DNA from: Epilithonimonas hungarica
Lineage (GTDB): Bacteria; Bacteroidota; Bacteroidia; Flavobacteriales; Weeksellaceae
Direction of reading: 5' to 3'
Length of the DNA: 64,000 bases
NCBI RefSeq assembly: GCF_900102265.1
Contig: NZ_FNBH01000004.1
Location: 248,001-312,000, forward strand
Below the pieces are notes generated by a model. The model saw nothing but the letters and a program-made list of their open reading frames with translations. It searched no databases and was not told the DNA's origin. Each line of letters starts with the position of its first letter. The stretch's first letter is position 1. Of the stretch, positions 1 to 64,000 are shown piece by piece. The position numbers were made by a program, and so were the translations under genes.

Positions 1-1763
1 TTTTGAACAGCTCTTCCTTTTGCTGTTTTGGAACCTTCCGGAACTTCGAAAACTCTCAGCCAGAAACATTTTCCTTTTTCTGTGAAGAATAAAAGGTATT
101 CGTGGTTGGTTGCCGTTACGATATATTCTAAGAAATCTTCATCTCTTGTAGTTGCGGCTCTGTTTCCTACACCACCTCTGGATTGTACCTTATATTCTGA
201 AAGAAGCGTTCTTTTGATATAGCCTGCGTGAGAAATCGTAAGAACTACTTTTTCGTCCGGGATGATATCCTCAATAGAGAACTCTCCACCAGAATAGTCG
301 ATTTCTGAACGTCTCTCATCACCATATTTTTCTTTGATCTCAAGAAGTTCATCTTTGATGATCTGGTAACGTCTTGGTTCGTTTGTAAGAATATCTTCCA
401 GGTCTTTTATCAAGGCCATGATCTCTTCATACTCCGCACGGATCTTGTCCAATTCCATTCCCGTAAGACGAGCCAAACGAAGATCTAGAATTGCCTGGGC
501 CTGGATCTCGGAAAGTTCAAATTCCGTAATTAATCCTTCTTTTGCAGCAGCAGGGTTTTCACTGTGACGGATGATTGCAATCGCTCTGTCAAGAGAATCC
601 TGCGTTCCGATCACTTTCATAAAGCCTTCGAGAATGTGGGCTCTTTCTTTGGCTTTTCTTAGTTCGTATTCTGTTCTTCTTACGATCACTTCGTGACGGT
701 GGTCTACGAAATGATGAATAAGGTTCTTCAAGTTCAACTGCTCCGGTCTTCCTTTGACTAGTGCAATGTTATTCACTGAAAAAGAAGTTTGTAGAGAGGT
801 ATATTTATATAAAAGATTCAATACGACATTTGGTATCGCATCATTCTTTAATTCATAAACGACTCTTAATCCGTTTCTGTCAGATTCGTCACGGATCTCA
901 TAGATTCCAGGAAGTTTTTCGTCTTTTACCAATTCGGCAGTTCTGGCGATCATTTCTGCCTTGTTCACTTGATAAGGAACTTCTGTTACGATGATCGCAT
1001 TTCTGTTTCCAATTTCTTCGAAACCAACTTTTGCTCTTAGAACAATACGCCCTCTTCCTGTATGGAAAGCATCACGAACACCATCGTAACCATATATGAT
1101 TCCGCCCGTAGGGAAGTCTGGCGCGATGATATGCTTCATCAATTCATCGATCGTAATTTCTTTGTCATCGATATAAGCGCATATTGCATCTATACTTTCA
1201 GATAAATTATGGGGCGCCATATTGGTCGCCATACCAACAGCAATTCCGGAGGTTCCGTTTACCAAAAGGTTTGGGACTCTGGTAGGCAGAACGGTAGGTT
1301 CTTGCAAAGAGTCGTCAAAGTTATTTTGAAAATCAACGGTATCTTTATCAAGGTCGGCAAGGATCTCATCAGATATTTTTTTTAGTCTTGCTTCCGTGTA
1401 ACGCATTGCTGCCGGCGGATCGCCATCCATTGACCCAAAATTTCCCTGTCCATCAACTTGTTCGTAACGCAAACTCCATGGTTGCGCCATCCTTACCATT
1501 GCATCATAAACCGAGCTGTCGCCGTGTGGGTGATATTTACCTAAAACGTCTCCAACGATTCTCGCGGATTTCAAATGTTTTCTGTTAGAAAATACATTGA
1601 GGCCATACATACCGTAAAGAACACGTCTGTGTACGGGTTTCAGTCCGTCTCTTACATCTGGTAAAGCTCTTGATACAATTACCGACATCGAATAATCGAT
1701 ATAGGAGGTTCTCATTTCGTCAACAATGTTGATTGGTATTAACCTTTCTCCTTCCTTATGCAT
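1..1763 (-). CDS. gyrA: DNA gyrase subunit A, N-terminal part (3' end outside window)
   Basis: Catalytic subunit of gyrase (A2B2), which introduces negative supercoils into DNA. About 587 of the usual ~850 residues are present; the reading frame runs open off the left edge, so the C-terminal pinwheel domain is mostly missing. The start ATG (1763-1761) gives the family N-terminus [13 protein letters not shown]. The active-site tyrosine lies in [10 protein letters not shown] and counts as Tyr122, the same number as in E. coli. The quinolone-resistance region reads [12 protein letters not shown] with Ser83 and Asp87, that is, the quinolone-sensitive residues at both classic positions. The gene is divergent from the DUF4286 gene, with about 150 bp between them. 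Confidence 0.98.
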
Positions 1764-1911
1764 AAATATTTTTAATTTATTGTAAATCAGAAATCTACAT
1801 TAGATTCTGACCTGTTGAGTTTTTCTGTTTTTTATAACGGGCTAATTTACAAAAAAAAACCGATTTTTGCATTCTGAATTTATCAACATTAATCATAAAA
1901 AAATAAAAAAT

Positions 1912-2226
1912 ATGAGCATCCTTAGCGTTACATTCCACACGACAGAAGATAGAATAGAAGAGTGGGATATCTATGTAGAAAATGATCTGCATCAAATGGT
2001 GGAAAATCTCATTGATGTAGAAAAATATATACTGTCAGAAGTTCATTCTGAAATGCTGAATGAAGGTAAGAACACCAACCTCTTTCTGTTATTTGACAAT
2101 GATGATGTTCGTGACCAGTTTATGGAAAGTGAATTGGTGAATCTTGAAGAAAGAATTGCGCAAAAATTCGGACCGGAAGTAATGGTGTTTCCTACTTTCC
2201 TTAATCCTAAAAAGAAGAGATTCTAA
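1912..2226 (+). CDS. DUF4286 family protein
   Basis: Small 104-residue protein of the DUF4286 family, common in Bacteroidota and of unknown function. An in-frame ATG exists 45 bases upstream, but the family begins with a short beta-strand like MSILSVTFHT, so the internal ATG at 1912 is preferred; it is preceded by an A-rich stretch as is usual for this phylum. The protein is acidic in its middle and ends in a basic KKKRF tail. The predicted fold is a small ferredoxin-like alpha/beta domain (inference from length and strand pattern). No signal peptide or membrane segment is visible. It lies 62 bp upstream of the ABC1 kinase and may be co-transcribed with it. Confidence 0.8.
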   Translation: MSILSVTFHTTEDRIEEWDIYVENDLHQMVENLIDVEKYILSEVHSEMLNEGKNTNLFLLFDNDDVRDQFMESELVNLEERIAQKFGPEVMVFPTFLNPKKKRF

Positions 2227-2288
2227 TATTTGAAATATGTAGGAATAATTTTTGGAGTTACTTTGTAACGCCTTTATTTTTATGATCT

Positions 2289-3932
2289 ATGTTTGATAAA
2301 CAACAGCGAAAACTTAAACGGTCTGCCAAATTAATATCTGTCCTAAGCAAATATGGATTCAGAGATATGATCGCCAGAATGGGTAAAAAGCCGGAAGAAA
2401 ATTCTACACCATCTGACGAGATCATTTCAAAAGGAACCGTTTATGAAAGAATCCGATTGGTTTTAGAAGAATTGGGTCCAACTTTTGTGAAACTTGGACA
2501 GACATTTAGCAACCGTGAGGACCTGCTTCCGCCGGAACTGATTCAGGAGCTTCAGAAACTTCAGGATCGTGTAGAAGTTGTTGATATGGATGTAGAGGAG
2601 ATCCTTGAAAATGAATTCAATATTTCAGTTAAGGAACATTTTTCGGAGATCATTTCAAAACCTTTGGCAACCGCATCCATTGCACAAGTTTATAAAGCTA
2701 AGCTAGTTACCGGAGAAGATGTTATTCTTAAAGTTAAAAAACCGGATGTCCTGAGTGTTATCGAAGATGATCTATTGCTTATCAAAGATCTGGTCAAATT
2801 GATCTCAACCTATTCTGAGATCGCCTCTAAATTAAATTTGAAACAAGCCATTGCTACCTTCGAAAGGTCTTTGCTGGAAGAAGTTTCATTGGTTAACGAA
2901 AGAAATAATATCAAGCAGTTTGCCTTGAATTTTAAAAATAACAAGGAAACCTATGTTCCAATTGTCTATGACGAATTTTCCAATAATAATGTCCTTTGTA
3001 TGGAGTATATTGACGGGATCAAAGTCACAGACAAAACCGAACTTTTAAAACATAACATTGATCCAATCAAAATTTCTGAAGTTGGTTTAAGGCTTTTCGT
3101 TTCCCAGATCTTGGACTACGGATTCTTCCACGCCGATCCGCATGCGGGAAATATTTTGGTGAGAAAAGATGGAAAAGTGGTCTTTATAGATTTTGGGGCG
3201 GTCGGGAAAATTCAGCCAAATGATAAGGAGGTCCTTGAAAGTCTTATCGTTGCTTTTGTAGCGAAAAATTCTAATAAAATTGTGAGGTCTCTCAAAAAGA
3301 TGGCGGTCAGTTATGAGATCCCGGATGAAAGAAAATTCGAAAATGACGTAGAAGAGGTTTTGAATTTCGTTCACAATACTTCACTCAAGGACATTGATCC
3401 GCATATCATCATCAATAAAATGAAAGATGTTTTAAAGGATAATCGAATCTATATGCCCGATTATTTTTATCTTCTTTTCAAAGGAATTGGCTTGATAGAA
3501 GGTGTTGGAAGAAGTATTAATCCTGATCTGGATATTGTAAAAAGTCTTCATCCTTTTACGAAAAAGATCCTGACAAGAAAAGTAAGTCCAAGGAAACTAC
3601 TGAAAAATGGAATGGACAAAATCATAAATTTCACAGATAACGTCGATGAGATCCCAAAAGAATTGCGTTCGGTCTTACAGAAACTGGACGATAATAAGTT
3701 TACTGTTTCCAGTGAGATCAAAAATATTGAAAAGACCAATCAACTGATCAGGTCTAGTATTGTCAATCTGATCTTGGCGATGGTCTTGGGAGCGAATATC
3801 ATTGCAACGGCAATTGTTTTTGTTTCAGAATCCGGCCCAAGGATTGGGGAAATGTCTTTGGTTGCTGTTTTGGGATCTGTGTTTTCGGTTGTACTTGTTA
3901 TCATTCTTTTACTAAGAATTACCAGGAGATAA
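2289..3932 (+). CDS. ABC1/UbiB/AarF-family atypical kinase
   Basis: Member of the ABC1 (UbiB/COQ8) atypical kinase family, associated with isoprenoid-quinone metabolism; in flavobacteria the quinone would be menaquinone. Visible motifs, in order: KLGQ near residues 68-71 (the family's KxGQ inhibitory loop), the Ala-rich ASIAQVYKA nucleotide loop with a Lys downstream (LKVKKP), HADPHAGN at about 281 as catalytic loop, and DFG near 300. The C-terminus holds two hydrophobic segments (about 493-512 and 524-543) that would anchor it in the inner membrane, as in UbiB. Length 547 aa is normal. The physiological substrate of the family is not settled, so no gene symbol is given. Confidence 0.92.
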   Translation: MFDKQQRKLKRSAKLISVLSKYGFRDMIARMGKKPEENSTPSDEIISKGTVYERIRLVLEELGPTFVKLGQTFSNREDLLPPELIQELQKLQDRVEVVDMDVEEILENEFNISVKEHFSEIISKPLATASIAQVYKAKLVTGEDVILKVKKPDVLSVIEDDLLLIKDLVKLISTYSEIASKLNLKQAIATFERSLLEEVSLVNERNNIKQFALNFKNNKETYVPIVYDEFSNNNVLCMEYIDGIKVTDKTELLKHNIDPIKISEVGLRLFVSQILDYGFFHADPHAGNILVRKDGKVVFIDFGAVGKIQPNDKEVLESLIVAFVAKNSNKIVRSLKKMAVSYEIPDERKFENDVEEVLNFVHNTSLKDIDPHIIINKMKDVLKDNRIYMPDYFYLLFKGIGLIEGVGRSINPDLDIVKSLHPFTKKILTRKVSPRKLLKNGMDKIINFTDNVDEIPKELRSVLQKLDDNKFTVSSEIKNIEKTNQLIRSSIVNLILAMVLGANIIATAIVFVSESGPRIGEMSLVAVLGSVFSVVLVIILLLRITRR

Positions 3933-4010
3933 TTTGTAATACAAATCGTACTTCGCACCGTTTAAAAATACTTGTTTTGATACCTATTAATGATATTCAA
4001 ATAAATACAT

Positions 4011-4018
4011 TAAATTTG
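4011..4018 (+). promoter_or_regulatory. Bacteroidota -7 promoter box before pnp
   Basis: TAAATTTG matches the TAnnTTTG -7 element read by the primary sigma factor of Bacteroidota. It lies 65 bp upstream of the preferred pnp start. No clear -33 TTTG is present at the usual distance. Confidence 0.55.
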
Positions 4019-4051
4019 CACCAAATTTTAGACGAAATACATTAATTAAAA

Positions 4052-4069
4052 GCACTCAATACGGAGTGC
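4052..4069 (+). promoter_or_regulatory. Hairpin in the pnp 5' leader
   Basis: Perfect inverted repeat GCACTC / GAGTGC with a 6-nt loop, lying between the -7 box and the ATG at 4084 and ending 14 nt before it. It has no T-run, so it is not a terminator. In E. coli the pnp leader contains a hairpin used for RNase III/PNPase autoregulation; a similar role here is inference only. Confidence 0.45.
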
Positions 4070-4083
4070 AACAAAACAATTTT

Positions 4084-6345
4084 ATGAGTGTACCTCAAGC
4101 AATTACAGAGCTGATTACTCTTGCAGATGGCAGAGAAATCACAATCGAAACAGGGAAGCTGGCAAAACAAGCTGACGGATCTGTTGTAGTAAAAATGGGC
4201 GGAACAATGCTTTTAGCAACGGTTGTAGCCAACAAAGAAGCCAATCCTGGCGTAGATTTTCTACCACTTACGGTAGATTACAGAGAAAAATTCTATGCAG
4301 GCGGTAAAATCCCCGGAAACTTTTTCAGAAGAGAAGCTCGTCCTTCAGACCAAGAAATCTTAACGATGCGTTTGGTAGACAGAGTTTTGAGACCTTTGTT
4401 CCCAGAAGATTTCCATGCGGAAGTTCAGGTGATGATCTCATTGATTTCTTATGACGGAGAGTCGATTCCGGATGATTTAGCAGGTCTTGCGGCATCTTCG
4501 GCAATCGCAATTACCGATATTCCCTTCAACGGGCCAATGTCTGAAGTAAGAGTCGTAAGAATCGATGGTAAATTATCTATCAATCCTAATTATGCCGATC
4601 TTAAAAATTCTGACCTTGATATTATGGTTGGAGCGACTAAGGATTCTATCGTAATGGTGGAAGGAGAAATGAAAGAGATCACTGAAGCAGAGATGCTTGA
4701 AGCGATCACTTTTGCTCACGAAGAAATCAAAAAACAAGTAGAGGCTCAGGAAAGATTGGCTGCTAAAGTTGGAAGATCTTTTCCTAAAAGAGAATACAAC
4801 CACGAAAATCACGATGAAGCCATCCGTGAAAAAGTGTGGAAAGAAACTTATGATAAAGTTTACGAAGTTGCAAAAACACCTTCCAGTAAAGAAGAAAGAG
4901 GTGAGAAATTCAAAGCGGTACGTGATGAATTTTTAGCTCAATATGTTGATGATGCAGAAGAGTTGGAGAGAGTGACTCCTTTCGTAAAAGTATATTACCA
5001 CGATGTGGAAAAAGAAGCGATGCGTCAAATGATCCTGAATGATAAGATCCGACTTGATGGTCGTGACCCACAAACGATTCGTCCGATCTGGTCAGAAATC
5101 GATTATCTGCCGGGAGCACACGGTTCTGCTATCTTCACAAGGGGTGAAACTCAATCTTTGACTGCCGTAACTCTTGGTTCGGTAAAAGATGCGAACATGG
5201 TGGATAGCGTAATGGTAAATTATGACGAGAGATTTTTCTTACATTATAACTTCCCTCCATTCTCAACCGGTGAAGCTCGTCCTTTGAGAGGAACTTCAAG
5301 AAGAGAAGTTGGTCACGGTAACTTAGCTCAAAGAGCTTTGGCCAATATGATACCTGAAGAAAACCCTTACACGATCCGTATCGTTTCTGATATTCTTGAA
5401 TCAAATGGTTCGTCCTCTATGGCAACTGTTTGTGCCGGAACTTTGGCATTGATGGATGCTGGTGTTCAGATTCACAAGCCGGTTTCCGGGATTGCAATGG
5501 GATTGGTGACCGATGTGAAAACAGGGAAATATACTGTGCTTTCCGACATTCTTGGAGACGAAGACCACTTGGGTGATATGGACTTCAAAGTGACCGGAAC
5601 GGCAGACGGGATCACCGCTTGCCAGATGGACATCAAAATCCAGGGACTTTCTATGGATATTATGGAGAAAGCGCTTTTGCAGGCAAAAGAAGGAAGACTT
5701 CATATCCTAAATAAAATCACGGAAACGATTGCCGAGCCAAGAGCTGATGTGAAACCACATGCTCCGAAAATGGTGATGATGGAAATCCCTAAAGATTTCA
5801 TAGGTGCTGTAATCGGACCTGGTGGAAAGATCATTCAGCAGATGCAGAAAGATACCGATACGGTTATTGCTATCGAAGAAGTTGGAGAGATCGGAAGAAT
5901 CGAGATTTCCGGTGTCAGCAGAGAGAAGATCAATGAAGCGATTGCGAAGATCAACGAAATTACTTTCGTACCGGTTGTAGGTGAAGTTTATAAAGGTAAA
6001 GTGGTGAAGGTTATGGATTTCGGAGCTTTCGTAGCGATCGCTAAGGGTACTGAAGGATTACTTCACATTTCTGAGATCGAATGGTCGCGTCTTGATAAAG
6101 TGCCTTACAAAGAAGGTGACGAAGTAGAGGTGAAATTTATGGGTTATGATGACCGTAAGAAAATGAAACTTTCCAGAAAAGTTTTGTTGCCAAGACCACC
6201 AAGACCAGAGAAGAAAGAAGGTGAGCAAAGAGGTCCAAGACCGGAAGGGCAAAACAGACCTGACAGACCAGCGAGACCGGAAGGAAACGTAAATCCTGAA
6301 GGAAAAGACCAACCAGGAGAACATAAACCTTTGAATGAAGCTTAA
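4084..6345 (+). CDS. pnp: Polyribonucleotide nucleotidyltransferase (PNPase)
   Basis: Phosphorolytic 3'-5' exoribonuclease of the RNA degradosome. The order is RNase PH domain 1, helical linker, RNase PH domain 2, a KH domain from about residue 567 with its GxxG loop (GPGG), an S1 domain at about 633-700 ([18 protein letters not shown]), then a low-complexity Pro/Arg/Glu-rich tail that is typical of flavobacterial PNPases. A GTG at 4066 could extend the frame by six codons, but it overlaps the leader hairpin; the ATG at 4084 gives the family start MSVPQAITE and a 753-aa protein. A strong terminator follows immediately, so the gene is probably monocistronic. Confidence 0.97.
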
Positions 6346-6366
6346 GATCAGTTCTTATATATATTG

Positions 6367-6396
6367 AATCCCCCGAGTTTTCGGGGGATTTTTTTA
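6367..6396 (+). terminator. Rho-independent terminator of pnp
   Basis: Ten-base-pair perfect stem AATCCCCCGA / TCGGGGGATT with loop GTTT, followed by a run of T. It begins 21 bp after the pnp stop codon. Confidence 0.9.
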
Positions 6397-6399
6397 TGG

Positions 6400-6533
6400 A
6401 ATTTTTTATTTATTATCCTTCGAGAGCCGCAGGATGACGGGGTGGTGGCGTACCTACGGCACGTTTTTGTTGGCTGGGTCGGGTTCTATTAACAGGTTGC
6501 TCCGATGGAGCGGTCGTGGGTGTTGAGAAATTG
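6400..6533. repeat. Dispersed-repeat fragments downstream of pnp
   Basis: Non-coding stretch made of short, locally palindromic, GC-richer pieces unlike the surrounding DNA: a segment beginning CCTTCGAGAGCCGCAGG, a CGTACCTACGGCACG piece, and GCTCCGATGGAGC, a small perfect hairpin. Pieces of this style are commonly scattered between genes in Chryseobacterium-type genomes (general knowledge). No reading frame is supported. Confidence 0.45.
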
Positions 6534-6785
6534 TTTTACATTGTGAGAATATTCAGTCACGATGTGAGAATATAGTTTTACCACGCCACAAGATGATTTT
6601 ACATCCGGAGAATTAGATTCTACAATACGAGAATATATTTTTACAACGTAAGATTCTAATTCTACATTGCTGTAATATTAATTTACATCGTGCCAATATA
6701 AAATGACATTGCAAAAAAATAAAGTTACATCGCGAGAATGTAACTTTACATTGAAAGAATATTAAATCATCCTGTTATAATATTC
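6534..6785. repeat. Array of twelve degenerate 21-bp tandem repeats
   Basis: Twelve consecutive 21-bp units without a single insertion or deletion between them. Typical unit: TTTTACATCGTGAGAATATA plus one base. Position 5 is A in 12 of 12 units, position 6 is C in 11 of 12, position 10 is G in 10 of 12. There are no spacers, so it is not a CRISPR. Read on the minus strand in phase with the repeat, each unit is a heptapeptide resembling L-Y-S-x-x-V-K, with Val in 11 units (GTA, GTG or GTC), but two units contain TAA. The array runs directly into the MITE-like element at 6792. Confidence 0.8.
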
Positions 6786-6791
6786 TTTTAA

Positions 6792-7016
6792 CGTGAATTC
6801 GGGATAAGAGATTTATTTAAATAATTGTATATCAAATACAAATGCACTATCAATAGCGTCGGGCTTTAGCCCGATGTAAAGATTGTAATTCAAAATCGGC
6901 TTCAGCCGAAATTTATGATAAGTTTTAGCTAAAGCTAATCTTCTTTTTCAATCTTTAAAATGGGCTAAAGCCCATTCCTATTGATATTATAAAACTTCTC
7001 TTATCCCGAATTCAGG
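6792..7016 (-). mobile_element. MITE-like element, copy 1
   Basis: A 225-bp non-coding element bounded by inverted ends of about 19 bp (CGTGAATTCGGGATAAGAG at the left; CCTGAATTCGGGATAAGAG on the complement at the right). It is nearly identical in inverted orientation to 33960-34182. It is flanked by the 8-bp direct repeat TTCTTTTA (6783-6790 and 7017-7024), as expected for a target-site duplication. Inside lie four small palindromes (such as TCGGGCTTTAGCCCGA, TCGGCTTCAGCCGA and TTAGCTAAAGCTAA). It has no coding capacity, so mobilisation would need a transposase encoded elsewhere. Confidence 0.8.
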
Positions 7017-7037
7017 TTCTTTTATTAAAAATCTATT

Positions 7038-7760
7038 TTATTTTCGGTTGACGAACTCTATAGATGAAACATTAAAATATTCTGGTGAAGTGGCACCATA
7101 CAAGCCCTTGACGTATTTTTTGACATTTAGGGCGATGGAGTAGAGTCCGGTGCCATCTGTGTAGAAAATCTGGTCTCTTTCAATCAACTTAACGTTAAGT
7201 TCTGCTTCGGTCTGGTTTACTGGTTGGGTAGCGCTCACCAGTGATGCGTGATAAGAAGTGAGATTGTTTAATTTTAAATCGTCCTCATTAGGTGTGTAAG
7301 CAGGAATGGTTGTCAATAACTGTAAAAGAATGCCGAAATTCTCTGCCTGCTGGGTATAGGATTGACGGGAAGTGGAAATTCCTCCCCCTTCCCCCTCCAA
7401 AGGAGAGGGTGTAGTTTTTGGTTTCTTATTGGTGCCTTGGATTGTGCGGTTTAAAGTTTTTGCCTGATTGAGCGTTCCTTCTGGCAGACCTAAAATGTCT
7501 AAGAGATTGATAATTCTTGTGGATGTTGGTTTTAGGTTTTCGAAAGCGGTTTGACGCAGGGCGATGGCGTTTTTGTTGGCGTTTCGTTTTTCTTCTACTT
7601 CGCTGAGTTTTGCAACGGCAGTGGTGTAGAGGGTTTGGAGATTAGCGACCGACAAACTTGCTACTGGAGGGTTGTAAAGTGTGTAAACGGAAACTTGCTC
7701 TGTGAGTTTTTGTAGGTTGGCTACGTTTTTAGCGTGTCCTACTTCTGATGTTGAAGACAT
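7038..7760 (-). CDS. Hypothetical protein, interrupted in frame by a dispersed repeat
   Basis: 240-residue protein with no signal peptide or membrane segment; largely helical, with a Lys/Glu-rich segment near residues 55-65. I do not recognise a named domain, though similar hypothetical proteins occur in flavobacteria. Around residues 117-127 the otherwise polar helical sequence is broken by SPLEGEGGG, the translation of a GC-rich dispersed repeat that has landed in frame. The start ATG is preceded by an A/T-rich region. The stop lies 22 bp from the MITE-like element, so the gene sits among repeats. Function unknown. Confidence 0.6.
   Translation of the reverse strand: MSSTSEVGHAKNVANLQKLTEQVSVYTLYNPPVASLSVANLQTLYTTAVAKLSEVEEKRNANKNAIALRQTAFENLKPTSTRIINLLDILGLPEGTLNQAKTLNRTIQGTNKKPKTTPSPLEGEGGGISTSRQSYTQQAENFGILLQLLTTIPAYTPNEDDLKLNNLTSYHASLVSATQPVNQTEAELNVKLIERDQIFYTDGTGLYSIALNVKKYVKGLYGATSPEYFNVSSIEFVNRK
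7380..7411. repeat. GC-rich hairpin repeat inserted in frame in the 240-aa gene
   Basis: CCCCCTCC-AAA-GGAGAGGG forms an imperfect hairpin; its minus-strand translation is PSPLEGEGGG. The same peptide is a recognisable signature of a dispersed repeat that invades coding regions in Bacteroidota genomes (general knowledge). The reading frame of the host gene is kept. Confidence 0.6.
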
Positions 7761-7871
7761 AGTATTGTGTTTTATAATTATTTCTCCAAATATATTATTT
7801 ATTATGAATATGACAATTTATTTGGTGATTAATTGTGAATTGTGTAATATTATGTTAAATAGGGAATGGGA

Positions 7872-7894
7872 AACCCTAGCGGGAGGCTAGGGTT
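7872..7894. terminator. Hairpin downstream of the HEPN gene
   Basis: Perfect 9-bp arms AACCCTAGC / GCTAGGGTT with loop GGGAG. It lies about 60 bp beyond the stop of the minus-strand 616-aa gene. The flanking T-run is weak, so it may be a dispersed palindrome that only secondarily acts as a terminator. Confidence 0.4.
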
Positions 7895-7953
7895 CAATTT
7901 TGTTGTAAGTACAATCTGACGCTTGCGCTAGCATGGATTATGCTATATAAATT

Positions 7954-9804
7954 TTAAAAAAATTGCCAAGAGTGCTTAAATATTGTTTTAAAATGAGTAT
8001 CCATTTCAGAAATTTTTTTATCAGAATTAAGTTTTAAAATATTAATAATATTTTCTGAATTAGCTTCTAAATCATAAAAAATATCTTCTTTTGAAAATTT
8101 ACTTTTATCTTCCAATAACAGATAATTAATAACACAAAAAGAAAGTAATTTTCCTACATACCATTCTAAATGACTCCACAAATTAGAATATTCGCTAATG
8201 AATTTACCACTATGAACAATCTGATTACGGTGCAGATATATTCGGTCTAATTGGTAAGAAATCGATTCAGATGAAGCTTCTACTTTATCAAGCCAAAATT
8301 TGACACTAGCTTCCGAATTAAATTTATTATTTAACTGTACAAATTTTTTACATAAAAGATTTGAATTTGCTTTTAAAACATTATAAGGGTCGTTAGTTTG
8401 ATCATATCTTTTAGCTAAAAAATCAAAATAATCTTTTAATCCAATAGAATTTATATTAAAGACATTTGTGTAAATACCCAAACTATCAAGATTATTATTG
8501 TTCCAGTTTGCTTCAACATATCTCATTGCAAATGCAGTTAATTCTCTTCCAATTGATCCCGTAGATAAAGATTTTGCGACAAAATGTTGAATACTGGAAA
8601 TATCATTTTCTTTCATCCTGTATGGCAATAAGGTTTCGAGTGATGTCCATAATAATGAGAGAGAATTTTCAATAGATTTGGATCCTAATGCAAGATTATA
8701 ATAATATAAGCTATCACTTATTTGTGGAATGTAAGGTAGGTTTGAATTTTCTGGTAGATTTAAGCCGTAACATGTAGAAATCTTATTTAAAGTTTCGAGT
8801 AATGAACTTTTTCTCTTTGAAACATTAATTGGATCTAAAATGAAATTTGAGATCTGAAATTTATATTCTCCCTTTAATCTCCAGTAAATCCTATCAAAAA
8901 AATCATTGAGAGGTGAGAGATCCATTCTATCTTTTGATATTACATAGAATTTTAGACACATTTCATACAAATTCCTGATATAATTATGAGGATCTAATGT
9001 ATTACAATGTATTTCTAGTGCATCTTCATACTCTTCAATTTTCCGGTCAGAATAAAATCTATTAATTAATTCTTGTGAAGAAGTTGATTTATAGACTATA
9101 CTATTTTCATCAAGATATTTTTTTATTGTTTCAATTTCAAAGCTTTCTTTTTTTGAAATTAGTAGGAAAACATAATCCTGTTTATTTCCATTGAAAAAGT
9201 TTGCAATTCTCAAATGTGTTTTTAAGCCACCTCTATTTTTTGATATATATTTGAATGATATGTTACTGACACTAGTAGTAGAATATCCTATATTTAAAAT
9301 GTGAGGAATCAAACTATCAATTAGAATATCCATTTTGTCAGACACCCTATTAAATTTGCTGGAACTTAAATCTATTAATTTTAATTCTTCATAAATGTTC
9401 AAAAAGTAGCTATTTTCAATTTGTTTGCACTGAATAATAGCATGATTATATAGACTAAAAAGTCTAGAACTATCATCTTTTAATTTATCAATTTGAATTT
9501 TTTTGTAAAATTCAACAATGTCAGGAAAATATTTATTTAGAATATAATCATTAACAATGCTAGAAGAAATTACAGGTGATTTTGCCTCTTTTAAAAGACT
9601 AATTAATCGATTAATCGATTTTGTTCTTTTTATTGATTGTCTTGATACTTCTCTAATCTCGTAGACCAGTGTATATCCATTTGTTGTTCTGTGTTTTTTT
9701 GATATTACTTCCTGATGATCTACTCTTTGTTTAATTTTTTCTATAAAGTACTTCGATAAGTCAGTATGTGAAAAATTCCAATTTTGATTTTTTGCAACCC
9801 ACAT
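7954..9804 (-). CDS. 616-aa protein with C-terminal HEPN (Apea-like) motif
   Basis: Large soluble protein, very AT-rich in codon use, with many Lys, Asn and Ile. No signal peptide. The C-terminal third carries RNQIVHSG: Arg526, Asn527 and His531 form an Rx4H motif, the catalytic signature of HEPN ribonuclease domains, and the context (LDRIYLHRNQIVHSG) resembles the Apea-like HEPN family. The N-terminal ~400 residues are mostly helical and unrecognised. HEPN proteins of this size are frequent in phage-defence and RNA-cleaving systems, but no partner gene such as a MNT nucleotidyltransferase lies beside it. The neighbours are repeats, suggesting an accessory gene. HEPN assignment is from the motif only. 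Confidence 0.65.
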   Translation of the reverse strand: MWVAKNQNWNFSHTDLSKYFIEKIKQRVDHQEVISKKHRTTNGYTLVYEIREVSRQSIKRTKSINRLISLLKEAKSPVISSSIVNDYILNKYFPDIVEFYKKIQIDKLKDDSSRLFSLYNHAIIQCKQIENSYFLNIYEELKLIDLSSSKFNRVSDKMDILIDSLIPHILNIGYSTTSVSNISFKYISKNRGGLKTHLRIANFFNGNKQDYVFLLISKKESFEIETIKKYLDENSIVYKSTSSQELINRFYSDRKIEEYEDALEIHCNTLDPHNYIRNLYEMCLKFYVISKDRMDLSPLNDFFDRIYWRLKGEYKFQISNFILDPINVSKRKSSLLETLNKISTCYGLNLPENSNLPYIPQISDSLYYYNLALGSKSIENSLSLLWTSLETLLPYRMKENDISSIQHFVAKSLSTGSIGRELTAFAMRYVEANWNNNNLDSLGIYTNVFNINSIGLKDYFDFLAKRYDQTNDPYNVLKANSNLLCKKFVQLNNKFNSEASVKFWLDKVEASSESISYQLDRIYLHRNQIVHSGKFISEYSNLWSHLEWYVGKLLSFCVINYLLLEDKSKFSKEDIFYDLEANSENIINILKLNSDKKISEMDTHFKTIFKHSWQFF

Positions 9805-9877
9805 GATTATTTAATTTTTTATAAATATATGATTTCTTCACAAAAAATTTATATAGAAACTGTAAACTACTATGTTT

Positions 9878-9968
9878 AGATTCCTCCGGAATGACAAAGA
9901 GGATGTGTGCAAAGTTGAGATTGCTTCGCTCACGCTCGCAATGACAGTGTGGAGTCCTCGCAATGCAA
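9878..9968. repeat. Dispersed repeats (ATTCC palindrome and CGCTCGCAATGAC type)
   Basis: AGATTCCTCCGGAATGACAAA (here split as AGATTCC and GGAATGACAAA) at 9878-9898, related to the palindromes at 15509-15567 and 48396-48443, followed by a TTGCTTCGC ... GCTCGCAATGAC inverted pair. It lies between two minus-strand genes, 73 bp upstream of the HEPN gene. Non-coding. Confidence 0.5.
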
Positions 9969-12401
9969 TTACCCATTCCCAGCCCTCTGCTTCAAATCAT
10001 CAGCCCCACCAGTTTTCCTCGCTTGTCCGGATTTTCCTGAACCGAAGTTATAGGTGTAGGAAAGCGTTGCCACTCTGGTGTCTCTTCTCACGATGAAGTT
10101 TTCCACATAGCCGGAATAGATGTTTTTAGCTTCCGGATTGCTCTTGAAGAAGATGTCGTTGAAAGAGAACTTGAGCGTACTATTGTTCTTGAATTTCTTC
10201 TGAGCACCGATGTTTACAGACCACATCGGTTTCAGGTACATATAGGCGTAAACTTCTTTGGCTTTGTAGTTTCCTGAAAGTTCTGCCGAAAAACCATTTC
10301 CGATTTTGAAAGAATTGATGCTGTTGAGGTCAAATGTGAAGTTCCCTTGATTCTTGATATTGGTGTTGGAAATATTGCCGGTGTAACTACCGTAATAGAA
10401 ATTGGCACTGTTGTTCATCTCCCACCATTTGGTCACTTTTACAGGCGTAATCAGGTTGAGTCCGTAATAAGAAGCGGAACTGAGATTCTCGTTGGTTTGT
10501 ACCACCACTGTTTTTCCGTCCTCGATAATCGGCATCAGGACATCCGTGATGTTTTTGTTGGTTTTGCTGTAGCTCAAGGTCGCAAAATACTTGTTGCTCA
10601 AACTGTACGTGAACTCATAACTCATTGTGGTCTGCGGGTCGAGATTGGGATTTCCGGCTTGGTAGGTTGTCGGGTCCAGATAGAATTTGAAAGGGTTGAG
10701 CTGACGGTAATTCGGTCTGGTAATTCTTCTGCTGAAGTTGAGTTCTACGCTGTTTTTGTCATCCACATCATAAGAAAAAACGGCACTTGGAAATAACTGT
10801 GTGTAGTTCTTTTTGTTGATTTGGTTGGTTGTGAGCTGATTTCCCGTCACGTTGGTGTTTTCCATTCTGAGACCAAAATTGACCTTGAATTTTTCCCAAT
10901 TCTTAATCACGTTTCCATAAACGGCATTGATGTTTTCCTCGTAAATGAAATGGTTGGTCTTAGAATTATCAATGATGGAAGTTCCGGAACTGGCATCAAA
11001 AAACTGAAGGTCGTTGTCCGCTTTTACAAAACTCGTTTTAAGTCCTGTTTCCAATTTCCAATTCTTTTTGAAGACTTTGGTAAGGTCTGATTTTAAGGAA
11101 TAAATATTGAGGTTTCCGTCCAAATCGCCTTTTAAAATGTATGGATTTGGGTTATCTGGACTTGACGGAGAAAGGTTTCCATCATTATCAAAATTTCTTG
11201 TATTGAAGTTTTGAAGCGATGTGTTGGCATAATTGATATAATCCAAATCTGTCGTGAGTTCTGAACCCAGCGAATCGATTTTGTATTTGTGATTGAAGTT
11301 CAAAGATGCATTTTTCCAATGGTCGCGGTTGTTGCTTTTGGTGTTGAAAGTTCCGTCTGGCTGGTAATTTTGATTCAGAATCTGAGTGTCATTATTGCTC
11401 GTCGGGTCGAATCTATTGCTCACAAGACCAACTGAAAATCCTAAAACATTCTTATCGTTGGCGTAATAATCCATTCCGACTTTTGCGATGTGATTACGGA
11501 AATTCATTTTCAGGAAATTGTTTTGGACATAGGCGTTTTGGAACGTTCCGTTTTCGTAGAAGTTTCTGTCCAAAGTCAATTTGTTGAAGAATTCTCTATA
11601 AGCAAAGCTGTAGTTGGCAAAAAGATTCACTTTTTTGTTCCGGTGATTGATGCTGAAACTGTTGTTGTTCTTCACATATTTTCCGGTTCCGAGAGATGTG
11701 GAAAGACTGCCGTTGGTGCCTTTTCTCTGGTCTTTTTTGAGTCTGATGTTGATGATAGAAGTTCCGGATGCATCGTATTTTGAAGACGGATTGGTAATGA
11801 ATTCGATTTTTTCAACCGAGGAAGACGGGATTCCTCTGAGGTAATTGGCGAGGTCGGTTCCTGTCATCGGTGTGTTTTTTCCGTCAATTTGGACGAGCAG
11901 ATTTGCTTTGCCACGCATACTGATATTGTCGTTGCTGTCGATATTCACGCCTGGCGCTTTTTCCAACACTTCGAAGGCTGAATTTCCGGTGGAGGCGATG
12001 CTGTTTTCTACATTCAGAATCATTTTTCCGTCTTGTCGCTCGATGTAAGGTTTTGCTTTGGTAATTGTCACGGCTTCAATAGCTTTTTCATTGAGTGAAA
12101 TCGAAGGAAGTGTGATGTCTCCATTGACAGAAACTTGTGATTGATAAACTTCTGTTCCGCTTTTATTGATTTTGAGATTGTAATTCCCTGAAATCAAATC
12201 ATTAAAACTGAATTTCCCGTTTTGGTCTGCAACTTCTGTTTTTACCAATTTGTTTTCTGAATTGAATAGATTGATTTCTATCTGATTCGCATTGCCGGAA
12301 TCAATCGCTCCCGACAAGGAAAAATTCTGGCTGGACTGTGCAAACAATGTTGTGAAAAAAGACACTGTCCAAATTAGTATGGCTAAAAATATTCTGGTCA
12401 T
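9969..12401 (-). CDS. Outer-membrane TonB-type receptor / beta-barrel family protein
   Basis: 810 residues. Signal peptide at 1-21 (cleavage near LFAQ). Residues about 27-110 form a carboxypeptidase-regulatory-like beta-sandwich (SGNYNLKI), then a plug-like segment at about 140-225 (LEKAPGVNID, IDGKNTPMTG, KYDASGTSIINI), then a long beta-barrel (OMP_b-brl_3 type) rich in alternating aromatic/polar strands up to the C-terminus. This architecture is that of Bacteroidota outer-membrane receptors that may import ligands or export products; no SusD partner follows, so the ligand cannot be inferred. It lies 26 bp downstream of a marR gene on the same strand and is probably controlled by it. Confidence 0.88.
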   Translation of the reverse strand: MTRIFLAILIWTVSFFTTLFAQSSQNFSLSGAIDSGNANQIEINLFNSENKLVKTEVADQNGKFSFNDLISGNYNLKINKSGTEVYQSQVSVNGDITLPSISLNEKAIEAVTITKAKPYIERQDGKMILNVENSIASTGNSAFEVLEKAPGVNIDSNDNISMRGKANLLVQIDGKNTPMTGTDLANYLRGIPSSSVEKIEFITNPSSKYDASGTSIINIRLKKDQRKGTNGSLSTSLGTGKYVKNNNSFSINHRNKKVNLFANYSFAYREFFNKLTLDRNFYENGTFQNAYVQNNFLKMNFRNHIAKVGMDYYANDKNVLGFSVGLVSNRFDPTSNNDTQILNQNYQPDGTFNTKSNNRDHWKNASLNFNHKYKIDSLGSELTTDLDYINYANTSLQNFNTRNFDNDGNLSPSSPDNPNPYILKGDLDGNLNIYSLKSDLTKVFKKNWKLETGLKTSFVKADNDLQFFDASSGTSIIDNSKTNHFIYEENINAVYGNVIKNWEKFKVNFGLRMENTNVTGNQLTTNQINKKNYTQLFPSAVFSYDVDDKNSVELNFSRRITRPNYRQLNPFKFYLDPTTYQAGNPNLDPQTTMSYEFTYSLSNKYFATLSYSKTNKNITDVLMPIIEDGKTVVVQTNENLSSASYYGLNLITPVKVTKWWEMNNSANFYYGSYTGNISNTNIKNQGNFTFDLNSINSFKIGNGFSAELSGNYKAKEVYAYMYLKPMWSVNIGAQKKFKNNSTLKFSFNDIFFKSNPEAKNIYSGYVENFIVRRDTRVATLSYTYNFGSGKSGQARKTGGADDLKQRAGNG

Positions 12402-12427
12402 TGTGTTATTTTTTTATGATTGAACTT

Positions 12428-12868
12428 TTATTTTTTGGTGTTGATACAGTTTTCTGATATTTTGAGTAGGGCGATGTTCATTATTTCGAGTTCGGTTTTT
12501 GAAACATTTTCTAAGGCTACGCTTCTGTTATTCTCGATGAGGTTCTGAACTTTTTCGATGATTTCTTTTCCTGATTTGTTAACTTTCAGATTGGTTTTTC
12601 TACGGTCATTGGGGTGAACTTCTCGGGATATGAATTCTGATTTTACTAATAATTCGATAATTCTCGTGACTGATGCATTGTCTTTGAAAACCAGATTTCC
12701 GATTTCGTTTTGTGTGATTTCCGGATTTTCGAGAATCGCTTTTATGATGAGCCATTGGTCAATCGTGATGTTGAAACCGTTTTCTTTGAGTTGTCTCTGT
12801 GCGTAATTTCTGTAAGCTCTAATCGCTTTATCGATGTTGTAAAATATGATTGAATCTAATTTTTCCAT
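12428..12868 (-). CDS. MarR-family transcriptional regulator
   Basis: 146-aa winged-helix repressor. Helix-turn-helix in TQNEIGNLVFKDNASVTRII, followed by the wing with the family signature HPNDRRKTNLKV. A longer frame opens nine codons upstream, but the ATG at 12868 gives the normal MarR length and leaves the palindromic operator candidate (12898-12911) outside the coding region. The downstream receptor gene is only 26 bp away, so marR and the receptor form one transcription unit, likely autorepressed and relieved by a small ligand (inference from the family). Confidence 0.9.
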   Translation of the reverse strand: MEKLDSIIFYNIDKAIRAYRNYAQRQLKENGFNITIDQWLIIKAILENPEITQNEIGNLVFKDNASVTRIIELLVKSEFISREVHPNDRRKTNLKVNKSGKEIIEKVQNLIENNRSVALENVSKTELEIMNIALLKISENCINTKK

Positions 12869-12897
12869 AGGTTTAAATTTAAAATGATTTATCAATT

Positions 12898-12911
12898 ATT
12901 GATATATCAAT
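12898..12911. promoter_or_regulatory. Candidate MarR operator
   Basis: Perfect 14-bp palindrome ATTGATATATCAAT, centred about 36 bp upstream of the preferred marR start codon. MarR proteins bind palindromes of this size; autoregulation is inferred. Confidence 0.5.
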
Positions 12912-12956
12912 TAATTTGTTGTGATTGTTTTTGATTTGTTACAAATAGGTGAAAAA

Positions 12957-12982
12957 AACTCCTCAAAATTATTTGAGGAGTT
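12957..12982 (-). terminator. Terminator of the 584-aa gene
   Basis: Perfect 11-bp stem AACTCCTCAAA / TTTGAGGAGTT with a 4-nt loop, followed on the minus strand by a run of T. It is 48 bp beyond the stop codon of the minus-strand gene 13030-14784. Confidence 0.85.
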
Positions 12983-13029
12983 AATTTTAAGTGTTAAGCT
13001 TTAATCCTAACTAAAATTATTTTTAGAAT

Positions 13030-14784
13030 TTATTTATAAAAAATCTTTGTGAAACTATCTTTTTCTAATTTGTTTAATGAAAAGTCGAAGTCAGAATCTT
13101 CTTTTTTATCTACTAAAACGGCTCCAAGTTCAACTATCAATTCATTAAAAATTAACGGATTTGACCATTGCTGATATAATGCCTGCGTTGCCAAAGTAGA
13201 AATTTCAGAATTTCCAGAAACGTGAGAATGACCAGCTCCAAAATTCAAAATTACAAAACATTGTGTTGCGTCATTTGGAATCAAAATTCCTAAAATATTT
13301 TGACGTTGAACCGAAGTGCATTTGGCTTCTAATAATAAATTATTCGGATTCATCATATAATTATAATCTATCTCATCACCTTTTCCTATTACTATTTTGT
13401 AACCAGCCTCTGAAGAACCTCCAAACACATTACAAATTACTAATGTTGGAAATGATAAGCCTCTGTTGGCATACAAATATTCGGTGGCTCCATTTGGCGC
13501 ATCAGTAATATCGCCTGAATACATCAAATTACCTTCGTTTTGGTTATACTGAGCATTCCATCCAATTTTTCCACCTATATTTAAACCTGAAAGATCCAAA
13601 TCATTAGCTCCCCATTTGTTTTCCCAATAAATTCCGACTGCCATTTTTTTAGCATAAAAACGGGTTCCGGTTGGTATATTTCCAACAAACATTTTCTCGG
13701 AAGTTGGTAATGCATAGTCAATATCTTTTGGAATGAAAATTCGTTTTCCAGAAAGATTGAAACGAGTTTTCATATATTCTAAAATGAAATAATAATTGCT
13801 CCAAACTTCATCTTTGCTTTTGTTTTTTTTCACCCAAGACTTTCCATTTCGTATTCTATAAACAAACGCGTTTTGCCCATTCATTCTCGAATAACAAGCT
13901 GAAAGTGCTTTGAACAATGCAAAAGGTGTAGCGTTATCCAACCAATGTTTCTCATTTTCAGATAAGAGAGAATTGGTAACATCATTCAACGGATTACTTA
14001 TCAATGGCTGATGAAGTGTTTTTGATAATTTGCTTATTTTGTTGATTATCGTTGGGTTTTTGTCCTTAAAAGCTAAAAATATAGGTTTGAAACGATTAAA
14101 AATAGTTGCTAGTTTTTCCAATCCGAATGTCTCAAAAGCTTTTGTAGGATTATATTTTGTTGATTTTATAGCTTCTAACACTTCGTTATTTTTAATTAAT
14201 AAAGTTGAGTCAGTCGCTTTGAAAACAATATATCGCAAAAATTCAGTTGGGTTTTTTGGATAAATTTCAAACAAATCTGCAATTTTCACAACTGCTTCTT
14301 TGTTTTTAACGGTTTCATCTCCCATAAATTGATAATTTAATTCTTTGGTTAAAACAAATAACAAATCATCAATTGTTTCTTCTTTCAAAGCGATTCCTGA
14401 TTGTAATAATTCTAAGGCTTTTTTCGTTAATTCTTCTTTAGAATAAGCTTTAATGATTTTAAATGTCAGTTTGTTTTCAGGCACTTCCAACACTTCATTC
14501 GGAATATACATTTCATCTTGAAAATTACTTCCATAAGTAGAAAAATAATGTTTAATCTGATCCAAAAGTAATTCGAACCGAGATGATTTTTTGATTTTTG
14601 ACCACGATTTATGAAATGTTGAATTCAGAGCTTCAGAACTTAATTTTTCTTTAGCATAAAAATTTAAAATTTGGTTTTTAGCCCAAACTGCATTAGGCTC
14701 AATTACGATTCCTAAATCGGAAACAAATGCTTTTTCATTCGATTCTTTTGCAATAACTGCATTGAATAATTGTAGTGTTTTCAT
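13030..14784 (-). CDS. 584-aa protein of unknown function, possible TerD-like C-terminal domain, linked to a tRNA-like RNA
   Basis: No signal peptide or membrane segment. Residues 1 to about 330 are mostly alpha-helical, with a conserved-looking core (PTEFLRYIVFKAT, FNRFKPIFLAFK). From about 385 the sequence becomes beta-rich: ANDLDLSGLN near 396 and YSGDITDAP near 421 resemble the Asp-rich calcium-binding strands of TerD-family proteins (DFDLDAS and GD motifs), but the match is by eye and tentative. The 175-bp leader holds three related hairpins and, upstream on the same strand, an unusual tRNA gene. The genomic arrangement recalls Ro60 proteins and their tRNA-like Y RNAs, although I see no TROVE or vWA signature. 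Ends in a strong terminator. Function unknown. Confidence 0.75.
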   Translation of the reverse strand: MKTLQLFNAVIAKESNEKAFVSDLGIVIEPNAVWAKNQILNFYAKEKLSSEALNSTFHKSWSKIKKSSRFELLLDQIKHYFSTYGSNFQDEMYIPNEVLEVPENKLTFKIIKAYSKEELTKKALELLQSGIALKEETIDDLLFVLTKELNYQFMGDETVKNKEAVVKIADLFEIYPKNPTEFLRYIVFKATDSTLLIKNNEVLEAIKSTKYNPTKAFETFGLEKLATIFNRFKPIFLAFKDKNPTIINKISKLSKTLHQPLISNPLNDVTNSLLSENEKHWLDNATPFALFKALSACYSRMNGQNAFVYRIRNGKSWVKKNKSKDEVWSNYYFILEYMKTRFNLSGKRIFIPKDIDYALPTSEKMFVGNIPTGTRFYAKKMAVGIYWENKWGANDLDLSGLNIGGKIGWNAQYNQNEGNLMYSGDITDAPNGATEYLYANRGLSFPTLVICNVFGGSSEAGYKIVIGKGDEIDYNYMMNPNNLLLEAKCTSVQRQNILGILIPNDATQCFVILNFGAGHSHVSGNSEISTLATQALYQQWSNPLIFNELIVELGAVLVDKKEDSDFDFSLNKLEKDSFTKIFYK

Positions 14785-14803
14785 AATTTTTTACATATAA
14801 GTG

Positions 14804-14834
14804 AGGAGTAATTTGGAAATTTATAGGAACTCCT
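14804..14834 (-). ncRNA. Leader hairpin A (UCCUAU motif)
   Basis: In the RNA, AGGAGU pairs with ACUCCU as the outer stem. Directly after the 5' arm comes UCCUAU, then a short AT stem. It is the unit nearest to the start codon of the 584-aa gene (20 bp away). The complementary strand contains TATAGGAACT, shared with units B and C. Confidence 0.6.
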
Positions 14835-14864
14835 TTTACCTATTGTTTTGTTAAAAAAAAGCGG

Positions 14865-14892
14865 GAAGTAATTTACCAAATATAGGAACTTC
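14865..14892 (-). ncRNA. Leader hairpin B (UCCUAU motif)
   Basis: Outer stem GAAGU / ACUUC, then UCCUAU, inner stem AUUU-GGU-AAAU, and a single unpaired U on the 3' side. The stem bases differ from units A and C but pairing is kept. Confidence 0.6.
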
Positions 14893-14911
14893 GTTTGCTT
14901 TAATATCGATG

Positions 14912-14950
14912 GAAAGTATCATTTTTAAAAGAAATTGTATAGGAACTTTC
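14912..14950 (-). ncRNA. Leader hairpin C (UCCUAU motif)
   Basis: Outer stem GAAAGU / ACUUUC (6 bp, perfect), then UCCUAU, then a longer AT-rich inner stem with a mismatch. It is the unit closest to the tRNA, ending 10 bp from its encoded CCA. Confidence 0.6.
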
Positions 14951-14959
14951 TTTATCGAT

Positions 14960-15060
14960 TGGTGACGCAGACAGGAATCGAACCTGTGACACACAGCTTA
15001 GGAACTTTTTTTGCCCAAAGCGAAAAGTAGTTGTTGCTCTACCAACTGAGCTACTGCGTC
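14960..15060 (-). tRNA. tRNA-Arg(CCU)-like gene with a 25-nt hairpin in the anticodon loop
   Basis: A 101-nt gene that is canonical everywhere except the anticodon loop. Acceptor GACGCAG / CTGCGTC pairs perfectly; D arm GCTC-AGTTGGTA-GAGC; T arm ACAGG-TTCGATT-CCTGT; discriminator A and encoded CCA. The anticodon stem ACAAC / GCTGT has one A-C mismatch (30-40). Its loop is 32 nt instead of 7. It contains a 25-nt hairpin closed by ACTTTT / AAAAGT. Removing exactly these 25 nt leaves TTCCTAA, a normal loop with U33, anticodon CCU (Arg, AGG codon) and A37. Standard bacterial tRNAs lack such insertions and the length is far too short for a group I intron. It may be a precursor needing processing, a tRNA mimic, or a decayed gene. 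Confidence 0.8.
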
Positions 15061-15072
15061 GAATTGTTGATG

Positions 15073-15080
15073 CAAAGTAA
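15073..15080 (-). promoter_or_regulatory. Probable -7 promoter box of the tRNA-like gene
   Basis: On the minus strand TTACTTTG, seven of eight matches to TAnnTTTG, followed by 12 nt and the first base of the tRNA. This would start transcription a few bases before the mature 5' end. Confidence 0.45.
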
Positions 15081-15148
15081 TTACATAAGTACGCAATCTT
15101 TTTGCGTAGAAAAATTATTTTAAATATTTTTGATAAAATTTTATTAAA

Positions 15149-15481
15149 ATGATTTTAGAACAACTGAAAAATTCTCAGGAAACAATTGATTTTAAAGACG
15201 TGATTGCTTTTATTGATGACAATTATGATTTCACGCCAACGAAATTCACGAATGGAAATATAGTTAATGAAGCTAATCAAAATAATGGTTCTTGCAAAGT
15301 TTTCAGTTTTGCGAAATTGAATCAACTTTCGAAAGATGAGACTTTAGCTTTATTCGGTGATTTTTATAGAACAGATGTTTTAAAAAATCCTGAAGGAGTT
15401 GATCATCAGAATATCAGAAACTTTATCGAGTTTGGCTGGGATGGAATTTTGTTTGAAGGAGAGGCTTTGATAAAAAAATAA
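15149..15481 (+). CDS. HopJ type III effector-like protein
   Basis: 110 residues, matching in length and sequence style the HopJ (PF08888) family, e.g. DFKDVIAFIDDNYDFTP and FTNG near residue 30-36. The family was named from a Pseudomonas secreted effector but is widespread in free-living bacteria without type III secretion, where its role is unknown. No signal peptide. It is divergent from the tRNA-like gene with 88 bp between them, and monocistronic; a palindromic dispersed repeat lies downstream. Confidence 0.8.
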   Translation: MILEQLKNSQETIDFKDVIAFIDDNYDFTPTKFTNGNIVNEANQNNGSCKVFSFAKLNQLSKDETLALFGDFYRTDVLKNPEGVDHQNIRNFIEFGWDGILFEGEALIKK

Positions 15482-15508
15482 TATATATAGACTTTCCATA
15501 TGCTTTTT

Positions 15509-15567
15509 CATTCCGAAGGAATCTAAACGATTAATAATGAGAATTTTGTAGAGATTCCTACGGAATG
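15509..15567. repeat. ATTCC-type palindromic repeat
   Basis: Arms CATTCCGAAGGAATCT (15509-15524) and AGATTCCTACGGAATG (15552-15567), 14 of 16 complementary. Same family as the perfect copy at 48396-48443. It lies between the hopJ-like and WYL genes and may act as a terminator. Confidence 0.6.
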
Positions 15568-15606
15568 ACAAAATGTGCCTTTGTGTATAACTAAAACCGA
15601 ACAACA

Positions 15607-16620
15607 ATGTCATCAAATAAAAACGCATTAATCCGCTACAAAACACTTGACAAATGTCTGAAGAATAAGTATAAAAAATATACACTCGAAGATTTGATTG
15701 ACGAATGTTCCGAAGCTTTATTTGAATTTGAAGGCAAAGAATCTTTTGTGAGCAAAAGGACAATTCAGTTGGATTTGCAGAACATGCGAAGTGAGAAGTT
15801 TGGTTACGAAGCGCCAATTGAAGTTTACGAAAGAAGATTTTATCGTTACAGCGACCCGGATTACAGTATTCATAATATTTCCGTCAATGAAAATGATTTG
15901 AAGGCCATGAATAACGCAGTTCAGATTCTGAAACAATTCAAGGATTTTTCGATGTTCAAGGAAATGAATGGAGTGATTCAGAAATTGGAAGATTCGATTC
16001 AATCGACCAATCAAAAATCAATCATTCATCTTGATAAAAATGAACAGTTGAAAGGTCTTGAACATATTGATATTCTCTACGAAAATATTCTGAACAAAAA
16101 GGTTCTGAAGATCCTTTACAAAAGTTTCAAAGCCAGAGAATCCAATCAGTACATCGTTCATCCACAATTATTGAAAGAATATAATAACCGTTGGTTTTTG
16201 ATTTGTTGGCATAAAAATAAGATCATGAATCTCGCCTTAGACAGAATGGAGGAAATCACAATTGAAGATAAAATCGAATATATTGATAAAGATTTCAATG
16301 CGGACAGATATTTTGGTGAAGTGATTGGCGCAACAGTTTCCGAAACGCAACGGCCGCAGAATGTAATTTTTTTCATCGCACAGAAACATGCACCTTATGT
16401 GAAAACCAAACCTTTTCATCATTCCCAGGAGATCATCAAGGAAGATGAAAGTGGAACGACTTTCAAAATCTGTGTTCAGCTGAACTTCGAATTAGAGAGA
16501 ATGATTCTTGGAATGGGAGAGTTTATCAAAGTTCTGACCCCTAGAAAATTAAAACAAAGAATTGCTAAAAGCCTGAAGCTGGCCAGTGAAAATTATACTT
16601 CTGATCAATCTGAAAATTAA
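15607..16620 (+). CDS. WYL-domain transcriptional regulator
   Basis: 337 residues. N-terminal winged helix-turn-helix (about 1-75), then a WYL domain whose core reads NNRWFLICWHKNK near residues 195-208 (Phe replaces the usual Tyr) and a C-terminal WCX-like segment (LERMILGMGEFIKVL). WYL proteins are ligand- or nucleic-acid-sensing regulators, often linked to DNA damage or phage-defence genes. Here the immediate neighbours are hopJ upstream and, convergently, a DEAD-box helicase: the two stop codons overlap (16617-16620). Regulon not deducible. Confidence 0.88.
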   Translation: MSSNKNALIRYKTLDKCLKNKYKKYTLEDLIDECSEALFEFEGKESFVSKRTIQLDLQNMRSEKFGYEAPIEVYERRFYRYSDPDYSIHNISVNENDLKAMNNAVQILKQFKDFSMFKEMNGVIQKLEDSIQSTNQKSIIHLDKNEQLKGLEHIDILYENILNKKVLKILYKSFKARESNQYIVHPQLLKEYNNRWFLICWHKNKIMNLALDRMEEITIEDKIEYIDKDFNADRYFGEVIGATVSETQRPQNVIFFIAQKHAPYVKTKPFHHSQEIIKEDESGTTFKICVQLNFELERMILGMGEFIKVLTPRKLKQRIAKSLKLASENYTSDQSEN

Positions 16621-17759
16621 TAACCATGTAAATTAATATCCTCTGTTCTTTGTAATGTCACTTTTTTGCCCATTTTCTTTTGAATCACCCGGAAATGTTG
16701 AAGTTCATCATCCGTTAAAATCGAAATGGCAGTTCCTTTTTCGCCTGCACGGCCAGTTCTTCCTATTCTGTGGATGTAATCCAAAGGCGAACGAGGCAAT
16801 TCGTAATTGATGACACAGGGCAAGGATCCAATGTGGATTCCACGGCCGATCAGATCTGTGGCCACTAGAATTTGTGCCCCGTTGACTTTAAATTCTTCCA
16901 GATTATTTCTTCGTGCACCCTGCGATTTCTGGCTGTGAATGGCAACTGCTTTTATTTTATTTTTCTTCAGCTTTTCAACCAGATTATCTGCAGACCTTGT
17001 AGAAGAAACGAAAATCAATGCTTTTTCAACTTTCTTTTCTTTGATCAGGTATCTTAGAAACGGACCTTTGTTTTCGGGAGAAACGTGATAGGCCAATTGC
17101 TCGATATTATCGATTTCAACCTCTTCTTTTTTGATCTCAATAATTGTAGGATTGATGGAAAGACGTTCTTTCATCTCAGTAACTTTATCATTTAAAGTCG
17201 CAGAAAATAAAGTCGTCTGTTTTGCAACGGGCATCATCGCAAAGAGATTATTCATTTCTTCACCAAAACCTAACTGAAACATTTTATCGGCTTCATCGAT
17301 CACCAAATGCTGAATTCCGGAAATGCTCAATGCATTATGGTCGATCAGATCCAGTAAACGACCGGGCGTTGCAATAAGAACTTCCACACCGAATAGTCCT
17401 TTCATCTGTGGATTGATAGAAACACCGCCATAAACAGCCATTGTACGGATATCACGCTTCAGATTATCTGTAAATGCTCTGAAAACTTCATCGATCTGTA
17501 TCGCCAATTCTCTTGTAGGAACCAATATCAAAACCTGTACGTTACGGTCCTTCTTAACTTCCGTGTTTTGTAGTTTTTCTAAAATAGGCATTATAAAACA
17601 AGCCGTTTTTCCCGAACCTGTCTGTGCAATTCCCATAAGGTCTTTGCCCTTCAAAATAACCGGAACGGCCTGCTCCTGGATAGGGAAAGGTTTTAAGTAG
17701 CCCAATTTTTTAACAGAGCGGATAATATTGTGTGATAATCCCAACGATTCAAATGACAT
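16617..17759 (-). CDS. DEAD-box RNA helicase (RhlE-like)
   Basis: 380 residues containing the complete two-domain helicase core: Q motif (FPIQEQAVP), motif I AQTGSGKT, Ia PTRELA, Ib TPGR, motif II DEAD, motif III SAT, then RGIHI and motif VI HRIGRTGR. There is no long C-terminal RNA-binding extension, so it is a minimal, RhlE-type enzyme. Such proteins remodel rRNA or mRNA and often work with degradosome exonucleases; pnp is only 10 kb away but not in the same operon. Stop codon overlaps that of the convergent WYL gene. Confidence 0.95.
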   Translation of the reverse strand: MSFESLGLSHNIIRSVKKLGYLKPFPIQEQAVPVILKGKDLMGIAQTGSGKTACFIMPILEKLQNTEVKKDRNVQVLILVPTRELAIQIDEVFRAFTDNLKRDIRTMAVYGGVSINPQMKGLFGVEVLIATPGRLLDLIDHNALSISGIQHLVIDEADKMFQLGFGEEMNNLFAMMPVAKQTTLFSATLNDKVTEMKERLSINPTIIEIKKEEVEIDNIEQLAYHVSPENKGPFLRYLIKEKKVEKALIFVSSTRSADNLVEKLKKNKIKAVAIHSQKSQGARRNNLEEFKVNGAQILVATDLIGRGIHIGSLPCVINYELPRSPLDYIHRIGRTGRAGEKGTAISILTDDELQHFRVIQKKMGKKVTLQRTEDINLHGY

Positions 17760-17915
17760 AAAACTAATTTACGGCAAAGATAAGTGATTGGTTTTGGTTC
17801 TGTTCTAAACTTGATGTGATATTAAGGTTTAAAATTTCTTCAAGGTAATTATTGTCAAAGATAGGAGAGTATCAAAATGGCGCATTTCTTGTAATTATCT
17901 TAAAAATTTAAAGAT

Positions 17916-18038
17916 ATGAAATCAAGATTGTTAAGAATGGCATTGACCTGGATTGCGCCTTTTGTTATCGGATATATCGTAAACAAGATAGAAGAAAGGA
18001 CGAATAAAAATAAAGTTAAGAAAACGATAAAAGCATGA
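17916..18038 (+). CDS. 40-aa small membrane protein
   Basis: Short gene starting MKSRLLRMALTW, with one hydrophobic helix (about 8-24, TWIAPFVIGYI) and a strongly basic C-terminus (KIEERTNKNKVKKTIKA). The hydrophobic-then-basic layout suggests an inner-membrane protein with the tail in the cytoplasm. I have seen similar small proteins in Chryseobacterium-type genomes, with no known function. The frame is uninterrupted from ATG to TGA and is preceded by an A-rich stretch. Confidence 0.6.
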   Translation: MKSRLLRMALTWIAPFVIGYIVNKIEERTNKNKVKKTIKA

Positions 18039-18170
18039 TCCAATGACCACTGAATTTCAGTGGTTTCATTTTTTAATAATTTATTTAAAAAGAAAATCGG
18101 AATTTCAATTTTTGTCAAAAAAATATCAATTTGGCTTAAGTTTTGAATTTTCAGCACAAATAAATAAATT

Positions 18171-18335
18171 ATGAGAAAATATATCAATATTATTCCATTA
18201 TTCCTAATGTTAGGATTATTAACAAGCTGCGAAGCAGTGGAAACTATCTTTAAAGCCGGAATGTGGTGGGGAATTATCCTCGTAGTCGGTGTTATCGGTT
18301 TAGTAATGTGGCTTCTATCAAGGGGTAAAAACTAA
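18171..18335 (+). CDS. 54-aa small lipoprotein / membrane protein
   Basis: MRKYINIIPLFLMLGLLTSC is a lipoprotein signal with lipobox LTSC (Cys20); a second hydrophobic segment (GIILVVGVIGLVMWLL) follows after a short linker and the protein ends in SRGKN. Small Bacteroidota proteins of this layout are common and uncharacterised. An efficient terminator directly follows, supporting a real transcription unit, perhaps together with the 40-aa gene 133 bp upstream. Confidence 0.65.
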   Translation: MRKYINIIPLFLMLGLLTSCEAVETIFKAGMWWGIILVVGVIGLVMWLLSRGKN

Positions 18336-18336
18336 A

Positions 18337-18362
18337 AAGGCGGGAACAATTCCCGCTTTTGC
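18337..18362 (+). terminator. Terminator after the 54-aa gene
   Basis: Stem GCGGGAA / TTCCCGC with loop CAA, preceded by A residues and followed by T residues; it can work in both directions and also faces the end of the rhodanese gene. Confidence 0.85.
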
Positions 18363-18380
18363 TTTTTTATAAAGTTAATC

Positions 18381-18668
18381 TTAAAGATTTTCCAAAGTCT
18401 GACTAAGGTCATTATAACCACCACCGTTGTAAACGTTTTCAAATCCTTGAGATCTGTAAAAATCTGTAGCTTTTCCGGAACGGTTCCCAGATCTGCAGAA
18501 GAATATTACATTTCCATCCAAAGCTCTGATTTCATCGATGTGAGCTTCGATATCGCCCAAAGGAATATTGTTAGCTTCTGCGATACTTCCATCCATTTCC
18601 AGCTCCAAAGGTTCACGAACATCGATCAGATGATAATTTCCCGCTCTCAATACGTCTTCTATTGCCAT
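18381..18668 (-). CDS. Single-domain rhodanese-like protein
   Basis: 95-aa rhodanese domain. The active-site loop is CRSGNRS with Cys58, the persulfide-carrying residue; the N-terminal LIDVREPLE motif is the usual second signature. Size equals one rhodanese module, cytoplasmic, like GlpE or PspE without signal peptide. It would carry or transfer sulfane sulfur; substrate unknown. Monocistronic, minus strand, divergent from queG. Confidence 0.93.
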   Translation of the reverse strand: MAIEDVLRAGNYHLIDVREPLELEMDGSIAEANNIPLGDIEAHIDEIRALDGNVIFFCRSGNRSGKATDFYRSQGFENVYNGGGYNDLSQTLENL

Positions 18669-18781
18669 AAATTTAAATTTTTACTGTTTTAATTATAACA
18701 AAACTACAATATAAATTTCAAATTTCCATACAAAATCCTTAGCCTTAGAAATGAATTCTGAACGAAATTGATTAAATGTCT

Positions 18782-18789
18782 TAATTTCG
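18782..18789 (+). promoter_or_regulatory. -7 box of queG, near-leaderless
   Basis: TAATTTCG (7 of 8 to TAnnTTTG) ends 10 nt before the queG ATG, so the transcript would have at most a few leader bases. Confidence 0.45.
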
Positions 18790-18799
18790 CAAAATATTT

Positions 18800-19723
18800 A
18801 TGAATCCTAAAGAAAGACACACGCAACTTATCAAAACCAAAGCTTCTGCATTTGGGTTTCAGTCGTGTGGGATTTCAAAGGCAGATTTTTTGGAGGAAGA
18901 AGCTTCCCATCTCGAAAATTGGTTGAGAAACAATCATCACGGCGAGATGAAATACATGGAAAACCATTTCGATAAACGTCTTGACCCGAGATTGCTTGTT
19001 GAAGGTTCTAGATCTGTGATTTCTTTGAGTTATAATTATTTTCCGGAGGAAAAACTTCAGAACGATAATTTCAAATTGGCAAAATATGCTTACGGAGAAG
19101 ATTATCATGATGTTATCAAAGAAAAACTGAGAACGCTGGTTGCAGAACTTCAGGAAGAAATAGGAGAGTTCTCATGCCGTGTTTTTGTAGATTCGGCGCC
19201 GGTTTTGGAAAAGGCTTGGGCTAAGAAATCCGGAATTGGCTGGGTTGGGAAAAATTCTAATCTGATCACCAAAAAATACGGTTCTTTTTATTTTCTGGCT
19301 GAGATTATCTGTGATTTGGATCTGGTCGAAGATTCTCCTGTTACAGACCATTGCGGAAGCTGTACCAAATGTATCGATGCGTGTCCGACTCAAGCGATCA
19401 TTTCTGATAAGATCATCGACGGAAGCAAGTGCATCTCTTATGCAACCATCGAGCTGAAAGACCAGATTCCTGACTTTTTCAAAGACAAAATGGACGATTG
19501 GATGTTCGGATGCGATGTCTGCCAGGATGTTTGTCCTTGGAATCGTTTTTCGACTCCTACTTTGGAAGAGAAATTTCAGCCGAATTCTCAACTTAAAAAT
19601 TTCACAAAACAAGAGTGGAAAGACATTACCCAAGAAGTTTTTTCCTCGGTTTTCAAAAAATCCGCAGTTAAACGGACAAAGTTTGCAGGACTAAAACGGA
19701 ATCTCGATTTCTTGTCAGAATAA
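18800..19723 (+). CDS. queG: Epoxyqueuosine reductase
   Basis: Iron-sulfur, cobalamin-dependent enzyme that converts epoxyqueuosine in tRNA (position 34 of GUN-anticodon tRNAs) to queuosine, the last step of the pathway. 307 residues. The N-terminal part carries the cobalamin-binding fold; two 4Fe-4S motifs follow, [12 protein letters not shown] starting near residue 185 and CDVCQDVCP near 238, the latter followed by PWN as usual. The protein lacks the C-terminal HEAT repeats found in longer homologues. A -7 box sits almost on the start codon. Confidence 0.96.
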
Positions 19724-19739
19724 AATCCCGTTTATCGAG

Positions 19740-19820
19740 TTATTTTCTCTTTTGAACTCTCTTCGGTGCAACTTTTACTCTAATTTTTAATCTTTTGTTG
19801 GATTGGCGTTTTTTCGGCAT
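19740..19820 (-). CDS. Candidate 26-aa strongly basic protein
   Basis: Short frame starting MPKKRQSNKRLKIRVKV and ending QKRK, in which more than half of the residues are Lys or Arg and there is no acidic residue. The composition is that of a tiny ribosomal or nucleic-acid-binding protein. It lies in the 235-bp gap between queG and the TIGR02117 gene, on the opposite strand to both. I do not recognise it with certainty. It could be chance in AT-rich DNA, but the sustained basic composition argues otherwise. Confidence 0.45.
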   Translation of the reverse strand: MPKKRQSNKRLKIRVKVAPKRVQKRK

Positions 19821-19958
19821 ATATTAATGATTTTTCGTTATTAAATTTCAAAATAAATTTCCATAAATCCAAGAAAAATTAAAAAAAATTAACATATCTA
19901 TTTTGCTTCAAAAATTTTATTATCTTTATTGTTCTCTACGATTCGTAAAAACAACCGA

Positions 19959-20636
19959 ATGAAAAAAATGCTGCTAATAATCATAAAAATAACCGGCTTC
20001 ATTATTGGAGTCGTTTTTTTGTATATCATTTTGGGATTATTGATTCCTTATATTCCTGTAAAGGCTGAAAAAACTAACGAACCAAAAACAATAGAATTGT
20101 TCATCTTGACCAATGGTGTACACACAGATTTGGTGCTTCCTGTCAAAACAAAATATGTTGATTGGAGTGAGAAATTACCATTCGAAAATATAAGAGGGAA
20201 ACAGACGGATTTCAATTATATCTCTTTCGGTTGGGGTGATAAAGGTTTCTATCTTGACACACCAACCTGGGCTGACCTCAAATTTTCAACGGCTTTCGAA
20301 GCTGCTTTTTGGCTAAGCGATTCTGCGATGCACTGCACTTATTACAAACAAATGAAAGTAGGAGATGATTGTAAAAAAATGATGCTGACGGAAAAGCAAT
20401 ATCAGAATCTTATAAAATTCATAGATGATAGATTTGATAAAGATGCTTCCGGAAGATATATTCTGATAAAAACGGATGCCGTTTATGGGAATAACGATGC
20501 TTTTTATGATGCAAAAGGCAGCTACAATTTCACTTACACTTGCAATACTTGGGCAAATAACGGTTTGAAAGTCGCAGGACAAAAAGCGGCGCTTTGGACA
20601 CCTTCGGATTTCGGGATTTTTCAACATTATAAATAA
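19959..20636 (+). CDS. TIGR02117 / DUF2459 family protein
   Basis: 225 residues from the preferred start at 19959 (MKKMLLIII); an upstream in-frame ATG adds ten codons but lies between the promoter-like TATCTTTA box and this start. One N-terminal hydrophobic segment (about 4-32) anchors or exports the protein. The body carries family features such as LTNGVHTDLVLP, SFGWGDKGFYL and the C-terminal YTCNTWANNGLKVAG, where His, Cys and Asn resemble an NlpC/P60-like arrangement. The family is named from a urease-linked position in other genomes, but no urease genes are here. Function unknown. Confidence 0.82.
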   Translation: MKKMLLIIIKITGFIIGVVFLYIILGLLIPYIPVKAEKTNEPKTIELFILTNGVHTDLVLPVKTKYVDWSEKLPFENIRGKQTDFNYISFGWGDKGFYLDTPTWADLKFSTAFEAAFWLSDSAMHCTYYKQMKVGDDCKKMMLTEKQYQNLIKFIDDRFDKDASGRYILIKTDAVYGNNDAFYDAKGSYNFTYTCNTWANNGLKVAGQKAALWTPSDFGIFQHYK

Positions 20637-20643
20637 TATATTT

Positions 20644-20714
20644 CGAGCGGACATCTTGGGCTATTCAGGGGTTTCGTCTTGTCAAAAATTAAAAATTTCT
20701 GACAAGACCGCTCG
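20644..20714. repeat. Nested inverted repeat between DUF2459 gene and alaS
   Basis: Outer arms CGAGCGG / CCGCTCG (20644-20650, 20708-20714) and inner arms GTCTTGTCA / TGACAAGAC (20676-20684, 20700-20708) followed by GC-rich DNA unlike the surroundings. It looks like a dispersed palindromic repeat; it may also terminate the upstream gene. Confidence 0.55.
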
Positions 20715-20806
20715 TTTCACTCGCGCCCTTACTATCCCGGCCGCGGATTTGCCATAAATTTCAATTTTAGACATAGAAAAACATTCTCAAAATCACATAA
20801 TTTCAT

Positions 20807-20814
20807 TAAATTTG
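20807..20814 (+). promoter_or_regulatory. -7 promoter box of alaS
   Basis: TAAATTTG, a perfect TAnnTTTG element, 37 bp before the alaS start codon. No convincing -33 box. Confidence 0.6.
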
Positions 20815-20851
20815 CCAACCACAAAAAGCTTCAAACAAGCAAAATTAAATT

Positions 20852-23455
20852 ATGACTTCACAAGAGATAAGACAGCAATTTTTAGATTTTTTCAAAAGCA
20901 AAGAACATTTGATTGTTCCTTCTGCGCCAATTGTTCTGAAAGATGACCCGACGCTGATGTTTTCCAACTCCGGAATGACGCAGTTCAAAGATTATTTTTT
21001 AGGATACAAAGAACCTAAAGCATCAAGAATTGCCGATACTCAAAAATGTTTGAGAGTTTCCGGGAAGCATAATGATCTGGACGACGTTGGGCGTGATACG
21101 TATCATCATACAATGTTTGAGATGTTGGGTAACTGGTCTTTTGGTGATTATTTCAAAAAAGAAGCGATCTCGTGGGCTTGGGAATTGTTGACGGAAGTTT
21201 ACGGAATTCCTAAAGAAAATCTTTACGTAACTATTTTTGAAGGCGACGAAAAAGAAAATCTGGAAAGGGACAACGAAGCTTACAACTACTGGAAAGAATA
21301 CATTTCTGAAGACAGAATCATCAACGGAAACAAGAAGGACAATTTCTGGGAAATGGGCGCAAGCGGACCTTGCGGACCTTGTTCCGAGATTCATGTTGAC
21401 CTGAGAAGTGAAGAAGAAAAAGCGAAAGTTTCCGGACTTGAATTAGTGAATAATGACCATCCTCAGGTTGTGGAAATCTGGAATCTTGTTTTTATGCAGT
21501 TCAACAGAAAAGCAGACGGTACTCTGGAAAATCTTCCTGCAAAACACATCGATACCGGAATGGGATTTGAACGTCTTTGTATGGCTTTACAACAGAAAGA
21601 ATCCAATTACGATACAGATGTTTTCACGCCTTTAATTGCTAAAGTTGAGGAACTTTCAGGAAAAAAATATACAGGAATTTTAACAGATGAAAAAGACATC
21701 GCAATACGTGTAGTGGTGGACCACATCAGAGCTGTTTCTTTTGCTATTGCTGACGGACAATTACCTTCCAACGGGGGAGCTGGTTACGTTATCAGAAGAA
21801 TTTTAAGAAGAGGAATCTCTTATGCTTACAGATTTTTGGACAGAAAAGAGCCTTTCCTTTATCAGTTGGTGGGTGTTCTTCAGGAACAGATGGGGAAATT
21901 CTTCCCAGAATTGGAGAAACAGGGAACTTTGGTTACTGAAGTAATTAAAAGTGAGGAAGAATCTTTCCTTAGAACCATTGAGACAGGATTAATCAGAGTT
22001 GAAAAATTAATTCAGCAGACCATTTATGAAGGTAAAAAAGTATTGCCAACAGAAGAAGTTTTTGAATTGTACGATACGTACGGTTTTCCTGATGATTTAA
22101 CAAGGATTATTGCGGAAGAAAAAGGTTTAACTATTGACGAAACAGGATTTGAACAGGCTTTAAATAAACAAAAACAACGTTCAAAAGCAGATTCTGCACA
22201 GAAAGTTTATGATTGGGTAACTTTGGAAGAAAAGCCGGAAAACTTTGTTGGATACGACAAAATCGAGTCAGAAACTTACATTACAAGATACAGAAAAGTA
22301 GAAAATAAAGACGGCGAATTTTATCAGGTCGTGTTGAGCGAATCTCCTTTCTATCCGGAAGGTGGTGGACAAATAGGTGATAAAGGAACACTTGAAAATG
22401 CAACCGAAAGCTTTGAAGTTTTAGAAACTAAAAAAGAAAACGGATTGATTATTTCTTTGATCAATGGACTTCCGAAAGATGCAGGCGCTATTTTCTATGC
22501 TAAAGTCAATGCAGCCGACAGAAAAAATTCCCAAGCCAATCACTCTGTAACACATTTGTTGCACGAGGCTTTGAGAGACGTTTTGGGAACTCACGTGGAG
22601 CAAAAAGGTTCTTACGTTGGTCCCGATTATCTTCGTTTCGATTTCTCTCATTTCAGTAAAATGACAGATGAAGAATTGAAGCTGGTTGAAGATAAAGTGA
22701 ATGCCAAAATCAAGGAAAGTATTGCGTTACAGGAATTCAGAAGCATTCCGATCCAGGAAGCTCTTGATAGAGGAGCGATGGCTCTGTTTGGCGAAAAGTA
22801 CGGCGACAATGTGAGAATGATTCAGTTTGGGACGTCAATGGAACTTTGTGGTGGAACCCATGTAAAAAATACCAGTGAGATCGGTCATTTCAAGATCGTT
22901 TCCGAAAGTTCTGCTGCAGCAGGAATCAGAAGGATCGAAGCAATTTCCGGAGATAAATCTGCTGAATATTTCAAAAATCTTGAAAAACAGATTACAGAAC
23001 TTTCCCAACTGTTGAAATCAAAAGATATTGTAAAATCTATTGAGAAATTAATCGAAGAAAATACTTCACTGAAATCTGAAGTGGAAGCGTTCAAAAAAGA
23101 GAAAGCAAAAGGTGAAATCGGCGACTGGAAAAACGCTTATAAGCACAAAGGCGACAAGCAACTTTTAGTGAAGAAAACTTCTCTTGACGCAGGTTCTGTA
23201 AAAGACATTGTATTCCAGTTAAAAAGAGAGATCCCGACTTCGGTAACGGTCATCCTATCTGACAATGACGGAAAACCAATGATTACGGTTGGTGTTTCCG
23301 ATGATTTGGCTTCTAGTTATCAGGCCGGAACGATTGTAAAAGATCTGGCTAGAGAAATCCAAGGCGGTGGCGGCGGAAATCCGGGCTTCGCAACAGCAGG
23401 AGGAAAAAATATTGATGGTCTGGAAAATGCTTATCAGAAAGCTTTAGAATTATAA
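20852..23455 (+). CDS. alaS: Alanyl-tRNA synthetase
   Basis: 867-aa class II synthetase. Domains in order: aminoacylation core (starts [18 protein letters not shown]; motif [10 protein letters not shown]), helical tRNA-recognition region, editing domain with zinc ligands HxxxH ([11 protein letters not shown], near residue 564) and CGGTH (near 666), and the C-Ala domain with the glycine-rich [15 protein letters not shown] near the end. All family landmarks are intact. Own -7 box upstream and a strong terminator downstream: monocistronic. Confidence 0.98.
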
Positions 23456-23474
23456 AAATAAATAATAAAAACAA

Positions 23475-23502
23475 AACTCCCAGATATTTGGGAGTTTTTT
23501 TA
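23475..23502. terminator. Bidirectional terminator after alaS
   Basis: Stem AACTCCCA / TGGGAGTT with 6-nt loop, A-run before and T-run after. It lies between the convergent alaS and sixA-like genes. Confidence 0.9.
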
Positions 23503-23509
23503 TTTGAAA

Positions 23510-23992
23510 TTATTGATTAAAATTTTTCGGAGAATAAAAAAAGAGAAACCGTTTTTTTGCCATTTCGAAATCACTCCAACTATCGCAGTCTATTTCGTAG
23601 CCTACCACTCCGGATGTTGGAAGATTCACAATCTCGTCTGTTAGGGAGTTTGCAAAATTTGAGATTCCGTTATTATGCGAAAATAATGCAACGGAATTGA
23701 TGGAATCATCTAAACCGTATATTAAATTTTCGAAATTAGCTTCTCTTGGATTATATAATGTTGCATCTGTTGAATAGGATCTTTGAAAAACTTTGGAAAA
23801 TAATTCACAAGTATGAAGGGCACGTTTCGCAGGACTCGATATAAATGACTCGATATCTACTGATCTTTCTTTTAAATAATTGCCCATTTTTGTAGCATTT
23901 ATTATACCCAAATCAGTCAAAGGACGATCAAAGTCTTCGATATCTTCTGGCCAATCACTCTTGGAATGTCTTACGAGTAAAAGTGTTTTCAT
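23510..23992 (-). CDS. SixA-like histidine phosphatase
   Basis: 160-aa protein of the histidine phosphatase (RHG) superfamily, SixA type. The catalytic motif LLVRHSKSDW has Arg8 and His9; a second family signature, SSPAKRALHTCELF, contains the supporting Arg, and a late FSHNNGIS carries the second His. SixA removes phosphate from phosphohistidine in phosphorelay or phosphotransferase proteins; the target here is unknown. Monocistronic, facing alaS. Confidence 0.88.
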   Translation of the reverse strand: MKTLLLVRHSKSDWPEDIEDFDRPLTDLGIINATKMGNYLKERSVDIESFISSPAKRALHTCELFSKVFQRSYSTDATLYNPREANFENLIYGLDDSINSVALFSHNNGISNFANSLTDEIVNLPTSGVVGYEIDCDSWSDFEMAKKRFLFFYSPKNFNQ

Positions 23993-24111
23993 TCAGAAAT
24001 AATTAATATTGAATTAAAATTAGAGAATATTTTTGATACTTTGATATGTTTTTTTTATAAAAATTTCTGAAGAATGATAAAAAACATATGCAATAGACTT
24101 TTGTATTGGTA

Positions 24112-24984
24112 TCAGGCAATCACATTACTGAATTCCTTTCTGTACTGGGAAGGGCTTTTTTTTGTGTATTCTTTAAAGGTCTTATTGAAGTAACTAAAAT
24201 TATTGAATCCACTGTCAAAACAGACTTCCGTAATACTCATCGGTTGTTCTGCCAAAAGTTTTAAGGAATGTGTGATTCTATATTCATTCACAAATTGAGT
24301 GAACGTTTTATTCGTGATTTTCTTGAAATATCTACAAAAAGAAGGGACTGTCATATTGGATAATTCTGCAACCGTTTCCAAAGCGATCTGCTCCTTGAAG
24401 TTGTCTTTCACATAATTGAAAATCACGCTGATCCGGTCATTGTCTTCTTTTTGGGTCTGCAGGTAATATTTTGAAGCATTCATGATTTTATAGTCTTGCG
24501 TTTGAGAAAGTTCGTCAAGGATCTCAACCAGGATCATCAATTTGGTCAAGGATGAAGCTTCTGTCAAAGCATCGATTCTTGACTTCAAAGCTTTTTTCAC
24601 GCGCTCGCCATAGACAATCCCGCTTTTTGCTTTTTCCAATAATGATGAAATTCGTATCATTTCCGGTGCTTTCCAAAATTGCGGACCCAGAAAATCCATT
24701 GAAAACTGTATCACAACTTCATATTCGTTTTTGGTATTTTCATTCGTCATCCCACAATGCGGAAGATTGCTTCCGATGAGAATCAAATCACCGTCTGTGA
24801 AGTAAGAAATGTTGCTCCCGATCTGCCTCTTGCCCGAACCTCCAAAGACAAATATCAATTCAATCTCGGGATGATAATGCCAGAAATTGGTCTTGATATT
24901 TTCATTCCTAGAATATCTTAAACAAGTAAAACTGCTACCGATATCGGGACTTACGGACTCTAGAACAGGATTGTAATGCTTCAT
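24112..24984 (-). CDS. AraC-family regulator with cupin sensor domain
   Basis: 290 residues. N-terminal cupin-like ligand domain (HYHPEIELIFVFGG, GDLILIGSNLPH) and two C-terminal helix-turn-helices from about 190: VAELSNMTVPSFCRYFKKIT and ITEVCFDSGFNNFSYFNKTFK, ending with the AraC signature SPSQYRKEF. This type commonly regulates carbohydrate or stress genes in response to a small molecule. It is divergent from the secreted 196-aa protein at 25140, which could be its target (inference). Confidence 0.9.
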   Translation of the reverse strand: MKHYNPVLESVSPDIGSSFTCLRYSRNENIKTNFWHYHPEIELIFVFGGSGKRQIGSNISYFTDGDLILIGSNLPHCGMTNENTKNEYEVVIQFSMDFLGPQFWKAPEMIRISSLLEKAKSGIVYGERVKKALKSRIDALTEASSLTKLMILVEILDELSQTQDYKIMNASKYYLQTQKEDNDRISVIFNYVKDNFKEQIALETVAELSNMTVPSFCRYFKKITNKTFTQFVNEYRITHSLKLLAEQPMSITEVCFDSGFNNFSYFNKTFKEYTKKSPSQYRKEFSNVIA

Positions 24985-25102
24985 AATACAAAGTTATTGA
25001 ATATGTTTTAAATTACCTTATTTTATTAATTAATATTTAGTTAATGTTAATATAGCACATATAAATGAAAATTGTATTGTATTATTTAAGACTTATCCAT
25101 TA

Positions 25103-25110
25103 TACATTTG
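25103..25110 (+). promoter_or_regulatory. Promoter of the 196-aa secreted protein
   Basis: TACATTTG, perfect -7 box, 29 bp before the ATG; a TTG at 25077-25079 lies 23 bp upstream as a possible -33 element. Confidence 0.6.
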
Positions 25111-25139
25111 CATAGTAAAACAATTAAAAAGAAATTATT

Positions 25140-25730
25140 ATGAAAGGTATATTAAAATTTGGTTTTCTTGTAGCAAGTATATTCATCTCTACAAGTATGA
25201 TGGCTAAGGATAAAGATTTTTCTGTAGCTATTGGTGAAGTTAGTCAGAAAACTTTACATTTCGAAGTTTCGAATGCGAAAAACGTTTCCCTATACGTTTA
25301 TAATAGTGACAGAAACGAAATTTTTTCTGAAACACTTAAAAATGATAATGTTGAGAAATCCTACAATATGAGCGGAATTGCTTCCGGAACTTACTTCCTG
25401 GTTGCAGAATCTGAGGCTAAAATTGAAAAATATAAAATTGTAGTTGATGGTGAAAATGTTACCATGGAAAAATCTCCTGTCTCTGCGATTTCTAAACCAG
25501 AATACATCATCAACAAAAACGTAGTTAAGTTACAAATGTCCAACGTGATCGGCGATGTGAAAGTTTCTGTCTTCGATACAGCAAACAACACTTATTACAG
25601 TAAAAATAACGTTGCAAAAAATGGATCGATCGATTTGACTTTCGATTTGAATCCTGCAAATCCTGAAACTTATATCATCAACGTTGAAAAAGATGGCGAT
25701 AGTTTCAGCAGAATGATTTCTCTAAAATAG
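25140..25730 (+). CDS. Secreted two-repeat beta-sandwich protein
   Basis: 196 residues with a signal peptide (MKGILKFGFLVASIFISTS, cleavage near MMA). The mature part appears to be two similar beta-rich halves: SLYVYNSDRNEIFSETL...GTYFLVAESEAKIEKYKI and VSVFDTANNTYYSKNN...TYIINVEKDGDSFSRMI, each resembling the fold of T9SS C-terminal sorting domains (two strands, then G-T-Y-x-x-x-V). It could be a periplasmic or surface adhesin-like protein. No enzyme motif. Strong promoter and terminator frame it as a single-gene unit. Confidence 0.75.
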   Translation: MKGILKFGFLVASIFISTSMMAKDKDFSVAIGEVSQKTLHFEVSNAKNVSLYVYNSDRNEIFSETLKNDNVEKSYNMSGIASGTYFLVAESEAKIEKYKIVVDGENVTMEKSPVSAISKPEYIINKNVVKLQMSNVIGDVKVSVFDTANNTYYSKNNVAKNGSIDLTFDLNPANPETYIINVEKDGDSFSRMISLK

Positions 25731-25765
25731 TTTCTCGAAACTAAGGTTATATATATTATTTTCTA

Positions 25766-25796
25766 AAAGCTTCACATTACGTGAAGCTTTTTTATT
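25766..25796 (+). terminator. Terminator after the 196-aa gene
   Basis: Stem AAAGCTTCAC / GTGAAGCTTT with loop ATTAC and a T-run. Confidence 0.9.
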
Positions 25797-25839
25797 TTGC
25801 AAAGTCAAAAGCCCGATCAGAAAAATGGAGCTTTTTGCT

Positions 25840-27576
25840 TTATAATACTTCTTTGATGTGCTTGTAGTTGCTCGAGATTGTATCTGCCACTTCTTTGAAA
25901 TTGCCGTCCAGCATCATTCTGGTCATCGCAATGCCCATTCCTTTCATCTGTTCCCAACCAACTTTTGGCGGCATTGCCAATGCATTTGGATCTGTGAAAA
26001 TATTCACGAGGACAGAACCTTTAGTTTGTAAAGCCTCATCAATCGCTTCTTCCACTTTTTGCGGGTCAGTTACATTGATTCCTTTGATTCCGAAAGCATG
26101 AGCCAATAATCCAAAATCTGGATTCACCATATCGGTTTCGTTGTCCGGAATTCCGTTCACTTCCATTTCCAGTTTTACCATTCCGAGAGAGCGGTTGTTG
26201 AAAACAATTATTTTTATAGGAAGGTCATATTGTTTAATAGTTGCAATATCACCTAATAACATAGACAGTCCACCGTCTCCACAAAGCGCAATAACTTGTT
26301 TGTCCGGATTGGATAATTGTGCCCCAATAGCCATTGGCATAGCATTCGCCATTGTTCCGTGACTAAAGGATCCAAGAAGTTTTCTCTCGCCAGTCGCTTC
26401 CAGATATCTTGCTCCCCAAACGCAGCACATTCCGGTGTCTACTGTAAATATCGTATCTCTATCGGCCTTCAGATTTACTGTTTCTGCAACAAACTCTGGG
26501 GAAATATGATTCTCTTTGCCCTTATCGTCAACGTACGATCTAAGGTTGTTTTTTACCTTTTGATAGAATTCTAATTGATTATCAAGAAAATGTCTGTCAT
26601 CATTAATTTTAATTAGAGGCAAAAGACTTGTCAATGAATCTTTTATTTTTCCGGCAAAACCTCTTGTCAATTGTGCTCTTCGTCCCAAGCGTTCAGGTTT
26701 CTCATCGATTTGAATGATTACTTTATCGACAGGCATAAATTTCACGTAAGGAAAATCGGTTCCGAGTAATAAAATAATATCAGCCTCGTGCATCGCTTTG
26801 AAAGCAGAAGGTAAGCCTAGGAGTCCAGTCATCCCAACTTCGTAAGGATTATTGTACTGGATTCCCATCTTCCCCCGGAAAGAATATCCGATCGGCGCTT
26901 TCAGTTTTTCTGCCAGGGCAATAACTTCTTCATGAGCCTCGGAAGCGCCAATTCCACAATAGATCGCCACTTTTTTTCCTGAATTAAGATGATTAGCGAT
27001 CCAATTGATCTCTTCTTCTGCGGGAATAATTCTTGGATTGGTTTTAAAAACGAGGTCAGAACTGATATTTTCCACAGACCTGGCTTCAAAAAGATCGCCG
27101 GGCATTCCTAAAACTGCCACGCCTTTTTGAGAAATGGCATGTTGTAAAGCGGCTTGTAACATTCTGGGTGCTTGTTCTGGCGTATTTGCTATTTGATTAT
27201 AAACAGAACAGTCATCAAATAATTTGATCGTATTGGTTTCCTGAAAATAAGATGTTCCAAATTCCGAACTTTCGCAAGTGGATGCAATCGCTAGAACTGG
27301 AACATTACCTCTGTTGGCTTCATAAAGTCCGTTGATGAGGTGAACGTGACCAGGACCGGAACTTCCTGCACAAACAGCAAGACCTTCCAACTCTGCCTCT
27401 GCAGCTGCCGCAAATGCACCAACTTCCTCGTGTCTTACATGGATCCATCTGATAGAACCTTCACGTTTTATAGCATCATTTAAAAAATTAAGGCTGTCAC
27501 CAGTGACAGCATATATGCGTTTTATTCCTGTTTTAACAAGGATTTCGACAAATTGGTCAGCAATATTTTTTGACAT
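25840..27576 (-). CDS. poxB: Pyruvate oxidase / ubiquinone-type pyruvate dehydrogenase (PoxB-like)
   Basis: 578-aa thiamine-diphosphate enzyme. Residues 1-170 form the Pyr domain with the catalytic Glu in HVRHEEVGAFAAAA; the middle binds FAD; the C-terminal PP domain has GDGGLSMLLGD near 432 and the matching NNRSLGMV, the Mg-TPP motif, spaced as in PoxB. It decarboxylates pyruvate to acetate, passing electrons to the quinone pool (menaquinone in flavobacteria). E. coli PoxB ends with an amphipathic membrane-binding peptide; a short related tail (ISSNYKHIKEVL) is present but not clearly amphipathic. Other TPP enzymes such as acetolactate synthase are less likely from the PP-domain sequence. 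Confidence 0.85.
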   Translation of the reverse strand: MSKNIADQFVEILVKTGIKRIYAVTGDSLNFLNDAIKREGSIRWIHVRHEEVGAFAAAAEAELEGLAVCAGSSGPGHVHLINGLYEANRGNVPVLAIASTCESSEFGTSYFQETNTIKLFDDCSVYNQIANTPEQAPRMLQAALQHAISQKGVAVLGMPGDLFEARSVENISSDLVFKTNPRIIPAEEEINWIANHLNSGKKVAIYCGIGASEAHEEVIALAEKLKAPIGYSFRGKMGIQYNNPYEVGMTGLLGLPSAFKAMHEADIILLLGTDFPYVKFMPVDKVIIQIDEKPERLGRRAQLTRGFAGKIKDSLTSLLPLIKINDDRHFLDNQLEFYQKVKNNLRSYVDDKGKENHISPEFVAETVNLKADRDTIFTVDTGMCCVWGARYLEATGERKLLGSFSHGTMANAMPMAIGAQLSNPDKQVIALCGDGGLSMLLGDIATIKQYDLPIKIIVFNNRSLGMVKLEMEVNGIPDNETDMVNPDFGLLAHAFGIKGINVTDPQKVEEAIDEALQTKGSVLVNIFTDPNALAMPPKVGWEQMKGMGIAMTRMMLDGNFKEVADTISSNYKHIKEVL

Positions 27577-27661
27577 GGTATTATAAATTTAATGATAGCA
27601 AAATTTACAAAAAATATTTCAAGCAATTGTTTTTACGACTAATAATTAAATGTTAATTAAA

Positions 27662-28657
27662 TCAATGAAAATGCTTCGGAAATGCTTCTTTTGGGGTTTG
27701 CTTCAAGATATTAAGAAGAAGCCAAGACTTCAGAAAACCGTAGCCGTAAGAGAACATCTGGATATAAGTAGAAATGATTGCCATTCCGGCAATGCTTATA
27801 TTTCTCGTAACCATTAAAGCGTGGAAGAGTACCAGAAACGTATAAAGTCCATACAAGGCGAGAATCAATCCATTCCCCCAAACAAAATAATGAATAATTC
27901 CTACCAAATATCCCAGCAAAAATAAGCTTGGAAACCAAAATGTCGGCTTTACATATTTTGGATGTCTTTGATTAAGAATTGGTCGCGCACAACCGAATTG
28001 GTAAACCTGTTTTGAGAATTTTCCAAAATCGGTTCTTCGTTTGTGATAAACACCGATATTATCATAGAATTTTGTGGTGTAGCCATTTTCCCAAAGCGTC
28101 ATCGATAAATCCGGGTCTTCACCAATTCTCATTTCAGAGAAACCGCCGACCTTCAGGAAAATTTCTTTATTGACACCCATATTGAAACTTCTCGGCTGAA
28201 ATTTCGTAACTGCATTTTTATTTCCACGGATTCCGCCGGTTGTAAAAACCGAGGTCATAGAATAGGAGATTGCTTTCTGCATCAGATTGAAACCTTTATG
28301 CGCTTTATCGGCTCCACCAAAAGCATCTGTTGGATTTTCCGTGAGACTTTTTTTGATATTTTCGATGTAATCTGTCTCTACGATCACATCAGAATCTACA
28401 AAAACAAGCCAATCATTTTTTGCCCGTTTGGCTCCGTAATTTCGACTCAGTCCGGGTCCGGAATTGTCTTTTCTGAAAAACTGAATATCCAATTGTTCTT
28501 GAAATAATTCAACCGTTGGGAGAAGCTTAATGATAGAACCATCGTCCACGACAATCACTTCAAAATTCTTATCCGTTTGACGTGATAGTGAATTCAGAAG
28601 TTCGAATAATTCGTCTTTTCTGTTGAAGATTGCGATGATGATGGATATTGTTGTCAT
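27662..28657 (-). CDS. Family 2 glycosyltransferase, membrane-anchored
   Basis: 331 residues. GT-A fold at the N-terminus: SIIIAIFNRKDEL, VVDDGS, and the metal-binding VFVDSDV near residue 90. The C-terminal 100 residues contain several hydrophobic helices (FLLGYLVGIIHYFVW, GLILALYGLYTFLV, MAIISTYIQMFSYG), so the enzyme acts at the cytoplasmic face of the membrane. It would transfer a sugar from a nucleotide donor to a lipid or surface polysaccharide. Its ATG overlaps the stop of a 38-aa small gene (ATGA), which in turn overlaps the THUMP methyltransferase: one transcript. Confidence 0.9.
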   Translation of the reverse strand: MTTISIIIAIFNRKDELFELLNSLSRQTDKNFEVIVVDDGSIIKLLPTVELFQEQLDIQFFRKDNSGPGLSRNYGAKRAKNDWLVFVDSDVIVETDYIENIKKSLTENPTDAFGGADKAHKGFNLMQKAISYSMTSVFTTGGIRGNKNAVTKFQPRSFNMGVNKEIFLKVGGFSEMRIGEDPDLSMTLWENGYTTKFYDNIGVYHKRRTDFGKFSKQVYQFGCARPILNQRHPKYVKPTFWFPSLFLLGYLVGIIHYFVWGNGLILALYGLYTFLVLFHALMVTRNISIAGMAIISTYIQMFSYGYGFLKSWLLLNILKQTPKEAFPKHFH

Positions 28658-28770
28658 TTTAAACTTTTGAAATGCTTTCTAGCTTCTTTATCATTATCCT
28701 TTTTCCCAATTCCATCGGAAGAAAGGAGACTTAAAAAATCAAAAAATAATTCGATCAAATCCCAGATCAT
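28654..28770 (-). CDS. 38-aa small protein translationally coupled on both sides
   Basis: Starts MIWDLIELFFDFLSLLSS, then a charged tail GKKDNDKEARKHFKSLK. Its ATG overlaps the stop of the upstream methyltransferase (ATGA at 28770-28767) and its TGA overlaps the ATG of the glycosyltransferase (28657-28654). Such double 4-bp overlaps are characteristic of real, translationally coupled genes. The N-terminal half is a hydrophobic/amphipathic helix, so the product may sit at the membrane next to the glycosyltransferase. No known family. Confidence 0.7.
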   Translation of the reverse strand: MIWDLIELFFDFLSLLSSDGIGKKDNDKEARKHFKSLK

Positions 28771-29933
28771 TCTTCTTTATTTATATATTTCCCTTTCTTA
28801 GAACCATCATACATCTCATATTGTAAGAATCTTGTTTCCAATTTTCCGTTGAATAACTTGATTTTTCTTGAAGGTCTGAGCCCAATTTTCTTAGGCGCAT
28901 CTAAGTCAGCAGAAATCAGCCAAGCTAAAGTATTTGGATAATGTTGTTTGAAAGTATCACCGATCTTTTTGTAGAAATCATCGTCATTAATAGAAATCCT
29001 TTCATCATAAGGCGGATTGAAAACCATTAACAATGGAAACATATCTTTTTCAGAATCGAAGAAGTTTTGTTTTTTTACTTCGATGATATCTTCCATTTCA
29101 GCCGATTCGATGTTAGTTCTCGCAGCGTCCAAAGCATCGTAATTGATATCATAACCAACAATTTTCCCAGTGAATTCTTTCACACGATTCAAGCGTACTT
29201 CTTTGATGGTTTTGAATAATTCTGAATCATAATTTTTCCAATTCTGAAAAGCAAAATTTCTTCGAAAAGTCTGAGCCGGTAAATCCATTGCGATCATCGC
29301 CGCTTCAATCAATAATGTTCCGGAACCGCACATGGGGTCAAGGAAGTTTCCTTTTCCGTCCCAACCGGCGAGTTGTAGCATTCCACTTGCAAGAACTTCG
29401 TTAATTGGTGCAACCGTTTGTTCTTTTCTGTAACCACGTTTGAAAAGTGCATCACCGGAGCTGTCAAGAGAAATCGAAACTAATTCTCTGTCAATATGAA
29501 GATGAAATTTGATGTCCGGATTATCCTTATTTACACTCGGTCTGATTTTATATTTTTCCTGAAAATAATCGACAATTGCATCTTTCATTTTCAAGGTCAT
29601 AAACTGAGAATGATTGAACCTCTCGGAATTTACAGTCGCGTCAATTGCGAAAGACTGATGTTTTTCCAAAAACTGGTCCCACTCAAATTTGAATAGTTTG
29701 TCATAGAATTTACTCTCGTTAAAAGCTTTGAATTCCATTATCGGAACCAAAATTTTAAGAGCTGTTCTGCAGGAATAATTGAGTTTATAAAGAAAACCAA
29801 GGTCGCCTTCGCAAGTTACCGCACGGTTTTTAGCTTCAACATTTTTACCTCCCAATTTCTTAACTTCCTCAGCCAAAACCTGTTCTAGTCCGAAGAAGGT
29901 TTTGATTTGTATTTGCAGATTATCTGTATTCAT
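28767..29933 (-). CDS. THUMP-domain class I SAM-dependent RNA methyltransferase (RlmL-like)
   Basis: 388 residues. N-terminal THUMP domain (about 10-150, ending HLHIDRELVSISLDSSG) binds RNA; the C-terminal Rossmann fold has the SAM motif FLDPMCGSGTLLIEAA and the catalytic motif FNPPYDERI (NPPY, typical of N-methyltransferases acting on guanine). This matches the N-terminal half of E. coli RlmKL (m2G2445 of 23S rRNA); Bacteroidota often have only this half. Exact rRNA position is inferred. First gene of an operon with the small protein and glycosyltransferase. Confidence 0.9.
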   Translation of the reverse strand: MNTDNLQIQIKTFFGLEQVLAEEVKKLGGKNVEAKNRAVTCEGDLGFLYKLNYSCRTALKILVPIMEFKAFNESKFYDKLFKFEWDQFLEKHQSFAIDATVNSERFNHSQFMTLKMKDAIVDYFQEKYKIRPSVNKDNPDIKFHLHIDRELVSISLDSSGDALFKRGYRKEQTVAPINEVLASGMLQLAGWDGKGNFLDPMCGSGTLLIEAAMIAMDLPAQTFRRNFAFQNWKNYDSELFKTIKEVRLNRVKEFTGKIVGYDINYDALDAARTNIESAEMEDIIEVKKQNFFDSEKDMFPLLMVFNPPYDERISINDDDFYKKIGDTFKQHYPNTLAWLISADLDAPKKIGLRPSRKIKLFNGKLETRFLQYEMYDGSKKGKYINKEE

Positions 29934-30044
29934 AGCGCAAAAATATGGATTTTAGTTATTGGTTGTTAGTTTATAGTTGATAGAAATTATCATAACTTAT
30001 AAAAACCATCAACAAACAACTATCAACGGTCAGCCAAAAATCAC

Positions 30045-30052
30045 TATTTTTG
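30045..30052 (+). promoter_or_regulatory. -7 box giving a leaderless transcript
   Basis: TATTTTTG, a perfect TAnnTTTG element, only 4 nt before the ATG at 30057. Transcription would begin on or beside the start codon. Confidence 0.55.
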
Positions 30053-30056
30053 CAAG

Positions 30057-30782
30057 ATGCAATGGTTCGAAGAATGGTTTGATACACCATATTATCATAT
30101 TCTCTACAAAAATCACGATTACAAGGAAGCCGAGGATTTTCTTAATCTCTTGACTGATTTTCTGAAACTAGAAAAAAACTCCAAAATAATTGATCTGGCC
30201 TGTGGAAAAGGCAGACATTCGATTTATCTCAACAAATTAGGTTATGATGTTCTCGGTTTGGACTTGTCGGAACAAAGTATCAATTTTGATAAACAATTCG
30301 AATCCGAATCGTTGAAGTTCCGAGTTCACGATATGAGAAATAAGATAGAGAATGAAGCTGTCGATGCGGTTTTCAATCTTTTCACAAGCTTTGGATATTT
30401 CGAAACAGAAGAAGAAGACAAAAGTGTTTTCCGTTCTGTTTCCGAGGTTTTGAAAGACGACGGTTATTTTGTTCTCGACTTCCTGAATGCAGAATATGTA
30501 AGAAAAGTGATCACGCCACAAATGTCTATCGAAAGGGAAAATATCGTTTTCAGTATCAAAAAACATATTGAAGGCGAATATATTATGAAAGAAATAGATT
30601 TCGAGGCGGATGATAAAAAACATCATTTTTTTGAGCGTGTAAAACTGACTTCTCCGGAGAAAATCCTGAACTTTGCAAAAGAATTCGGTTTTGAATTAAT
30701 CAAGCGTTGGGGCGATTATCAACTGAATGATTTTGATGAAAAGAATTCCCAAAGATGTATTAATTTGTTTAGAAAGAAATAA
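30057..30782 (+). CDS. Class I SAM-dependent methyltransferase
   Basis: 241-aa Rossmann-fold methyltransferase. Motif I IDLACGKGRHSIYL binds SAM, motif II VLGLDLS, and VDAVFNLFTSFGYF follows as motif IV. The family (Methyltransf_25/11 type) methylates small molecules or tRNA/protein side chains; no substrate-specific domain is visible. It is followed by the ZIP transporter after 15 bp, suggesting co-transcription, although a functional link is not obvious. Confidence 0.85.
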   Translation: MQWFEEWFDTPYYHILYKNHDYKEAEDFLNLLTDFLKLEKNSKIIDLACGKGRHSIYLNKLGYDVLGLDLSEQSINFDKQFESESLKFRVHDMRNKIENEAVDAVFNLFTSFGYFETEEEDKSVFRSVSEVLKDDGYFVLDFLNAEYVRKVITPQMSIERENIVFSIKKHIEGEYIMKEIDFEADDKKHHFFERVKLTSPEKILNFAKEFGFELIKRWGDYQLNDFDEKNSQRCINLFRKK

Positions 30783-30797
30783 GAATCAAGTTTTAAA

Positions 30798-31493
30798 ATG
30801 ATCATACTTCTACTGATATTAAGTGTTTTGATTGGTGTTTTTCTCGGAAAATATTTTGGGAGTAAACAGCAATTCGCAAAAAATCTTCTCATTCTAAGTG
30901 CCGGTTTTCTGATAACGATTTGCTTAAATGAAGTTTTTCCGGAAGTTTATCATTCAGAAGATCATAATATCGGGATCTTTGTGATTCTGGGTGTTTTGAT
31001 CCAGATGTTGCTGGAAAGTCTTACAAAAGGCTTTGAACACGGACATCTTCATCATCATTCAGACGAACATTCTATCATTCCTGTTGCCTTGATCATTGGA
31101 CTTTTTGTTCACGCTTTTATAGAAGGAATTCCTTTGTCACACGAGAAAGAGACCTTGTCACCTTATCTTTTGGGAATTTTGTTCCATAACATTCCTATTT
31201 CATTTGTTTTGGGAAGTTTCCTGGCTCACAGCAAAAATTTCTCTACCAAATTCTGGCTGATTGTTTTGGTCTTTGCTTTGGCCTCGCCTTTGGGAATGTT
31301 ACTTGGAAAATATTTTGATGAGAATTTGAAAATTTATTTCTTGGCTGTTGTTGGCGGAATTTTTCTTCATATCTCATCGGTTATTATTTTCGAAAGTAAT
31401 AAGAATCACAAGATGGATTGGACAAAGATCATCCTTGTTGTTTGTGGAATTGCATTGGCTTTAGGTGGACATCTTTTTCATCATCATCAATAG
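30798..31493 (+). CDS. ZIP-family metal transporter
   Basis: 231 residues with about seven membrane segments. The metal-site signature lies in HAFIEGIPLS and LFHNIPISFVLG, which are the conserved His/Glu and His/Asn helices of ZIP transporters. A His-rich cytoplasmic loop (HGHLHHHSDEHS) and a terminal HLFHHHQ are typical metal-sensing or buffering segments. It would bring zinc or related divalent metals into the cytoplasm. No Fur/Zur box was recognised upstream. It follows the methyltransferase gene. Confidence 0.9.
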   Translation: MIILLLILSVLIGVFLGKYFGSKQQFAKNLLILSAGFLITICLNEVFPEVYHSEDHNIGIFVILGVLIQMLLESLTKGFEHGHLHHHSDEHSIIPVALIIGLFVHAFIEGIPLSHEKETLSPYLLGILFHNIPISFVLGSFLAHSKNFSTKFWLIVLVFALASPLGMLLGKYFDENLKIYFLAVVGGIFLHISSVIIFESNKNHKMDWTKIILVVCGIALALGGHLFHHHQ

Positions 31494-31680
31494 AATTTTG
31501 AAACCACAAAAACACACAAAAGAAAATATCACTGAAATTTATTTTAATTTCAATCATCAGTTAGATTAGTGAAACCTGTGAGAGATTAAAAAAGTAATTT
31601 TATGACTTTTGTGGTGAATAAAAAATAATATTTGTTTTCTAGTTCGACAGGAAAATCATAATTTTACTCAAATCGATTTT

Positions 31681-32055
31681 ATGGGATTTTTAAATCAATT
31701 ATTTGGTAAAAAAGAAGAGCAGGACCAGGGAAGAAGTCTTTGGAAAAAATTGGAATCAGAAAAAGACCTAGACTCTGCTGTTGAGAGATCTTCACAGCAA
31801 AAAGTCTTGATTTTCAAACATTCTACACGTTGTTTCATCAGTAAAACCGTACTAAAGAATTTTGAGAAACAAATGCAGGATTCTGACAAAGATTATGCTT
31901 ATTATTTCTTAGATTTGTTAGCCAATCGACCAATTTCCAATGAAATAGAATCTAGGTTTGATGTTACTCATCAAAGTCCGCAGTTAATTGTGCTGGAGAA
32001 GGGAAAAGTGATTCACAATGCGTCTCATCAGAGCATCGATTTGGAAACAGTTTAA
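31681..32055 (+). CDS. ytxJ: Bacillithiol-system thioredoxin-like protein YtxJ
   Basis: 124-aa thioredoxin-fold protein. The single redox cysteine is Cys51 in HSTRCFISK, matching YtxJ (HSTRC), which is proposed to be a monothiol bacilliredoxin. Flavobacteria make bacillithiol, so it would reduce or form mixed disulfides with protein thiols. The region ends QSIDLETV. Followed by a crp-type regulator at 34 bp. The upstream 187-bp gap contains a repeated CCACAAAA-type sequence. Confidence 0.85.
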   Translation: MGFLNQLFGKKEEQDQGRSLWKKLESEKDLDSAVERSSQQKVLIFKHSTRCFISKTVLKNFEKQMQDSDKDYAYYFLDLLANRPISNEIESRFDVTHQSPQLIVLEKGKVIHNASHQSIDLETV

Positions 32056-32089
32056 TTTAATTTTTTAAAGATTTTTCCGTTATTTTATT

Positions 32090-32683
32090 ATGGTTCATCA
32101 AAACTTTAGTAATCATCTCTCTCAAATATTAGGCGTTCCTATTAATAGTATTGAATTCTGTTCTTCTTTTTATGAAGTAAGAGAAGTCAAAAAAAATGAA
32201 ATTATACTGAGGGAAGGAGAGGTTTCTGATTCAACTTTTTTTGTTGAAAAAGGACTATTGAGAATGTATTCTATTGATAAGGCTGGAAAAGAGCACGTGA
32301 TCCAATTCGCACCAGAAGGTTGGATCATTTCTGATACGACCAGCCAGTTACTGAACGAAAAATCCAGATTTTATATCGAGGCAATTGAAGAGAGTACGAT
32401 TGTTATTACAAGGGATGGTTTTTTTGAACATCTTGCTAAAGAATATCCAGAAGTTGCTGAGAAGAACCAAAGATTGATGTTCAATCATATCAAGAATCTT
32501 CAAAATCGTGTGAATGCACTGATCAGTACAACTGCTGAAGAACGCTACTTGGAATTTCTTAAAAAATATCCCAACCTGATGCTGCGCGCGCCGCAATGGA
32601 TGGTTGCTTCGTATCTTGGGATCACACCAGAGAGTCTGAGCCGAGTAAGAAAAGAATTGGCGAAGAAAAAATTTGAGATCTAA
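32090..32683 (+). CDS. Crp/Fnr-family transcriptional regulator
   Basis: 197 residues. N-terminal cyclic-nucleotide-binding-like beta-barrel (ILREGEVSDSTFFVEKGLLRM) and a C-terminal helix-turn-helix (VASYLGITPESLSRVRKEL). It lacks the Cys cluster of Fnr and the exact cAMP-binding residues of Crp; in Bacteroidota this type often has unknown ligands. The downstream nuclease gene overlaps its 3' end by 11 bp, so the two are co-transcribed. Confidence 0.9.
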   Translation: MVHQNFSNHLSQILGVPINSIEFCSSFYEVREVKKNEIILREGEVSDSTFFVEKGLLRMYSIDKAGKEHVIQFAPEGWIISDTTSQLLNEKSRFYIEAIEESTIVITRDGFFEHLAKEYPEVAEKNQRLMFNHIKNLQNRVNALISTTAEERYLEFLKKYPNLMLRAPQWMVASYLGITPESLSRVRKELAKKKFEI

Positions 32684-33185
32684 TATTTTGAATAGATTTT
32701 TATTATTAATTCTCTTTTCAATTTTCAGTTTCGGACAAAATCAATTAAAAGAAAACCTCGGTCATAAAACATTTTCTGCTAAAGTCATCGGGATAACGGA
32801 CGGCGATACGATGGAAATTCTTTACAAGAAAATGCCAATCAAAATCCGTCTCGCTCACATCGATTCTCCTGAGAAAAGAGGAACCCAACCTTTTGGTAAC
32901 AACGCCAAAAAGGCTTTATCCGATCTTTGTTTTGGAAAAATGGTTACGATAAAAGCGGAAAAATACGACCGATATAAACGGTTGATCGCAGTTGTCATAA
33001 ACGATAAAGGTCAAAATGTGAATAAACAAATGCTGAAGCTAGGAATGGCCTGGCATTATGTAAAATATTCCAAAGATGCCGACTATGCAAAACTGGAAAA
33101 CGAAGCCCGAAAAAATAGAGTGGGACTCTGGCAAGATAAAAATCCGATTGCACCGTGGCTTTGGCGAGAAAAAAAGAAAAAATGA
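32673..33185 (+). CDS. Secreted thermonuclease (SNase-like)
   Basis: 170 residues. Signal peptide near residues 7-21 (LNRFLLLILFSIFSFG). Staphylococcal-nuclease fold with catalytic Arg59, Asp64 and Glu67 in IRLAHIDSPEKRG and Arg103 in DRYKRLIAV, all present. It would cleave DNA or RNA outside the cytoplasm, calcium-dependent. The chosen ATG lies within the crp gene (11-bp overlap); a TTG at 32688 is a possible alternative start directly before the signal sequence. The GNAT gene follows with a 4-bp overlap. Confidence 0.9.
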   Translation: MRSNILNRFLLLILFSIFSFGQNQLKENLGHKTFSAKVIGITDGDTMEILYKKMPIKIRLAHIDSPEKRGTQPFGNNAKKALSDLCFGKMVTIKAEKYDRYKRLIAVVINDKGQNVNKQMLKLGMAWHYVKYSKDADYAKLENEARKNRVGLWQDKNPIAPWLWREKKKK

Positions 33186-33628
33186 ATCACGAAATTTTAA
33201 AGGCAAATACCTCCGATATTCCGGAGTTGTGTCAAATGATGAAAGATTTCTATGCGATTGACCTTTATCCGTTTGATGAAAAAATAACGACTGATAATTT
33301 TGTGAGATTCATCAATAGTGATAATTATGGTGAATGCTTCAAAATTGTTTTTGAGGAACAAATTGCTGGTTATATTATTCTTACTAAATATTTTAGCTTT
33401 GAGTTTGGTGGAGAGATTTTATTTTTAGACGAATTGTTTGTGAAACCAGAATATCAAGGGAAATCTCTTGGTAAAAAGGCTTTGGAATTTGTGAAAGATT
33501 ATTCGGTGGAGAATAACTACAAAGTTGTGCTTCTGGAAATAGAAAATCACAATGACAAAGCTAAAAAACTCTATGAGCATTATGGTTTCCAAAATCATAA
33601 AAGGAGTTTGATGATTCTTAAGAATTAA
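33182..33628 (+). CDS. GNAT-family N-acetyltransferase
   Basis: 148 residues from ATG 33182; a longer frame begins 27 bp earlier inside the nuclease gene, but the 4-bp ATGA overlap with the nuclease stop favours this start. The acetyl-CoA-binding motif A reads LFVKPEYQGKSLGKKALEFVKD, shown here only in part: VKPEYQGKSLGKKAL, and the C-terminal LYEHYGFQ is the usual motif B. Substrate unknown. Last gene in a run ytxJ-crp-nuclease-GNAT. Confidence 0.85.
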   Translation: MNHEILKANTSDIPELCQMMKDFYAIDLYPFDEKITTDNFVRFINSDNYGECFKIVFEEQIAGYIILTKYFSFEFGGEILFLDELFVKPEYQGKSLGKKALEFVKDYSVENNYKVVLLEIENHNDKAKKLYEHYGFQNHKRSLMILKN

Positions 33629-33635
33629 AAAAATA

Positions 33636-33908
33636 CTAAAATTTATAATTATCAGTTTTACAATAATATTTAGGGTCACAGCCAGTAAGTTCACAACCCC
33701 CGAAATAATATTTCTTTTTATTTTTCTTCATAAATCTTCCTGTTGTTAATCCATAAAATATAGGTAAAACCTTTTTATCACTTTTACAAATTGGACAAAC
33801 TAAGCTTTTATTTTCTCTAAAACTACAGTTAACGGTATCATTAGTTTTCTTTTGAGAAAAAACCATTAATGATGCTATTGCAAAAAACAAAAAGAACATC
33901 CGTTTCAT
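33636..33908 (-). CDS. Small secreted cysteine-rich protein
   Basis: 90 residues with a signal peptide (MKRMFFLFFAIASLMVFS). The mature part has six cysteines: CSF, a CPIC pair (VCPICKSDKK), and a cluster GGCELTGCDPKYYC near the end. The CxxC-like spacing suggests a zinc ribbon or disulfide-bonded fold. I do not recognise the family. It is isolated between the GNAT gene (convergent) and the MITE-like element 51 bp upstream, so its promoter region is next to the element. Confidence 0.65.
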   Translation of the reverse strand: MKRMFFLFFAIASLMVFSQKKTNDTVNCSFRENKSLVCPICKSDKKVLPIFYGLTTGRFMKKNKKKYYFGGCELTGCDPKYYCKTDNYKF

Positions 33909-33959
33909 ATTCTAATAGCTAGGGTTTAGTTTTATTAATTATCATTCCTTATAAATTAA

Positions 33960-34182
33960 CCTGAATTCGGGATAAGAGAAGTTTTATAATATCAATAGAA
34001 ATGGGCTTTAGCCCATTTTAAAGATTGAAAAGAAGATTAGCTTTAGCTAAAACTTATCATAAATTTCGGCTGAAGCCGTTTTGAATTACAATCTTTACAT
34101 CGGGCTAAAGCCCGAGGCTATTGATAATGCATTTGTATTTGATATACAATTATTTAAATAAATTCCTTATCCCGAATTCAGG
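33960..34182 (+). mobile_element. MITE-like element, copy 2
   Basis: 223 bp, near-identical to 6792-7016 but inverted relative to it. Ends CCTGAATTCGGG and CCCGAATTCAGG; flanked by the 8-bp direct repeat TAAATTAA (33952-33959 and 34184-34191). Contains the same palindromes (AATGGGCTTTAGCCCATT, TTAGCTTTAGCTAA, CGGGCTAAAGCCCG). Non-coding. Confidence 0.82.
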
Positions 34183-34237
34183 TTAAATTAAATATACTGA
34201 GATTCCTGTGGAATGAAAATATTGCGCTTAAAAGTGA

Positions 34238-35263
34238 TTAATTAAAATCAGCAACCGCTTCATACACTTTTTCAAGATAATATTTCTTCTGTTCATCAGT
34301 CGCAAAAGAGTAGTTGAAAGAGTTTTTGACCAATGTGATAATATCTTCCTTAGAAAGATCCAGAGCTTCCTGAACGGCTTGGAAGTTAGCATTCATATAA
34401 CCTCCAAAATAGGCTGGGTCATCAGAATTGACCGTTGCTTTGATGTCTCTGTCCAAGAGTCTTTTCAATGGATGATTGGTCATTACATCTGTATTTCTCA
34501 ACTCAAGATTAGAAAGTGGGCAAACTGTTAATGCTAGATTTCTTTTCACAATCTCCTGAACCAGATTCTCATCTTCCAGACATCTGTTTCCATGGTCAAT
34601 TCTTGCAACTTTAAGAATATCGATGGCTTCCCAAATGTATTCAGCGGGACCTTCTTCTCCGGCATGAGCCACTGGAATGTAGCCTTCTTTTACAGAAGCC
34701 TCAAATACATTTTTGAATTTTGCTGGAGGATTTCCCATTTCAGAAGAATCCAGACCAACAGAAGTTATCAGGTCTTTGTACGGAAGTGATTGCTTCAAAG
34801 TTTCAAAAGCTGATTCTTCGGAAAGATGTCGTAGATAGCTCATGATGAAAAGAGAATTGATTCCCCATTTTTCTTTCGCATCCAATCTTGCCTTTTGTAA
34901 TCCATTAATAACGGTTTCGAAAGCGATTCCTCTTTCCGTATGGGTTTGTGGGTCAAACATTATCTCTGTATGGATCACATTATTTTCATAACATTTCTGA
35001 TAGTAAGCCATTGCCAGATCATAGAAATCTTTCTCTTGAATCAAAACGCCGGCTCCGGCATAATAGATGTCCAAAAAATCTTGAAGACAAGAGAACTGAT
35101 AAGCTTTCTTGACTTCATCGATGGTTTTATATGGAATCTCGATTTGGTTTCTTTGGGCAATTTCGAACATCAATTCTGGTTCAAAACTTCCCTCGATATG
35201 TAAATGTAATTCAGCTTTTGGAAGTGCTGCAATAAAATCTTTCATAGTTTTTGATTTATCCAA
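34238..35263 (-). CDS. add: Adenosine/adenine deaminase family protein (adenine-deaminase type)
   Basis: 341 residues, TIM-barrel metal-dependent deaminase. Zinc ligands in HLHIEGS (His20, His22) and a later His in AHAGEEGP; catalytic Glu in the same motif, and the final SDDPAYFGGY. Several signatures (EIMFDPQTHTERG, HAGEEGPAEYIWEA, TVNSDDPAYFGGY) are those of the adenine-deaminase subgroup (yeast Aah1-like) rather than mammalian adenosine deaminase. It would feed purine salvage; substrate choice is inferred. Alternative start at the Met7 codon (35245). Single gene. Confidence 0.88.
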   Translation of the reverse strand: MDKSKTMKDFIAALPKAELHLHIEGSFEPELMFEIAQRNQIEIPYKTIDEVKKAYQFSCLQDFLDIYYAGAGVLIQEKDFYDLAMAYYQKCYENNVIHTEIMFDPQTHTERGIAFETVINGLQKARLDAKEKWGINSLFIMSYLRHLSEESAFETLKQSLPYKDLITSVGLDSSEMGNPPAKFKNVFEASVKEGYIPVAHAGEEGPAEYIWEAIDILKVARIDHGNRCLEDENLVQEIVKRNLALTVCPLSNLELRNTDVMTNHPLKRLLDRDIKATVNSDDPAYFGGYMNANFQAVQEALDLSKEDIITLVKNSFNYSFATDEQKKYYLEKVYEAVADFN

Positions 35264-35273
35264 AAATAAAGAA

Positions 35274-35307
35274 AAAAGGCTTTAGAAATCTCCTTCCAAA
35301 GCCTTTT
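35274..35307 (-). terminator. Terminator of the prx-trx-DUF6952 operon
   Basis: Arms AAAAGGCTTT / AAAGCCTTTT with 14-nt loop, 18 bp beyond the DUF6952 stop on the minus strand, followed by T residues. Confidence 0.75.
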
Positions 35308-35324
35308 TAATAAAAATAAACTGT

Positions 35325-35573
35325 TTATTTGTCTATTGAGCCCATTACTTTTTGAGCGAAGGAATTCAAAGCGTCTTTTTCGCTCATTCCGTTATTTACA
35401 TTTGCGTGGACTTCCAAAGCTCCGCAAATGTTTGTGATCAGTTCCCCGGTAACGTTCAGGTCTTCTTCAGAAACATTTCGGAATTCTGAAAAACTTTCCA
35501 AAACTTCCAAAGTTGCTTCTAGATTTTCTGGCGTTTGGTTTTGATAAAACTGTCTTATGATTGGTAACTTCAT
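35325..35573 (-). CDS. DUF6952 family protein
   Basis: 82-residue acidic, helical protein (MKLPIIRQFYQNQTPENLEA...). The family is found in Bacteroidota, usually just downstream of thioredoxin/peroxiredoxin genes as here, implying a part in thiol redox homeostasis, but its function is not known. No cysteine of redox type except one in ITNICGALEV. It lies 97 bp after the thioredoxin gene; that gap contains a leader element also found at 56446-56532. Confidence 0.78.
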   Translation of the reverse strand: MKLPIIRQFYQNQTPENLEATLEVLESFSEFRNVSEEDLNVTGELITNICGALEVHANVNNGMSEKDALNSFAQKVMGSIDK

Positions 35574-35660
35574 ATGTCTTTTCTATTGTTTTTTATTGCC
35601 ATATGTTATCGCCTTATTTTCATTGGTCTTTTTTATAACTTTGATTAATGGCGATTTCAT
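35571..35660 (-). promoter_or_regulatory. Leader element, copy 1
   Basis: On the minus strand: ATGAAATCGCCAT, about 35 nt, then GGCGATAACATATGGCAA, an A-rich run and the DUF6952 ATG. A near-identical arrangement precedes the gene at 56448. AUCGCC can pair with GGCGAU. An internal ATG opens a 10-codon frame ending in a TGA that overlaps the DUF6952 start. Confidence 0.6.
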
Positions 35661-35670
35661 ATCAATTCAA

Positions 35671-35979
35671 TTATTTGATATCGTTGAAAAGATTGTTAAG
35701 GCTTTCCGCTTGATTGGTCTGAACCTGATTTTTCAAAGCTCCACCCTGGAACACGGCAAACGTTGGCAAGTTGTCAACTGTAGCTAGTTTTCTGCTTTCC
35801 GGTAATTTTTCGGCATCAACATAATAGAAAGGGATTGCATCATTTTCTGAAGCCAATTTCTTGAATTTTGGTTTCATGATTCTGCAGTTTCCGCACCAAG
35901 TTGCGCCATATTGAACTACTACCTTGTCATTTTCACTTACGATCTGTTGTAAGTTATCTTCTGTTAGTTCTATGTACAT
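35671..35979 (-). CDS. Thioredoxin-family protein
   Basis: 102 residues from the preferred start at 35979 (MYIELTEDN); an upstream in-frame ATG adds 11 codons without a family match. The active site is WCGNC (Cys29, Cys32), a variant of WCGPC seen in several Bacteroidota thioredoxins. It presumably reduces the peroxiredoxin encoded upstream. Minus strand; about 95 bp separates it from the peroxiredoxin gene. Confidence 0.9.
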   Translation of the reverse strand: MYIELTEDNLQQIVSENDKVVVQYGATWCGNCRIMKPKFKKLASENDAIPFYYVDAEKLPESRKLATVDNLPTFAVFQGGALKNQVQTNQAESLNNLFNDIK

Positions 35980-36074
35980 AATTTCAATTTTTATAATGTA
36001 ACAGTGTAGCAATGTAACAATTGATTGAACAAATTGTTACACTGATACATTGCTAAATTGTTAGATTAAAAATT

Positions 36075-36707
36075 TTAGTTTTTGCTGAAGTATTCTGCAA
36101 CACCAGTTCTGTTGGCGTTCATTGCCTCTTTACCTTCTTCCCAGTTTGCAGGACAAACTTCTCCATGTTTCTGAACGTGAGAATAGGCATCGATCAATCT
36201 AAGATATTCTTTCACATTTCTTCCAAGTGGCATATCATTTACAGACTCGTGGAAGATCTTTCCTGTTTCGTCTATCAAATATGTTGCTCTGTAAGTTACA
36301 TTAGAACCTGTATAAACTTCATTTCCTTCTTCATCATAATCCAGATCCTGATCTACAATACCAAGGATGTTTGCCAATTGTCTGTGTGTATCTGCAAGGA
36401 TCGGGTAAGTTACACCTTCGATTCCTCCATTGTCTTTTGGTGTGTTCAACCATGCGAAGTGAACTTCGTTGGTGTCACAAGATGCACCAATTACAACTGT
36501 ATTTCTTTTTTGAAATTCTGGTAAAGCTTCCTGAAAAGCATGCAGTTCTGTAGGGCAGACAAAAGTGAAATCTTTTGGATACCAGAACAAAATTACTTTC
36601 TGTGCATTGTTTACAGCTTCTTCAAACACATTGATCTTAAGATCGTCACCCATTTCGCTCATTGCATCAATCGCAACACTTGGGAATAATTTACCTACTA
36701 ATGACAT
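36075..36707 (-). CDS. Typical 2-Cys peroxiredoxin (AhpC/Prx1 type)
   Basis: 210 residues. Peroxidatic Cys51 in FTFVCPTELHAF and resolving Cys185 in GEVCPANW, the usual spacing for Prx1-type enzymes; it reduces peroxides and is recycled by a thioredoxin. C-terminal extension GVAEYFSKN resembles the YF motif found in peroxide-sensitive peroxiredoxins. First gene of an operon with thioredoxin and DUF6952. An OxyR- or PerR-type box was not recognised. Confidence 0.95.
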   Translation of the reverse strand: MSLVGKLFPSVAIDAMSEMGDDLKINVFEEAVNNAQKVILFWYPKDFTFVCPTELHAFQEALPEFQKRNTVVIGASCDTNEVHFAWLNTPKDNGGIEGVTYPILADTHRQLANILGIVDQDLDYDEEGNEVYTGSNVTYRATYLIDETGKIFHESVNDMPLGRNVKEYLRLIDAYSHVQKHGEVCPANWEEGKEAMNANRTGVAEYFSKN

Positions 36708-36961
36708 AATATTTAAGTTTTAAATTGTTTAAAATTAACAGAAGCGAAATTACAAAGATTTCGTGAATTGAATATTAAAAATCGATTTATAAAATCTATC
36801 AAAACAAAAGACTTGAAATTAACAGTGTTATATCAAGGTATTAAGCCTCAAATGATTATTTTAAATCGAGTATTACTTAAGATTTTATTCAAATTTCAAA
36901 CAATAAATTAACAAATAAAATGAGCAAAATCAGAAAACTTAAATTTTTGAAAATAAAAAAA

Positions 36962-36985
36962 CATCACTGAAAAGTGATGCTTTGA
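36962..36985 (-). terminator. Terminator of the aminotransferase gene
   Basis: Stem CATCACT / AGTGATG with loop GAAA, followed on the minus strand by a T-run; it lies about 20 bp past the stop codon at 37004. Confidence 0.85.
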
Positions 36986-37003
36986 TTTTATAATTGATTA
37001 GAA

Positions 37004-38194
37004 TCAAAATTGGTCTAAACAATTTTTGATTCTTCTCATTGCTTCTCTCAATTCTGTCTCAGAAGCAGCATAAGAGAAACGGATGCATTCCGGGCTTCCA
37101 AAGCTTACACCGCCTACACAACCAACGTGGGCATTTTCCAAAAGGAACATTGCAAAATCGTCTGCATTTTTGATCTCAGTCCCATTCAAAGTTTTTCCTA
37201 AGTAATAAGAAATATCAGGGAAGAAGTAAAATGCACTTTTTGGAAGATTACATTTGAAGCCTTTGATGTCTTTCATCAATTCGAAGACCAGATCGCGTCT
37301 TTTGTGGAATTCGGTGATCATATATTGCAATTCGGATGGATCCATTTGCAAAGCAGCGATAGAAGCTCTTTGGGCAACTGTGTTGGCACCGCTGGTCATT
37401 TGTCCCTGGACTTTGTCACAAGCGCTTGCCAACCAAGCTGGACAAGCAGAATATCCAATTCTCCAACCTGTCATTGCGAAAGCTTTACTCATTCCATTGA
37501 TAACCGCAGTTTGTTCATAAACTTGTGGAAAACTTGCAATTGAAATGTGTTTTCCCCCATAATTGATGAATTCATAGATCTCATCAGAGATGATCGTGAT
37601 ATCGGGATATTTTGCCATCACGTTTGCGATAGCTTCCAACTCTTCTTTTGTATAATAACTTCCGGAAGGATTGCAGGGAGAGCTGTAAAGCAAAGCCTTC
37701 GTTTTTGGTGTAATTGCCTTTTCCAATTGCTCAGCTGTAATTTTGAATTCAGTTTCAATGGAAGTTTCAATAAAAACAGAAGTCCCGCCAACAACTTTTA
37801 CCATCTCATCATAGCTTACCCAATAAGGTGCCGGAAGGATCACTTCGTCTCCATCATTGATAATTGCCAATAGAACGTTGATTATTGATTGTTTTGCGCC
37901 ATTTGAAACACAGATCTGTGTTGGTTTATAGTCGAGGTCGTTATCTCTTTTCAGTTTTGCAGAAATAGCTTGTCTGAGCTCTAAAAATCCAGGGACAGGA
38001 GAATAGTGGCTGTAATTTTCATTAATAGCATCAAAAGCAGCTTGCTTTATCTTTTGTGGGACATCGAAATCTGGTTCTCCCAAGGTTAAACTTATTACAT
38101 CGATTCCTGCCGCCTTCATATCGCGTGCTTTGTTGCTCATCACGAAAGTCTGAGAATAACTCAGTCTATTCAGTCTATCCGAAATTTTACTCAT
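37004..38194 (-). CDS. PLP-dependent aminotransferase, aspartate-aminotransferase type
   Basis: 396 residues of the class I aminotransferase family. The PLP lysine lies in GMSKAFAMTGWRIGY, the cofactor-binding Tyr/Asp in ISDEIYEFI, and the C-terminal Arg in ECIRFSYA. N-terminal LTLGEPDFD is typical of the AspC/AAT-like subgroup that transfers amino groups between aspartate and 2-oxoglutarate, though aromatic amino acid use is possible. Single gene, ended by a strong terminator, divergent from the TPR regulator at 38535. Confidence 0.92.
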   Translation of the reverse strand: MSKISDRLNRLSYSQTFVMSNKARDMKAAGIDVISLTLGEPDFDVPQKIKQAAFDAINENYSHYSPVPGFLELRQAISAKLKRDNDLDYKPTQICVSNGAKQSIINVLLAIINDGDEVILPAPYWVSYDEMVKVVGGTSVFIETSIETEFKITAEQLEKAITPKTKALLYSSPCNPSGSYYTKEELEAIANVMAKYPDITIISDEIYEFINYGGKHISIASFPQVYEQTAVINGMSKAFAMTGWRIGYSACPAWLASACDKVQGQMTSGANTVAQRASIAALQMDPSELQYMITEFHKRRDLVFELMKDIKGFKCNLPKSAFYFFPDISYYLGKTLNGTEIKNADDFAMFLLENAHVGCVGGVSFGSPECIRFSYAASETELREAMRRIKNCLDQF

Positions 38195-38357
38195 GAAACT
38201 ATATTATAAATTAGATTTAAGGACAAATATAATTTTTTTAGCCAAAAAAAGCGATGATATACATTAAAATTCAATTGGAAAAATTAATAAAAAACCTGAT
38301 GTTTTATTAAGAAACCCAATGTTTTGCTTTGGTCAAGGTTGTTTATAAAGAAGAATT

Positions 38358-38377
38358 TTTAACAAACATTTGTTAAA
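38358..38377. promoter_or_regulatory. Candidate operator palindrome
   Basis: TTTAACAAA-CA-TTTGTTAAA: two 9-bp arms around CA, located in the divergent intergenic region. No regulator is assigned; it could bind a homodimer such as a Crp- or LacI-type protein. Confidence 0.4.
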
Positions 38378-38455
38378 TTAAATTATTTTTGATTGAAATT
38401 ACGTTAGAAATTATAAAAATATAATATGTATAAGAATATTATACTAATAATTAGT

Positions 38456-38463
38456 TATTTTTG
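38456..38463 (+). promoter_or_regulatory. -7 box of the TPR-LuxR gene
   Basis: TATTTTTG, perfect TAnnTTTG, 71 bp before the start codon. Confidence 0.5.
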
Positions 38464-38534
38464 TGGATGAATTTTTAAGGGTTTTGCCAGCGTTAAAAAA
38501 ATTCGTTTTTAAGTAAAAAACACGATTTACACAA

Positions 38535-39791
38535 ATGAATTATAGATCTGTCCATTATTTTGTTTTAATATTCTTAACGTTCTTCTTCTGTGGATTCCTT
38601 GGTGCTGAGGGACTTGACCTGGAGCGGATAGAACAGGAGGTCATTAGGTATAACAGAGAGGGTAATCATAAGCTGTCCCAGAAGAAGCTTGCAGATTATT
38701 TACTTTCTGATAATTTGACGAAGGAAGAAGAAGCTAACATTCTTTTTTATATTGCCACAACCTATCGCAGTGTCAATGATCATATGATGTGTCTGGATTA
38801 TCTCAATCGATCCGAAACTATCGCAAAGACTTTGCCGAAAGATAATTTGTTGAGGATGAAGCTGGATTATGAATATGCTTTTGTTTATTTTGATTTCAAT
38901 CAATATGATAAATGTAAAGAAGCCATGGCTCATATTGCAGCTCAGAAATATATTAATGCTCATCCGGAGGACGATGCTTATATTCTGATGCAGGAAGGGT
39001 TTTTATTTCTGAAGGATAAAAAACTGGAAGAGGCAGAGTTAAAGTATAATGAGGCTTTGAAAATAATGAAAGGGGTTAGTACTTGTAATACACCTGTGGT
39101 TTTTGGAAAAATGATCGAATTATATGGTTTGAAGAAGGATGTAAGGAAAGCAGAGAATATTTATGCGGAAAGCATGAAAGTTGCGGAAAGTTGTAATATA
39201 CTGAAGTATAAGATTTATTCTGCTTCTGAAATGGAGAAGGTATACAAATTGAATGGACGTCTTGATGATGCTTATTCCATTGGGGCTTTGCTGGATACAC
39301 TTAGAAAAATGGACGATCTGGAGACCAAAGTTGCTGAAATGCACATGATAGATAAAGCGTACGTAGAGAAGGAGCAATTGAAGCATGAGGAGTCTGATCT
39401 TTTTGGGGTTATTGTTGTACTTGTTGTTGTGGTTATGGTAGCTGGATTTTTGGTGTTTGCTTTTTACAGGAAAACCAAGAATCTGAAGAAAGATAAATTC
39501 ATGATCAAAAAAGAGCTGGAGTTGGTGAATCGGGAGCTAAATTATTATTCTCAGAATAATCCCGATTATAATGACGATTCTATAGATCAATATTTGTCTC
39601 CGATTGATGTAAAAAAGCTAACAGAGAGGCAAAAAGATCTTTTAAAATTGATGATTGACGGATTGTCGAATAAAGAAATTGCAGAAAAACTTTTCATTAC
39701 AGAGAGTACGGTAAAATATCATATTAAAAATATTTATAGCTTGTTAGAGCTGAAAGACAGGAAGGATCTTTTCAAGAAAATCAGAAGTTAG
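38535..39791 (+). CDS. Membrane-anchored TPR protein with LuxR-type helix-turn-helix
   Basis: 418 residues. Signal or anchor at the N-terminus (FVLIFLTFFFCGFLGAEG), tetratricopeptide-like helical repeats from about 30 to 270, one membrane helix at about 290-311 (VIVVLVVVVMVAGFLVFAF), a short coiled coil, then a C-terminal LuxR/GerE helix-turn-helix (LTERQKDLLKLMIDGLSNKE, ESTVKYHIKNIY). This is a Bacteroidota design in which extracytoplasmic TPRs sense a signal and the cytoplasmic HTH binds DNA from the membrane. The 1370-aa T9SS cargo gene follows at 330 bp and may be a target (inference). Confidence 0.85.
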   Translation: MNYRSVHYFVLIFLTFFFCGFLGAEGLDLERIEQEVIRYNREGNHKLSQKKLADYLLSDNLTKEEEANILFYIATTYRSVNDHMMCLDYLNRSETIAKTLPKDNLLRMKLDYEYAFVYFDFNQYDKCKEAMAHIAAQKYINAHPEDDAYILMQEGFLFLKDKKLEEAELKYNEALKIMKGVSTCNTPVVFGKMIELYGLKKDVRKAENIYAESMKVAESCNILKYKIYSASEMEKVYKLNGRLDDAYSIGALLDTLRKMDDLETKVAEMHMIDKAYVEKEQLKHEESDLFGVIVVLVVVVMVAGFLVFAFYRKTKNLKKDKFMIKKELELVNRELNYYSQNNPDYNDDSIDQYLSPIDVKKLTERQKDLLKLMIDGLSNKEIAEKLFITESTVKYHIKNIYSLLELKDRKDLFKKIRS

Positions 39792-39844
39792 CATATAAAT
39801 ACTGAATGAGTACCGTATAAATACCTACAACATTGCCCATACAA

Positions 39845-39876
39845 AGACTATCCCAAAGGATAGTTTTTTCTTTTTA
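39845..39876 (+). terminator. Terminator of the TPR-LuxR gene
   Basis: Stem ACTATCC / GGATAGT with a 4-nt loop CAAA and a following T-rich run. Confidence 0.85.
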
Positions 39877-40064
39877 AATACAAACTAACTGATAGGATAG
39901 TTTCTTCTTGTGTTATTATTAATAATATTGCAAAATATTTGGAAAATAAATAATTGTAAAAAATATTATTTGAGACTATTTTGATGGTATTTGATTAGTG
40001 CTAACTGCTAGATTCATCAAATTAAATCAAGATAGTTTGAATCAAATTTCTTACCAAATGTTAA

Positions 40065-40095
40065 TTGTATAACACAAAATAGAATTTTAATTTTG
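40065..40095 (+). promoter_or_regulatory. Promoter of the 1370-aa T9SS protein
   Basis: TTG at 40065-40067, 20-bp spacer, and TAATTTTG at 40088-40095: both elements of the Bacteroidota consensus at the right spacing. The ATG is 26 bp further. Confidence 0.65.
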
Positions 40096-40121
40096 CATCC
40101 CGAAAATTTATTAATACAGAG

Positions 40122-43100
40122 ATGATAAAAAAACACCTTTCTTTATTATTTATAATATCTTATTTTTTACTGAATGCGCAGACCGATCTTGTAAGATGGG
40201 CATTGACTTCTGACGGAAGTGTAAGTTATTCTGCTGGTAAAGTAATTGCAACAGCTGTCGGCACAAGCCAAAATCCAGTTTCCTATAATTCTCAAGGAAT
40301 GACCGTGACAGGATGGAATAATGGCGATGTAGTACATTACCGCTATTTTGGATTTTCAGTAAGCTCTTCTAATGGGAATCAGGTAAAAATTTCGAATCTG
40401 GCTTTTGAGCAGGAAAAGCTGAATCCCGGACCTACACATTATACCATAAGATATTATGTTGCACCAAACAACAGCAGTATCGATGATTATGCCTATATGT
40501 ATAGTGTAGGTTCTACGATATTGGTGAATAATGAACCTATTGCTGCCAATCCAGTTAAAAACATTCCCTTAAATGTAACACTGACGGGTACCCAAACACT
40601 TATCGTACGTTTCTATTCATCTGGAAATAATTGGAATGGCGGTTGGAGAATCAAGGCCAATACTTTGAAGTTGACCGAAGAACAGGCGACTGTACCGGTT
40701 GCAAACAATGATTCTTATTCTGTGTATAAAAATACCAGTACGAATCTGGATGTATTGTCCAATGATACTTCAGGTTCGGCCATCACGGGTATTACAATAA
40801 CCCAACAACCTGCGCACGGAACTGTAACAGCAAACGGAATTACAAATATAACCTACGTACCATCAACAGGTTATGATGGTACAGATTCTTTCAAATACAA
40901 AGCTGTGAATGCGACAGGTTCATCAAATGAGGCTACTGTAAGTATCAATGTAATGACAGCTGTACCGGTTGCAAATAATGATTCCTTTACTGCTTACAAA
41001 AATAACGAATCGGACTTCAATGTTTTAAGTAATGATACCTCGGTGTTGGCCATCAATGGAGTAACTGTCACCCAACAGCCTGCACACGGAACATTAACAG
41101 TAAATGGAACCACAAGTGTAACATATAAGCCGGAAACAGGATATACCGGAACCGATTCCTTTAAATACAGAGCAAGTAATTCTACTGGTTTGTCAAATGA
41201 GGCTACTGCCAGCATCAGTGTCATAGAAAATGTAAATACGCCTTTGACAAGATGGAATAATTCCAATTTTACAGCCAGTGTTTATAATACACATATCAAC
41301 GTTGGGAATATAACATCTACAGTAAACCAGTCATACGTTTCAAATATCAGTATCAGTGGCTATAATGCTTTTCAGACTAGCGGTTGGCCAGATAAAAATG
41401 CGGTGACGGTAGATAAGTCAAAATATATCCAGTTCACGATCAGTCCGAAAAATGGTTATAAACTGAATTTGTCTGAGTTCAATTTCTTGTGTATGTCACA
41501 AGGAGGAGATGCTAAAATCAAAATAGATTATTCTCTTAGTAGTAGCTTTACAACATTTTTTAATGTTTTGCCGGAAACTATGGTTACAGGAACTGGTCCA
41601 AATACGATCTCTCTGACCAATTTCTCAAAACCGATCGCGACAGACGGACAGGTTGTATATCTGAGAGTTTATGTTTATAATACCTGGAATGCCTTTCAGA
41701 TCCTTTTAAAGAATGGAGATAATATTGGTCCTGCATTTTTCGGAAATGTTGAATTCAGTTCAACGGCACCAATAGCATATGATGATACTGTGGCAAATAT
41801 TGTTAATAATGATATTGATATCAATGTATTGATCAATGATGATTACAGTAATAAGATCAATTCTTTGACATTTACCCAGCCATCGCACGGAAGCGCAACA
41901 CTTAATGCTGATAAAAGTATCAATTATGTTCCTGCCAAAGACTACATTGGTGCAGATGCTTTCACATATTTTATTACGAATGAATATGGTGTTTCCAATT
42001 CTGCAACGGTAATTATCAATAATGGACCGAATGTTACTGCACCACTTATCAGATGGGATAATACTAATTTTACGGCAACTTCGTTCCAATCATTTATAAC
42101 TTCTACAACAGTTACGGGTAATGGTGGTACAGGAATAACAGTAGGAGGAGAGACCAACCCTAAAGTTTTTTATGTGGAAACTCAGAGTGGGCAGGACAAT
42201 ACAAATTTCAATTCATCAAGATATATCCAGTTTGTACTAGAGAATAACAGCACAAATAAAACTATTGAGCCAAAAACATTTGATTATTATGCAAGTGGGA
42301 CGAATAACTCGAAGTATGAAATAAGATACTCCAAAACAGCAGATTTTTCAAGTGGTGTAGTAGTTATGGCTACAGGTAATGTTCCTACTGCTTACACTGC
42401 ACAGAACTTCTCATTCGATAATGGATTCAAATTAGCACCAGACGAAAAAGTTTATATTAGATTATATCTTTATAATAGCTACTACGTTCAATATAAAATG
42501 CAGTTTATCACTGGAGGATTGGGTCCTGAGATTGGAGGGATATATTATAATTTAGTTAATACTTCAAATGATACAATATGGCTAAATCCAGCTGATCCAC
42601 ACTGGAGCAATGGAACGCCTAATGCTACAAAAAATGCAATCATTGATACAGGTTATGACACAACCACTTATGGTAATTTTGTAAGTAGCAATCTTACTGT
42701 AAATACAGGAGGAACCCTTACTATCAATACCGGAGGATATGTCACTGTAAATGGACAAATTCTGAACAATGCTTCTGCTACAGGGTTTGTGATTGAAAAC
42801 AATGGCAATCTATTGCAAAATGGAGCAGCGGCTAACACGGGCAACATCACTGTGAAAAAACAAGCGATCATACCAAAAATGGGCTATAATTATTGGTCAT
42901 CGCCAGTTTCCGGACAGAATCTTTACCAGTTTTCAGATGGTTATAATCAAGCTAATGGAGGCACTGGGACAGGAACGCCCTGGAATAGATTTTATATTTA
43001 CAATGAAGCTACTGACTATTTTGTGACATCGATTACTGCGGAGAATATCGCTCTAAACTCTTCATCCACTTTCTTGCCTGCAAGAGGTTATGCGATACGT

Positions 43101-44234
43101 GGTAAAAATAGCTTCCCGGATAATGTTACTGTTACCACAGCGCCATCCCAATTCCAATTTGTCGGAACACCACAAAATGGAGATATCAATTCATATAATT
43201 TGAGATGGAGTGGTGCGGCAAAAGGTTATAATATGGTAGGAAATCCATATCCATCCAATATTAGCTTTGATGATTTCTATGAGCACAACAAAACTAAGGT
43301 AAATGGTACAGCCTATTTCTGGACCAATAACGATGGGCAGATCACGTCCCAGCAAAGCACTAATTACAGTGGAAACAATTATGCGATCCTGAATTCTACA
43401 GGTGGTGCTTCGGCAACATATTTTGGATATAACAATAGAAAACCAAATGGGAACATTGCTGTAGGACAAGGTTTTATAATTCAGGCAAAAGAAGCAGGCA
43501 AAGGTCAACCGCTTAACTTTACGAATGCGATGAGAACTCCTGATATTGCGAATTATTATAACAGAGGAGCTCAGAAAAATAGATTCTGGTTGGAGTTCAA
43601 ATCACCAACAGATGTAAACAACGAAATTTTAATTGGATATATTAATAATGCTACGAATGCTTTTGATATAGATTACGATGCAGACTTGTTGGCAATAGGA
43701 AGTGACTCTTTCTGGAGTATTTTGGACAGCCATAAACTGGCTATACAATCAAAAGATCCTACTTTCAACTTAGATGATATTACAAAGGTTGGATTCAAAG
43801 CTGCAGTTTCAGGGAACTACACGATTTCTTTGACTGATAGAGACGGGATATTCAAAGATGCCCAGTCAGTATATTTGAAAGACAAATCTCTGAATAAAAT
43901 TGTTAACGTAACCGATGGGCCTTATATTTTCTACACCAATTCTGGACAGTATGAAGATAGATTCGAGATTGTTTACAGGTCGTCCGTAACACTTGGAACT
44001 AACGATGATATATTAAAAGGTATCATTGTCACAAAAGACAATCAGAATTTCGTTGTGAGGTCGGATGATAATATTGATGAAGTTGATCTTTATGACTTGG
44101 CCGGAAGGTTGTTGTTCAAAACCCAAAATGCTAAGAAAGAAGTAATGATAAACAAAACAAACCTTGCAGAAGGGATGTATATCATCAAAGTAAGATCGGG
44201 TAACAAAGTGGTTACCAAAAAAGTCTTGAGATAA
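40122..44234 (+). CDS. T9SS type A sorting-domain surface protein with Ig-like/cadherin-like modules
   Basis: 1370 residues. Signal peptide (HLSLLFIISYFLLNAQ). Three related N-terminal-type modules each starting x-L-x-R-W (near residues 23, 374 and 640). Two consecutive 90-residue Ig/cadherin-like (Big_9) units at about 190-369 (VANNDSY..., VANNDSF...) and a third diverged one near 548-635 (IAYDDTV...). The C-terminal half contains a beta-helix-like stretch (NTGGTLTINTGGYVTVNG). The C-terminal ~75 residues are a type A sorting domain (DLYDLAGRLLF ... GMYIIKVRSGNKVVTKKVLR) that directs export by the type IX system and attachment to the cell surface. Likely adhesin or matrix component; no enzyme motif seen. 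Confidence 0.9.
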   Translation: MIKKHLSLLFIISYFLLNAQTDLVRWALTSDGSVSYSAGKVIATAVGTSQNPVSYNSQGMTVTGWNNGDVVHYRYFGFSVSSSNGNQVKISNLAFEQEKLNPGPTHYTIRYYVAPNNSSIDDYAYMYSVGSTILVNNEPIAANPVKNIPLNVTLTGTQTLIVRFYSSGNNWNGGWRIKANTLKLTEEQATVPVANNDSYSVYKNTSTNLDVLSNDTSGSAITGITITQQPAHGTVTANGITNITYVPSTGYDGTDSFKYKAVNATGSSNEATVSINVMTAVPVANNDSFTAYKNNESDFNVLSNDTSVLAINGVTVTQQPAHGTLTVNGTTSVTYKPETGYTGTDSFKYRASNSTGLSNEATASISVIENVNTPLTRWNNSNFTASVYNTHINVGNITSTVNQSYVSNISISGYNAFQTSGWPDKNAVTVDKSKYIQFTISPKNGYKLNLSEFNFLCMSQGGDAKIKIDYSLSSSFTTFFNVLPETMVTGTGPNTISLTNFSKPIATDGQVVYLRVYVYNTWNAFQILLKNGDNIGPAFFGNVEFSSTAPIAYDDTVANIVNNDIDINVLINDDYSNKINSLTFTQPSHGSATLNADKSINYVPAKDYIGADAFTYFITNEYGVSNSATVIINNGPNVTAPLIRWDNTNFTATSFQSFITSTTVTGNGGTGITVGGETNPKVFYVETQSGQDNTNFNSSRYIQFVLENNSTNKTIEPKTFDYYASGTNNSKYEIRYSKTADFSSGVVVMATGNVPTAYTAQNFSFDNGFKLAPDEKVYIRLYLYNSYYVQYKMQFITGGLGPEIGGIYYNLVNTSNDTIWLNPADPHWSNGTPNATKNAIIDTGYDTTTYGNFVSSNLTVNTGGTLTINTGGYVTVNGQILNNASATGFVIENNGNLLQNGAAANTGNITVKKQAIIPKMGYNYWSSPVSGQNLYQFSDGYNQANGGTGTGTPWNRFYIYNEATDYFVTSITAENIALNSSSTFLPARGYAIRGKNSFPDNVTVTTAPSQFQFVGTPQNGDINSYNLRWSGAAKGYNMVGNPYPSNISFDDFYEHNKTKVNGTAYFWTNNDGQITSQQSTNYSGNNYAILNSTGGASATYFGYNNRKPNGNIAVGQGFIIQAKEAGKGQPLNFTNAMRTPDIANYYNRGAQKNRFWLEFKSPTDVNNEILIGYINNATNAFDIDYDADLLAIGSDSFWSILDSHKLAIQSKDPTFNLDDITKVGFKAAVSGNYTISLTDRDGIFKDAQSVYLKDKSLNKIVNVTDGPYIFYTNSGQYEDRFEIVYRSSVTLGTNDDILKGIIVTKDNQNFVVRSDDNIDEVDLYDLAGRLLFKTQNAKKEVMINKTNLAEGMYIIKVRSGNKVVTKKVLR
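40691..41230. repeat. Tandem 270-bp coding repeat inside the T9SS protein
   Basis: Two direct 270-bp units (40691 and 40961) each beginning TGTACCGGTTGCAAA, encoding the paired Big_9 modules. They are diverged in third positions, so the duplication is not recent. Confidence 0.7.
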
Positions 44235-44257
44235 CACAATTTACATATATAACTTTC

Positions 44258-44304
44258 AAATCACTGGGGTATGATCTGATCAGCCTCGGTGATTTTTTAT
44301 TTTA
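44258..44304 (+). terminator. Terminator of the T9SS protein gene
   Basis: Arms AAATCACTG / CGGTGATTT (one G-U pair in RNA) with a 20-nt loop containing a smaller TGATCTGATCA palindrome, then a T-run. Confidence 0.7.
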
Positions 44305-44331
44305 TATGAACAGAATATTCAAATCTTTTCA

Positions 44332-44339
44332 TAATTTCG
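44332..44339 (+). promoter_or_regulatory. -7 box of rsmG, leaderless arrangement
   Basis: TAATTTCG (7 of 8 to TAnnTTTG) ends 4 nt before the rsmG ATG. Confidence 0.45.
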
Positions 44340-44343
44340 CCTT

Positions 44344-44979
44344 ATGTCTTTAGAATTAATTTTAAAATATTTCCCGGAAATTACCAGCGAGCAAAAAAAT
44401 CAATTTGCAGAATTAGAAGTTCTTTACAAAGACTGGAATGAGAAGATCAATGTCATTTCCAGAAAAGACACAGATAGTCTTTATGAAAAACATATTCTCC
44501 ACTCTTTGGGAATAGCAAAGGTAATGGAATTTGCAGACAGGACCAAGGTTTTGGATATCGGAACAGGAGGTGGCTTTCCTGGCATTCCATTGGCCATTTT
44601 ATTCCCAAATGTACAGTTCACCCTGGTAGATAGCATCGGGAAAAAAATCACAGTAGTGAAAGGAGTAGCCGAAAGCCTTGGCCTGAAAAATGTTACAGCT
44701 CATCATATGAGAGCGGAACAGTTGAAAGAAAAGTTCCATTTTGTCGTCAGCAGAGCTGTTACACAAATGCCGGTGTTTTTAACTTGGTTAAGGGGAAAAT
44801 TTGAAAAAGAACAATTCAATCCAAAGCATAACGGCATTCTTTATCTCAAAGGTGGCGATTTAGCAGAGGAACTTGCCGGATTAAGATGCGAGATTTTCAG
44901 TCTTAAAAATTATTTCGAAGGCGAATTTTTTGATACAAAAAAAGTGGTTTACCTATCAAAGGGTAATTTTAATAACTAA
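44344..44979 (+). CDS. rsmG: 16S rRNA (guanine-N7) methyltransferase G
   Basis: 211-aa SAM-dependent methyltransferase that modifies G527 of 16S rRNA (formerly GidB). Motif I VLDIGTGGGFPGIPLAI is diagnostic, and the C-terminal VVSRAVTQMPVF is the substrate-facing motif. The N-terminus (LELILKYFPEITSEQ) matches the family. A -7 box lies almost on the start codon. The lipoprotein gene follows at 15 bp and is probably read from the same transcript. Confidence 0.96.
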   Translation: MSLELILKYFPEITSEQKNQFAELEVLYKDWNEKINVISRKDTDSLYEKHILHSLGIAKVMEFADRTKVLDIGTGGGFPGIPLAILFPNVQFTLVDSIGKKITVVKGVAESLGLKNVTAHHMRAEQLKEKFHFVVSRAVTQMPVFLTWLRGKFEKEQFNPKHNGILYLKGGDLAEELAGLRCEIFSLKNYFEGEFFDTKKVVYLSKGNFNN

Positions 44980-44994
44980 ATAAAAGAAACGATT

Positions 44995-45414
44995 ATGAAG
45001 AATGTATTTATTTTATCAATGTTGACCTTGTTTTCAGCATTGGTTGTGTCTTGTAAAGACAACGACGATTACACAGAGATCACGAATGTTTATGCATCCA
45101 AGATTGACAGTGTCCAGATTCCGATGGATACAATGGCGCTTGGCGTTACACAGGAGATGAAGCTGTATTCCACATTTACGAAAGCTTGCGAAGGAATTTA
45201 CAGCTACGATTATCAATATACCAACGATTCTGTCAGAACGGTCGCTAATTTTGCCTACAAAACAAACGATGTTTGCGGAGACGGAACTTATGTAGATGGT
45301 AGCAGGGTTAATTTTAAACCTACGAAGACAGGAACTTACACATTCAAATTCTGGACAGGGAAAGATACAGCTGGCACCAATACTTTCCTTGAGAAGAAAG
45401 TAGTAGTAGAGTAG
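44995..45414 (+). CDS. Hypothetical lipoprotein
   Basis: 139 residues with a lipoprotein signal peptide (MKNVFILSMLTLFSALVVSC, Cys20 as lipid attachment). The mature part is beta-rich, acidic at its start (KDNDDYTEI), and contains two further cysteines that could form a disulfide (KACEG, NDVCGDG). I do not recognise a named family. Position directly after rsmG suggests shared transcription rather than shared function. Confidence 0.7.
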   Translation: MKNVFILSMLTLFSALVVSCKDNDDYTEITNVYASKIDSVQIPMDTMALGVTQEMKLYSTFTKACEGIYSYDYQYTNDSVRTVANFAYKTNDVCGDGTYVDGSRVNFKPTKTGTYTFKFWTGKDTAGTNTFLEKKVVVE

Positions 45415-45418
45415 ATCT

Positions 45419-45580
45419 AGGAGCTTGATCCCGCTTTCCACTCATACTCCTCGCGCCCGGGCTTTTCCCAAAGCGTGCTGTGGGGTAACCGTTGCAATCG
45501 GGGCTATAAACTTTGTCTTCTAATCGAACATCAGACAAAAAAACAAGATTTGTCATTCCATAAGGATCTTAACGTGAATC
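45419..45580. repeat. Dispersed GC-rich repeat downstream of the lipoprotein
   Basis: A stretch of unusual composition for this genome, beginning GGAGCTTGATCCCGCTTTCC, containing GCGCCCGGGC and GGCTTTTCCCAAAGC (a short inverted repeat), and running to GATTTGTCATTCC. It resembles dispersed intergenic elements of Chryseobacterium-type genomes (general knowledge). The rest of the 264-bp gap up to 45678 shows nothing recognisable. Confidence 0.5.
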
Positions 45581-45678
45581 TGCAAAATCAAATTGATTAG
45601 CGAGAAAATAGACTGAAACATTAAGTAAATCCAACAAAAATAATTAAATTGAGCCTTTAAGTTTTTAAAGGCTTTTTT

Positions 45679-48372
45679 ATGCAGTTTCTTCAGAAAATCA
45701 TTTCAGAATTATTAGAAAACCACCAGGACATTTCTGAGCTGGATATTGTTCTGCCCGGAAAAAGACCAATGGTTTTTATCAAGAGGATTCTGCAGGAAAA
45801 GCAATATCAAGGACTTTTACCCAACTTTGTCACAATAGATGAACTCATCGCAGAACTTTCTGAAAATATAGAAATCAAAGGAATCGCACTTTGGTTGTTT
45901 GCATTTAGGATTTATAATAAAATTGATCCCTCCGAAGATTTTTCAGGTTTTCTGAAATGGTTCCCGACTTTGCAGAAAGATTGGGACGATATGATGAAAT
46001 TCTCAGATGACGACCAGAAAATCCTGCTTTGGATGCTGGACGAAGAGCGCATCAAAAATTGGGGCGAAGATCTTGGAGATGGTGACAATCCAAGAAAACG
46101 AAACCTCAATTTCTGGCGGAAGATGAACGAGTTTCTTCCCCTTCTGAAGTCAGAACTTGAAAAGGAAAATCTCGCCACTTCCGGAATGCTTTATCAGGAA
46201 GCTTTTTCCAAGATTGAGAACTTTGCCAGACAAACCAATCGCCAATTTGTGTTCTGCGGATTCAATGCGTTGTCCAGAGTGGAAGAGCATTTGGTAAGAC
46301 AGCTTTTGCAATGGAACAAAGCAGAAACGTATTTCCAAGCCGACCAATATTACATCGATGACGAAAGGCAGGAATCCGGAAAATTTCTGAGAGAAACTTT
46401 GAAATGGAAAGAATTCAATGATAGCAGGGATTTCAAATGGATTGAAAATCAGTTCAATCAACCAAAAAATATCAAAACTTACGAAGTTTCAGGAAACATC
46501 GTTCAGGCAAAATTCTTACCCCAGATCCTGAAAAAAATCCCTAAAAATGAATGGTCAGAAACAGCTTTGGTTTTGTTGGATGAGAATCTTTTACCAGCGG
46601 TTTTAGACAGTCTGAATGTTGTGGAAAGTGTGAACATCACAATGGGATTTCCATTGAAGAATCTCTCGTTTAGTAATGCGGTCAAGAAGCTTTTCTATCT
46701 TCAGAAACAGCAGGAGAAAAAGTCGTCGAGTTACTATTACGCCGATGTTTTGCCAATCTTGGAAGAATTGCCAAATGACGAAAAGGACTCCGAAGTTATC
46801 AGGGATTTTATTGCATCAATAGAGGAAAGAAACATTGTTTACATTTCAAAAAATCTGCTGGCAGAACTGCTTGGAAACTTAAGTTATTTCCAACTTCTTC
46901 AAAAACCGGAAAACTATCAGACTTTTTTGGATTTGCTGATTAAGTTTTGCTACGAACTCAAATTCAAAGAACTGGATGATATTCAGTATGAAAATATTGC
47001 GTTGTTTGAGAACGTTTTCAAAATCATCAAAAACCAATTACTGCCTTATCAGATTGATGTCAAAATAGAAACGCTGGAAGTTTTGATCAATCAATTGGTC
47101 AATTCGGAAAGTATTGATTTTGTGGGTGAACCATTGGCAGGGTTCCAGATCATGGGACTTTTGGAAACACGTCTTTTGAACTTCAAGAATATCATGTTAT
47201 TGTCAGTTAACGAAGGGAAATTACCTCTAGGAAATACTCAGAATACTTACATTCCGTTTGATGTCCGCAAGAATTTTGGACTGAATACCTTCCTGGAAAA
47301 TGACAGTATTTATGCTTATCATTTTTACCGATTGATTCAGAATTCGGAAAATGTTCATTTGCTTTACAATGCTTTGAGTTCAGGCGTTAACACGGGCGAA
47401 AAAAGCCGTTTTATCACACAATTGGAAATGGAAAGTCCGCATCATATAGAACATATCATTATCGAAAATTCCTCTGAGCCAATTGCTCAGGAGCTAATGA
47501 AAATTGAGAAAAATGATGAAGTAATACGACTCTTAAACGAATGGAAAAAGCGTGTTTCCCCTTCACATCTCGTGACCTATCTTTATAACCCGATTGATTT
47601 CTACCTTAATAATCTTCTCAAAACCAGAGAGACCAACGAAATTGAAGAAGAGCTTTCGCAAAGAAATTATGGAAATCTGGTTCATTACGCTCTGCAATTT
47701 TTACACGAACCAATTAAAGGTAAAATATTATCGGTTAATGATTTAGAAAGCTTACTTCAACAAACAGATTTGGCAATTGATTTTGCCATTGAAAAGCTGA
47801 AACATCAACAGGAATTCTATGAACGGGGAATGAATTACATCCACAAAGAAATTGCCAAAAGGGTAGTCCGCAATATTGTGGAATATGATTTGGAGTTGGT
47901 GAAAAATGGTTCGGCTTTGGAGATTTTGGATTTGGAAAAAGAGATCAACTGTGATTTTTTCCTAGATGAAAATCGAAACGATAAAATCATTTTTTATGGT
48001 TTTATCGACAGAATAGACAGATTGGACGGAATCACCAGAGTCATTGATTACAAAACAGCAAAACCAAAAAATCTGACCATTAATCTAGGAAAAAATAAAG
48101 AAGAAAAACTCCCGGAATTATTTTTTCGAGACGATTACAAACAAGCTTTACAACTTTCAATTTATAAATTCTGCATCACCAATTCTCTTGATATCAAACC
48201 GGAAAATGTAGAAACTGCGATCTGGTCTTTTGCAGAAGTCAACAATGGTCCGCAAAACCTCAATTTCATTGATATTGAAGATAATGAAGTAGAAGATTCT
48301 ATCAGAAACTTGATTTTTGAAATCCTGAACCCTGAGATTCCTTTTGAAGAAAAAGAGAAAGCGAGTTGGTAG
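45679..48372 (+). CDS. AddB-like PD-(D/E)XK nuclease/helicase-related protein
   Basis: 897 residues. The N-terminal two-thirds resemble the inactivated helicase part of AddB-type proteins (LPGKRPMVFIKRIL; GFNALSRVEEHLVRQLL). The C-terminal ~250 residues form a PD-(D/E)XK nuclease: HYALQFLHE (motif I His), then GFIDRIDRLDGITRVIDYKTAK, where Asp and the DYKTAK motif (D-x-K) supply the metal-binding and catalytic residues. Such proteins act with a RecB/AddA-type helicase in double-strand-break repair; that partner is not in the window. Preceded by the dispersed repeat region. Confidence 0.85.
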   Translation: MQFLQKIISELLENHQDISELDIVLPGKRPMVFIKRILQEKQYQGLLPNFVTIDELIAELSENIEIKGIALWLFAFRIYNKIDPSEDFSGFLKWFPTLQKDWDDMMKFSDDDQKILLWMLDEERIKNWGEDLGDGDNPRKRNLNFWRKMNEFLPLLKSELEKENLATSGMLYQEAFSKIENFARQTNRQFVFCGFNALSRVEEHLVRQLLQWNKAETYFQADQYYIDDERQESGKFLRETLKWKEFNDSRDFKWIENQFNQPKNIKTYEVSGNIVQAKFLPQILKKIPKNEWSETALVLLDENLLPAVLDSLNVVESVNITMGFPLKNLSFSNAVKKLFYLQKQQEKKSSSYYYADVLPILEELPNDEKDSEVIRDFIASIEERNIVYISKNLLAELLGNLSYFQLLQKPENYQTFLDLLIKFCYELKFKELDDIQYENIALFENVFKIIKNQLLPYQIDVKIETLEVLINQLVNSESIDFVGEPLAGFQIMGLLETRLLNFKNIMLLSVNEGKLPLGNTQNTYIPFDVRKNFGLNTFLENDSIYAYHFYRLIQNSENVHLLYNALSSGVNTGEKSRFITQLEMESPHHIEHIIIENSSEPIAQELMKIEKNDEVIRLLNEWKKRVSPSHLVTYLYNPIDFYLNNLLKTRETNEIEEELSQRNYGNLVHYALQFLHEPIKGKILSVNDLESLLQQTDLAIDFAIEKLKHQQEFYERGMNYIHKEIAKRVVRNIVEYDLELVKNGSALEILDLEKEINCDFFLDENRNDKIIFYGFIDRIDRLDGITRVIDYKTAKPKNLTINLGKNKEEKLPELFFRDDYKQALQLSIYKFCITNSLDIKPENVETAIWSFAEVNNGPQNLNFIDIEDNEVEDSIRNLIFEILNPEIPFEEKEKASW

Positions 48373-48395
48373 GTTTGACAAGTATCTAAAACATA

Positions 48396-48443
48396 ATTTT
48401 GTCATTCCGTAGGAATCTAGAGATTCCTACGGAATGACAAAAT
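48396..48443. repeat. Perfect 23-bp palindrome (ATTCC family), likely bidirectional terminator
   Basis: Arms of 23 bp with a 2-bp centre; core ATTCCGTAGGAATCT / AGATTCCTACGGAAT. No mismatch. It sits between the convergent nuclease and amidase genes. Less perfect copies lie at 9878, 15509-15567 and 34197. Confidence 0.85.
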
Positions 48444-48471
48444 ACCGTTTAAAATTTATACTTGAGAAGAG

Positions 48472-49122
48472 TTAAGGTTGATTTTTTAACTTCAAATCAG
48501 TCAATTTTCCTCGTACTTTCTTCATAAACTCTGCACCTGGGTCTTCCTTGCCCGTAAAATAGCTGGAATCCGTTTCTTTCCAAAGTTTAGAATTCCTGAA
48601 AACACCATATTCCGAATGTCCGATGAGATATTCAATCGGATACTTCTTCGCAAGATATTTGACCAATTCTGCGTTGGCTTCAACTTGTTTGTCGGTCAAA
48701 GGCTGAGATTTGCTGCCTATATTTTCTATGCCGATGGCGCAATAATTAAGTCCGATCGTGTGTCTGGCAAATAGTTCTGGGGCAATCAATTGATAAACTG
48801 TTCCGTCTCTGTCAACCAAAAAATGAGCAGAAACATTCAATGAACTTTGTTTTTTGAGTGTTGCTCTTTGGTTTTCTAAATATAAATTATTGAAATATTT
48901 AAAATTGGATTCAATCGTTCCGCCGGCGGTATAATGCAGAACAATGATCTTCGGTGTGATATTCGGGGTTTTCTGAACCAGATTGTGATGTTCTTTCATA
49001 TAATCCAGACTCAGCTTCATTCTTTCCTTAGAATAATCTATCGGTTTTTGAATGATTTTAAGGTTTTGAGCCTGAATAACCAAACAGAAACTCAGAAATA
49101 ATATTTGAAAAAATTTAGCCAT
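48472..49122 (-). CDS. N-acetylmuramoyl-L-alanine amidase (Amidase_2)
   Basis: 216 residues from the preferred start at 49122, giving signal peptide MAKFFQILFLSFCLVIQAQ; an upstream Met adds six codons. Zinc-dependent amidase fold: IVLHYTAGG contributes the first His, RHTIGLNYCAIGIEN the region with the second, and the later GHSEYG and DPGAEF the remaining ligands and catalytic residues. It would cut the bond between MurNAc and L-Ala of peptidoglycan in the periplasm. It lies next to the DUF1287 gene (42 bp after its start), suggesting a cell-wall pair. Confidence 0.87.
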   Translation of the reverse strand: MAKFFQILFLSFCLVIQAQNLKIIQKPIDYSKERMKLSLDYMKEHHNLVQKTPNITPKIIVLHYTAGGTIESNFKYFNNLYLENQRATLKKQSSLNVSAHFLVDRDGTVYQLIAPELFARHTIGLNYCAIGIENIGSKSQPLTDKQVEANAELVKYLAKKYPIEYLIGHSEYGVFRNSKLWKETDSSYFTGKEDPGAEFMKKVRGKLTDLKLKNQP

Positions 49123-49181
49123 AACGATTTTAAACCACAAAAGTCACAAAAGTTTTTCACTTATCACTTATCATCCATCGA

Positions 49182-49754
49182 TTATCGTTGATAAAAGTAA
49201 TGTCCTGTAATCGTCCAACTGAAAAGACAATCTTCCAAAACTTGTCCTGCGCCAATGTTATGGGAGATCAAATAACGTTTACCATCCGCTGATCTTTTAT
49301 TGACAACAATTCCAATATGTGTCAGATTTTTTGGCAAATCCCAGGTCACAATATCACCCGGAACATAATCTTTCGCATCATTGGTAATAGGTTTCACCTT
49401 CCCGAACCTCGAAAAGAAAACCCCCAGATTTGGAACTCGTCTATGGTCGATATTGGTATCTGGCCTTTTCAGTCCCCATTTTTTTGGATATTTGGAAAAA
49501 TTCTTCGCCATGTCTTCATGAACTTCTTTCTGCAAATCAATCCCCAATGCTCTGTAAGCTCTGATGACAACATCTGTACAAACACCTTTTCCTGCAGGAA
49601 CATCGCCATTCGGGTATTTCAAAACGAAATAAGTCGGGTCATAAACTACTTTGTCTTTAGTTAAATTAATGGCTGCATTGGAAAGTTTGGATTGGAAATT
49701 CTGCCCAAGAATTGTGACGGAAACAAAGAAAAGAATTACGAAGTATTTTTTCAT
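49182..49754 (-). CDS. DUF1287 family protein (NlpC/P60-like wall hydrolase)
   Basis: 190 residues, signal peptide (KKYFVILFFVSVTILGQ). The conserved catalytic-type Cys lies in KGVCTDVVIRAYRALGID, a His in VHEDMAKNF, and another in LTHIGIVVN, followed by SHNIGAGQ; this resembles the Cys/His arrangement of NlpC/P60 peptidases. The family is annotated as DUF1287 and presumably acts on peptidoglycan peptides in the periplasm (inference). Upstream of, and in the same direction as, the amidase gene. Confidence 0.85.
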   Translation of the reverse strand: MKKYFVILFFVSVTILGQNFQSKLSNAAINLTKDKVVYDPTYFVLKYPNGDVPAGKGVCTDVVIRAYRALGIDLQKEVHEDMAKNFSKYPKKWGLKRPDTNIDHRRVPNLGVFFSRFGKVKPITNDAKDYVPGDIVTWDLPKNLTHIGIVVNKRSADGKRYLISHNIGAGQVLEDCLFSWTITGHYFYQR

Positions 49755-49769
49755 ATTAAGTTTTTTTTA

Positions 49770-49822
49770 CCACAAAAGTCACAAAAGCAGAGAATAGGTC
49801 TTTTGTTGCTTTTGTGGTTTAT
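49770..49822. repeat. CCACAAAAGTCACAAAAG hairpin repeat
   Basis: ACCACAAAAGTCACAAAAG pairs with CTTTTGTTGCTTTTGTGGT around a short loop. Parts of the same sequence occur at 49131-49152 and, less conserved, at 31499-31614, always between genes. Dispersed palindromic repeat; possible terminator. Confidence 0.6.
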
Positions 49823-49836
49823 AATCTGAACGAAAA

Positions 49837-49868
49837 AACCTGCAAAAATATTCCGCAGGTTTTTGTTA
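49837..49868 (-). terminator. Terminator of the glutaryl-CoA dehydrogenase gene
   Basis: Stem AACCTGC / GCAGGTT with an 11-nt loop; T-run on the minus strand, 32 bp beyond the stop codon. Confidence 0.8.
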
Positions 49869-49892
49869 AAAATATATAAGATCGATTTGGTC

Positions 49893-51074
49893 TTATCCAA
49901 AGGCATTGATGCCTGTAATATCCATCCCGGTGATCAACAGATGGATGTCGTGCGTCCCTTCGTAAGTGATCACAGATTCCAGATTGGCAGCGTGACGCAT
50001 CATCGGGAATTCTCCCATGATGCCCATTCCGCCAAGCATTTGACGCGATTCTCTGGCGATATCGATTGCCATTTTGACATTGTTTCTTTTCGCCATAGAG
50101 ATTTGTGCAGGCGACGCTTTATGCGCATTTTTAAGATTTCCTAATTGAAGGCAAAGCAGTTGCGCTTTGGTAATTTCAGTCAAAAACTCAGCTAATTTCT
50201 TTTGCTGAAGCTGGAAGGAAGCAATCGGTTTTCCGAATTGTTTTCTCTCTTTGGTATATTGAACAGCGGTACAATAACAATCAATTGCGGCACCAATGAC
50301 ACCCCACGAAATCCCATATCTCGCTGAGTTAAGGCAAGACAAAGGTCCTTTCAAACCTTCTACATTTGGAAGTAGATTTTCTTTCGGAACTTTCACATTA
50401 TTGAAAACCAATTCCCCGGTTTTGGAAGCTCTCAAGCTCCATTTGTTATGCGTCGTTGGCGTTGTGAAACCTTCCATTCCTCGTTCCAGAATCATTCCTC
50501 TTACCTTTCCATCTTCGCCTTTTGCCCAAACTACGGCAATGTCTGCAATAGGAGAGTTGGTGATCCACATTTTTGCACCATTCAAAAGATAATGGTCGCC
50601 TTGGTCTGTGAATTTGGATTCCATTGATGATGGATCGGAACCGTGATTAGGCTCTGTCAAACCAAAACATCCAATCATATCACCGGAAGCCAGCTTCGGA
50701 AGGTATTTTCTTTTTTGCTCCTCGGAACCGTACTCGAAAATAGGGAACATTACCAAGGAAGACTGAACAGAAGCCGCAGAACGAACCGCCGAATCACCTC
50801 TTTCCAATTCCTGCATGATCAAGCCGTAGGAGATTTGGTCAAGTCCGGGACCGCCGTATTCTTCAGGAATATATGGACCAAGTGCCCCGATATTTCCCAA
50901 TTCTTTCATCAATCCTGGAATATCAGTGTGGTTTTGTGCTGCTTCATCGATTTTCGGCATCACAAAACTTTCTACCCAACTTCTTACAGAATCGCGGATA
51001 AGCTTGTGTTCTTCGGTCAATAAAGAGTCTATTGAATAATAATCTGGTATGCTTGTTAATGGATAGTATGACAT
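49893..51074 (-). CDS. gcdH: Acyl-CoA dehydrogenase, glutaryl-CoA dehydrogenase type
   Basis: 393 residues from the preferred start at 51074 (MSYYPLTSIPDYYS); an open frame extends 40 codons further upstream through repeat DNA and is not family-like. FAD-binding acyl-CoA dehydrogenase: GLTEPNHGSDPSS, MWITNSPIADIAVVWAK, and QMLGGMGIMGEFP. The catalytic base is the Glu in YEGTHDIHLLI, the sequence context that marks glutaryl-CoA dehydrogenases, which oxidise and decarboxylate glutaryl-CoA to crotonyl-CoA in lysine/tryptophan breakdown. Single gene with its own terminator. Confidence 0.9.
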   Translation of the reverse strand: MSYYPLTSIPDYYSIDSLLTEEHKLIRDSVRSWVESFVMPKIDEAAQNHTDIPGLMKELGNIGALGPYIPEEYGGPGLDQISYGLIMQELERGDSAVRSAASVQSSLVMFPIFEYGSEEQKRKYLPKLASGDMIGCFGLTEPNHGSDPSSMESKFTDQGDHYLLNGAKMWITNSPIADIAVVWAKGEDGKVRGMILERGMEGFTTPTTHNKWSLRASKTGELVFNNVKVPKENLLPNVEGLKGPLSCLNSARYGISWGVIGAAIDCYCTAVQYTKERKQFGKPIASFQLQQKKLAEFLTEITKAQLLCLQLGNLKNAHKASPAQISMAKRNNVKMAIDIARESRQMLGGMGIMGEFPMMRHAANLESVITYEGTHDIHLLITGMDITGINAFG

Positions 51075-51190
51075 TGTTTTTGTTTTGCCTAAAAATAAAG
51101 CTTTTCCTGAATTACCAAAATAGATTGTTAACAAATAATTCATTTTCTGAAAAACGTCATAAATGCTCCGCAAGCCGTTTTGAGACCTGC

Positions 51191-51327
51191 ACAACTTTGG
51201 CGGAGGTTAGAAAACGAGGGTTTTGCGACCAAACGACTTTTACTTTGATCTGAAAACCCTCGTTTTGTGACAAAAGTAAAAGTCGTTTTGTTTCCCACGA
51301 ATTGTGGGAGACTTCTGTCAAAGTTGT
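51191..51327. repeat. Interleaved inverted repeats (regular 6-nt spacing)
   Basis: Four elements: a (51211-51224), b (51231-51246), a' (51253-51266), b' (51273-51288). a is perfectly complementary to a' over 14 bp, and b to b' over 16 bp; each gap is exactly 6 nt. An outer pair ACAACTTTG / CAAAGTTGT (51191-51199, 51319-51327) encloses them, and a separate hairpin TCCCAC-GAATT-GTGGGA lies at 51293-51309. The segment is within the 489-bp gap between the gcdH start and the AsmA gene's end. Confidence 0.8.
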
Positions 51328-51420
51328 TTGGTTTGGGAACGGTCGTTTTTTAATGAAATGATTTTTATTTTTTACAATGATGTGGGGATTAATATTAATT
51401 TTATGATGCATAAGTCACGG

Positions 51421-51535
51421 ATTACAAATCCGCGATATCTGGTGATTATTTAAATAGAAATAATTAACGCAAGCGCAAGCATCTTGCTTGTATCTACACA
51501 AAAGATACGAGCGAGGCATTCGCACCAGCAATAAA
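51421..51535. repeat. Dispersed repeats upstream of the AsmA terminator
   Basis: Short palindromic pieces: GATTACAAATCCGCG, GCAAGCGCAAGC, GCAAGCATCTTGCTTG and TATCTACACAAAAGATA. A related GACGCTTGCGCTAGC piece lies at 7918-7933. Non-coding; no gene in 51075-51563. Confidence 0.45.
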
Positions 51536-51536
51536 A

Positions 51537-51559
51537 AAAGCTCCAGACAATGGAGCTTT
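51537..51559 (-). terminator. Terminator of the AsmA-family gene
   Basis: Stem AAAGCTCCA / TGGAGCTTT with loop GACAA, followed by a T-run on the minus strand. Confidence 0.9.
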
Positions 51560-51563
51560 CACT

Positions 51564-54461
51564 TTATTTCTCTTTCACATCCTTAATTACCTGCTTCTCT
51601 GCATTCTCTGCTTTCTTTTTCTGCGCACGTTTGTCTTTTCTTTGTTGCGCTCTGGATTTTTTCTCATCCCGTTTTTCTTCTCGGATGACTTTGTTGGATT
51701 TGGTATTATACAAAGCTTCGAGAATGCCCTGTCCGGTTTTGCTGAAGATCTTGATTTTTGGTTTTTCGTGCGTACCAGTAACTACAACAGGGAAACCAAT
51801 CCATCCACCAGGTGGCAGACCAACTCGGATTCGGAAATCGAGTAAACCGTTGAAACTGGACGTTCCGCTAATCGATGGTCTTAAAACTGATACTTTGAAA
51901 GTAAACGGGGCAACGTGAATCAAATTGTTTTTGATGTTCGTTTTGATGTCAACGCCTTTCATATCTGGATTATTAAAGGCATTCGCACCAATGTCATTTC
52001 CAACAGCTGAAAGCATTTTCAGGTTTTTGACTTCCACGTCTCTGAGATTGACATTTCCGCCCCCTTCCAGAGATGGATAAATCGGTTTCATATTCGCATC
52101 GAAATCACCTTTCAATTTGTAATCCAGGGAAACAATTCCTTTCACATCTTTGGCAGCTGTCGCCATTTCACGCACCATATCAATTTCTTTGTAAGCTCTC
52201 TGGACATCGAAGTTATCAACCTTCAAAGCAACATCGTAATTGGCTGTAATTGGCGATTCGTTCTGATATCTCGCATCTATTCCCATTCGACTACCGATAA
52301 TATCGAAAGTTGTATTTTTAAGGTAAACTTCGCCTTTGTTGACAGAAGCCAATCCAACAAGGTTATTCAGTCCAAGCCCTTTAAATTCTACTTTTTTCGC
52401 ATTCGCTTCCAATGAAACATCCAGGTTTTTAGGAACAATCACGACACCGCTGCTTTTCGGATTTTCTTCTTTCGCATATTCCACGGCCAGTGATTTGTCT
52501 TTGTTGTCGCCTTCTTTCAGCGCCATAAATTCATCAATCAAAATATAATTGGATTTCAAATGAAATCTTCCGTGCAATGTTCCTTTTCTTTCGATGAAAT
52601 AGTTGATGGTGTTCAGCAAATATCCATTCAGAGCAAAATCTGATTTACCATAAGTTGCAAAGAATTTTCTAAACCACATTTTTTCATTTTCAAATTCGAA
52701 GTTTCCTTCTTTTATGAAGAATGATTTCGGAAGATATTCGGTTGTGGCTTTGATATTTTTTAAGATCAAGTTTCCTCGGTTATCAAGCCTGCTGTATTGT
52801 CCGGTGGTTGCGTAACTTTGACGGCCATTCAAAGATAAATCCGCCATTATCAAACCGCTGACATCAAATCCTTCTTTCTTGAAAACCTGATAGATTCGGC
52901 CAATGTTCAAAACGCCTTTTGCTCTGACCTTGTACAGCAAATCCTCGAAGTTTTGAAGGTCTGCATTCACAAAGACGGGATTGCCTTCAAAATCAAATTT
53001 GAACGGATCGAGTTTTACACCCAGACTTTTGAAAGTTCCATCTGTATTATAAATATTCGCTAAAATATTGATGTTCTGAATGGCATTTGGATAATATTTG
53101 GTTTTCAGCCAGCCGTTTTTCAGATTCAGATAACCTTTTGTTTTCGGGAATAATTTTTTATCAAGGCTGAAAATTCCGTTCGATTGAATATCCGTATTCA
53201 TAAGACCTTTCAGCTCAATATCTTTCAATCCAAGCGCTGAATCTAAAGTGGTCAAATCAATTCCGCCTTTGATGTTGGCATTGATTTTCATCTCGTCCAT
53301 TCCCTGCGTTCTCACAACCGCTCGGAACTTATTGTTTTTTCCTAGGTCAAAACTCAGATTTCTCAAATCGAGTAGGAGTTTGTTGGTATCCAATGAAGGT
53401 AAATCGATATTCAGATCCATATTCAGATTGTTCATCGGAACCGGCGCATTGCTGTTAGAAACAAAACCGTTACCAACTTTCAGACTGGCTTTCAAATCGG
53501 GTTTCTGGTTTTTCGGCTCGCTGAATCTCCCTTTTAAACTAAAGAATAAATCACTGTTGCCTTCAATTTTGGTATCCTTCACCCAAGATAAATACTGAGG
53601 AGGAAGAACGGACAACATATCTTTAATCGTCGTTTTTTCCGAGGCCGCATTGATATTCAGATTATATCCATCCTTCAGAATACTCACAAATCCTGTGAAT
53701 TTCAAAGGAAGTTCATTGATTCTCAACTCATTCTTTCTCAAAACAAAAGTCAAGGCATTGGTGTTGATTCTCGTGATCAAATCGGCGTGAAGCGTTTTCT
53801 GTTGTGCGTACCAGATTCTGTTCAAGGCAAAATCGACTTTATCGATATCCAAATCGGTTTCCAAATCGAAAATATCTTCACTCAAGCCGCCTTTTCCTGT
53901 GTAATTAAGTCCTTTTGCATTAACCAAAACGTTTGCTGTGTGGTCATTGTATTTGATATTCCAGTTCTTTAACTTAATTAAATCTAATTTGATTGATGCA
54001 CCAGCTTCTGTTGTATCTTTTGGTTTCTCGGAAGGTTTGGAAACGTAAACATTATAATTCGCCTGACCTTTGGAATTGACGAAAACATTGGCAGTGGCGT
54101 CGTTCACATAGATCTCATCGATTTTGATTTCCTGGTCAAAAATCAAATTCTTAAGATTGATTCCAACCGCAACTTCTTTAGCGGCTAAAAGTGTATCCTG
54201 TTCAAACGGTTTGGAACCTTTGAGTAGAAAATCGTCCACAGAAACCGTTAATGATGGGAAATGACGAAAAAATGTAAGGTGTGTTTTCTTGTAATCCAAT
54301 TCTCCTGCAAGATGTTTATTAGCGAATATCTTTACCTGCTGAGAAATCGTTCCCGGAAAAAGAATCGGAATAATGAACATTAGAAATAGGATAGAAGCCA
54401 TCGTAATTCCTAACCATTTTAATATTTTCAGCACCACTGTTGTTATATTTCCCGCAATCAT
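51564..54461 (-). CDS. AsmA-family protein
   Basis: 965 residues. One N-terminal membrane helix (ITMASILFLMFIIPILF) followed by a long periplasmic beta-rich body of the AsmA/AsmA-like type: repeated strands such as LKLKNWNIKYND, GFVSILKDGYNLNI and a C-terminal PLLDFRIRVGLPPGGW...VVVTGTHEKPKI, the AsmA C-terminal signature. The final 35 residues are a Lys/Glu-rich, basic tail (KKSRAQQRKDKRAQKKK). AsmA proteins bridge inner and outer membranes and are implicated in lipid transport. Separated from the operon upstream by a terminator, so independently transcribed; own strong terminator. Confidence 0.88.
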   Translation of the reverse strand: MIAGNITTVVLKILKWLGITMASILFLMFIIPILFPGTISQQVKIFANKHLAGELDYKKTHLTFFRHFPSLTVSVDDFLLKGSKPFEQDTLLAAKEVAVGINLKNLIFDQEIKIDEIYVNDATANVFVNSKGQANYNVYVSKPSEKPKDTTEAGASIKLDLIKLKNWNIKYNDHTANVLVNAKGLNYTGKGGLSEDIFDLETDLDIDKVDFALNRIWYAQQKTLHADLITRINTNALTFVLRKNELRINELPLKFTGFVSILKDGYNLNINAASEKTTIKDMLSVLPPQYLSWVKDTKIEGNSDLFFSLKGRFSEPKNQKPDLKASLKVGNGFVSNSNAPVPMNNLNMDLNIDLPSLDTNKLLLDLRNLSFDLGKNNKFRAVVRTQGMDEMKINANIKGGIDLTTLDSALGLKDIELKGLMNTDIQSNGIFSLDKKLFPKTKGYLNLKNGWLKTKYYPNAIQNINILANIYNTDGTFKSLGVKLDPFKFDFEGNPVFVNADLQNFEDLLYKVRAKGVLNIGRIYQVFKKEGFDVSGLIMADLSLNGRQSYATTGQYSRLDNRGNLILKNIKATTEYLPKSFFIKEGNFEFENEKMWFRKFFATYGKSDFALNGYLLNTINYFIERKGTLHGRFHLKSNYILIDEFMALKEGDNKDKSLAVEYAKEENPKSSGVVIVPKNLDVSLEANAKKVEFKGLGLNNLVGLASVNKGEVYLKNTTFDIIGSRMGIDARYQNESPITANYDVALKVDNFDVQRAYKEIDMVREMATAAKDVKGIVSLDYKLKGDFDANMKPIYPSLEGGGNVNLRDVEVKNLKMLSAVGNDIGANAFNNPDMKGVDIKTNIKNNLIHVAPFTFKVSVLRPSISGTSSFNGLLDFRIRVGLPPGGWIGFPVVVTGTHEKPKIKIFSKTGQGILEALYNTKSNKVIREEKRDEKKSRAQQRKDKRAQKKKAENAEKQVIKDVKEK

Positions 54462-54502
54462 AAACTTACATTTTTATGATTAATTCAAAGACTGTGCTAA
54501 AA

Positions 54503-54530
54503 AAAATGCTTTCAAATTCGAAAGCATTTT
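54503..54530 (-). terminator. Terminator of the barstar/ECF operon
   Basis: Stem AAAATGCTTTC / GAAAGCATTTT with 6-nt loop and T-run on the minus strand, 14 bp beyond the barstar stop. Confidence 0.9.
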
Positions 54531-54543
54531 ATATGGCTGTTAA

Positions 54544-54927
54544 TTATTTTAAAATGAGAATGATATTCTTGTGCGATCCTATAATTTCAATCAAGATCTC
54601 AAATAAGGTTTGTCCTTTTCCATCAATCAAATCATCCAGTTTTTGTTGGATTAATTTGACATTAAATGGTTTTCCTTGCCTGATTTTATTATCATAAAAT
54701 TCCTTAGTCAAATCAAAACCCAAATCTTCTCTCGATTTATGAGAATCTTTCCAGATAATATCGGAATCAACACCGTAAAGAATGTCATCAAAACCATCCA
54801 AAGTCCCGACTTTCCAATCTTCATCTTTCATAAAAAGTTCAGAAACTTCGTTGTAAAAACCTTTTAAATCTGAAAAATGACCGCCATTGATGACAGTCAT
54901 TTTTTTATTATTGATTTCGTTTTTCAT
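54544..54927 (-). CDS. Barstar family ribonuclease inhibitor
   Basis: 127-aa acidic protein with the barstar layout: INGGHFSDLKGFYNEVSELF is the family's first helix motif, and WKVGTLDGFDDILYGV corresponds to the inhibitory face. Barstars block barnase-type RNases. No barnase gene is adjacent, so it is either an orphan immunity protein or has another role. The start at 54927 lies 4 bp past the stop of the DUF4097-type gene, making barstar the last gene of the sigma-factor operon; a later Met codon (54900) is a possible alternative start. Confidence 0.85.
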   Translation of the reverse strand: MKNEINNKKMTVINGGHFSDLKGFYNEVSELFMKDEDWKVGTLDGFDDILYGVDSDIIWKDSHKSREDLGFDLTKEFYDNKIRQGKPFNVKLIQQKLDDLIDGKGQTLFEILIEIIGSHKNIILILK

Positions 54928-54931
54928 TTAA

Positions 54932-55654
54932 TTATTTCCTTAGATAGATATTTCCGTATTTGGATTCAAGACTATATTGTGGCCCGTTTCCAAACGTTGT
55001 AGTCACTAAGGTATGAAAATCATCCGAATCTTTTCCGGCAAATTTGGTTTCTAAATTGGAATAAATTTGTCCGTAATAGGTTTCAGCAGAAAGTTTTCCT
55101 GTATTTTTCTCCAAAATCGTAGCATCAATTCCTCCATAAGTTGCATTCACACTGATTTCTCCACCAAAATTTTTAACTTCTACCAATCCATATTTGGCTT
55201 CAATTTGAGTTTTAAGAGATTTCGGAACTTTTATTTCCAATTCAATATTGATATCCACTCCGTTGGACATCGTGTTGAATGTCGCATTGTTTGCTTTACA
55301 ATATTGCTGATAATCTTCTTTGGTTTTGAAAGTTAGTTTCTCATTTCCCTTATGAACCGTGATTCTATGCGGAAGATTGTCTATTCCGGAAACATTTCCT
55401 TCGATAACAAGAGAATTGCCTTCTTTTGATTCTTTGATTTGAAACGCTTCATTGTTTTCATTGTCATTGATGTTGACAATTCCCGAGATCTGAACTTCGT
55501 CTTTGTCCCAAGTGCTGATCTTGATCAATTGAGGATAATCGAATTTCAAAGATATGTTCTGATTTTTGGTTGTGGGAAAGTTTTTATTGATTGGTTTTTG
55601 TGCTGTAATCACTCCGAAAACGAAAGTCATTACAAAAATTATCAGACTTTTCAT
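54932..55654 (-). CDS. DUF4097-type (adhesin-like beta-solenoid) protein, second copy
   Basis: 240 residues, signal peptide (MKSLIIFVMTFVFGVITAQ). Beta-rich body with repeats such as LVIEGNVSGIDNLPHRITV and VEVKNFGGEISVNATYGGIDATILEKNTG, the alternating short strands typical of DUF4097 proteins. It ends in SKYGNIYLRK. Start overlaps the stop of the preceding paralogue (ATGA). Likely extracytoplasmic; no catalytic residues seen. Its operon position suggests that it responds to or modulates envelope stress (inference). Confidence 0.75.
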   Translation of the reverse strand: MKSLIIFVMTFVFGVITAQKPINKNFPTTKNQNISLKFDYPQLIKISTWDKDEVQISGIVNINDNENNEAFQIKESKEGNSLVIEGNVSGIDNLPHRITVHKGNEKLTFKTKEDYQQYCKANNATFNTMSNGVDINIELEIKVPKSLKTQIEAKYGLVEVKNFGGEISVNATYGGIDATILEKNTGKLSAETYYGQIYSNLETKFAGKDSDDFHTLVTTTFGNGPQYSLESKYGNIYLRK

Positions 55655-56448
55655 TTTGCTCTCAGATAAATTTTACTATGATCTGAACGAACTTCTATAT
55701 TCGTTCCGCCGCCGTTTACTTTTCCGATGAGTTCATCACCAAAACGGATCATGTCGTCTTTCTTTTCAATATCAATTTTAAAATCCGGAGAAATGTAGAT
55801 CTCGCCATACGAAGTTGTTGCTTTCAGGTTTGCTTTTACTGATTTTGGAAGACTAACATCCGTGTGTCCATAAACCGAAATAATGGATAAAGGACCTTTC
55901 ACATTCTGGCTGAAAATTGCTTCCACATCTCCATAGATAGATTTTACAGTTGCAGGTCCCGTAATATTTTCTAATTGAACATCGTTGTAAGTTGCAGCAA
56001 TTTCAATCTCATTTTGCATATTCCTGAAAACAACATTTTCTCCATATTGGGATTGATGTTTAAAGGAAACAATAACAGTTTCAGGAACCAATATTTTTAT
56101 GGATGGAGATGAGATTTTTTTCAACGGATTAACTTCCAAAATGCCATCTTTTTCAGAAACATTGATTCCGAGTCCCGTGTTGTCTATAAGTCCTAAAGCA
56201 TTGATTGACTGAAGTCCTTCTGCACGTTTGTCCTCCTTAGGGGTTTTATCTTCCAAAGAGAAAATGATCTCATTTCCTTTGTAGCCTTCTACCGTTACTT
56301 TTCCAAGATTGATGAGTAGTTTTCCTTTGTTTTTAATGACTTTGTATGTCTTCGGATTTTCTTTTGTTGTAGTTGTTTGAGTTGAATTTTCCTGCGCTTG
56401 GAAGGAAACTGTCATCAAAGCGAACATAATCAAATATATGTTTTTCAT
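55651..56448 (-). CDS. DUF4097-type secreted protein, first copy
   Basis: 265 residues from the preferred start at 56448 (MKNIYLIMFALMTVSFQAQ, signal peptide). An upstream in-frame ATG lies in the leader element and would add ten codons, MANKNNKK..., which are leader rather than protein. The body has strand repeats (NVVFRNMQNEIEIAATYNDV, SIYGDVEAIFSQNVKG), typical of DUF4097. C-terminus ends SDHSKIYLRAK, like its neighbour. Paralogue of the next gene. Confidence 0.75.
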   Translation of the reverse strand: MKNIYLIMFALMTVSFQAQENSTQTTTTKENPKTYKVIKNKGKLLINLGKVTVEGYKGNEIIFSLEDKTPKEDKRAEGLQSINALGLIDNTGLGINVSEKDGILEVNPLKKISSPSIKILVPETVIVSFKHQSQYGENVVFRNMQNEIEIAATYNDVQLENITGPATVKSIYGDVEAIFSQNVKGPLSIISVYGHTDVSLPKSVKANLKATTSYGEIYISPDFKIDIEKKDDMIRFGDELIGKVNGGGTNIEVRSDHSKIYLRAK

Positions 56449-56532
56449 ATGTAATTTTTTATTGTTTTTATTTGCCATATGTTATCGCTGAATCTTTATA
56501 GATATTTGCGTTCCTAATTATGGCGATTTCAT
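56446..56532 (-). promoter_or_regulatory. Leader element, copy 2
   Basis: Minus strand ATGAAATCGCCAT, about 30 nt, GCGATAACATATGGCAAATA, A-rich run, then the ATG at 56448. Nearly the same as 35571-35660. AUCGC can pair with GCGAU. Confidence 0.6.
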
Positions 56533-56578
56533 TGTATGTAATTTGTCAATAATTAATGAGTTATTTATATAAAAGCTT

Positions 56579-57415
56579 TTAATATTTCATTAGAACAGCG
56601 TAGGCTTCATCTTTCACAAAAGCTACTGTTGTAGGGTCTTGGGCGAGCGCCAAAAGTTTCGTGTTAACTTCAGCGCTAAGTTCTGAGGTTTGTTTTTCAG
56701 CCAAAAAGGAGATGAGTTCTTTCTGTACCATCGGGTCATTCTGCTGAATGAAAATCTGTTGAATTCTATTTGTTATAGCAGGATTTTGCTTTTGTATTTC
56801 TAAGGCTGAAACTGCGGCCAATCTTACATTCGTGTTTTCGTCGGAGATGGCTTTTTCAGAGAGGAAATCAATTATTTTTGAATCATACTCAGAAAAACTC
56901 TTTACCAAAGCTATCCCTTGCAATCTGGAACTTGCAGAAAATTCATTATTCATCAATTCTATGGCGTTGGCTTTATCAGAATGATCTTCGTCTTCAGTAT
57001 TATAATTAGGAACAAAATTTTGATTACCAATTGATTGTTTTGGAGAATCAGAACTGTTATTAGCAAGAACTTTTGCGTTATTTTTTCGTATTTTAGTCTC
57101 TGTTTCTGATTCTTTTTTAGGAATTAATGTTTCAACGAGATTTTCATCTTCTTTTTTCGGAGTTTGCTTCGTTGCAATAACAGTTTTATCGATTTCTTTT
57201 TCTGACCACAAATTAAAGATTCCAAAACTTAAAATAATCGTAACGGAAGCAGCGATTGCCCAAGTTTTCAATGGAAATAGCGGACGTGTTTTACTAACAG
57301 ATGGAGTAGAACTATCCAGCTTGGACATTATTTTGTCAAACATTTCGTCAGGAACTTCGAGATTGTCAAATTCATCTCTGTGGTCATTGATATATTTTTT
57401 AAGCGAATCTTTCAT
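56579..57415 (-). CDS. Membrane protein with HEAT-like repeats, probable anti-sigma partner
   Basis: 278 residues. N-terminal cytoplasmic segment with DEMFDKIMSKL, one membrane helix at about 50-70 (WAIAASVTIILSFGIFNLW), a charged, Ser/Lys-rich linker, then helical repeats from about 165 (IALVKSFSEYDSKIIDFLS, AAVSALEIQKQNPAITN) that resemble HEAT/PBS-type repeats. Its gene overlaps that of the ECF sigma factor by 17 bp, so it is likely the anti-sigma factor or its membrane regulator, although no zinc-binding anti-sigma motif is visible. Inference from position. Confidence 0.7.
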   Translation of the reverse strand: MKDSLKKYINDHRDEFDNLEVPDEMFDKIMSKLDSSTPSVSKTRPLFPLKTWAIAASVTIILSFGIFNLWSEKEIDKTVIATKQTPKKEDENLVETLIPKKESETETKIRKNNAKVLANNSSDSPKQSIGNQNFVPNYNTEDEDHSDKANAIELMNNEFSASSRLQGIALVKSFSEYDSKIIDFLSEKAISDENTNVRLAAVSALEIQKQNPAITNRIQQIFIQQNDPMVQKELISFLAEKQTSELSAEVNTKLLALAQDPTTVAFVKDEAYAVLMKY

Positions 57416-57971
57416 TGTGTTGTTTTGGGTTTAATTTTTCAAAAATTTTCTTTTTAGCACGATGGTAATAACTTCTTACGGTTCCGTGCGGGATATTTAA
57501 AATTTTTGCTATTTCTTCCTGTGGCATTTCCTCGAACAGAAAAAGATTGACAATCGTTCTGGTCTGCAAAGGAAATTCTGCAATAATATTTTGAAGTTCT
57601 TTTACTCGAGATTCCATAGCTAACTTTGCTTCCAACTCGTCATCTTCTATGTCCAATATTTTATCATCTTCAATTTCTGTAAAATAGATTTTATTTTTCC
57701 GAAGATAATTAAGCGATTGATTGATAGCAATTCGCTTGATCCAACCTCCAAAACTTTCTACATTTTTCAGAGATTTGATTTCAGAAAATGCTTTCAAGAA
57801 AACCTCCTGAAGAATATCTTCCGAATCTTCTCTATCATTGACGATACGATAGATGGAATTGAAAACAGCCTTAGAATAACGATGATAGAGTAGAGAATAC
57901 CCCGAATTGTCTCCGAAACTGCATCGTTCCAACAATTCTTTATCACTGATATTTTCTGTTGTTGTCTTCAA
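57399..57971 (-). CDS. ECF-type RNA polymerase sigma factor
   Basis: 190 residues with the two helical sigma regions: region 2 with AVFNSIYRIVNDREDSEDI and LQEVFLKAFSEI, and region 4 with IVNLFLFEEMPQEEIAKI and LNIPHGTVRSYYHRAKKKI. No region 1 or 3, as expected for the extracytoplasmic-function class. It heads an operon (sigma, HEAT membrane protein, two DUF4097-type proteins, barstar), ending at the terminator at 54503. It presumably responds to an envelope signal relayed by its neighbour. Confidence 0.93.
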   Translation of the reverse strand: MKTTTENISDKELLERCSFGDNSGYSLLYHRYSKAVFNSIYRIVNDREDSEDILQEVFLKAFSEIKSLKNVESFGGWIKRIAINQSLNYLRKNKIYFTEIEDDKILDIEDDELEAKLAMESRVKELQNIIAEFPLQTRTIVNLFLFEEMPQEEIAKILNIPHGTVRSYYHRAKKKIFEKLNPKQHNERFA

Positions 57972-58061
57972 AAAGTTATTCGTTTTTTTATGGTTCTATA
58001 TAATAGACGCAAACCAATTCCAAATGTTGCAGCTTTTTATATTTTTTTCTGATTTTTTTAA

Positions 58062-58898
58062 TTATTGTTCACACGGTTTGGTTTCAATTGGGATTTTAAA
58101 AATATCGATTTTTTCTTTTTCCGTTTTGTTGTAGATCTCTTTGGCTTCTTTACTGTCTACACTTAAGCCGTGATAGACATAAGTGAAAGTATTATTTGGA
58201 GAATTGAGATTAGCAAAAATCATCGATGGGTCTTTTTGATATTTGCTCCAAAATGCTTCCCATTTTTTAGGAGTGAGGTTGACTTTGGAATCGTAAGCAT
58301 TACGTCCTTCGATATTATATTGTTCTTTGGTAAGTCCTTTAATTTCGAAAATAAAATTTTCTTCCGAATCGGATATTTTAAGAATAAGTCCTGGTAGTCC
58401 AAAAAACTTATAAGGTCCATCGCTAATTGGGATTTCATTCGTGAACCACGCAATCCATTTTCTCCCTCCAAAATTCGTTTCCGCTTTCTGAACGTTATAA
58501 TTAAATAACTTACTTTTGTCCTGTTGAATCTTCCAAATTGGTTTGCAAGTATAAGTTGTCAAATAAACTTTATCGAAAAAATTCTCTTCAGTAATTGTAG
58601 TTTGAGATTTCAAATCCTTATGAATCAAATTCTGTAATTTCCATTGTAGCTTTGGACTTGGAAAACTTCTGCTTCCTTCATCCACCAGCTTGGTTTTTAT
58701 GGAATCATATTTAAATTTTGCCAAAGATTCGAAATAAGAATTCTCATCATTTTTTAAAAGAACAGTTAACTCAGAATTATAATCTTTTGATTGTTGTTCG
58801 GTTTTCCATTTGAAGTCGTAGATGATTTTATACGATTGTGAAAATATTGCAATGGAACTGATGATTGCAAATAGGCTTAATAATAGTTTGAATTTCAT
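58062..58898 (-). CDS. GLPGLI family protein
   Basis: 278 residues, signal peptide (KFKLLLSLFAIISSIAIFS). The family motif is intact: YKFFGLPGLILKI near residues 165-178. The protein is beta-rich, with aromatic and Lys residues, and is Bacteroidota-specific; related genes lie near outer-membrane receptors or TonB systems, but here it is alone, about 90 bp upstream of the sigma-factor operon and in the same direction. Role unknown, likely periplasmic. Confidence 0.88.
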   Translation of the reverse strand: MKFKLLLSLFAIISSIAIFSQSYKIIYDFKWKTEQQSKDYNSELTVLLKNDENSYFESLAKFKYDSIKTKLVDEGSRSFPSPKLQWKLQNLIHKDLKSQTTITEENFFDKVYLTTYTCKPIWKIQQDKSKLFNYNVQKAETNFGGRKWIAWFTNEIPISDGPYKFFGLPGLILKISDSEENFIFEIKGLTKEQYNIEGRNAYDSKVNLTPKKWEAFWSKYQKDPSMIFANLNSPNNTFTYVYHGLSVDSKEAKEIYNKTEKEKIDIFKIPIETKPCEQ

Positions 58899-58967
58899 AG
58901 AATAGTTTTTGATGGTTTACTATTATTAAGATGCAGGATTATAAATAATGTTGCAATTTGTCTAAAA

Positions 58968-58999
58968 AAAATGACCGCCATCAATAGCGGTCATTTTCC
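58968..58999 (-). terminator. Terminator of purL
   Basis: Stem AATGACCGC / GCGGTCATT with an 8-nt loop and T-run on the minus strand, about 37 bp past the purL stop codon. Confidence 0.9.
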
Positions 59000-59032
59000 T
59001 TTTATTGTTATCTGACTAACTAAACTTAAAGC

Positions 59033-62000
59033 TTATTTAAAATACTCAACTCCATTTTTAAAGATATTGTGATAATTCGCAGTTGGAATATTTTTAAACA
59101 AACCTTCTGCAAAACGTTCAGGATGTCCCATTCTACCAAATATTTTTCCGTCCGGACTCGTAACTCCTTCAATTCCAAACAATGAATTATTTGGATTGAA
59201 TGGCATTCCGTGAGCGATGTTTCCATCTAAATCTAAATATTGAGTAGCAATCTGTCCATTCTCATACAACTTCTGGATTTCTGCTTCCGAAGCCATAAAA
59301 CGGCCTTCACCGTGGGAAATCGGAATGGTAAAAACCTGATTCTTCATTCCTTTCAGCCAAGGCGATTCGTCATTTACAACTCTTACATTCACCATCTGAG
59401 AAATATGTCTTCTGATCGCGTTGTGAGCTAAGGTCGGAGAATTTTCGTCCAGATCTTTGATTCTTCCGTAAGGCAACAATCCTGACTTCACCAAAGCCTG
59501 GAAGCCGTTGCAGATTCCGATGACCATTCCATCTCTGTCGAGCAATTCGTGAACAGCATTTCGCATCTTTTCATTCTTCAAAACATTCACGATAAACTTA
59601 GCAGAACCATCCGGTTCGTCACCCGCAGAAAACCCTCCGGAGAATGCTAAAATTTGCGACTGTTTAATTTCTTCAACCCATGCGTCAATGCTTTCATCAA
59701 GCAACTGATGGTTGATATTGATCAAAGGCAAACTGCTTACAATTGCGCCTTCTTTTTGGAATGCATTCAGTGTATCATACTCGCAGTTTGTTCCTGGAAA
59801 GACCGGAGCGAAAACTCTTGGCTTTGCAATTCCGTGTTTTTTAATAATGATGTTTCTTGGATTGATTGAGTTGAATTTTTCATCAATTTCAACCGTTAAT
59901 TTTTCTTTTTCAACGGTTGGGAAAAGATTCTCAAAAGTTTCAGTGTTTACCTTAAGTAATTTTTCAATTTCAAAACTCAAATTATTGATTTTCAAAACAT
60001 TTAAATTTTCAACCTCACCGATTAATTGAAGATTAACAGAACTTAGTTCTTCAGTTGATTCTATGATTAAACTTCCAATATTCTTAGTAAGTAAAACATT
60101 ATCATCTGCAATATTAATTTCAGCACCCAATCTGTTTCCGAAGCTCATTTTCGCTAGAGCAACAGCAACCCCACCTTCTTTCACTGTTTTTACAGAAACT
60201 ATTTTTCCGCCTTTGATATTTTCGAAAATTAATTCAAAAATAACCTTCAAACTCTCATAGTTTGGAAGCCCGTTTTCCTGTGGAATATGATTGAAGAAAT
60301 ACAGTTTATTTCCTGCCCGTTTAAATTCCGGAGAGATGATGTTTTTCTTTTCCCCATTAGCACAAGCGAAAGAAATCAACGTTGGCGGAACATTCAGATC
60401 CTGATACGTTCCACTCATCGAATCTTTACCTCCGATTGCCGCTAAACCAAAATTAATCTGAGCATCGTAAGCTCCTAAAAGAGAAGCTAAAGGCTTGCCC
60501 CATTTCTCAGGATTCTGACCTAATTTCTCAAAATATTCCTGGAAACTGAACCTGATATTTTTATAATCGCCACCCATCGCAACGATTTTCGCAACACTTT
60601 CAACTACTGCATAAGAAGACCCCAGCAAAGAATTCTGTTTAGAAATTTCTGCATCAAATCCCCAACTCGCCAAAGAAACTGTTTCAATATTTTTTGCCCC
60701 GATGATAGGTAATGTCTGAACGCTTCCTTCCATCAAAGTCTGCTGATATTTTCCACCTAAAGGCATCGCAACCGTAGTCGCACCGATAGAAGAATCGAAC
60801 ATTTCCAACAAACCTTTTTGAGAAGCAACATTTTTATCACTTAATATTTTTAGGAAATTCTCTTTATTGAATTCTAAAGTCTTGTCTTTCAATTTATTAA
60901 GATGAGTAATTTTAACTTCCTGACTTTTTGAACAACCGTTCGTATCTAAAAATGCTCTTGAAAGATCAACAATTTTATCGCCTTTCCAGAACATCTGCAT
61001 TCTTCCTGAATCTGTCACTTTTGCAACTTCAACAGCCACAATATTTTCAGCTTCACAGAATTTGATGAACTGTTCTTTATCTTTTGGTTCAACCACAACC
61101 GCCATTCTTTCCTGAGATTCAGAAATAGCAAGCTCGGTTCCGTTCAAACCTTCGTATTTTAAAGGCAGAACATCTAAATTAACTTCCAAAGAATCAGCGA
61201 TTTCGCCAATTGCAACAGAAACACCTCCAGCTCCGAAGTCATTAGATTTTTTAATTAATCTCGTCACTTCAGGATTTCTGAATAATCTCTGGATTTTACG
61301 TTCTTCAACCGCATTTCCTTTCTGAACCTCTGAACTCATCGTGTGAATTGAAGTTTCGTCCTGTTCTTTTGAACTTCCACTTGCTCCACCAACACCGTCA
61401 CGACCCGTTGCACCACCTAAAATGATGATAGAATCACCCGCTTCAGGTTTTTCACGTCTTACCCAATCCACAGGAACAGCTCCGGCAACGAAACCAACTT
61501 CCATTCTTTTGGCTTTATAGCCTTCATCATAGATCTCAGAAACCATTGTAGTCGCTAAACCGATTTGGTTACCGTAAGAAGAATATCCGTTTGCGGCTTG
61601 TTTTGTGATTGTTTTTTGAGGTAATTTACCCGGCAATGTTTTATCAACCGGCTCCAAAACATCAGCAGCACCCGTCAATCTCATCGCCTGGAAAACGTAA
61701 GAACGTCCGGACAAGGGATCTCTGATCGCACCACCTAAACAGGTGGAAGCACCACCAAAAGGTTCGATTTCTGTCGGGTGATTGTGTGTTTCGTTTTTAA
61801 ATAATAAATACCAAGGTTCCTTTTTACCATCATATTCGGCTTCAATTTGGATGGTACAGGCATTGATTTCATCAGAGACCACCAAGTTCTCCAAGTTGCC
61901 TGTTTTATGGAAATATCTTCCGCAAACTGTTGCCAAATCCATTAAAGAAATTGGTTTCAATTCACGCCCTAGGAATTTTCTTTTTTCGATATAATCATTG

Positions 62001-62725
62001 AAAATCGTTTCCAATGTATGTTTAAACTGTCCTTCGAATTCAATATTTGACAATTCTGTTTCAAATGTTGTGTGACGGCAATGGTCACTCCAATAGGTGT
62101 CTAAAACTTTAAGTTCAGTTTCTGTAGGATTTCTTTGTTCAGATTTAAAATATTCCTGAATGAATTTCAAATCATCCAACCCTAATGCAAAACCGTGAGA
62201 ATTATAAAATTGCTCTAATTCATCCGAATTAAATGAATTAAAATTTTCATGAACTATCACTTTTGACGGTGTTTCTTCCGCAGGAATATTTAAACTTGAC
62301 AAATCTTTTTCCTGAGATTCAACCTTGTTGATTAAAAGGTCTTTGATTTTTGCTAAATCAGATTCAGAAACTCCTTCGAACTCTATTAATTTTCCGCTTC
62401 TTACTTTAGACTTCTCATTTTCAGTTAATAAAGCGATACATTGTTGTGCAGAATCTGCACGCTGGTCGTATTGTCCGGGTAAAAATTCTAATGCGAAATA
62501 AGTTCCCTTTGCCGGATTTTCTTCAATTAAAATATCAGTAACAGGGTCTACGAAAGTGCTGTTGACAACCTTTTCGAATTCACCATCATTTAACCCAAAA
62601 ATATCGTAAATGTTGTATACTTTTACGCTTTGCACAGATGGGACCACCGCTTTTACTTCATCAAAAATCTTTGGACTTTCTACATCGAAAATTCCTCTTT
62701 TTTCTACGAAAATTCTTTTGTTCAT
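59033..62725 (-). CDS. purL: Phosphoribosylformylglycinamidine synthase (large, single-chain PurL)
   Basis: 1230-aa enzyme of de novo purine synthesis that converts FGAR plus glutamine and ATP to FGAM. Single-chain form: N-terminal domain, the ATP-grasp-like synthase core (GGATGRDGVGGASGSSKE; NETHNHPTEIEPFGG), and a C-terminal glutamine amidotransferase with Cys in IGICNGFQAL, His in SHGEGRFMAS and GHPERFAEG. All catalytic landmarks are present. Monocistronic with a strong terminator; no PurR or riboswitch-like sequence was found upstream. Confidence 0.97.
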   Translation of the reverse strand: MNKRIFVEKRGIFDVESPKIFDEVKAVVPSVQSVKVYNIYDIFGLNDGEFEKVVNSTFVDPVTDILIEENPAKGTYFALEFLPGQYDQRADSAQQCIALLTENEKSKVRSGKLIEFEGVSESDLAKIKDLLINKVESQEKDLSSLNIPAEETPSKVIVHENFNSFNSDELEQFYNSHGFALGLDDLKFIQEYFKSEQRNPTETELKVLDTYWSDHCRHTTFETELSNIEFEGQFKHTLETIFNDYIEKRKFLGRELKPISLMDLATVCGRYFHKTGNLENLVVSDEINACTIQIEAEYDGKKEPWYLLFKNETHNHPTEIEPFGGASTCLGGAIRDPLSGRSYVFQAMRLTGAADVLEPVDKTLPGKLPQKTITKQAANGYSSYGNQIGLATTMVSEIYDEGYKAKRMEVGFVAGAVPVDWVRREKPEAGDSIIILGGATGRDGVGGASGSSKEQDETSIHTMSSEVQKGNAVEERKIQRLFRNPEVTRLIKKSNDFGAGGVSVAIGEIADSLEVNLDVLPLKYEGLNGTELAISESQERMAVVVEPKDKEQFIKFCEAENIVAVEVAKVTDSGRMQMFWKGDKIVDLSRAFLDTNGCSKSQEVKITHLNKLKDKTLEFNKENFLKILSDKNVASQKGLLEMFDSSIGATTVAMPLGGKYQQTLMEGSVQTLPIIGAKNIETVSLASWGFDAEISKQNSLLGSSYAVVESVAKIVAMGGDYKNIRFSFQEYFEKLGQNPEKWGKPLASLLGAYDAQINFGLAAIGGKDSMSGTYQDLNVPPTLISFACANGEKKNIISPEFKRAGNKLYFFNHIPQENGLPNYESLKVIFELIFENIKGGKIVSVKTVKEGGVAVALAKMSFGNRLGAEINIADDNVLLTKNIGSLIIESTEELSSVNLQLIGEVENLNVLKINNLSFEIEKLLKVNTETFENLFPTVEKEKLTVEIDEKFNSINPRNIIIKKHGIAKPRVFAPVFPGTNCEYDTLNAFQKEGAIVSSLPLININHQLLDESIDAWVEEIKQSQILAFSGGFSAGDEPDGSAKFIVNVLKNEKMRNAVHELLDRDGMVIGICNGFQALVKSGLLPYGRIKDLDENSPTLAHNAIRRHISQMVNVRVVNDESPWLKGMKNQVFTIPISHGEGRFMASEAEIQKLYENGQIATQYLDLDGNIAHGMPFNPNNSLFGIEGVTSPDGKIFGRMGHPERFAEGLFKNIPTANYHNIFKNGVEYFK

Positions 62726-62775
62726 TTTTTATTAGATTCAGGAACCGAAGTTCAGGATTTTATTAGATTTATTTT

Positions 62776-63894
62776 TTATTCAGCGAATTGTTTTAAAAAT
62801 TCTGGATACCAATCATCAATTTTCTTATCACGGTTTTTTGCACGAACTTTCAGCAGTTTGTCGGTGAATTCCTGCATTTTCGGAAAACCTCTGTCTTTCA
62901 TAAGCTTGATGACGCTTTGCTTGGTTTCAAGGAAACTTTTCTGGTCATAATTGTCCTCACAGAACAAAACAAAAACCCCGTACGTCATATATTCATCAAA
63001 TACTTTTACCGGATCTGGATATGCAGAAATACCTTCCGTATTTTCGTCTGTCCAGATTGTTCTGTCTTTAAAATATTGATCAATAGCTTCTTTGTTCGCG
63101 ATACTTGGTGCTTTTACATAATTGTGGTCAATCTCAGTAAACATCACTCTTGTATTGAACAGCTCATTTTGAAGCTCCGAAAGCTTTTCAAAGTTATCGA
63201 GCGGTGGTAAAACCATATAGATCAGTTTGAAATTGTTGTTGTCAAAATCTCCTGTATAATTCAAACTATTAATGAGCGGTGAACAGAAAATGATGTAGCT
63301 GTTGATTTTGGTTTTAAAATTTTTCTCCAGCCATTTCCATTGTTTACCAAGATTTGCCTTTTTATCGTAATCGGATATAATCTGTGAATAATACGGTTTT
63401 TGTTTTTTATAAAATTCTCTGAACTTGGACTTTACCGCAAAATCTTCAATTTCTTTTTTGTAAGTTGTGATTGGGTTTTCAGTGATTTTAATGCCAGAAA
63501 CGCCGGTTGCAGGAAAATCAAAAATTTCGTTTTTAACCAATTTGTTTCCTTTGAAATCATAAGAAATACCATTTCCCGTAAGAAAAATGTAATTGTAAAT
63601 TGATGCCACCATCAAAGAATCAAACGTTTTGATGATCTTTTCATTTTCATAAGGTTTGAAATGGGTTAGAACATTTTTATAATATTGTCCCTGCTGCTGT
63701 ATCATATCATCGTTCTCCAACCCGGATCTGGTAATGGCTGCCATAATATGGATTAATTCCTTAACCTCATTGATTTCGATTTTATATTGTCCCTGATTCT
63801 CTTTTTTGAATTTTTCTGTAAAATTAACCCTGTCCTGAGCTTTTGAAATGATACAGGTTAAGATCAATAAAACCGTAATAATTGTTTTTGTCAT
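62776..63894 (-). CDS. Secreted protein, possibly DUF4932 family
   Basis: 372 residues from the preferred start at 63894 (signal peptide MTKTIITVLLILTCIISKAQ); an upstream Met codon adds 15 non-signal-like residues. The body is helical and has segments such as VNFTEKFKKENQGQY and IYNYIFLTGNGISYDF followed by long Lys/Tyr-rich stretches. Overall layout resembles the DUF4932 family of Bacteroidota secreted proteins, a tentative match. No known enzyme motif. It lies 50 bp upstream of purL on the same strand, but the two are unlikely to be functionally linked. Confidence 0.6.
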   Translation of the reverse strand: MTKTIITVLLILTCIISKAQDRVNFTEKFKKENQGQYKIEINEVKELIHIMAAITRSGLENDDMIQQQGQYYKNVLTHFKPYENEKIIKTFDSLMVASIYNYIFLTGNGISYDFKGNKLVKNEIFDFPATGVSGIKITENPITTYKKEIEDFAVKSKFREFYKKQKPYYSQIISDYDKKANLGKQWKWLEKNFKTKINSYIIFCSPLINSLNYTGDFDNNNFKLIYMVLPPLDNFEKLSELQNELFNTRVMFTEIDHNYVKAPSIANKEAIDQYFKDRTIWTDENTEGISAYPDPVKVFDEYMTYGVFVLFCEDNYDQKSFLETKQSVIKLMKDRGFPKMQEFTDKLLKVRAKNRDKKIDDWYPEFLKQFAE

Positions 63895-63942
63895 AGTTTT
63901 TATTATACTATAGAAAATGCAGCCCAAAGGACTGCACATTGA

Positions 63943-64000
63943 TTATACTTTAAGGTCAGCCTCCAATCCTATCAAATCTTTGTTGGCATCAATAATCGGC
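63943..64000 (-). CDS. C-terminal end of an unidentified gene (partial)
   Basis: The last 58 bp read on the minus strand as an open frame ending IIDANKDLIGLEADLKV and TAA. Only about 18 residues are visible, too few for a family call. The frame points leftwards and lies about 48 bp upstream of the secreted-protein start, so both may be in one transcript. The remainder is outside the window. Confidence 0.4.
   Translation of the reverse strand, partial: PIIDANKDLIGLEADLKV

What the first reader, a model, noticed from the sequence alone, without database searches (positions are those of the whole stretch)
14960..15060. tRNA-Arg(CCU)-like gene with a 25-nt hairpin inserted in the anticodon loop
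Everything outside the loop is canonical: perfect acceptor, D and T arms, A73 and an encoded CCA. The anticodon loop is 32 nt long and contains a hairpin closed by ACTTTT / AAAAGT. Deleting exactly 25 nt restores the seven-base loop TTCCTAA with U33, anticodon CCU and A37. Bacteria are not known to have protein-spliced tRNA introns, and 25 nt is too short for a self-splicing intron. The RNA is therefore a precursor cut and rejoined by an unknown route, a tRNA-shaped non-coding RNA, or a decaying gene (one A-C mismatch in the anticodon stem).
Basis: partly seen in the sequence, partly recalled or inferred. Interest (0 to 1): 0.9.

Follow-up and report, generated by a model that had tools for sequence, protein, structure and literature searches.

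The report
tRNA mimic with rearranged hairpin insert
What looks like a tRNA gene with a small intron is one of a conserved set of tRNA-shaped RNAs in flavobacteria that carry, in place of an anticodon, the same small hairpin found in rows beside them, most likely a docking site for the protein encoded next door.

Summary
It is probably no intron-bearing or decaying tRNA-Arg(CCU): the genome has an ordinary one elsewhere, and the 'CCU' belongs to AGUUCCUA, which recurs in three stand-alone hairpins between this RNA and the next gene (584 aa). A matrix built from other genomes' stand-alone hairpins finds these three and the insert (15.5-32.9 bits; next best 3.0) in the 64 kb. Of 54 homologous upstream regions examined, 46 carry such an RNA; its stems covary. 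In the 28 of 29 parsed, the hairpin's strands are in swapped order: circularly permuted relative to the stand-alone copies. A second hairpin family, likewise swapped, sits in tRNA-like RNAs of 7 of 8 further loci, beside distant MXAN_6230/SCO0854-family proteins. RtcB RNA ligase lies upstream in 48 of 52 loci, not in the window. Best reading: a Y-RNA-like tRNA mimic whose hairpin docks the neighbouring protein, topologically the inverse of YrlA. Anatomy is well supported; binding and function are inferred.

The parts
14960..15060 (-). tRNA-like RNA (98-nt body 14963-15060 plus encoded CCA): acceptor, D, T arms and a short anticodon stem
   Evidence: such RNAs in 46 of 54 loci; pair covariation
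15004..15028 (-). 25-nt insert in the anticodon arm: ACUUU-U-C-GCU-UUG-GGC-AAAA-AAAGU, the locus's hairpin motif with its two strands in swapped order; followed by UCCUAA (14998-15003)
14905..14959 (-). stand-alone hairpin 1 (outer AUCGAU/AUCGAU, internal AAA opposite C, inner GAAAGU/ACUUUC, then UCCUAUA)
   Evidence: (15.5 bits)
14858..14901 (-). stand-alone hairpin 2 (outer AAAGC/GCUUU, internal AAA opposite C, inner CGAAGU/ACUUCC with its last pair open, then UCCUAUA)
   Evidence: 24.4 bits; weak single-sequence fold, z -0.46
14797..14843 (-). stand-alone hairpin 3 (outer AUAGGU/ACUUAU, internal AAA opposite C, inner AGGAGU/ACUCCU, then UCCUAUA), ending 12 nt before the start codon; its stem is the commonest one over the loci
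   Evidence: (32.9 bits)
13030..14784 (-). 584-aa protein gene; C-terminal part TerD-like by inference; presumed partner of the hairpins
   Evidence: (no Pfam match)
15061..15148 (.). intergenic region between divergent genes, presumed to hold the promoter of the RNA and the 584-aa gene; rtcB lies at this place in some relatives
15149..15481 (+). HopJ-family small protein gene, conserved neighbour
15607..16620 (+). WYL/WCX-domain regulator gene, conserved neighbour of the RNA-repair cassettes

Best explanation
The locus encodes a Y-RNA-like tRNA mimic. Shown by comparison: an intact tRNA body, in native order with ends at the acceptor stem, carries in place of its anticodon a hairpin that also stands alone in tandem copies in the presumed 5' leader of the next gene (three here; two or three by the strict count in the 54 loci), with the two strands of the hairpin in swapped order inside the tRNA. 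Inferred: the hairpin is a recognition site for the co-encoded 584-aa protein (as the Y-RNA stem is for Ro60); tRNA-end enzymes process the tRNA body, which then brings tRNA-handling enzymes (RtcB ligase, PNPase or tRNA-modifying enzymes), or an anticodon nuclease, to the protein as tether or bait; the leader hairpins let the protein regulate its own mRNA or are further Y-type RNAs. In most relatives it follows rtcB in an RNA-repair cassette beside a WYL regulator; here rtcB itself is missing.
For: Motif identity of insert and stand-alone hairpins; 46 of 54 loci; 26 named tRNA-like pairs 99.7% standard with 8 pairs changed on both sides, 0 of 500 shuffles on four of five measures; stand-alone hairpins 54 both-side changes against a mean of 13 in shuffles, 0 of 500; swapped strand order fits 28 of 29 tRNA-likes. 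A second motif family behaves the same way: of 9 motifs inside tRNA-likes the best complement is upstream in 8 and tied in 1; of 30 stand-alone motifs it is downstream in 28 and tied in 2. Neighbours RtcB in 48 of 52 and WYL. YrlA-type permuted tRNA mimics near real TROVE genes in the same genus.
Against: No RNA or protein data: expression, processing and binding are untested. The 584-aa protein shows no TROVE homology. Both structure predictions failed (pLDDT 38 and 31). The tRNA-like RNA was not found in 8 of 54 loci while stand-alone hairpins are in all 54, so the tRNA part is dispensable in some species. The window lacks the adjacent rtcB. The insert hairpin is not in the minimum-energy fold of the single RNA, and its inner pairs hardly vary in A4, so they give no covariation there. 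One measure (further pair types) is reached by 96 of 500 shuffles.
Confidence: 0.7

Rival explanations
1. A spliced pre-tRNA: the 25 nt are a protein-spliced intron, RtcB (a tRNA ligase in archaea and animals) rejoins the halves, giving tRNA-Arg(CCU).
For: In the window, leaving out 25 nt gives a 7-nt loop UUCCUAA; rtcB lies upstream of the homologous loci in 48 of 52.
Against: Only 3 of 28 parsed RNAs give a 7-nt loop, the other 25 give 6 or 8-22 nt, and no anticodon is constant; the hairpin also stands alone outside tRNAs; a second, different hairpin sits in the anticodon arm in another lineage; no PF01974 endonuclease; the window lacks the neighbouring rtcB; a normal tRNA-Arg(CCT) exists.
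Confidence: 0.05
2. A mobile hairpin (REP-like element) jumped into an extra tRNA gene, which is now a decaying pseudogene.
For: Several copies of the hairpin lie next to the tRNA. One homolog, L124, looks damaged in its D arm and insert by eye.
Against: 4 of 6 genome-wide pattern matches lie at this locus, and the reversed-pattern control gives 3; the tRNA body keeps its pairs in 29 sequences; the inserted copy is permuted, which simple insertion does not give; same arrangement in two families of the order.
Confidence: 0.04
3. The elements act only in cis: the tRNA-like and the hairpins are leader structures by which the 584-aa protein represses or stabilises its own mRNA, with no separate RNA product.
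For: All elements lie in the presumed 5' leader; the stem nearest the start codon is the commonest one over the loci.
Against: The conserved acceptor stem, T and D arms suggest release by tRNA processing; a leader site would not need a whole tRNA (inference).
Confidence: 0.15
4. It is an ordinary Y RNA of a diverged Ro60 protein.
For: Same operon logic (RtcB, WYL, tRNA module).
Against: No TROVE match for the protein; RNA ends lie at the acceptor, not in the Y stem.
Confidence: 0.06

Closest known systems
YrlA-type bacterial Y RNA with Ro60/Rsr (TROVE), e.g. Salmonella rsr-yrlBA-rtcBA
   Same: A protein-binding stem joined to a tRNA-like module with D, T and acceptor arms, in an RNA-repair setting with RtcB (PMC7790460, PMC8394870, PMC11472068: passages read)
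   Different: In YrlA the RNA ends form the stem and the tRNA part is circularly permuted; here the tRNA part is in native order with ends at the acceptor, and the stem is permuted and closed inside the anticodon arm. The partner is not a TROVE protein by sequence.
MXAN_6230/SCO0854 family RING-domain proteins (NF041916)
   Same: The 746-772-aa proteins beside the second set of tRNA-like RNAs match this model below its curated cut-off (97-128 bits against 600); the 584-aa protein is linked to it only through G081
   Different: The 584-aa protein has no family match of its own, so no RING was seen; none of the held papers contains these protein names
Protein-spliced tRNA introns of archaea and eukaryotes
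   Same: Insert in the anticodon loop; RtcB nearby in relatives
   Different: No consistent exon junction, no PF01974 match in this genome, hairpin also found alone
tmRNA and other bacterial tRNA mimics
   Same: tRNA elbow and acceptor kept, anticodon replaced
   Different: ARAGORN reports no tmRNA in the window

Membership tests
Bacterial Y RNA (YrlA type) | encoded with a TROVE/Ro60 protein | tested here: not met
   584-aa protein: no Pfam match, hhalign to TROVE probability 0.5%; own genome has no PF05731 match
Bacterial Y RNA (YrlA type) | tRNA-like module with D, T and acceptor arms | tested here: met
Bacterial Y RNA (YrlA type) | 5' and 3' ends pair to form the protein-binding stem; tRNA part circularly permuted | tested here: not met
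   ends are at the acceptor stem, the stem is internal; contrast L010
Bacterial Y RNA (YrlA type) | binds its protein partner | not testable with these tools
   needs binding assays
Bacterial Y RNA (YrlA type) | located in an RNA-repair operon with rtcB | tested here: inconclusive
   RtcB motif upstream in 48 of 52 homologous loci, not in the window itself
Intact tRNA-Arg(CCU) | 7-nt anticodon loop with conserved anticodon | tested here: not met
Protein-spliced tRNA intron | consistent splice junction and splicing endonuclease | tested here: not met
MXAN_6230/SCO0854 family (NF041916) for the 584-aa protein | score over the curated cut-off | tested here: not met
   no match at E up to 0.1; link only through G081 (E 2e-6) and weak hhalign (probability 49%)

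The most novel reading that the evidence does not exclude
A new class of tRNA-mimic ribonucleoprotein: a TerD-containing, non-Ro60 protein family recognises a hairpin embedded, in circularly permuted form, in the anticodon arm of an otherwise normal tRNA body, making an uncleavable bait or a tether for tRNA-repair enzymes. Two hairpin families show the same arrangement beside apparently related proteins, the mirror-image topology of YrlA.
Probability: 0.5. Interest if true: 0.87.

Novelty: new variant of a known kind. Interest (0 to 1): 0.78.

Why it matters
It adds a second architecture for joining a tRNA to a probable protein-docking stem, beside a protein outside the TROVE family by sequence, so it tests whether tRNA mimicry in RNA-repair operons is about the shape of the tRNA rather than Ro60. 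It also warns that 'tRNA with an anticodon-loop intron' calls in flavobacteria can be conserved non-coding RNAs, and gives a ready set of loci, with two different hairpin families, for binding and nuclease experiments.

Tried and rejected
Tried without result: AlphaFold2 on the 584-aa protein and on its C-terminal 240 residues with two sequences each (pLDDT 38 and 31), so no fold search was run. Profile comparison of the 584-aa family with TROVE and of the NF041916-like pair with TROVE: nothing. PDB sequence search: only two 26-residue stretches, E 0.033 and 0.17. Rfam at E up to 1 on the 371-nt region: tRNA only. The R1 model also matches ordinary tRNAs, so its 395-of-395 tally is not a count of tRNA-likes; only hits of 98-121 nt in the printed list were read as such (G000, G064, G121, G130, G360 twice, G471 twice, G491); the list was cut near 60 bits, and Flavobacterium-type RNAs of sampled genomes such as G037 and G405 were not in it but were found. 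An early regex for hairpins mixed in coding-sequence noise and was replaced, which in turn misses copies with TGTTCC (seen by eye in L098, L137, L139). An early tRNA-like regex missed 14 of 31 loci and was loosened, which then missed 4 of those 31.

Limits of the counts: the 3' strand was chosen as the best-pairing one within reach, which favours pairing, and the shuffles do not correct for that choice; the pattern itself demands the swapped order, so 28 of 29 is a fit, not a blind test; the downstream search span (75-80 nt) is longer than the upstream one (60 nt).

Considered and rejected: intron, mobile-element insertion, decaying tRNA, group I intron (far too short, from general knowledge).

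Full report
What is there. On the minus strand, 15060 to 14960, lies a complete tRNA body with encoded CCA and a 25-nt hairpin (15004-15028) in the anticodon arm. Between it and the start codon of a 584-aa gene (13030-14784, minus) are three further hairpins (14905-14959, 14858-14901, 14797-14843). The genome has its own ordinary tRNA-Arg(CCT) at G000:C9:178542-178613. Of 29 distinct ordinary tRNA gene sequences examined (the genome has 42 tRNA hits), 2 encode CCA, an initiator-like tRNA-Met and tRNA-His; the tRNA-like does too. None of its 28 homologs printed shows an encoded CCA.

The insert belongs to the hairpin family. A position matrix made from 76 stand-alone hairpins of other genomes, the window left out, was run over both strands of the 64 kb. 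The four best hits are hairpin 3 (32.9 bits), hairpin 2 (24.4), the tRNA insert (20.5) and hairpin 1 (15.5); the fifth is 3.0. A matrix of the short 3' strand alone does not separate the sites so clearly (same call). A consensus pattern finds six places in the whole genome, four of them here, against three for the reversed control pattern. The supposed anticodon CCU is the CCU of the conserved AGUUCCUA.

The strands are swapped. Stand-alone hairpins read, 5' to 3': outer stem, AAA, inner stem ending AGU, UCCUAUA, loop, ACU inner stem, C, outer stem. In 54 upstream regions 145 of 145 stand-alone motifs fit this with at least 8 of 11 pairs; the 5' internal loop is AAA in 134 of 145 and the 3' one C in 144 of 145; 36 distinct stems show 54 both-side changes against a mean of 13 in 500 shuffles, none of which reached it (the 3' strand was chosen as the best-pairing one within reach, which favours pairing). 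In the tRNA-likes the order is ACUUU, U or C, C, GCU, short loop, GGC, AAAN-like, AAAGU, UCCU: the same two strands, the other end closed. 28 of 29 sequences fit a pattern written in this order; the one that does not (L091) differs in the internal-loop letters.

The tRNA body is conserved. A search of 296 genomes of the family found the 584-aa protein in 100: the window's own, 95 full-length others at 63-68% identity, and four that are fragments, split or very weak (G187, G218, G322, G081). 97 of the 100 belong to genus g39, taken to be Chryseobacterium because the named record L105 is C. potabilaquae (inference). I examined 54 upstream regions, chosen by best score and availability rather than at random, and L105 may duplicate a G-handle genome: 46 have at least one tRNA-like RNA, 8 have none, all have 2 or 3 stand-alone hairpins by the strict count. 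In 29 aligned tRNA-likes (27 distinct), the 26 pairs that I named are 99.7% standard, with both-side changes in 5 of 7 acceptor pairs, 2 of 2 anticodon-stem pairs and 1 of 5 T-stem pairs; no shuffle of 500 reaches the observed value on four of five measures (96 of 500 do on the fifth, further pair types), and sliding the partner drops pairing to 36-49%. The insert's own pairs are nearly invariant in this set, so they give no covariation there. In G360 and G471, from another family, there are two tRNA-likes per locus, and the insert stem reads ACUAU or ACUGU against AUAGU or AUGGU. One stand-alone hairpin in each of these loci holds a T-arm look-alike in its loop (by eye).

A second hairpin family does the same. 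In G491 a locus with a similar WYL regulator, and an RNA ligase and a kinase (named by eye), has a 746-aa protein distantly matching NF041916 and two tRNA-likes whose insert is built on GGUCAA-8 nt-UACUU. A search of 296 genomes of the phylum for NF041916 gave matches in 13: seven long ones, all in g16, and short TerD-type ones in the other six. Of these 8 loci (seven plus G491), 7 have the motif inside a tRNA-like; the eighth, L223, has a tRNA-like without a recognisable motif. For 9 motifs inside tRNA-likes the best complement lies upstream in 8 and is tied in 1; for 30 stand-alone motifs it lies downstream in 28 and is tied in 2. One search adds one point for a following NATT, one search does not.

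Genomic setting. In 48 of 52 loci an RtcB C-terminal motif lies in the upstream flank (1.5 kb; 3 kb for L105); it is not seen in L075 (the window), L078, L137 and L139. In the window's own genus, 6 of the 12 genomes with a WYL ortholog of 88% identity or more have WYL, HopJ and, divergently, a gene like the Chryseobacterium-type rtcB. In G022 and G016 this is followed by two nucleotidyltransferase-like genes and a 478-aa gene, then the same MarR and receptor-like genes that flank the window cassette (names partly by eye; G016 has one extra small ORF). None of the 12 shows a tRNA T-arm or a hairpin cluster in the 1.5-kb flank; further out, G005 has the 3' part of a tRNA-Arg(TCT)-like gene just after rtcB. 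So the window holds a different cassette at the same site. The one RtcB match in the genome lies elsewhere, next to a release-factor-like gene (by eye PrfH).

Relation to Y RNAs. Four relatives in the genus (G005, G015, G016, G022) have real TROVE genes. About 2 kb downstream of the TROVE gene in G015 and G016 lies an RNA with T arm, closed acceptor hairpin and D arm on a stem formed by its ends; for G015 the fold shows this with z -3.17. That is the YrlA topology: a structural paper describes the bacterial Y RNA as a circularly permuted match to tRNAs (PMC11472068, passages read), and a review gives YrlA's basal stem as holding Rsr and its tRNA-like part as binding PNPase (PMC8394870, passages read). 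The window RNA joins the same two kinds of part, cut open at the other place.

The protein. No Pfam, NCBIfam, PHROGs or PADLOC match. A profile of the family matches a 692-aa protein of G081 at E 2e-6; that protein matches NF041916 at E 2e-139, and NF041916 positions 564-653 match a protein of the window's genome that looks like TerD (TerD named by recall). The N-terminal parts align weakly (probability 49%). TROVE homology has no support. Structure prediction failed twice.

Mechanism. Shown: conserved RNA anatomy, strand swap, locus and neighbours. Inferred: transcription and processing, protein binding, and the role as tether, bait or regulator. In Salmonella the rtcBA operon responds to tRNA fragments, and the authors suggest that Rsr and Y RNA could act in tRNA decay or that YrlA's tRNA-like part could inhibit an anticodon nuclease (PMC7790460, passages read); a phage survey describes TROVE proteins as a platform for RNA repair with a tRNA-like partner (PMC7824862, passages read). 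A tRNA whose anticodon is replaced by a protein-bound hairpin would suit either role.

Prior art. Searches for Y RNA, YrlA, Ro60, TROVE, RtcB, WYL, TerD, SCO0854, Chryseobacterium or Flavobacterium with tRNA-like RNA, and anticodon-loop insertions listed no paper whose title or abstract start describes this RNA; most listed papers were not opened. The key analysis of RNA-repair systems (Burroughs and Aravind 2016) and the Y RNA reviews and structure paper are not held, so earlier mention there cannot be excluded.

Noticed in passing
L010:1416-1554 and L004 about 1460-1600 (G015, G016): YrlA-type RNA with a circularly permuted tRNA module near a TROVE gene in the window's own genus; that stretch is matched by no Rfam family.
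   Followed up: partly
L171:2077-3989, L172:11549-13573, L109-L112, L114: Rows of 5 to 16 extra tRNA genes of mixed specificity near RNA-repair or TROVE genes, possibly spare or decoy tRNAs.
   Followed up: no
L137 and L139, last part of the leader: Stand-alone hairpins whose loop holds a T-arm look-alike (CCGGTTCGATTCCGG; ATGGTTCGATTCCAT), by eye.
   Followed up: no
L204:4200-4460 (G047): A chain of partial and permuted tRNA-like pieces between the WYL regulator and a slipin-like, RNA-ligase-like, kinase-like gene row (by eye).
   Followed up: no
L206:5520-5575 (G005): A 3' part of a tRNA-Arg(TCT)-like gene just after rtcB at the site orthologous to the window cassette, perhaps a trace of integration.
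   Followed up: no
window 7954-9804 (-): 616-aa ORF without a Pfam or NCBIfam match.
   Followed up: no
window 14858-14959: The conserved GAAGTTCCTATA resembles an arm of the yeast FRT site (recalled, no call); probably coincidence.
   Followed up: no
G221, G323, G187, G471, G218, G322: The 584-aa gene carries a stop or is split in several genomes (G221, G323, G187, G471), and only C-terminal remnants matched in G218 and G322.
   Followed up: no
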